DNA from: a virus
Direction: 5' to 3' (one strand)
DNA length: 21,243 nucleotides
Virus record (IMG/VR): IMGVR_UViG_3300032053_000630
Coordinates: 1 to 21,243 of that record
Part shown: positions 1 through 21,243 of the stretch, piece after piece
Layout: the number at the start of each line of letters is the position of its first letter
How positions within the stretch are numbered: position 1 is the stretch's first letter
Translations under genes and position numbers: made by a program
The notes under the pieces: model-generated
Told to the model about the DNA's origin: nothing
The model's input: only the letters and a program-made list of their open reading frames with translations
Databases searched by the model: none

Positions 1-149
1 GCTCCCCAACGCCCGGAAGAGTCACGAGCGACCACATTCCACTTCATCCCGATCTCACCGGGATGACCTACGTACATGAGGTACTTGTCGATGATGTTCT
101 GCTGTGCTGTTGCTTGTGCGGCAAGTGTAACCTGAGTTGACTCACCCAC
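1..149 (-). CDS. Distal tail protein, N-terminal part only (runs off the window)
   Basis: This is the first 49 codons of a gene that leaves the window at base 1. It starts with GTG at 149, which overlaps the stop of the tape measure gene by eight bases, and a GAGG lies eight bases upstream. The visible peptide begins MGESTQVTLAAQAT and is rich in Gln and Ala, followed by a stretch that looks folded (residues about 20-49). In siphophages the gene after the tape measure normally encodes a distal tail or minor tail protein, so the name rests on position alone. I recognise no motif. Confidence 0.6.
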   Translation of the reverse strand, partial: MGESTQVTLAAQATAQQNIIDKYLMYVGHPGEIGMKWNVVARDSSGRWG

Positions 150-3100
150 GTGTGAATCCTCGGATGGTGTCCTCGTGACGCTTCTTCGTCGGCACCCAAA
201 CCCTTCGATACCACGTATCCCAAGCAGTTTGGTCATCCAACATGGACATGTGTCCACGTTCGAACTTCAGTTCGTCGTGGAAGTGCACAGTAATCTGAGC
301 AGGTCCAGTTTGTGTTGCAGGTTGGGGGTTCGGCAAGTTTCGCATCAACCTTGGCAGTTCACTTAGTGGGATCACTGCTTCGGGCCTGTTCCTCCGTTCA
401 CCGATCATTGCAAGTGTCGGTTGATTGACGATGCCACCTCCCTGTAGAGAGAGAAGTGCACCTATCCCACCGATGATCCCACCCAATGGCGTAAGCATAC
501 CGAGAACCTTTATCACAGGTAGCAATGCGTTGGCCATACCGAGAGCGTTTTGTGCGAACTTTGGAAGACGAACACCGAGTGCGTTCAATCCCACAACAAG
601 AGCATCCACTGCCAACACCGCTCGACCGAAGTTGAACGAGAGTGACTGCAAATTTGACTGCGTTGACTTGGTTGTCTCGCTGAGTGCTGCCGTGTTTGTC
701 GTTTGCGTTCGGGTTGCAAAGGTTTCATCCTGTGTTGCTTCCGTTTGCTCCCTCAATGCTCCAGTAACCCGATCTGTCCCACTCATCTGGGTTAGCGAAC
801 CTTCCACTTCCCAATTCGCTGGATCACCCCAATCTGTGGGTACACCTCTTTCAACAGGTTTCGCTCCAATTCGCATCCGAGCTGCAACCAACTGCATCTT
901 CGCAGCCAAAACTTGTGTGTTGGCTGCTCCTTGTTGTGTGTCGGTGAGTGTTGACAGGTCGAACGTTGCGGGCGTTGGGATGGTTTCAGGTGGTTTCGAC
1001 GCACCAGTCAATCGATCGGCAAGTTTCTTGGTGTAGTCGGTCAACTTTGTCGTGAGATATTCCGCACCCATTCGAGCGATTGCCTGTCTCACCGAACCGA
1101 TCATATCGTTCAGGAACCTGCGAATCGTGAGTCCACCCTTGCTCCGAAAACCTTGGAGCATTGAGTCGAGTGCCTTCTCGAAGTTACCCGAAACCGCTTT
1201 CGCAAGTTGGTCAAAGGTATCGTAGACCCACTTGTAGATCTTGCGGACGGTCATGCGTGCTTGCAACTCCGATTCCGCAAGCGTAATCTTGAGTCGGCTG
1301 AGAGTACGCTGGAGGTCACCCCCTCCAATTCCCTTGCTAATGGCATTCTGAACCGCAATGATCACACCCGCAATGCGAGAGGACAGTACGTTCCACTCCT
1401 CCAACTGCCGCTTGTAGTCTTGCGTTGTCAGTGCACGTGCTTCGTCTTCCTTCTTGATCTCTTCGACGATTGCTCGAATGGAGGAGAGTTCGTCCTGGAA
1501 ACTCCCACGTATATCTCGTCCCAACTGATGAGCGATAGCACGTTGCCGTTTCAGCGATGTTTCGTGCAACTCATAGAACGCGTTCTGGTTTGCAGTCATG
1601 TTGACGATAGAAGTGACGTACTCCAGTTGGTCCTCCAACAAACCTCGAATCCGACTCTTCCGGTCGACCGAATCCTGCTCATCCTGACCAAGTTCGAGAG
1701 CATTTCGCTGCTCCTCGAACTCCAGTTCGCGTTCCTCGTATTCTCCACGGAGTCTGTCTTCGTGGAGTTGGTTGATGTTATTCTCGGATTGTGCACGTTC
1801 AGCAAACAACTTCGCCAGTTCAGTAGCGATTCTGAGGGACTGTTCCTCATTGACAGAGACGATCCTCGCTTGCACCGTCTTCTTCGCGATCTCTTTGTCA
1901 ATGTTCAGGATCAGTTCACGCTCATTTGCAATGGCTGCCTCTGCTTGCAGTTTCCGGTTGGAACCCGCTTCCAACAAGGCTTCCTGGTGTCTCCGTTCAG
2001 CTTCTGCATCTTCCCGTTGACGTTGTGCGCTGATGCGTTGGAGTGCTTTCTCCGACTCCAACAAACCCCGATACAGTGCAATCCACTTTTTGAGGTCCTC
2101 ACGTCTCTCCACAGACTTCACATCCGTACCAACAATGGCAGCGAGAGCGTCCGCACCCTGTATCTCCAGTTCTTCCATTTCGGACTGAATCGCTTGTGCA
2201 CCACCGAGAACCTTGCCCTTGAGGTCACGCATCAGTTTGTCGTACGCACGAATACCCTTGTCAGTCGATGTGAAGATGTCAGCGGCCAGTCCGACGTGAA
2301 GGTCTTTGAACGTCTCGTACGCTTGTTTCAGAGCTGCAAACGCTTCAGGTGCTCGAACACCGATTGTCTTCGCCCAACGTGCCATCATGTCTTCAGAGAC
2401 ACGTTCGTTCGCTTGTCCCGCATCCCCAAGTGCATACAACGCTTCAGCAGTCTTTTGTGCCTCGGTGCGCGCACGTGCAAGTCGTTCGATTTCGCGATCT
2501 TGAGGAGCTATTTCGGAAGCAGGAACTTCACGGAAACCCATGCCACCAGGCCAAAACTGAATCCTGTTGCCACTTGCTACACGCACAGTCTGTTGCTCAT
2601 ACTTTTGCAACTTTCCGGTTGTCGAATCAATCCTGGACTCGTACTTTTGCAACTCCGCTGCTGCTTCCATGAACGATTCCTTGAGAGACTGTGACGTGTT
2701 CGAACTCTCGAGGAACTTGAGCGTCATCTTCTGGATGCTAGTTGCAGTACCTTCCGCACCTGCTCTCAGTTTGTGGATCCACGACAACAAACCACCAAGG
2801 ATAGCGGTTGCAGCACCAATGATCAACATCCCGACGACAAATCGGGAGAGTACTGCCCATGTAGTCGCTGCTGCCGCCGAAAGTGCTTTCATCGCACCCG
2901 CCCAACCCAGGGTTGTTGCGGTTCCAGCAACCTGTACGGCTTCAAGACCCTTTGCTGTTTGCGTTTGCGCAATCAACACCGCGTTGGAGTTTCCAACGGC
3001 TTGTGCAAGTGGGATTTGTGCCTTGGTCGACGCATCGTACGCACCCACCACGTTGTACATCTTGCGTGAGGCATCGTCCCAAACCTTTGTGGATGCGACA

Positions 3101-5268
3101 AACTGACCCTGAATCGGCATTGCGTTCGCATACCACCGACGCAACGCTGTACTGAATCCGTTCAGGTTTGCCGTACTGGTGTACGAGATCGCACTGAACG
3201 CCAGGAAGGCACGACCCAACGCACCGGTGATGTTCCCAACCTTGACCATGTTCTGGAACAGGAACACCAACACAGGACCCAGTGCTACACCAATGCCACC
3301 GAACGCGATCAACGAACTGGTCATTCCCTTCAGCCAACCGGGCATGTGCGACAGTTGGTATGCGAACGCGTTGAAGACATCAGAAAGTCCTCGAACGACA
3401 GGAAGAAGACCTGCAAAGATGGAACGAGCAGAGTCTTGTGCGGCTTGTGACATCCTCTGCAATTGGAAGGCTGTCGTCTTCTGTGCTGCTTGGTACTTGA
3501 CCTCGGTGAGCGAGAGCGAATCGTAGATTGCACCGAGGTTTGCCAGATATCCAGCATAGTTCTGGAGTACTGGCAGGGTTGCGAGGAACGCAGAGATGTG
3601 TGGGAAGATGAGTTTCGCAACGTCAACAGGAATGGAACTGAGTTTGGCCAACGTCTCCATCATCTTCCCTTGCGCAACTGCTGCCACACCCACTTCTACA
3701 CCGTACGCACGCAACGCCTTTGTGGCTTGTGGTCCTGCAAGTACGATGTTGAAGAGTGCACGATTGAAACCGGTTGTCGAACGTTCCAGAGTCAGTCCTG
3801 CCTGTGTTGCAGTGGCAAGGTAGGCAGTCAGTTCCTCAAGTGACACACCAGCAAGTGCAGCAGTTGTTGCGGAACGACCAATTGCGTCAGTCAACTGCTT
3901 GACGTCGAAACGACCTCGAACCTGTGCCGCAAAGAGGATGTCCGAGATGCGTTGGACGTTCGTGATAGCCTTCCCATTCTCGATGTACTCACGCGTAACC
4001 GCGTGCACCGTCTTCCCAAAGATGCCGTTCATGTTTGCGGCAGCATCGGCTTCCAAGTTGTACGACTTCAACACCGACACCAGTGCCTTTGACGCACTTT
4101 CCATGTCGGTGAAACCACCAACCGCAAGTTTGCCTGCCTGTTCGAGGATTTCCATCGCCTGTGCAGCGGGAATGGCAGTGGAGACAATGTCAAAGAGTGC
4201 GTTGGTAACGACTTCGGAAGACTGTCCGAACTGGATGGTCAGTTCCCGAACGCGAGGTGTCATTACTGCAACAACCGCATTGGCCTCGTTCAGAGGTGTC
4301 GCGAAGTCGTCAATGATGGTACTTCCAACCTTCGCCATCTGTTGTTCGAGTTCGACAGCTGGTTTGATCAGCATTCCAAGTGCGAATGCCATGATCGACA
4401 AACCAGCGGTGAACACGAGTGCGGAACGCTCAAACTGCCTCAACCGGTAGACAAGTGTGTCGAGAGGACCACCCGTCGTGACCAGTTGACGGAGTTTGAA
4501 GTCCATAGTGCCCATTGCACGAGGCAATGTAACACCCATCCACTGTTGCATCCCTTGAAACTGACTGACGAGTACGTTCGAGATGCCACCCATTCCTGCA
4601 CTTACAACCCCACCAACGCCACGTCGCACCCAAGTCATGTTCGCCACCATCGCATTCATGGGTGCCATGACCATTGTACTCAACATTGCGGGAATGCGTT
4701 GGACACCTGCAAGTACTTGTGCACCGAACGTCTGGAAAGCGACACCCGTTTCGGCCAAACGCTGACCTACCAGCGTTCTAAACTGGGGCATCGTTTGCGT
4801 TGCAAACACAGTCAACGCGCGTTGAGGTGCTTCGACGGCCCGAAATACTCGATTGCCCCAACTTTCGAACGAGAGTGCACCTCCCTGCAATGCCGTTCCT
4901 GTTCCGGTAACTGCTTGTCCAATCCCTTGGAATACTCCCCTAAGTTTGGAACTCGTCCCCGCCATCACATTGCTTACACCCACCATTGCGGTTTGGAGAC
5001 CAGTCCCAAGACCCTTTCCCAAACTCTGACCCAGTGCAACACCCGTATTCTCCAACCGAACTGCACTGCGAACCAGTGCAACTTGCAGTTTGTCGGAGGG
5101 CATGAGTGACGCTTGCAGTTTGGCGGAGAGTTGAGTTCCAGCCTGTTGCAGTCGCATGCCAGTAGTGGTGACAACGCCAACTGCTCGTTCCATTGCCGCT
5201 TGCAGTTGGTCAATCTGTGCACCAATGGTCAGTACGATTTGCAAAGGTCCGGAAGTGTCAGGCATCAT
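142..5268 (-). CDS. Tail tape measure protein
   Basis: This 1708-residue protein is the largest in the window. It sits just after the tail chaperone pair, which is the classic place for the tape measure, the protein that sets tail length and fills the tail tube. Residues 1-280 are repetitive helices rich in Gln, Gly and Val. A hydrophobic segment lies near 284-302, and residues about 305-520 look like the TP901-type tape measure core. More hydrophobic segments occur in the middle and near the C-terminus. A long charged, coiled-coil-like region rich in Glu, Arg and Gln lies at roughly 1080-1330. The C-terminal part contains GGGIVNQPTLAMIGE and EAVIPL, a pattern common at the end of phage tail proteins. 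By the usual rule of about 0.15 nm per residue the tail would be near 250 nm. The ATG at 5268 overlaps the upstream TGA; a second ATG follows directly at 5265. Confidence 0.95.
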   Translation of the reverse strand: MMPDTSGPLQIVLTIGAQIDQLQAAMERAVGVVTTTGMRLQQAGTQLSAKLQASLMPSDKLQVALVRSAVRLENTGVALGQSLGKGLGTGLQTAMVGVSNVMAGTSSKLRGVFQGIGQAVTGTGTALQGGALSFESWGNRVFRAVEAPQRALTVFATQTMPQFRTLVGQRLAETGVAFQTFGAQVLAGVQRIPAMLSTMVMAPMNAMVANMTWVRRGVGGVVSAGMGGISNVLVSQFQGMQQWMGVTLPRAMGTMDFKLRQLVTTGGPLDTLVYRLRQFERSALVFTAGLSIMAFALGMLIKPAVELEQQMAKVGSTIIDDFATPLNEANAVVAVMTPRVRELTIQFGQSSEVVTNALFDIVSTAIPAAQAMEILEQAGKLAVGGFTDMESASKALVSVLKSYNLEADAAANMNGIFGKTVHAVTREYIENGKAITNVQRISDILFAAQVRGRFDVKQLTDAIGRSATTAALAGVSLEELTAYLATATQAGLTLERSTTGFNRALFNIVLAGPQATKALRAYGVEVGVAAVAQGKMMETLAKLSSIPVDVAKLIFPHISAFLATLPVLQNYAGYLANLGAIYDSLSLTEVKYQAAQKTTAFQLQRMSQAAQDSARSIFAGLLPVVRGLSDVFNAFAYQLSHMPGWLKGMTSSLIAFGGIGVALGPVLVFLFQNMVKVGNITGALGRAFLAFSAISYTSTANLNGFSTALRRWYANAMPIQGQFVASTKVWDDASRKMYNVVGAYDASTKAQIPLAQAVGNSNAVLIAQTQTAKGLEAVQVAGTATTLGWAGAMKALSAAAATTWAVLSRFVVGMLIIGAATAILGGLLSWIHKLRAGAEGTATSIQKMTLKFLESSNTSQSLKESFMEAAAELQKYESRIDSTTGKLQKYEQQTVRVASGNRIQFWPGGMGFREVPASEIAPQDREIERLARARTEAQKTAEALYALGDAGQANERVSEDMMARWAKTIGVRAPEAFAALKQAYETFKDLHVGLAADIFTSTDKGIRAYDKLMRDLKGKVLGGAQAIQSEMEELEIQGADALAAIVGTDVKSVERREDLKKWIALYRGLLESEKALQRISAQRQREDAEAERRHQEALLEAGSNRKLQAEAAIANERELILNIDKEIAKKTVQARIVSVNEEQSLRIATELAKLFAERAQSENNINQLHEDRLRGEYEERELEFEEQRNALELGQDEQDSVDRKSRIRGLLEDQLEYVTSIVNMTANQNAFYELHETSLKRQRAIAHQLGRDIRGSFQDELSSIRAIVEEIKKEDEARALTTQDYKRQLEEWNVLSSRIAGVIIAVQNAISKGIGGGDLQRTLSRLKITLAESELQARMTVRKIYKWVYDTFDQLAKAVSGNFEKALDSMLQGFRSKGGLTIRRFLNDMIGSVRQAIARMGAEYLTTKLTDYTKKLADRLTGASKPPETIPTPATFDLSTLTDTQQGAANTQVLAAKMQLVAARMRIGAKPVERGVPTDWGDPANWEVEGSLTQMSGTDRVTGALREQTEATQDETFATRTQTTNTAALSETTKSTQSNLQSLSFNFGRAVLAVDALVVGLNALGVRLPKFAQNALGMANALLPVIKVLGMLTPLGGIIGGIGALLSLQGGGIVNQPTLAMIGERRNRPEAVIPLSELPRLMRNLPNPQPATQTGPAQITVHFHDELKFERGHMSMLDDQTAWDTWYRRVWVPTKKRHEDTIRGFTRG

Positions 5269-5989
5269 TCACCCTGCATGAGACCGGAAGACACAGCACG
5301 TCCAATGCTAGCTTCAACAGCCTCGGGAGAGAACGGGTTTGCGAGAGGAGATTCGACCGAAGCAGCATCCACACCTGAACCGAGACTCAGACCCATCAGT
5401 TTGGCCTGTGTCACGAGTTCGTCGGCACGCATCTTCGACAAGTGCTCCACCATTGCCACCAGTCGACTTCGGGGTTCGTCCAACACGGTGTCAGGTGTCC
5501 ATCCGCAATGCATTGCGAAATACGACAACACCCAACCCAGTGTTACTCTTACTTTGCCTCGCCGGCTAGCAGTTTGCCTAGCGGACGGCAGGCTGACCTC
5601 AACTCCGAAATCGTCACCCCGAAGAAAGGGACCAGCAGGTTCACCACGTCAACCAAACGCAGGTTGTCCTGTACCCAATCGACGTCCCTTGGCACGTCTT
5701 TCGTCGAGAGCAACACGGAAGCCATGGTAACCAACCTCTCCGGTGTCTTCTCGAGCACTGACTTCAGCAACTCGACCGTAACCTTGAAGTTCTTTCGTGC
5801 ATCCTCGTCAAGCGCGAAATCTTTACCAAAGGCATCCTTGAGTGCAATGGCAATCTGCTGCGATACCAACGCTTCCTTCCGAAGCGTAACTTGCGGGACT
5901 GCGATTGAGTCCCCGTTGACGGTTTTGATGGACTGTGGTATGGGAAGGATTTGGTCCACTTCGTCCTTCTTCTTGTCGATAATTGGCAT
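5265..5989 (-). CDS. Tail assembly chaperone, long form made by -1 frameshift (G-T type)
   Basis: A second open frame just upstream of the tape measure gene ends at 5265. It has no convincing start of its own: the GTG at 5531 lacks a ribosome binding site. The frame is open back through the end of the preceding gene and lies in the -1 phase relative to it. A slip at GGCAAAG (5558 to 5552), the last codons before the short form's TAA, would join residue 146 to VRVTLGW and then LSYFAMHCGWTPDT, giving a 241-residue fusion. This is the lambda gpG/gpGT arrangement: both products coat the tape measure during tail assembly and the long form recruits tube subunits. The phase and site are seen directly; the frameshift itself is inferred. 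Confidence 0.8.
5549..5989 (-). CDS. Tail assembly chaperone, short form (G type)
   Basis: This is a 146-residue, mainly helical, charged protein placed between the tail tube and tape measure genes. It begins MPIIDKKKDEVDQILP and ends LGKLLAGEAK. No catalytic motif or membrane segment is visible. Its size, position and the -1 phase reading frame behind it match the lambda G family of tail chaperones, which bind the tape measure and are absent from the finished virion. The start ATG at 5989 has only a weak GAGA upstream. Identity rests on context more than on sequence similarity. Confidence 0.8.
   Translation of the reverse strand: MPIIDKKKDEVDQILPIPQSIKTVNGDSIAVPQVTLRKEALVSQQIAIALKDAFGKDFALDEDARKNFKVTVELLKSVLEKTPERLVTMASVLLSTKDVPRDVDWVQDNLRLVDVVNLLVPFFGVTISELRSACRPLGKLLAGEAK
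5552..5558 (-). other. Predicted -1 frameshift slippery site GGCAAAG
   Basis: On the minus strand the zero frame reads GAG GCA AAG TAA, so the heptamer G-GCA-AAG sits directly before the stop codon. A -1 slip would re-read AAG as AAA in the A site; GCA to GGC in the P site is imperfect. It resembles the lambda site GGGAAAG. The stop codon next to it could favour slipping. A GGCAAAC copy lies about 20 bases upstream, but the stop-adjacent copy gives the better exit. Confidence 0.65.
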
Positions 5990-6018
5990 GGAAGTCTCGC
6001 CCCTCTATTGCCGGTAAG

Positions 6019-6592
6019 TTACGGTCTCGGCCAACCCGCAAGCGTGATGCGCCGAATGAGTCGGAACATCTCCTCGTTTGCGGGAGGCTTAGCACCATTG
6101 AACATCTGTGTCGCAGTGTTTGCAGACCAAGTGACAGGGAACTCGTGAGCGTTTTCCTGGAACTGGAACTGCATGTCACCCGACGGTTGTGCATCCCAGA
6201 TGTACAAGTCGATGGTGTGGTTTGCGGGAGTCGAGTGACGGTAAACCAGTGCAGTGTGAAGCACGTTCATGTCGCCACCGAATCCAAGTGTCTCGGCAGC
6301 TGCAGTGGCAGCAGTTACGCCTGCACCGTAGAACCTCGCAAGATTCGTAAGATTCCACTCCATACCCGACACCGTCAACTCCACCGTCTCCTTGACTGCC
6401 CACTGCTGAACCAAACCCTGCGGTGAACCCTGAAACACCTGGAGCAGTTGTCGCTGAACACGGAACTGTGCACCACCAACTGTCACGGCTCCAATGTCAA
6501 CAGAAGGAGTCGCACCAACCGCTCCGATGTAGAGAATTCCGGGTCCGAACGACAGGTTACTGGTTGAGTAATTCGGGAGATTCGTAGGTCAT
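6019..6592 (-). CDS. Major tail tube protein, with the start apparently out of frame by one base
   Basis: The long frame ends at 6019 and encodes a beta-rich protein. It includes SFGPGILYIGAVGATPSVDIG near the N-terminus, then VELTVSGMEWNLTNLARFYGAG and a C-terminus GWPRP. Size (about 190 residues) and position before the chaperones fit a siphophage tail tube subunit. The frame has no ATG, GTG or TTG before the conserved part: it runs back to a TGA at 6589-6591. The good ribosome binding site (AAAGGA) and ATG at 6592 are in another phase, which stops after MTYESPELLNQ. Removing one C from codon 2 would give MTTNLPNYSTSNLSFGPG, a natural N-terminus. So this is either a one-base error, a real frameshift mutation, or a programmed +1 shift. 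A GTG at 6486 is a possible internal start but would delete the conserved N-terminal strand. Confidence 0.8.
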
Positions 6593-6602
6593 CACTTCCT
6601 TT

Positions 6603-6947
6603 CTACGTGGGATTTGAGTGTTGCGTTTCACTGGATCCAGTTACAATCTGGTGTGCCGTAGCACTGACGGAACTGATTCTGCCACATCTGTAACACGTTA
6701 CATCTACCCTGCCACGAATGAGTGTGATGTTGACATACATGTCCTTTCGCTTGATCTGAATGGTGTCAGCAGGTTTGTCGCCGTCAAGCATTCGAGGGTC
6801 TGTGCTGAATACACCAACAGGTTCACCACATGTCTCACACATCCACGGTTTTCCAAACGGCATCTGTCGAGGAACGATCGTCTCGGAACGATTGGGTCGA
6901 GAACCTCTGTATGTGGGTTTCACCCAACGACGTGGTCCACTGTTCAT
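6603..6947 (-). CDS. Small zinc-ribbon-like protein in the tail gene block
   Basis: This 114-residue protein starts with an ATG at 6947 that overlaps the upstream TGA in an ATGA arrangement, so it is translationally coupled to the tail terminator gene. It has two CxxC pairs, at residues 37/40 (CETC) and 85/88 (CYRC), spaced as in a zinc ribbon. The N-terminal 35 residues are basic and Pro-rich. No known phage family is recognised. Its position between the terminator and tail tube suggests a structural or assembly role, but binding to nucleic acid is also possible. Confidence 0.75.
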   Translation of the reverse strand: MNSGPRRWVKPTYRGSRPNRSETIVPRQMPFGKPWMCETCGEPVGVFSTDPRMLDGDKPADTIQIKRKDMYVNITLIRGRVDVTCYRCGRISSVSATAHQIVTGSSETQHSNPT

Positions 6948-7360
6948 GACTGCACCATCCTCGCAATATAGTGAGTGTAGACACCCAACGCGTGGGATGT
7001 TGGATCGACCACTTTGATTCCGTCGGTGCTACATGTGAACTCGACATGCAGTCCCATTCCCGACACGAGCTTTCTGTCCAACACACTCGAAACTGCCGCA
7101 CTCAACTCAAAAGCACCACCATAGTCGGTTTTGACCCAACTCTGTACGATCAAGTCGCAGAACCCCATTGCAGGAACGTCGGGACTAACCTGAACCGATC
7201 CGTACTCAAACGCAACGAGTGGAAACGTCGGTTTCACCAGATCGGGCAAACCCGTCGCGTGAATGCGATCAGCCACAATCGCGTTCACATTGGTCGAGTT
7301 CATTAGCGTTGTCCGAAGCAGCGCTTCGAAGTCGCCCATCAACGTTCCAATGTTGCTCAC
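6944..7360 (-). CDS. Tail terminator / tail completion protein (DUF3168-like)
   Basis: A 138-residue protein located between the gp10-like gene and the tail tube. The pattern GDFEALLRTTLMNSTNVNAI, then RIHATGLPDLVKPTFPLVAF, resembles the DUF3168 / tail terminator family, whose hexamer caps the tail tube and joins it to the head. I placed the start at GTG 7360: AAGGG lies eight bases upstream, right at the end of the previous gene. An ATG at 7339 is an alternative, and the open frame extends back to 7417. Family assignment is from memory of the fold pattern. Confidence 0.72.
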   Translation of the reverse strand: MSNIGTLMGDFEALLRTTLMNSTNVNAIVADRIHATGLPDLVKPTFPLVAFEYGSVQVSPDVPAMGFCDLIVQSWVKTDYGGAFELSAAVSSVLDRKLVSGMGLHVEFTCSTDGIKVVDPTSHALGVYTHYIARMVQS

Positions 7361-7364
7361 ACTC

Positions 7365-7958
7365 TCAACCCTTCCACGGTCCAACCTTTGCCGCACCACC
7401 CGCACTTTGAACCACAACCTGATTTACGAGTCGGAGGATTCGCTCGTAGAACTGGTTCGTGAGTTTGATCATGTCCAAGACTTTGCGAGGGTCACGATCG
7501 ATCATCTTCGAGGTTCCACCAACCACGAACTCTGCATGTGGTGACAACGCTTTGAGAAACCCGATCCTGAACCTCATCTGTGTTCCACCCGTTGGATCGA
7601 CGCCCACGACGAGTGAGTCCTTCATCATCGCAATACCCACTCTTGCTGCCTCTTTGGGTTGAATGTGTACGCGAGGCAACTCGAACGCAATTGGTCGAAC
7701 TGTCGCTTCCATTGCACCCCTGAAGTGGGCTGCTTTACGAACACGTGGATTGCGTGCGTACCAATCTGCAATCGACTGTGGTCGGTCTTTGTGTTCGTCG
7801 TCAAGGAAGTACTCCTTCGCAACTTCCTCCTTCAACCTCTTCGCTTCCGCCAACATAACGGGTCGAAGTTGCGTCCGAAGTTGTGGAGTGATCGTTTGGA
7901 ACACCTTTACGACGAGATCGACTCCAAAGACTTGTATCGTTCCACTTCCTGCTGCCAC
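7365..7958 (-). CDS. Neck / tail completion protein (HK97 gp10-like)
   Basis: A 197-residue protein starting at GTG 7958 with GGAGG four bases upstream. The start lies inside the end of the glycosyltransferase gene, a 52-base overlap. Residues 1-60 (FGVDLVVKVFQTITPQLRTQ, then an acidic/basic helix) followed by a DRPQSIADWYARNPRVRKAAHF segment fit minor structural proteins that sit between the connector and the tail terminator. The middle carries PTGGTQMRFRIGFLKALSPHAEFVVGG, similar to the HK97 gp10 group, where a terminal 'HA..VE.G' block is common. Medium confidence in family, high confidence that it is a gene. Confidence 0.7.
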   Translation of the reverse strand: MAAGSGTIQVFGVDLVVKVFQTITPQLRTQLRPVMLAEAKRLKEEVAKEYFLDDEHKDRPQSIADWYARNPRVRKAAHFRGAMEATVRPIAFELPRVHIQPKEAARVGIAMMKDSLVVGVDPTGGTQMRFRIGFLKALSPHAEFVVGGTSKMIDRDPRKVLDMIKLTNQFYERILRLVNQVVVQSAGGAAKVGPWKG

Positions 7959-10426
7959 TGTTCCTCCGACATTGCTGCTTTGCCAACGATCGTCATAGGT
8001 GGCACAATCGGGTTCAAACGCTGAATCACGTCACCCAAATATCCAGACAAGTGATGGGTTGGAGGAAGGAGTTGCTGCAACGTTACACCGTGTGCCAATG
8101 CCATACGGAGGTGGTGTGCCATGAGTTCCTTCAGTGCATTGGGGTTGTTCGGTGAACGTTCCAGACACGTCTCCAACATCTTCACACCCTCGTCCACTCT
8201 ACCATCGTTCAAGTAGTGGAGACCGAGGTTGAAGTAGGCACGACCATCATTCGGGTGTTCCTCGATCTCCTCCTTATTCAGACGTTCGTAGTAGTTCAAC
8301 TTCTGTTGCACTTCGTAGTGTCCCTTCTGATACCCGAAGTGTGCGATCTTGAAAGGACACGTCAGTGCTCTTGCACCCATCATTTGCATCGCATCGTCAA
8401 GCGTCTCGTGAACCTTTCCCGTGTAGAAGAGTTGCGGGATGTTCTTGAACAACCGAACGGTGTTGCTCAAGGTGAAGTTTCCATCCACGTGATAGTTGTG
8501 GATCTCGAACTGCCAACACGGGATAGGCATCTCACACAACCGAATGAGCATGTTCGCGAAGTTCGGTTGGGGTCGTTCGTCTGCATCCAACTGCAGTATC
8601 CAGTCACCGTCACACGCATTCTTGGCAGCATTTCGCATGTACGCATAGTCGTCTTGCCAGGGTTCACGCACGACCTTGACGTCAAACGGGTAGTATTGGA
8701 GGCAATCCAAAGTTCCATCCTTACAACCCGTGTCCACGATCACGTGTTGATGTACCACACCGTACGTAATCGTCATCAACTCGGGAAACCAGTCCTTCTC
8801 GTTTCCGACAAGTGTCACCTGTGAGATCTTCTGGTTCACTTCCCACTTGCGAAGTCTCAACTCCAACTCGTCGGTGATGTAGAAGTAACTGGGAGCCTTC
8901 AAAATGTCGGGACGGAAGTCAGTGTCATGCTTCAAGTACCAACGCAACTTCTTCACGCGATCATCGTCCGTCAGATACCCGAAGTGCTTGATCCGGACAC
9001 TCGTCTGGAAACAAGACGTTGCTGGAACGTGAGGAAGGCGACCACAATGCATTCCCAACTTGTTTCCAGCCATCTTTCCGTACGTCATGTTCGGAACTAC
9101 ACGAGCCATTGCAGTCAGAACGTGGTTGCCCCATCTCCCGTCCTCACGCCAGTACTCGGGGTTGTTCCACATGTTGTAGATGTGAACGTTGTAACCCTGA
9201 ACATTGGGGTCTGGATTTCGCATCAACTTCTCAGCGTAGTGTCGATCGAACTGTTCCTCAAGGATCTCGTCACCATCCAAAACCAGAACCCACGTCACAC
9301 CTTCGATCTCTGCACACACGTTCCACAGTGACTGTCGATCTCTCCGCTCATCGAACGTCGCGAACTTCGACTCAACGACCTTGAGTTTCGGTTCATCCAA
9401 CGCGAACTTCTTCAACCATCGTCTGAACGAGAGATCGGAGTTGTCGTCAAACACAACCACATGGTCTGCAACTTCGAGTGACTTGCGAAGACTCTGTTCG
9501 AAGATTGACTGATCGGGATCCTTGACCCTGTAACCAATCGCCAACTTGTGAGTCTCGTCAAGAGTCTTGTGCCGCCAGATGTCGGTGAACAACCACCGAT
9601 TGCTGAGTCCCAAATTGACGCCAGGAGACAAAGCATTCAGCGTCCGACTTCCGTAGTGATGAACGTACACGTCGGTTGCAATCAAACTCCTGTACCCCGC
9701 ATACCTTGCACGGAGGCAGAAGTCGTTGTCGTCGAAACCTCCAGGAGACAACCGCTCCTCAAGTCCACCCAACACGTCAACGACCTCTTTCTTCACGACC
9801 ATCATGAAACCCGAACATGCACCCACAGAAATCCGTTGTCCACCATGTTGCTGAGACCACGTTTCCGCAAACGTGTCGAGCGTGTTTGTGTTGCGCTGAA
9901 CGTGAGACACACTCGGAATGTTGTCGAGTGAGTACTGAGGTTGTCCGGATGTATCAACCATCTGTGACGGCCAAGCCCAGTTGGTCATTGGTCCTGCAAT
10001 CGCGAATCCCTTCATGTTGGTCTGGGTTTCTGCACCATCAAGTGCACCAGTCAATCCCTTCAACCAACCCTTCGTCACCAGAACGTCGTTGTTGCAAAAC
10101 ACGACGTACTTGACGTGCGGATTCACAGCCAACAGACCACAGTTGATAGCAACGGGATAACCCCTCCGATCCGGAAGAGTAACCACTTTCACGTTGGAAC
10201 GCATCTCAGCAAGTTGACGGAGATAACCAGGTGTTCCATCCATTGAACCGTCATCCACGAACACGTACTCGACGTCCTCCGTGAATCTTTCCAGCCTTTC
10301 GAAACAACGTGCAGTGTACGCAAGTTGCCCACACACAGGGATGATGATGCTCGCAAACGGTGCGTTCATCTGCACCGAAAGGACCTCGTCGTCCTTCGTC
10401 ACGACCTCTTGGGTCTCTGGAGTCAC
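7907..10426 (-). CDS. Three-domain glycosyltransferase with TPR-like tail inside the structural operon
   Basis: An 839-residue protein with three GT-A-like units in a row. Domain 1 (about 24-260) is a classic family 2 transferase: ASIIIPVCGQ, VFVDDGSMDGT, a DXD-like NND at 112-114 and FDDNDF at 231-236. Domain 2 (about 293-480) has VVVFDDNSD and LVLDGDEI (384-387). Domain 3 (about 535-700) has HVIVDTGCKDGT, QDDYAYMRNAAKN and LQLDADER (614-617). Residues 726-764 read as one or two TPR repeats (NDGRAYFNLGLHYLNDGRVD). There is no membrane segment or signal peptide, so it should act in the cytoplasm. GTG 10426 is preceded by AGGAG that spans the upstream stop. It likely transfers sugars from nucleotide donors; the acceptor is unknown. 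Its place among connector genes suggests virion protein glycosylation, but DNA base or host glycan modification is not excluded. Confidence 0.9.
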   Translation of the reverse strand: MTPETQEVVTKDDEVLSVQMNAPFASIIIPVCGQLAYTARCFERLERFTEDVEYVFVDDGSMDGTPGYLRQLAEMRSNVKVVTLPDRRGYPVAINCGLLAVNPHVKYVVFCNNDVLVTKGWLKGLTGALDGAETQTNMKGFAIAGPMTNWAWPSQMVDTSGQPQYSLDNIPSVSHVQRNTNTLDTFAETWSQQHGGQRISVGACSGFMMVVKKEVVDVLGGLEERLSPGGFDDNDFCLRARYAGYRSLIATDVYVHHYGSRTLNALSPGVNLGLSNRWLFTDIWRHKTLDETHKLAIGYRVKDPDQSIFEQSLRKSLEVADHVVVFDDNSDLSFRRWLKKFALDEPKLKVVESKFATFDERRDRQSLWNVCAEIEGVTWVLVLDGDEILEEQFDRHYAEKLMRNPDPNVQGYNVHIYNMWNNPEYWREDGRWGNHVLTAMARVVPNMTYGKMAGNKLGMHCGRLPHVPATSCFQTSVRIKHFGYLTDDDRVKKLRWYLKHDTDFRPDILKAPSYFYITDELELRLRKWEVNQKISQVTLVGNEKDWFPELMTITYGVVHQHVIVDTGCKDGTLDCLQYYPFDVKVVREPWQDDYAYMRNAAKNACDGDWILQLDADERPQPNFANMLIRLCEMPIPCWQFEIHNYHVDGNFTLSNTVRLFKNIPQLFYTGKVHETLDDAMQMMGARALTCPFKIAHFGYQKGHYEVQQKLNYYERLNKEEIEEHPNDGRAYFNLGLHYLNDGRVDEGVKMLETCLERSPNNPNALKELMAHHLRMALAHGVTLQQLLPPTHHLSGYLGDVIQRLNPIVPPMTIVGKAAMSEEQWQQEVERYKSLESISS

Positions 10427-10432
10427 GATCTC

Positions 10433-11047
10433 CTACCTTTCCACTCGATCGAGTGCTGCAACCCTGTAACTCAGTCTGGGTGTGAACTGGTCAACCAACT
10501 TGACAACATCCTGCACCTGAAACGTGTCATCGTTGTAAACGAGTCGATCCCCCTTTCGGACATCTTCGTCAACATCCGTGTACACGTACCACTTCATCCC
10601 ACTCTCCATTCCCGGACCCTGAAGTCCCAGAGAAGTGGGTGTGTTCGACCTTCTCGACAACAGACAATCGATCACGTTCGTACTTCCGACAGCCATCGTG
10701 GGTGAACCATCTCTGTCGACTGCAGTAATTCCAAGCGTCATCCCCACAAACGTTCCTTCAAGAGTGACGTTTGTAAAGGTGTCGTACCTGTTAGTCGTTT
10801 GCTGCACATCGCTCTGCAACGAGAAGACCAATGAGTCGGTGACCTCATCACCCTTCGCGTTGTTGAGACCCTCCGTCGTGACCGTTACGGCAGCAACCGA
10901 CAACCCAGTCACCCTCACCACCAACTGACATGTGTGTGCGGGTTGCCTGTTGATGGGAACAGTTGAGAAAGTGACACCAACAGTGTCAACAACACTGTTG
11001 GTCAACCTCTCCAACGTTGCCTTCATACACAAGAGGCGTGAGGTCAT
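10433..11047 (-). CDS. Head-tail joining / head closure-like protein
   Basis: A 204-residue protein whose ATG at 11047 overlaps the TGA of the connector gene upstream (ATGA), so expression is coupled. The open frame extends further upstream but that part lies inside the neighbour. The C-terminal 60 residues (VRKGDRLVYNDDTFQVQDVV, then LSYRVAALDRVER) resemble the short beta-barrel of head closure/stopper proteins, which often carry 'GD.l..dG..y.V..v'. The N-terminal 130 residues are Thr/Val-rich and beta-like. Role is inferred from position after the gp6-like connector. Confidence 0.6.
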   Translation of the reverse strand: MTSRLLCMKATLERLTNSVVDTVGVTFSTVPINRQPAHTCQLVVRVTGLSVAAVTVTTEGLNNAKGDEVTDSLVFSLQSDVQQTTNRYDTFTNVTLEGTFVGMTLGITAVDRDGSPTMAVGSTNVIDCLLSRRSNTPTSLGLQGPGMESGMKWYVYTDVDEDVRKGDRLVYNDDTFQVQDVVKLVDQFTPRLSYRVAALDRVER

Positions 11048-11607
11048 AGCGAGAACAGTGGTTTCACGTAGTTCTGCACCCACTTTGCTGCAGCAGGAAT
11101 CAGGACGGACTGATCACCAGGACTGTCGATCGTGTACTGACGATCACCCAACCGCTCTGACTTCATCCAACCCTTTCCCGCCTGTTCATACGACCACGCT
11201 GCTTGTTCCAACACACCAAACTGCAAGTCCTTCGGAACCACCGACGAACCAGTGTATCCAGCGTAGTAAGTAACCTGAAGTGTGTCACCCGCAACGAACG
11301 AGTCCTGAAGTGCCCTGAAGATTCCGCTTTGCCTGTTCAACCAGAAGTCGGTGTTCTCCGTCCAAAGGGTGTCACCAACCGTCAACGCAACGGTTCCGCT
11401 GATCGGATACTCCGCTACTTGGAAGGAGTCTGTTGGGAAGTCGAACGCAAACTGTTCCGTGAACGTCGCACCATCAAACGTGCGACCACAAAACGTCTTC
11501 ACAGCTGCATCTGCCGCACCCAACACTGCAGTCAGTCGAGTGTCATACGTAGTGTCACCCAGTGACATTCCCAAGTAGGTCTTCAAGTCGTTCAGTTCGG
11601 CGAGCAC
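11044..11607 (-). CDS. Head-tail connector protein (gp6-like)
   Basis: A 187-residue protein with an N-terminal helical part LNDLKTYLGMSLGDTTYDTRL, then AADAAVKTFCGRTF, which is the familiar opening of the phage gp6-like connector family (PF05135-type). In that family the helical ring docks on the portal to extend the DNA channel. The remainder is beta-rich with FAFDFPTDSFQVAEYPISG and ends LFSL. The GTG at 11607 has GGAG six bases upstream, overlapping the stop of the preceding gene. Confidence 0.8.
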   Translation of the reverse strand: MLAELNDLKTYLGMSLGDTTYDTRLTAVLGAADAAVKTFCGRTFDGATFTEQFAFDFPTDSFQVAEYPISGTVALTVGDTLWTENTDFWLNRQSGIFRALQDSFVAGDTLQVTYYAGYTGSSVVPKDLQFGVLEQAAWSYEQAGKGWMKSERLGDRQYTIDSPGDQSVLIPAAAKWVQNYVKPLFSL

Positions 11608-11610
11608 AAC

Positions 11611-11946
11611 TTACTCCGCTGATGCGGGTTGACGAACCCTGACCCTTCCCACTTCCGACTTGAGTTCTGGTTCGAGTTCCTTCACCCCTTCGTTTGTCGC
11701 TGTGTTCTTCACCTCAACCGGTTTCTCATACGTTCCCCAACCTTGCCAATCACTCGGTGGACCTGAAACTGGCAAGAAACCACGCATCTGCAGTGCCAAC
11801 ATCTCGTTCTCGTCATCCGTCTCCGAGTACCCCCATGCAATTGCAAGGAAGTTCGTGTACAGATTGAGATCGAAGCACCGTCCAGGCCAAGGAGGGTTGG
11901 AGTTGAACATTTTGTAGCGTCTTCCGGGAAGTCGCCTCATACGCAT
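11611..11946 (-). CDS. Hypothetical protein between capsid and connector genes
   Basis: A 111-residue protein starting at ATG 11946 with AGGAG six bases upstream. The N-terminus is very basic (MRMRRLPGRRYKMF), the middle is aromatic (FDLNLYTNFLAIAWGYSETD, GPPSDWQGWGTYEKPV), and the C-terminal third is charged with many Glu, Lys and Val residues. No family is recognised. Position directly after the major capsid protein suggests a head component or head completion factor. Confidence 0.65.
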   Translation of the reverse strand: MRMRRLPGRRYKMFNSNPPWPGRCFDLNLYTNFLAIAWGYSETDDENEMLALQMRGFLPVSGPPSDWQGWGTYEKPVEVKNTATNEGVKELEPELKSEVGRVRVRQPASAE

Positions 11947-11963
11947 CCTCGTCTCCTGAATGG

Positions 11964-11990
11964 AGGGAGGGAAGACTTGCTCCCCTCCCT
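11964..11990 (-). other. GC-rich hairpin after the major capsid gene
   Basis: AGGGAGGG and CCCTCCCT face each other across about 11 bases, between the capsid stop and the next ribosome binding site. No U-run follows, so it is more likely an RNA stabiliser or partial attenuator that lets capsid mRNA outnumber downstream mRNA than a full terminator. Confidence 0.55.
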
Positions 11991-11998
11991 ACCCTTCG

Positions 11999-13120
11999 TT
12001 ACCCGAGCAACCCAGCACCACTTGCGATGGAACCGAGTCGCGGGTTGATGAACGTGAGTGCAGACGCTCCACCCTTCCACTTGTACACCAGCGTCTCGTC
12101 AGTGAAGATATCGAAGTCCTGATATTGACTCGAGATCTGAGCGAGAGGCATGGTTGTGACAGGAGTGAGTTCGCTGACAAACACGTCGTCGTACGCAACA
12201 CAGTAGAAGGAAGTGTAAGTACCCCCCGTAAAGCCTGTGTACGTACTGGCAGAAGCAGCAGTGACTGCCAGATTCTGGCACGCATCCGAAACATTGGACG
12301 ACACGAGGATCGGAACGCCCTGCCACGTCGGAACAATGTGACCACCAGCAACCGTAACAGTGTTCACATACTGTCCCTGCGCATGGATGAGCTTCACGAT
12401 CGCTCTCCGACCAGCCTTCGTGCAAAGGATCACACTCGGGTTGTTCGGACTGACCTTGTCCAACATGTAGTCAAGGAGAGCAGCGGTCACAGTCGCACCA
12501 ACAGACGGCGCAGCACCCGTCGCGTAGACAGCATCGATGACCTGCGTCGCGAAAGTCGTGCCAGCCGCCGTGTTCGTGGCATCCACACCCTGGATACCCA
12601 GCAACCGGTTCAGACCGTCGTACGCATTGGAGTCGGTAGACATGTTGCCACGGATGAACGCATAGTCCTCGTAGTCCCGGAAGTCCGCAATACGCTGAGT
12701 GAGTTCGTCATTCAGCACATTGAACAGACCAGACGAGATCTTCGCAGACAGTCGACCAATCCGACCCCTCGCAGCGATGGTCTTATACGCAAACTGGACA
12801 AGTTTGCGCGCACCAACGTCGCGATCGGGATCCGTGGTCTCACCCACAAACTGCGCAAGAGTCGTAGCCGCCGCACGAGTAGTGAAGTAGTAAGCAGCAC
12901 CCTCACCACCAACACGAGGCAGATTCTCACGGAGTGGGTTGTTCCGATCCACCAACTGCACCACCGCTCGCTGAATCTCGGGAGATTCGAGAGCAGCAGC
13001 CGCAGCACCCGTAAACCAACCAGAAGTCGTACTGGTTGAGGTACTGGTGATCGTCTTGGACAGATCCAACGCCGCCTTCAGAATGTCATCACGCACATTC
13101 TTCAGAGGATCGTAACCCAT
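11999..13120 (-). CDS. Major capsid protein, HK97 fold
   Basis: A 373-residue protein following the protease-scaffold gene, as expected for the shell subunit. The N-terminal 35 residues are Thr/Ser-rich, then AAAALESPEIQRAVVQLVDR and NPLRENLPRVGGEGAAYYF lead into an alpha/beta body. Other typical features are VQFAYKTIAARGRIG (E-loop to spine region), YMLDKVSPNNPSVILCTKAGRRA and VPTWQGVPILVSSNV, a pattern common in capsid proteins ('G.Pi..s..ip'). It ends GSIASGAGLLG. ATG 13120 is preceded by AGGTGGTGA. Hairpins on both sides of the gene suggest its mRNA is specially stabilised or processed. Confidence 0.85.
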   Translation of the reverse strand: MGYDPLKNVRDDILKAALDLSKTITSTSTSTTSGWFTGAAAAALESPEIQRAVVQLVDRNNPLRENLPRVGGEGAAYYFTTRAAATTLAQFVGETTDPDRDVGARKLVQFAYKTIAARGRIGRLSAKISSGLFNVLNDELTQRIADFRDYEDYAFIRGNMSTDSNAYDGLNRLLGIQGVDATNTAAGTTFATQVIDAVYATGAAPSVGATVTAALLDYMLDKVSPNNPSVILCTKAGRRAIVKLIHAQGQYVNTVTVAGGHIVPTWQGVPILVSSNVSDACQNLAVTAASASTYTGFTGGTYTSFYCVAYDDVFVSELTPVTTMPLAQISSQYQDFDIFTDETLVYKWKGGASALTFINPRLGSIASGAGLLG

Positions 13121-13140
13121 TTCGTTTTCACCACCTTTCG

Positions 13141-13165
13141 CATCAGCTCGTAGCTGAGTGATGCT
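13141..13165 (-). other. Short hairpin between protease-scaffold and capsid genes
   Basis: GCAT-CAGCT-CGT-AGCTG-AGTG-ATGC can fold into a small bulged stem-loop. It overlaps the first base of the protease stop region and lies about 20 bases before the capsid start. It may be a processing or stabilising element; there is no poly-U. Confidence 0.4.
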
Positions 13166-13758
13166 TACTTTCGGAAAGCCCGGAAGAACGCCGCAAGGCG
13201 TCCGTTCTCATCCATCTTCAACCAGTCCTCACTGTCCTTCAGAAGGGTCAGCACCATCGCTGCCTTGATCCGGTCACCAGTGGGAACCTTCTTCTGGAAC
13301 TCATCCGACTTCTCGATCAGTTCGATCGCATCGTCGGGATTGACATCCTGGTTCTCGTCGTCCTTCTTCGGAATGGTCTTCTGACCCCGCCGATTCGGAA
13401 CCACCGACTCCACCAGTGTCTTCAGATCTTCCAGCATCTTGGGCAGACTGCCGATTGACTTCTGGATCTCCACAACCTTGGCATCCAGTCCGTCCATCTT
13501 CGTGATCATGCCCTTGACTTCTGTCAGATCCTTGACCATGTCGGTCTTGACACCGTCAAGAACTCCACCGAGACTCTTGCCCATACCAAGAACGGAGGCT
13601 TCCAGAGCCTCCTTCAGGTTGGTGTCGTCCTTCCCGAACTCGTCCGATTCCAGCCAAGCCTTCATACTCTGAAGACCCGTCTTGGTCTCGTCGTCCAAAC
13701 CCTCCAGGGCAATCGCCTTGTCGAGTACCGACTTGAACTGCTCCAGTTTCTTGTCCAT
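13165..13758 (-). CDS. Nested in-frame scaffold protein (lambda Nu3-like internal start)
   Basis: Inside the protease gene, in the same frame, an ATG at 13758 is preceded by GGAGGTGA with a seven-base gap, the best possible match to the ribosome. Starting here gives a 197-residue protein beginning MDKKLEQFKSVLDKA. It is acidic and helical, with coiled-coil-like segments (KGMITKMDGLDAKVVEIQKS) and a short basic end (FFRAFRK), all typical of scaffolds whose basic tail binds the capsid protein. In lambda the scaffold Nu3 is made from an internal start in the protease gene C. The protease plus scaffold fusion and the separate scaffold would both be made. Confidence 0.75.
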   Translation of the reverse strand: MDKKLEQFKSVLDKAIALEGLDDETKTGLQSMKAWLESDEFGKDDTNLKEALEASVLGMGKSLGGVLDGVKTDMVKDLTEVKGMITKMDGLDAKVVEIQKSIGSLPKMLEDLKTLVESVVPNRRGQKTIPKKDDENQDVNPDDAIELIEKSDEFQKKVPTGDRIKAAMVLTLLKDSEDWLKMDENGRLAAFFRAFRK

Positions 13759-14316
13759 GCTCTTTTCACCTCCATCCTTTCTTGAATCGAGTGCTTTCTG
13801 GATGTACCACTGAAGTGTGCGTGCCTTGGGATTCGCAGGAACCGTGACCAGTGAGATCTCCTTGATCAGGATCTTGCTGAGAATCAGAATGGGTTTGCCC
13901 CGCCTCATCTCTTCCGTAGCACCACCCTCCGGAACACCGATGCGAACTGAGAACTTGTTCAACACCCCTTCCTGTACCATAGTCCACTTGTCAGGTTGGG
14001 TCTTGCTGAGTACCATCTTGAGCCAGAGACCGGTGTCGAGCGCCTTGACCTGCACAACACGACCAATCGGTTGATCCATGTCGTGATTGAACAGAACGGT
14101 CGTCCGATCCTTGACACTCTGAATCGCACCCTTCAATGCCTCGGGAGTGATGATGTGTCCATGACCATCCAGGTCACTTGTTGCCGCAAAACCTTCGACA
14201 ACCCAGTCACCTGACTGTACACCCGATGCGGGTGCTTCTTTGAGGTAGTCTTCCGTTGCAACACCGAATGCGTAAATGTCGAACGGACACTTGACCTCGT
14301 CAAGCACTGTAGACAT
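13165..14316 (-). CDS. Capsid maturation protease fused to scaffold domain (S78/HK97 type)
   Basis: A 383-residue protein. Residues 1-170 are an HK97-type prohead serine protease: EGFAATSDLDGHGHIITPEAL, then LFNHDMDQPIG with the family His (about 78), LNKFSVRIG with the family Ser (about 123), and KEISLVTVPANP. Residues after 187 are the scaffold part, which also has its own start. The protease cleaves scaffold and probably capsid N-termini before DNA packaging. I chose ATG 14316, because GGAGG lies eight bases upstream; ATG 14319 and GTG 14325 are in frame just before it. The gene lies far from any portal gene, which is unusual because portal normally precedes protease. Confidence 0.9.
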   Translation of the reverse strand: MSTVLDEVKCPFDIYAFGVATEDYLKEAPASGVQSGDWVVEGFAATSDLDGHGHIITPEALKGAIQSVKDRTTVLFNHDMDQPIGRVVQVKALDTGLWLKMVLSKTQPDKWTMVQEGVLNKFSVRIGVPEGGATEEMRRGKPILILSKILIKEISLVTVPANPKARTLQWYIQKALDSRKDGGEKSMDKKLEQFKSVLDKAIALEGLDDETKTGLQSMKAWLESDEFGKDDTNLKEALEASVLGMGKSLGGVLDGVKTDMVKDLTEVKGMITKMDGLDAKVVEIQKSIGSLPKMLEDLKTLVESVVPNRRGQKTIPKKDDENQDVNPDDAIELIEKSDEFQKKVPTGDRIKAAMVLTLLKDSEDWLKMDENGRLAAFFRAFRK

Positions 14317-14426
14317 CATCTTCACCTCCCTTCAAACGGGATTTCCACACTTTGAGATTTCCGTTCTCCCAACGGATCGGAAGGACGGTAATATGATCAG
14401 TCTACCGATTTCAACCCGAAATTCCG

Positions 14427-14696
14427 CTAAACACTTCCCGTCCACGCATCAGGATCGGTTCCAGTCATCCCACTAGCAATGACTGATGCAATTGCTTTGA
14501 TCATCAGTGCATCCTTGACAGGATCGAGGTACGGAGCCAACTTCTCCTTCAGAAACACCTCGATTGCACCGGTATACTTCGCGACATCGGGATACTCGTT
14601 CTTTTTGGTTTCACAGAACGCAACGATGTCATCCACAACACCCTGCAAACCCCAAGGTCCGATGATCTTCGTGAGCCAAGTCGCCAAGTCAAACAT
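14427..14696 (-). CDS. Small hypothetical protein between lysis and head genes
   Basis: An 89-residue, mostly helical protein, MFDLATWLTKIIGPWGLQ at the start, with an amphipathic middle (FLKEKLAPYLDPVKDALMIK). ATG 14696 has AGGAGG five bases upstream, overlapping the stop of the beta-barrel gene; a GTG at 14702 is in frame but lies inside the binding site. No strongly hydrophobic membrane span and no signal peptide are seen. It could belong to the lysis block or the head block. Not recognised. Confidence 0.7.
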   Translation of the reverse strand: MFDLATWLTKIIGPWGLQGVVDDIVAFCETKKNEYPDVAKYTGAIEVFLKEKLAPYLDPVKDALMIKAIASVIASGMTGTDPDAWTGSV

Positions 14697-14705
14697 GTAC
14701 ACCTC

Positions 14706-15296
14706 CTAGAACACCCAACCGGCATTCACTACGACCTTCAACATGTCGTAGTCAGCAGCAATTCCGAGTGCATCCTGCGCAAACACGTGTTCGTACCGAA
14801 CCGCACCAACGAGAGGTTTGACGAATCTCCACGTTCCCGTAGTTCCGATTGCCCAACCCTGCATGTCCCGGATTGACGTTTCACCCTTCCACACAGGTCC
14901 CGTGTTCACGAACACACTGAACCGTCCTGGAATGTCTTCAGGACCGGGATACACGTGGAGATTTGCCTGCACACGTGCGAGATTGACCTGTTCACCATGA
15001 CCAGGAAGCGGGAAGACGTGGTCGAACGTGGCATACACATCGAGGGGTGGAACTGCATCCGCCCAACTCGTGAGCGAATACGTGATTGCACCACCAATTC
15101 CAACACCGTACGTCCGTGCCACCAACGCATCCGACGCAAACGACACGAAACCACCATTTGCAGACAACTGTGTCCGGTGTTTCCAGTCGAAGATGCTAGA
15201 CTTATCCGCGGAAAATGCGTTCTGCACCCCGAAAACCGTGATTCCCAACAGAAAACCGAATGCAACTGCAGTCAGCAACACTTGCTTCCTACTCAC
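14706..15296 (-). CDS. Predicted outer-membrane beta-barrel protein with signal peptide
   Basis: A 196-residue protein with a clear Sec signal: basic MSRKQ, hydrophobic core VLLTAVAFGFLLGITVF, likely cut after AFSA (residue 30). The mature part alternates polar and hydrophobic residues as in amphipathic strands (TYGVGIGGAITYSL, LDVYATFDHVF, RFSVFVNTGPVW, LVGAVRYEHVF) and ends in GWVF, with the terminal Phe used by Gram-negative barrel assembly. Size fits an 8-strand barrel. GTG 15296 has GGAGG five bases upstream and overlaps the holin-like gene's stop. Phage proteins such as lambda Lom are of this general kind; here the role might be receptor masking, superinfection exclusion or outer-membrane disruption at lysis. 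The function is inferred. Confidence 0.75.
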   Translation of the reverse strand: MSRKQVLLTAVAFGFLLGITVFGVQNAFSADKSSIFDWKHRTQLSANGGFVSFASDALVARTYGVGIGGAITYSLTSWADAVPPLDVYATFDHVFPLPGHGEQVNLARVQANLHVYPGPEDIPGRFSVFVNTGPVWKGETSIRDMQGWAIGTTGTWRFVKPLVGAVRYEHVFAQDALGIAADYDMLKVVVNAGWVF

Positions 15297-15639
15297 TTGA
15301 CCCTCCTTTTGGAGTTACCCACTGGTTGACCTTCGGAAGCATCGGATTTCCGTTCTCAGCAATGGGTGCAACCGCACCCCGATACCAGATATCCGAGAGC
15401 AACCACGCAAGTGTGATCTGCGTCAACAGGATCGGAACGTTGTTCCAGTTGAAAGGAATCCATTCCGCCATCAACGAGTGCAAAACCACACCCGCACACA
15501 CAAGGAAGTTCAAGACTGCGGCGTGTTTCGCACCAAAGGCACCGAACTTTGCCTTGAGCAACTGGAAGAGGATCGGAGCAAGGATCATTGCACTGATCAC
15601 TTCCGGTTTGAGAAACGACAGCAACTGGTCCAGATCCAT
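15289..15639 (-). CDS. Holin-like membrane protein
   Basis: A 116-residue protein with about three hydrophobic segments: residues 14-30 (VISAMILAPILFQLL), 40-59 (AAVLNFLVCAGVVLH) and 66-88 (VPILLTQITLAWLLSDIWY). The C-terminal tail is short and polar. ATG 15639 has AGGAGG four bases upstream. Size, membrane topology and its place beside the endolysin fit a class I holin, which opens the inner membrane so the endolysin can reach the wall. No family name is recognised. Confidence 0.7.
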   Translation of the reverse strand: MDLDQLLSFLKPEVISAMILAPILFQLLKAKFGAFGAKHAAVLNFLVCAGVVLHSLMAEWIPFNWNNVPILLTQITLAWLLSDIWYRGAVAPIAENGNPMLPKVNQWVTPKGGSSE

Positions 15640-15647
15640 GTGCCCTC

Positions 15648-15740
15648 CTACGGATGAAACTTCAACCCAATGGCAAGGATGATCACCAACCAGAACAACG
15701 TGTTCACAACCGTCGCGACTTTGAACTTCCGATAAGTCAT
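15648..15740 (-). CDS. 30-residue membrane protein in the lysis block
   Basis: A tiny gene with ATG 15740 overlapping the TGA of its neighbour (ATGA). The product is a basic start (MTYRKFK) followed by one hydrophobic span (VATVVNTLFWLVIILAIGL) and KFHP. The overlap and strong membrane character argue it is real. It may be a holin regulator, a small pinholin-like subunit or part of a spanin-type system. The frame extends upstream inside the neighbouring gene, but the coupled ATG is the better start. Confidence 0.6.
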   Translation of the reverse strand: MTYRKFKVATVVNTLFWLVIILAIGLKFHP

Positions 15741-15976
15741 GACTTTTGACCTCCGTCGTAGACCTTTCGCTTCATGTCCTGAACGTCGCGTGAACAATCT
15801 TCGCACCGTTGTTCCTGTTTCGCCTTGAACCTTTGCATCTCCGCCTCGGAGACTTCCAGAGTCGTCACTCTCTTCTCGTGGTCTCGAACCATCCAACCGA
15901 CGATGACAGCCTGTGTAACCAACCCCAACACGGCAAACAGGGTTGGTCCCCACGTGTGAAACTCATCGAATGTCAC
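15737..15976 (-). CDS. Small membrane-anchored coiled protein, holin or spanin-like
   Basis: A 79-residue protein. Residues about 9-30 (GPTLFAVLGLVTQAVIVGWMV) form one membrane span, followed by a charged helix with MQRFKAKQEQRCEDCSRDVQD. The layout (one N-terminal span, then an outward or inward coiled helix) fits an inner-membrane spanin or a holin accessory protein. GTG 15976 overlaps the endolysin stop in a GTGA arrangement. The CEDC pair could form disulfides outside the membrane. Confidence 0.65.
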   Translation of the reverse strand: MTFDEFHTWGPTLFAVLGLVTQAVIVGWMVRDHEKRVTTLEVSEAEMQRFKAKQEQRCEDCSRDVQDMKRKVYDGGQKS

Positions 15977-16500
15977 GTTGCAATCCCAAACACGTGATCA
16001 CCGTACACTGCAAATTCCCTCCATCTGGCGTTCCCTCGTCCCCACTTCGGTGAACAGACCGCGGGGTTGTAGTAATTCAGTGCACCATGCGTTGGATCGA
16101 TGGTGAGCAACCCGTTCAACCGGGCCACTCCAAGGATCCAACACGCTCGATACACGAGACTTGCGTCCTTTCCTTCCGTTTGCAACCGCAGCAACCGGGT
16201 GTAGTTCGGATCCAACGGTTCGCAAATGGGTGTCCTCGGGTCATCGTGCTGCCAGAACGAGAACTGCCACACTCGTCTTCCACGCACAACGTGTGATTCC
16301 GTCACGATTTGCGTTACAGACAGGTTACGCTTTCGTACTCTGTTCAGGATCACACACTGAACCGCGTCTACACCCACGTATCCCACCTTCGCGATCTGGT
16401 TCGCCGCCTCACACCAACCACCAATCGCCAACGCCACCTCATCACACTGTTGGTCGATTGGAAGGTTCGGATTTGGATACACAGGAACTAGTGAGGTCAT
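15973..16500 (-). CDS. Endolysin, SleB-like cell wall hydrolase
   Basis: A 175-residue protein that matches the SleB / Hydrolase_2 fold seen in spore cortex lytic enzymes and phage lysins. Residues 31-55 (EAANQIAKVGYVGVDAVQCV, then ILNRV) are the family's 'EA...aVa.vilNRv' block with a likely catalytic Glu31. VWQFSFWQHDD (78-87) and GALNYYNPAVCSPKW (139-153), then GDHVFG at the end, complete the signature. No signal peptide is present, so it needs a holin. Of the possible starts, ATG 16500 follows GGATAAAGGG; an in-frame GTG at 16512 lacks a binding site. A 19-codon frame (MSNVPVYDNRRCQHSHASG) ends just before this start and might be a leader. Confidence 0.85.
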   Translation of the reverse strand: MTSLVPVYPNPNLPIDQQCDEVALAIGGWCEAANQIAKVGYVGVDAVQCVILNRVRKRNLSVTQIVTESHVVRGRRVWQFSFWQHDDPRTPICEPLDPNYTRLLRLQTEGKDASLVYRACWILGVARLNGLLTIDPTHGALNYYNPAVCSPKWGRGNARWREFAVYGDHVFGIAT

Positions 16501-16590
16501 CCCTTTATCCACTCGCGTGAGAATGTTGACATCGGCGGTTGTCGTACACTGGTACGTTACTCATTTTTCCATGCTAGTCACGACTGAACG

Positions 16591-17001
16591 TCATGGTGCA
16601 ATGTCCAGCCAAATGCTGACGCAGTTGGAGATCGGACCCATGTTTCCGATCGAGTTCTTGTAGCGCACGACGTAGTAGTTGTACGACACCTCTACCCCAT
16701 TGGCGATGAGGTCGGTGGAAGAACCACCTGCAACACTGTTCGCTTCCCAAGGAATGCTGTGCGGTGAACTTGCCGCTGTGTTCCAGTCACTCTCGGTCAG
16801 GATCGGTCCCGAACTGGAGTGCCTCATGGCGAACTGAGCAGCTGTTCCTGTGAAGCCGGAATGTCCAGCTGCAACCCAAAGCAACTTGCAAGTTGGTGAC
16901 TCGTCGGGCACAACCGACAACGTCGTCACCTTCGCAGGTGCGACCAACACCTTTTGTTGCAACACCTGCAAGCTGGTGATTTCTACACCTATCCCTATCA
17001 T
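16591..17001 (-). CDS. FN3-like domain protein of the virion surface module
   Basis: A 136-residue protein starting with an ATG at 17001 that overlaps the TGA of its neighbour. Residues about 22-134 read as a fibronectin type III-like domain: AKVTTLSVVPDESPTCKLLW, AAQFAMRHSS, VEVSYNYYVVRYKNSIGNMG and ISNCVSIWL, with the family Trp and Tyr positions. Such domains are common as add-ons on phage capsids and tails, where they hold cell-surface sugars. The N-terminus MIGIGVEI resembles that of the gene before it (MIGVGVGIM), so the two proteins may share an assembly signal. Confidence 0.7.
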   Translation of the reverse strand: MIGIGVEITSLQVLQQKVLVAPAKVTTLSVVPDESPTCKLLWVAAGHSGFTGTAAQFAMRHSSSGPILTESDWNTAASSPHSIPWEANSVAGGSSTDLIANGVEVSYNYYVVRYKNSIGNMGPISNCVSIWLDIAP

Positions 17002-17615
17002 GCGTTGCCCCAAACCTGAAGTTCAATCTCGGCAATGCGGTATTCCACATTGTTGGTGGGATCACCACTGGCGAGGAACTGGTCACAATCCGTACCGAAG
17101 GTCTGTGCATTGACTCTCGCAGACGTCCACGGAACACCACCAACGTCATTCGCGAACTGGTACTCTTGCCAGGCGAAGTCGGCACCGTTTACGGGTGCGA
17201 TGAATTGCGGGTTGCCGGGTTGTCCTCCCGATAACTCCACTCCCACGTAGTCGAACTTCCCGCTCGCGAGATTCCCAACACGAATCATCTTCACGGACAA
17301 GCGGATCACTAGGTGCGCAACCCGTGCATACTCGGGACAGGTTTCAAAGACCCAGTTCACACGTCGAATGGTTTGCGTTCCGTAACCACCGGTATTGACG
17401 GACTTCACCCAACCGTAGGTTGCGGGGTCACCGTCTCTCAATGACGCCGATAACTCCAACGCACCTCCACCCGAATCGCCACAGGTTCGTGTCCCCGTGC
17501 TTCCACTCCACGCCAGCACAATCGGGTCACCTGTTGGGTAAAGGGTAGTAAGGAGGGTGGGAGTTGCCCACTGTCGTGTGAGTCGTGTCATGATTCCAAC
17601 TCCAACTCCGATCAT
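16998..17615 (-). CDS. Beta-sandwich surface protein, possible receptor or sugar binding
   Basis: A 205-residue protein (from ATG 17615). It contains GDPIVLAWSGSTGTRTCG and, in the C-terminal part, FDYVGVELSGGQ, GADFAWQEYQFANDVGG and VEYRIAEIELQVWG, a pattern like galactose-binding-type jelly rolls. It is encoded between the spike-base-like and FN3 genes, so a head spike, fiber or receptor-binding subunit is likely. An in-frame ATG at 17591 follows GGAGTTGGAATC and is an alternative start. The open frame extends upstream of 17615 only within the neighbour. Confidence 0.65.
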   Translation of the reverse strand: MIGVGVGIMTRLTRQWATPTLLTTLYPTGDPIVLAWSGSTGTRTCGDSGGGALELSASLRDGDPATYGWVKSVNTGGYGTQTIRRVNWVFETCPEYARVAHLVIRLSVKMIRVGNLASGKFDYVGVELSGGQPGNPQFIAPVNGADFAWQEYQFANDVGGVPWTSARVNAQTFGTDCDQFLASGDPTNNVEYRIAEIELQVWGNA

Positions 17616-17619
17616 GTCT

Positions 17620-17928
17620 TTACATGCACGCGACGATGAATGATGCGGAAGTGCCGTTGGCGGTACTGTAGATCTTCGTAGCGCGGATTGGATGCCAACC
17701 AACGGCAGCATTGCGGAACGGAATTGCAGTGCCACCGAAGACGAGATCGACTACGACGTCTCCAGAAACTCCGACATACAATGCGCGGGTTGGAAATGTG
17801 GTGAGGGTATCAGCTGCAGCATTGACGACCTTTTCTGCACGCGTGATGGGTCCAAGAAGCATAGCAACCTCGGATGAGGTTGCCCAAGTCCCATACGCGT
17901 TTGTGAACCTGTCAGCTTCTTGTGCCAT
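17620..17928 (-). CDS. Spike-base / head decoration-like protein
   Basis: A 102-residue protein, the first gene of the late operon in this window. ATG 17928 has AAGGAG seven bases upstream. ARALYVGVSGDVVVDLVF (preceded by FPT), then AAVGWHPIRATKIYSTANGTSASFIVACM, matches a widespread phage and gene-transfer-agent pattern ('ralyVG..Gdv.v...G....f.n...G..lPir...v...gT.At.iva'), the group that includes the spike base protein of the Rhodobacter gene transfer agent. It is likely a small beta protein on the capsid or at a spike. The family link is from memory and should be tested by search. Confidence 0.7.
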   Translation of the reverse strand: MAQEADRFTNAYGTWATSSEVAMLLGPITRAEKVVNAAADTLTTFPTRALYVGVSGDVVVDLVFGGTAIPFRNAAVGWHPIRATKIYSTANGTSASFIVACM

Positions 17929-17948
17929 CGTTCGACTCCTTTATGTTG

Positions 17949-18123
17949 TGGGGATCGATGCTGCTCACCGGCACATCCTTTCTGCGAATGTCTCCGACAC
18001 CGATCCCCAACACGACGGAGGGTGAGCCAGAGTGCCTTTCCCAAGTTGGCACTCTTGTGGTCTTGGAGGTACCGCAAAGAGACCGAGAACTCACCCTCAA
18101 AGCATCGGGTGTACTCGCACCCT
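17949..18123 (-). promoter_or_regulatory. Structured 5' leader of the late operon (three-way junction and flanking hairpins)
   Basis: Within 175 bases before the first late gene several perfect stems occur. TGGGGATCG at 17949-17957 faces CGATCCCCA at 18001-18009. GAGGGTGAG (18018-18026) pairs with CTCACCCTC (18090-18098) and encloses two hairpins: AGAGTGCC/GGCACTCT (18029-18055, 8 bp) and GGTCT/AGACC (18059-18084, 5 bp). GGGTG/CACCC forms a further hairpin at 18107-18122. The middle set makes a three-way junction. Stems are seen directly. A role as transcription antitermination site, riboswitch-like element or mRNA stabiliser is inference. No U-runs follow, so these are not simple terminators. 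Confidence 0.55.
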
Positions 18124-18167
18124 CGAATGGCTGTGTGGGTAGTCCAACTCGCTCATGTGGCATAGCT

Positions 18168-18208
18168 AGTATACTACTGCCTGTGGCCAACTGACTGCAG
18201 CCTGCAGT
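18168..18208 (-). promoter_or_regulatory. Possible late promoter with an overlapping palindrome
   Basis: On the minus strand a TATACT box (18173 to 18168) lies about 240 bases before the first late gene. The place where a -35 box would be is covered by the perfect palindrome ACTGCAG-C-CTGCAGT at 18194-18208. No good TTGACA is present, which would fit an activator-dependent phage late promoter. Both elements are real sequence features; their use is a guess. Confidence 0.35.
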
Positions 18209-18496
18209 GGGCATGTGTCTCACTGTTGGAGTTGAGGGTGGTCGGGGTGATTTGGGTAATCCATTCTTCGAGTCCCACGCGTGTTTGGAGAGCACGAGTG
18301 TGCCAATTGTTCAAGAGCAAGTCAATCGGGGAGTTGTCTAGCTGGTATGAGTTGAGGATGGCCCGTGCCAATTGGGATTGACTTGGAGGGTGTGCTGGGG
18401 GTGGTCCAAACTTAGTATATCGTGCTTCGCAGTATCTTGCGCTTTACTCTGCCGGTCAATCGCGCAATCTATTGTGGCGCAATACGTTATAAGTTA
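18209..18496. other. Stretch without a confident gene
   Basis: No frame here has a good ribosome binding site. A minus-strand frame (about 18443 to 18174) is open and includes LARAILNSYQLDNSPIDLLL, with only a TTG available as start. The plus strand also has an open frame over the same bases. A second TATACT-like box lies at 18414-18419 on the minus strand. The GC-rich composition of the cassette to the right begins near 18440, so this is also a junction zone. Confidence 0.5.
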
Positions 18497-18526
18497 TTGA
18501 CAAGTTATAGCCTGCCGCCGTAACCT
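18497..18526 (+). promoter_or_regulatory. Candidate promoter for the hammerhead cassette
   Basis: TTGACA at 18497-18502 is a perfect -35 box. The best -10 is TAACCT at 18521-18526 with an 18-base gap, a weak match. GTTATA occurs twice around the -35 box (18486 and 18505). It points toward the 91-residue gene about 90 bases away. Confidence 0.35.
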
Positions 18527-18556
18527 GAACGCAGTCGCGGAACATGACGCGGCCCG

Positions 18557-18585
18557 TGCTATAGGGGAAGGGGTGCCCTATAGCA
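18557..18585. repeat. 10-bp inverted repeat upstream of the cassette's first gene
   Basis: TGCTATAGGG (18557-18566) and CCCTATAGCA (18576-18585) are perfect partners around a nine-base centre. It lies between the candidate promoter and the start codon at 18617, so it could be an operator or a 5' RNA hairpin. The half-site resembles the initiation end of T7-type promoters (CTATAGGG), but the upstream bases do not fit. Confidence 0.8.
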
Positions 18586-18616
18586 TAGCAGACCATACCC
18601 CGTACGGAGTCGGCTC

Positions 18617-18892
18617 ATGCGCTCAGAAGGTCGTATCGTCTTGTCGTCCGACGCACTCGCGCCAGTGCTTGAGGGTGCGAGTAAAGAGCGTGGCGTTGCA
18701 ATGACGCTCGTTGTTTTCCCCTTGTCCGGTGTCATGCGCGTCGCAGACATGACCGGAACAAGCGCGGGATTCACCACTGACGCGCACGCTTCCGGCTTGG
18801 CAGTCGCCGCTACTGTCAAGGCGCGACGGCGCGAATCGGACGGAGCGGAGGCTATGCTCCCTTCGCTGTCGTCCGTCACTGTCAACGAGTAA
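18617..18892 (+). CDS. Unknown 91-residue protein of the hammerhead cassette
   Basis: ATG 18617 has GGAG seven bases upstream. The product begins MRSEGRIVLSSDALAPVLEG and contains RGVAMTLVVFPLSGVMRVAD and ASGLAVAATVKARRRESDG. It looks like a small alpha/beta protein with a basic patch (KARRR), no membrane span and no signal peptide. The stop TAA is directly followed by the ribozyme. Codon use is GC-rich with many GCG and CGC, unlike the genes on either side. No family is recognised. Long frames on the opposite strand are shadows of this GC-rich coding. Confidence 0.7.
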   Translation: MRSEGRIVLSSDALAPVLEGASKERGVAMTLVVFPLSGVMRVADMTGTSAGFTTDAHASGLAVAATVKARRRESDGAEAMLPSLSSVTVNE

Positions 18893-18961
18893 GGCGAAAC
18901 GCGGCCCGATACGGGCCGCGTCCGTGCAGCCTGGTCCCTGCACGCTGACGAGTCCAGACCA
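18893..18961 (+). ncRNA. Type II hammerhead ribozyme
   Basis: All core parts occur in order. GGC (18893-18895, stem II strand), GAAA (18896-18899), stem III of nine perfect pairs CGCGGCCCG/CGGGCCGCG (18900-18908, 18912-18920) with loop ATA, then U18921 (pairing with A18899) and C18922, the cleavage nucleotide in a GUC triplet. Stem I has seven perfect pairs CGTGCAG/CTGCACG (18923-18929, 18938-18944). Then CTGACGA (18945-18951) fits the invariant CUGANGA, and GTC (18952-18954) closes stem II with three pairs, one a G-U. In addition TGGTC in loop I (18932-18936) can pair with GACCA (18957-18961), a likely tertiary pseudoknot. Stem II being the open helix makes it type II, the form known from bacteria and phages. 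Cleavage would fall between 18922 and 18923, separating the two cassette genes. Confidence 0.85.
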
Positions 18962-18979
18962 CGAAAGGAAGTGATACAT

Positions 18980-19537
18980 ATGCCAGAAATAAGCGCCTTG
19001 CGCTCCCGGTGGACAGGCCGCGCATGGCGTACCCTGCAAGCGCGCGAATCTAGCACCGGATGGCGTATCGCAATCGGGTTTGCTGATGGGTTAGTCGCGC
19101 AAGCCGATAGCACCTTGTATCGGGACACGGATGCGCTCGATGCTTTACTTCGCCTAGTACGCCGGGACAGACCGCGCCATAGTGCGCCGGTCACTATCAG
19201 CGAAGCAGTCCCTTTGCTCGCGCCGTTACTAGGGTGGCATTGGGCGTTGGGTGCGGTGGAGTATCGGCGCGCAGACCCTGATGCCATGCGGTCTGTGGTC
19301 CGTGTCGAGGCGGAACGCGCACGCAATCGGGCCGACGCTATCGCGCTTCGCTCGGAGGCGGTCCGGCTCGGCCTGTGTGAGCCTGTGATAGCCTCTGAGT
19401 CTGTGGACACGCGGGAGCCGGTGCTTGAGGCTAGGCTGCGACGCGCGGAACGCAAGCGGGCAGCGGCAGAGGCAGAGGCTAGGCGTTGGCAAGCGGAGAG
19501 TATCAGGCTACGCAAGGCAATCCTAGCGAAAGGCTAG
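18980..19537 (+). CDS. Unknown 185-residue basic coiled-coil protein of the hammerhead cassette
   Basis: ATG 18980 follows the strong block AAAGGAAGTGATACAT; an in-frame GTG at 18971 lies inside that block and is less likely. The N-terminal part is basic and aromatic (LRSRWTGRAWRTLQARESST), then ADGLVAQADSTLYRDTDALDALLRLVRRDR and ISEAVPLLAPLLGWHWALG. The last 35 residues form a charged helix (LRRAERKRAAAEAEARRWQA) likely to be a coiled coil that multimerises or contacts nucleic acid. Its mRNA would start at 18923 after ribozyme cleavage. Not recognised; a DNA- or RNA-binding function is only a guess from charge. Confidence 0.7.
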   Translation: MPEISALRSRWTGRAWRTLQARESSTGWRIAIGFADGLVAQADSTLYRDTDALDALLRLVRRDRPRHSAPVTISEAVPLLAPLLGWHWALGAVEYRRADPDAMRSVVRVEAERARNRADAIALRSEAVRLGLCEPVIASESVDTREPVLEARLRRAERKRAAAEAEARRWQAESIRLRKAILAKG

Positions 19538-19543
19538 AACCTA

Positions 19544-19591
19544 CCATGCCAAGCGGCCCGGACCTTACAAGGTCCGGGCCGCTTGGCATGG
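19544..19591. repeat. Perfect 23-bp inverted repeat closing the cassette
   Basis: CCATGCCAAGCGGCCCGGAC plus CTT on the left matches its exact reverse complement on the right, with only AC in the centre. It begins seven bases after the stop at 19537. As RNA it would form a very stable hairpin that could stop transcription or protect a 3' end, although no U-run follows on either strand. As DNA it could extrude a cruciform or be a recombination or insertion scar. Confidence 0.9.
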
Positions 19592-19605
19592 CAGCAAAAT
19601 GAAAC

Positions 19606-19643
19606 TAAGTAGTAACACGGAGGGCAACGTAAGTAGTAATACG
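19606..19643. repeat. Pair of 14-base direct repeats
   Basis: TAAGTAGTAACACG at 19606-19619 recurs as TAAGTAGTAATACG at 19630-19643, with one mismatch and a 24-base period. They flank nothing coding and lie right after the large inverted repeat. A perfect TATAAT reads on the minus strand at 19666-19661, but without a -35 box. Confidence 0.7.
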
Positions 19644-19746
19644 CAGCAGACCGTATCCTTATTATATGCCCCCATATGGACCGACTGCCCACAAAAAGGG
19701 GCGCCGGGAGGGGACTGCGTCACTGCCCACAATATGCCAACTGCAA

Positions 19747-19789
19747 TCGGGATGGGAGGATGCTCAGTAGTTAGTTCGGGATGGGAGGA
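19747..19789 (+). repeat. Two exact 14-base direct repeats carrying ribosome binding sites
   Basis: TCGGGATGGGAGGA occurs at 19747-19760 and again at 19776-19789. The second copy supplies the GGAGG for the start at 19795. The first copy sits before ATG CTC AGT AGT TAG, a four-codon frame. This could be a recent duplication, a double operator, or a binding site for a translational repressor. Confidence 0.75.
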
Positions 19790-19794
19790 CAGGT

Positions 19795-19932
19795 GTGTTG
19801 ACAGCAACTGAGATGTGGACACACTGCGACAAGTGTCATGCAGATACATGGCATGTGGATGGGAAGTGTACGAGATGTGAGGTCAAGGATACCACTGCAG
19901 ACCTCGTCATCGACGTGTACGGTTGGTACTAG
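19795..19932 (+). CDS. 45-residue zinc-ribbon protein
   Basis: GTG 19795 has GGAGG about six bases upstream. The product contains CDKC (residues 11-14) and CTRC (25-28), a C-x2-C-x10-C-x2-C zinc ribbon, followed by an acidic and hydrophobic tail VKDTTADLVIDVYGWY. Such miniature zinc proteins are common in phage early regions and may bind host proteins or nucleic acids. It opens a run of three small genes with similar spacing. Confidence 0.75.
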   Translation: MLTATEMWTHCDKCHADTWHVDGKCTRCEVKDTTADLVIDVYGWY

Positions 19933-19946
19933 ACAGGAGGAATGAG

Positions 19947-20102
19947 GTGGAGTTCATGCACATGCTTCACTACCTGAGCAGATGTCATCAGGAAGCGATG
20001 GATGCTCACTATGATGACATCGCTGTGAAGGTCACTACACTGATGCATGTGGTCACTGACAGGATGATGTCTGAGCATGGCTGGGTCATCATCGAGAAGT
20101 AG
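19947..20102 (+). CDS. 51-residue His/Met-rich helical protein
   Basis: GTG 19947 has GGAGG six bases upstream and lies 14 bases after the previous gene. The product starts MEFMHMLHYLSRCHQEAMDA, continues as one long helix and ends EHGWVIIEK. Six His and seven Met are scattered through it. An ATG three codons later is an alternative start. No family is recognised. Confidence 0.65.
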   Translation: MEFMHMLHYLSRCHQEAMDAHYDDIAVKVTTLMHVVTDRMMSEHGWVIIEK

Positions 20103-20122
20103 ACCCACCACAGGAGGCAGCA

Positions 20123-20278
20123 ATGAACAAGGAGTTGTACGAGCACATGCGAGAGCAGAAGAGACTCGAACCGATTCAGTGGGAAGCCAAGGCAACCCCG
20201 TGGTCCAGGTCAGACACCTACATCCTCGCCATCTGCATCGTCACTGTGGGGTATGTCCTCATCCGGTTGGCGTGGTAA
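20123..20278 (+). CDS. 51-residue protein with a C-terminal membrane anchor
   Basis: ATG 20123 has AGGAGG five bases upstream. Residues 1-30 are charged (MNKELYEHMREQKRLEPIQW), and residues about 33-51 are one hydrophobic span (YILAICIVTVGYVLIRLAW) ending at the stop. It is a tail-anchored topology with the charged part in the cytoplasm. It could be an early membrane effector such as an exclusion factor, but nothing in the sequence proves it. Confidence 0.7.
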   Translation: MNKELYEHMREQKRLEPIQWEAKATPWSRSDTYILAICIVTVGYVLIRLAW

Positions 20279-20395
20279 CACCACGTTGGCCCACCTTGGT
20301 TTCGCTATGATGGAACCGGAACCAAGTCCAGCAACCAACACTTATCTGGTGCACGCGGACTAGTGGGTGTACACCAGCTTGTGACGCATCTACGG

Positions 20396-20416
20396 CAGAT
20401 GTCTCTATGAGACATC
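20396..20416. promoter_or_regulatory. Dyad AGATGTCTC-N3-GAGACATCT, copy 1
   Basis: A perfect nine-base inverted repeat around TAT. The same core, GATGTCTC-N3-GAGACATC, recurs at 21038-21060. Two matching dyads upstream of separate early genes suggest operators of a phage repressor, or identical RNA hairpins between genes. Confidence 0.65.
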
Positions 20417-20500
20417 TGGACATGGTGCACATGGCTAGTGGAGTGTGACCTGGTGGTAGACCTAGTGGACTGGAAGGCATGCACTCTCGCCGGTGGCATC

Positions 20501-20598
20501 CCACTGCATCTGACGGTTTGCCACTGCATCTGACGGTTTGCCACTGCATCTGACGGTTTGCCACTGCATCTGACGGTTTGCCACTGCATCTGACGGTT
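20501..20598. repeat. Five tandem 20-bp iterons
   Basis: The unit CCACTGCATCTGACGGTTTG starts at 20501, 20521, 20541 and 20561 with no mismatch, and a fifth copy at 20581 lacks the last two bases. The 20-base period is about two turns of DNA, so a bound protein would sit on one face, as at iteron origins and partition sites. There are no spacers, so it is not a CRISPR array. Confidence 0.9.
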
Positions 20599-20715
20599 AG
20601 TAACGAGCAGGAATCCCTGAATTGCACATGTAGCACCATGCCTCATTTCGTGGCCCCACGCGATATCTACTGCTGTTCCTGTCTCTAACTCAAGACAACG
20701 AAAGGAGGTGATACA

Positions 20716-20775
20716 ATGCGACTGGTGGCCGTCAACGAATGCACGGGTAGGTTTTCATCAAGGGAGGAGACGTGA
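20716..20775 (+). CDS. 19-residue leader peptide overlapping the next gene
   Basis: ATG 20716 follows AAAGGAGGTGATACA, a nearly perfect complement to the 16S RNA end. The product is MRLVAVNECTGRFSSREET, and its TGA overlaps the GTG of the next gene. The very strong site on such a short frame suggests a translated leader that couples or attenuates the downstream gene. The same 18-base block, with one change, lies before the 185-residue gene of the hammerhead cassette. Confidence 0.55.
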   Translation: MRLVAVNECTGRFSSREET

Positions 20776-20975
20776 AGAAGTACAACACGAATGGTAGACA
20801 AGCTCTCCATCAACAGTTCAGAGAGTTTGTACAGCAAGAGTTGAGGATGCAGGTCAAGAGAGGTATTGATCTGAGTCCTCAAGAGATGGAGACAGAGCAG
20901 AGACGTCATGATCCAAGTCGTCTTCATCGTCCAGCCGTAGCTCTCATCGATTCCATCCGTAGAATCACCACATAG
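20772..20975 (+). CDS. 67-residue charged helical protein
   Basis: GTG 20772 overlaps the leader peptide's TGA (GTGA) and has GGAGG four bases upstream. The product, starting MKKYNTNGRQALHQQFREF, is rich in Gln, Arg and Glu (VQQELRMQVKRGIDLSPQEM) and ends ALIDSIRRITT. It looks like a small helical DNA-binding or anti-host protein, without a clear helix-turn-helix. Not recognised. Confidence 0.65.
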   Translation: MKKYNTNGRQALHQQFREFVQQELRMQVKRGIDLSPQEMETEQRRHDPSRLHRPAVALIDSIRRITT

Positions 20976-21037
20976 ACAGCATCAATGGAACTGAGAACTG
21001 AGCAATGGAGTTGACCAATCGCTCAAGTGGTCATCGC

Positions 21038-21060
21038 TGATGTCTCAGAGAGACATCAGG
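21038..21060. promoter_or_regulatory. Dyad CTGATGTCTC-N3-GAGACATCAG, copy 2
   Basis: A perfect ten-base inverted repeat around AGA, about 30 bases before the last gene's start. It shares its eight-base half-site with the dyad at 20396. A further TGACCA...TGGTCA dyad lies just upstream, near 21013-21035. Confidence 0.65.
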
Positions 21061-21090
21061 TGCAAGGTGTTGGAGAGGAGGTGAGAGACA

Positions 21091-21243
21091 ATGCTGGTAA
21101 CCACCGTTGAGCAGTTCAAGAAGGAGCGAGCCATTAGCAGTGCAGAGGGTGGCGAACTGCTTGCTGCATTCGAGAAGGAGAATGCCACCCCAGTGTACGG
21201 CATCTTCAAGTGGAAACTGGTTCCGGTACCCAACTCAGGATGT
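21091..21243 (+). CDS. Unknown early protein, N-terminal part (runs off the window)
   Basis: ATG 21091 follows GAGGAGGTGAGAGACA, a strong ribosome binding site. The 51 visible codons give MLVTTVEQFKKERAISSAEG, then LLAAFEKENATPVYGIFKWK. It reads as a soluble alpha/beta protein without signal peptide. No family can be assigned from this much. Confidence 0.7.
   Translation, partial: MLVTTVEQFKKERAISSAEGGELLAAFEKENATPVYGIFKWKLVPVPNSGC

Follow-up and report, generated by a model that had tools for sequence, protein, structure and literature searches.

The window, a 21,243-base virus record from IMG/VR analysed over its whole length, carries an intact type II hammerhead ribozyme between two small open reading frames (ORFs), and is a further example of a known ribozyme class. 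We consider it very likely that the ribozyme is functional and acts as intercistronic punctuation within one transcription unit of an uncultured phage. This reading is favoured because the conserved core is complete, no shuffled window matches the motif as well, and the motif lies on the same strand as both ORFs, between the stop codon of one and the Shine-Dalgarno sequence and start codon of the other, as is usual for the family.

The first-pass annotation had recognized a type II hammerhead at this place from the letters alone and had suggested a covariance search. In that search, the Rfam model Hammerhead_II (RF02276) matches positions 18892-18963 of the plus strand over its full length (model positions 1-66), with 44.5 bits against a gathering threshold of 37 and an E-value of 2.6e-6 when all families are searched. 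When the model is searched alone, the E-value is 5.9e-10 and none of 14 control genomes matches. Position 1 of the model is the last A of the TAA stop codon of the upstream ORF, while the motif as read by eye begins one base later. The remaining Rfam matches, to miRNA and lncRNA families, fall far below their cut-offs and were set aside as chance; two of them lie on a hairpin at 19541-19594 (see below).

All the elements claimed for the hammerhead are present. From 5′ to 3′, the sequence and the motif descriptor give the 5′ strand of stem II, GGC (18893-18895), followed by the core segment GAAA (18896-18899) and the stem III hairpin (18900-18920), an inverted repeat of 9 bp (18900-18908 with 18912-18920) around the loop ATA that is closed by the pair A18899-U18921. 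Next come the GUC cleavage triplet (18920-18922), the 7-bp stem I hairpin (18923-18944; 18923-18929 with 18938-18944), seen in both the sequence and the fold, with loop I CCTGGTCC (18930-18937), the core segment CUGACGA (CTGACGA in the DNA; 18945-18951) and the 3′ strand of stem II, GUC (18952-18954), which forms 3 bp with GGC including one G-U pair. Stems I and III are thus closed by loops and stem II (GGC/GUC) is open, which is the topology of type II, and the conserved core is complete: GAAA, UH at the cut (18921-18922) and CUGANGA. The predicted cut between 18922 and 18923, as first placed by eye, agrees with the hammerhead consensus. The pairing that had been noticed between loop I and the tail also holds, since the strand GACCA (18957-18961) makes five Watson-Crick pairs with TGGTC (18932-18936). 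The fold of 18880-18922, the stem III region, has a z-score of -3.59. Two points speak against function: stem II is short, and when the RNA is folded thermodynamically on its own, with a model that does not include pseudoknots, the open stem II does not appear.

A descriptor search of the whole window found exactly one motif, so that the record does not hold an array of several ribozymes per unit. Among 300 dinucleotide-shuffled windows there was one loose match, and none had equally long stems; the concern raised at first, that the motif might score no better than shuffled sequence, is thereby answered. The G-U pair within stem II could be taken as the mark of a degenerate, inactive relic, or the match as chance. 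We regard this as very improbable given the full core, the failure of all 300 shuffles to do as well, and a score of 44.5 bits that compares with 38-53 bits for the motifs of isolated Streptomyces phages.

The upstream ORF (18617-18892, plus strand; 91 aa) starts with ATG preceded by GGAG and ends with TAA at 18890-18892, and the first base of the motif, 18893, follows this stop directly, as the first-pass annotation had it. Beyond the ribozyme, a Shine-Dalgarno-like AGGAAG (18965-18970) lies 9 nt before the ATG at 18980 of the downstream ORF (18980-19537, plus strand; 185 aa); an alternative, longer GTG start at 18971 sits directly on this Shine-Dalgarno sequence. The stop codon, the ribozyme, the Shine-Dalgarno sequence and the start codon are therefore all on the same strand as the two ORFs. 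Searches of IMG/VR, GTDB genomes, GenBank phages, PHROGs and Pfam returned no relatives of either ORF, and a search of plasmids returned none for the 185-aa ORF. With mean pLDDT values of 57.7 and 48.2, the structure models of the two ORFs are of too low quality to be searched for similar folds; the low-confidence model of the 185-aa product is helical at its C-terminus.

The two ORFs belong to a plus-strand cassette (18550-19600) with the order leader hairpin, 91-aa ORF, ribozyme, AGGAAG, 185-aa ORF and 26-bp hairpin. Its GC content is 62-65%, against about 49-56% in the flanks, and it looks acquired. The leader hairpin (18557-18585) has 10-bp arms, TGCTATAGGG and CCCTATAGCA, lies about 30 nt ahead of the upstream start and folds weakly (z-score of -1.79). 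The region before the 91-aa ORF showed no good sigma-70 promoter, which counts against the punctuation reading. The 3′ hairpin (19541-19594, plus strand) begins 3 nt past the downstream stop and is near-perfect, with 26-nt arms that are 96% complementary, a folding energy of -51.4 kcal/mol and a z-score of -10.4. It has no T run and is absent from the list of terminator-like structures, and it probably forms the structure in which the second mRNA ends.

The minus strand of the record encodes a major capsid protein, a prohead protease, a head-tail adaptor and a cell wall hydrolase. Relatives of the phage were sought through its major capsid protein, and none were found outside the profile families of that protein. 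Amid the head and tail genes, an 839-aa ORF (7907-10426, minus strand) was by eye a putative glycosyltransferase. Elsewhere, positions 20501-20600 hold five head-to-tail copies of the 20-nt unit CCACTGCATCTGACGGTTTG.

The strand of the structural genes also contains a 318-aa open frame (18559-19515, minus strand) that spans the whole cassette. Were this the real gene, the motif would be antisense to it and there would be no sense transcription. The predicted product is, however, a low-complexity sequence of Ser, Arg and Ala from a TTG start. Moreover, its GC content peaks at codon position 2, unlike that of the other phage genes, whereas the sense ORFs resemble those genes in having their lowest GC content at this position. 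Antisense open frames are also frequent in such GC-rich loci. The frame is best read as an artefact, and we find it extremely improbable that it is the gene here. In our first gene calling across viral contigs, 118 listed motifs likewise appeared inside antisense genes; we attributed these placements to spurious open frames on the antisense strand and redid the placement statistics from stop codons alone.

These statistics come from two pattern scans of IMG/VR, both of which fixed GGCGAAAC and so give a non-random sample, with at least 303 non-redundant motifs. Among the matches listed, 106 of 168 locus-strands have a single motif and the others have arrays that reach nine, and no locus has motifs on both strands. 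For 285 listed motifs with enough upstream sequence, we recorded the first stop base of ORFs of at least 60 aa relative to GAAA. In 159 of these 285 (56%), the stop of such a long ORF falls between -14 and -5, compared with 2.7% at displaced control positions. The most frequent single position is -6 (50 of the listed motifs), where the stop abuts GGC, which is also the arrangement in this window; no long ORF has the first base of its stop at -4 to 0 among these 285. Where no stop sits at -6 (220 of the listed motifs), GGC is still preceded by A in 142 cases, and among the matches listed this A often faces another A with which it cannot pair. Because A is preferred there even without a stop, the ribozyme probably makes use of the final A of a TAA or TGA codon as well.

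On the downstream side, a Shine-Dalgarno sequence and a start codon lie within 57 nt of 60% of the listed motifs versus 18% of random positions. The start is most often 21-31 nt past stem II among the matches listed; here the distance is 25 nt. Given the enrichment of stops and of Shine-Dalgarno sequences with starts around the listed motifs, the layout of stop, ribozyme, Shine-Dalgarno sequence and start is typical. The pairing of loop I with the tail is common but not universal in RF02276: at least four Watson-Crick pairs are possible in 39% of the 303 listed motifs versus 13% with swapped tails. In the curated gene set of Streptomyces phage Janus, ten motifs lie between same-strand genes and none inside a coding sequence (CDS). 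The stop is at -4 or -5 in two of the ten and 8-20 nt away in six others, which brings eight within 20 nt; exact abutment of the stop is thus common but not required. In Streptomyces phage TrvxScott, some motifs lie inside or overlap annotated CDSs, perhaps owing to wrong start calls. At 1483-1953, 2879 and 8014 of the TrvxScott locus, the annotated starts lie upstream of or within hammerheads, which suggests that the true starts of these genes are further downstream.

From the adjoining stop, the first-pass annotation had suggested a link between cleavage and translation of the 91-aa gene. In such a scheme, a ribosome terminating at TAA would cover GGC-GAAA and block the fold, so that cutting would report on, or regulate, translation of the first gene. 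The stop does adjoin stem II here, more than half of the listed motifs have a stop within about the downstream reach of a ribosome from GAAA, and stops of long ORFs starting at -4 to 0 are absent from the matches listed. The same pattern is, however, predicted by compact genomes and a ribozyme barred from translated sequence. Ordinary same-strand gaps in the sampled loci, used as a control, are themselves short, with 29% overlapping and 52% at most 20 nt. Furthermore, the distribution breaks off sharply where coding sequence ends and there is no fixed footprint distance, the stop distances in Janus are varied, and hammerheads are able to cut between ribosomes. Nothing specific speaks for coupling at this locus, where a nearby stop is what phages usually have, and we judge such gating unlikely. 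The closeness of stop and motif is instead attributed to compact genomes, to a ribozyme that is kept out of translated regions and to its preference for A where the stop ends. In many of the listed loci, GAAA would be within reach of a terminating ribosome, so interference must at least be tolerated.

One further feature of the leader bears on folding. The segment GACGCGGCCCGT (18546-18557) is a perfect 12-nt complement of 18911-18922, i.e. the 3′ strand of stem III and the GUC triplet; none of 400 shuffles reaches 12 nt, for a match that was noticed post hoc. From its sequence, this segment could compete with stem III. An anti-ribozyme switch in the leader was rejected, since the match is post hoc and such complementarity is no trait of the family, the mean complement being 7.7 versus 7.3 among the matches listed. 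A broader proposal holds that phage type II hammerheads abut stops since terminating ribosomes time their folding and cutting by translation of the upstream gene, and that the leader here may add a second switch through its complementarity to the cut strand. We consider it decidedly unlikely.

Returning to punctuation, what is observed is the motif, its position and its statistical match to a family found between phage genes; the cutting, the RNA ends and the effect on expression are what we infer. Once transcribed, the RNA would fold stems III and I first and then stem II, whose 3 bp would be stabilized by the pseudoknot with loop I. Self-cleavage after GUC at 18922 would split the shared message. 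The message for the 91-aa protein would then end just past its stop with the stem III hairpin and a 2′,3′-cyclic phosphate, while that for the 185-aa protein would start with a 5′-OH and the 7-bp stem I hairpin directly before its Shine-Dalgarno sequence, an end expected by analogy with known hammerhead chemistry. Each message would presumably have hairpins at both ends after the cut. The likely benefit would be separate fates, in stability and translation, for two messages from one promoter.

For this window alone, the ribozyme is well supported but ordinary. Across hundreds of phage loci, however, the measured order of stop, ribozyme, Shine-Dalgarno sequence and start makes the punctuation model concrete, and the model could be examined in cultured phages, for example Streptomyces phage Janus. 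Type II hammerheads and their pseudoknot between loop I and the 3′ tail were described by Perreault et al. 2011 (PMC3088659), who also proposed that arrays in (pro)phages may divide long transcripts into mRNAs the size of single genes; they observed cleavage of tandem arrays in vitro, and in E. coli in the case of A. tumefaciens (PMC3088659). The term ‘stop codon’ is not mentioned in the text of that paper, and in the open-licence literature we found no other treatment of the spacing between stops and ribozymes.

The present motif resembles RF02276 as described (PMC3088659) in its open stem II, closed stems I and III, GAAA/UH/CUGANGA core, pseudoknot and neighbourhood of phage genes. Unlike that description, it is a single copy in a 21-kb fragment, has flanking genes without relatives and stands directly after a stop. 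Like the arrays of Janus and TrvxScott, it lies between same-strand small genes, with a stop close upstream and a start downstream as in Janus, where the start is mostly 23-39 nt away. Those phages, however, have about ten copies per region as opposed to one here, and the genes on either side of the present motif have no detected relation to theirs. Finally, theta (HDV-like) ribozymes of gut phages (PMC10879173) are likewise self-cleaving phage ribozymes with a fixed place beside a gene, but they have another fold and are neighbours of tRNAs, in whose maturation a role has been proposed for them.
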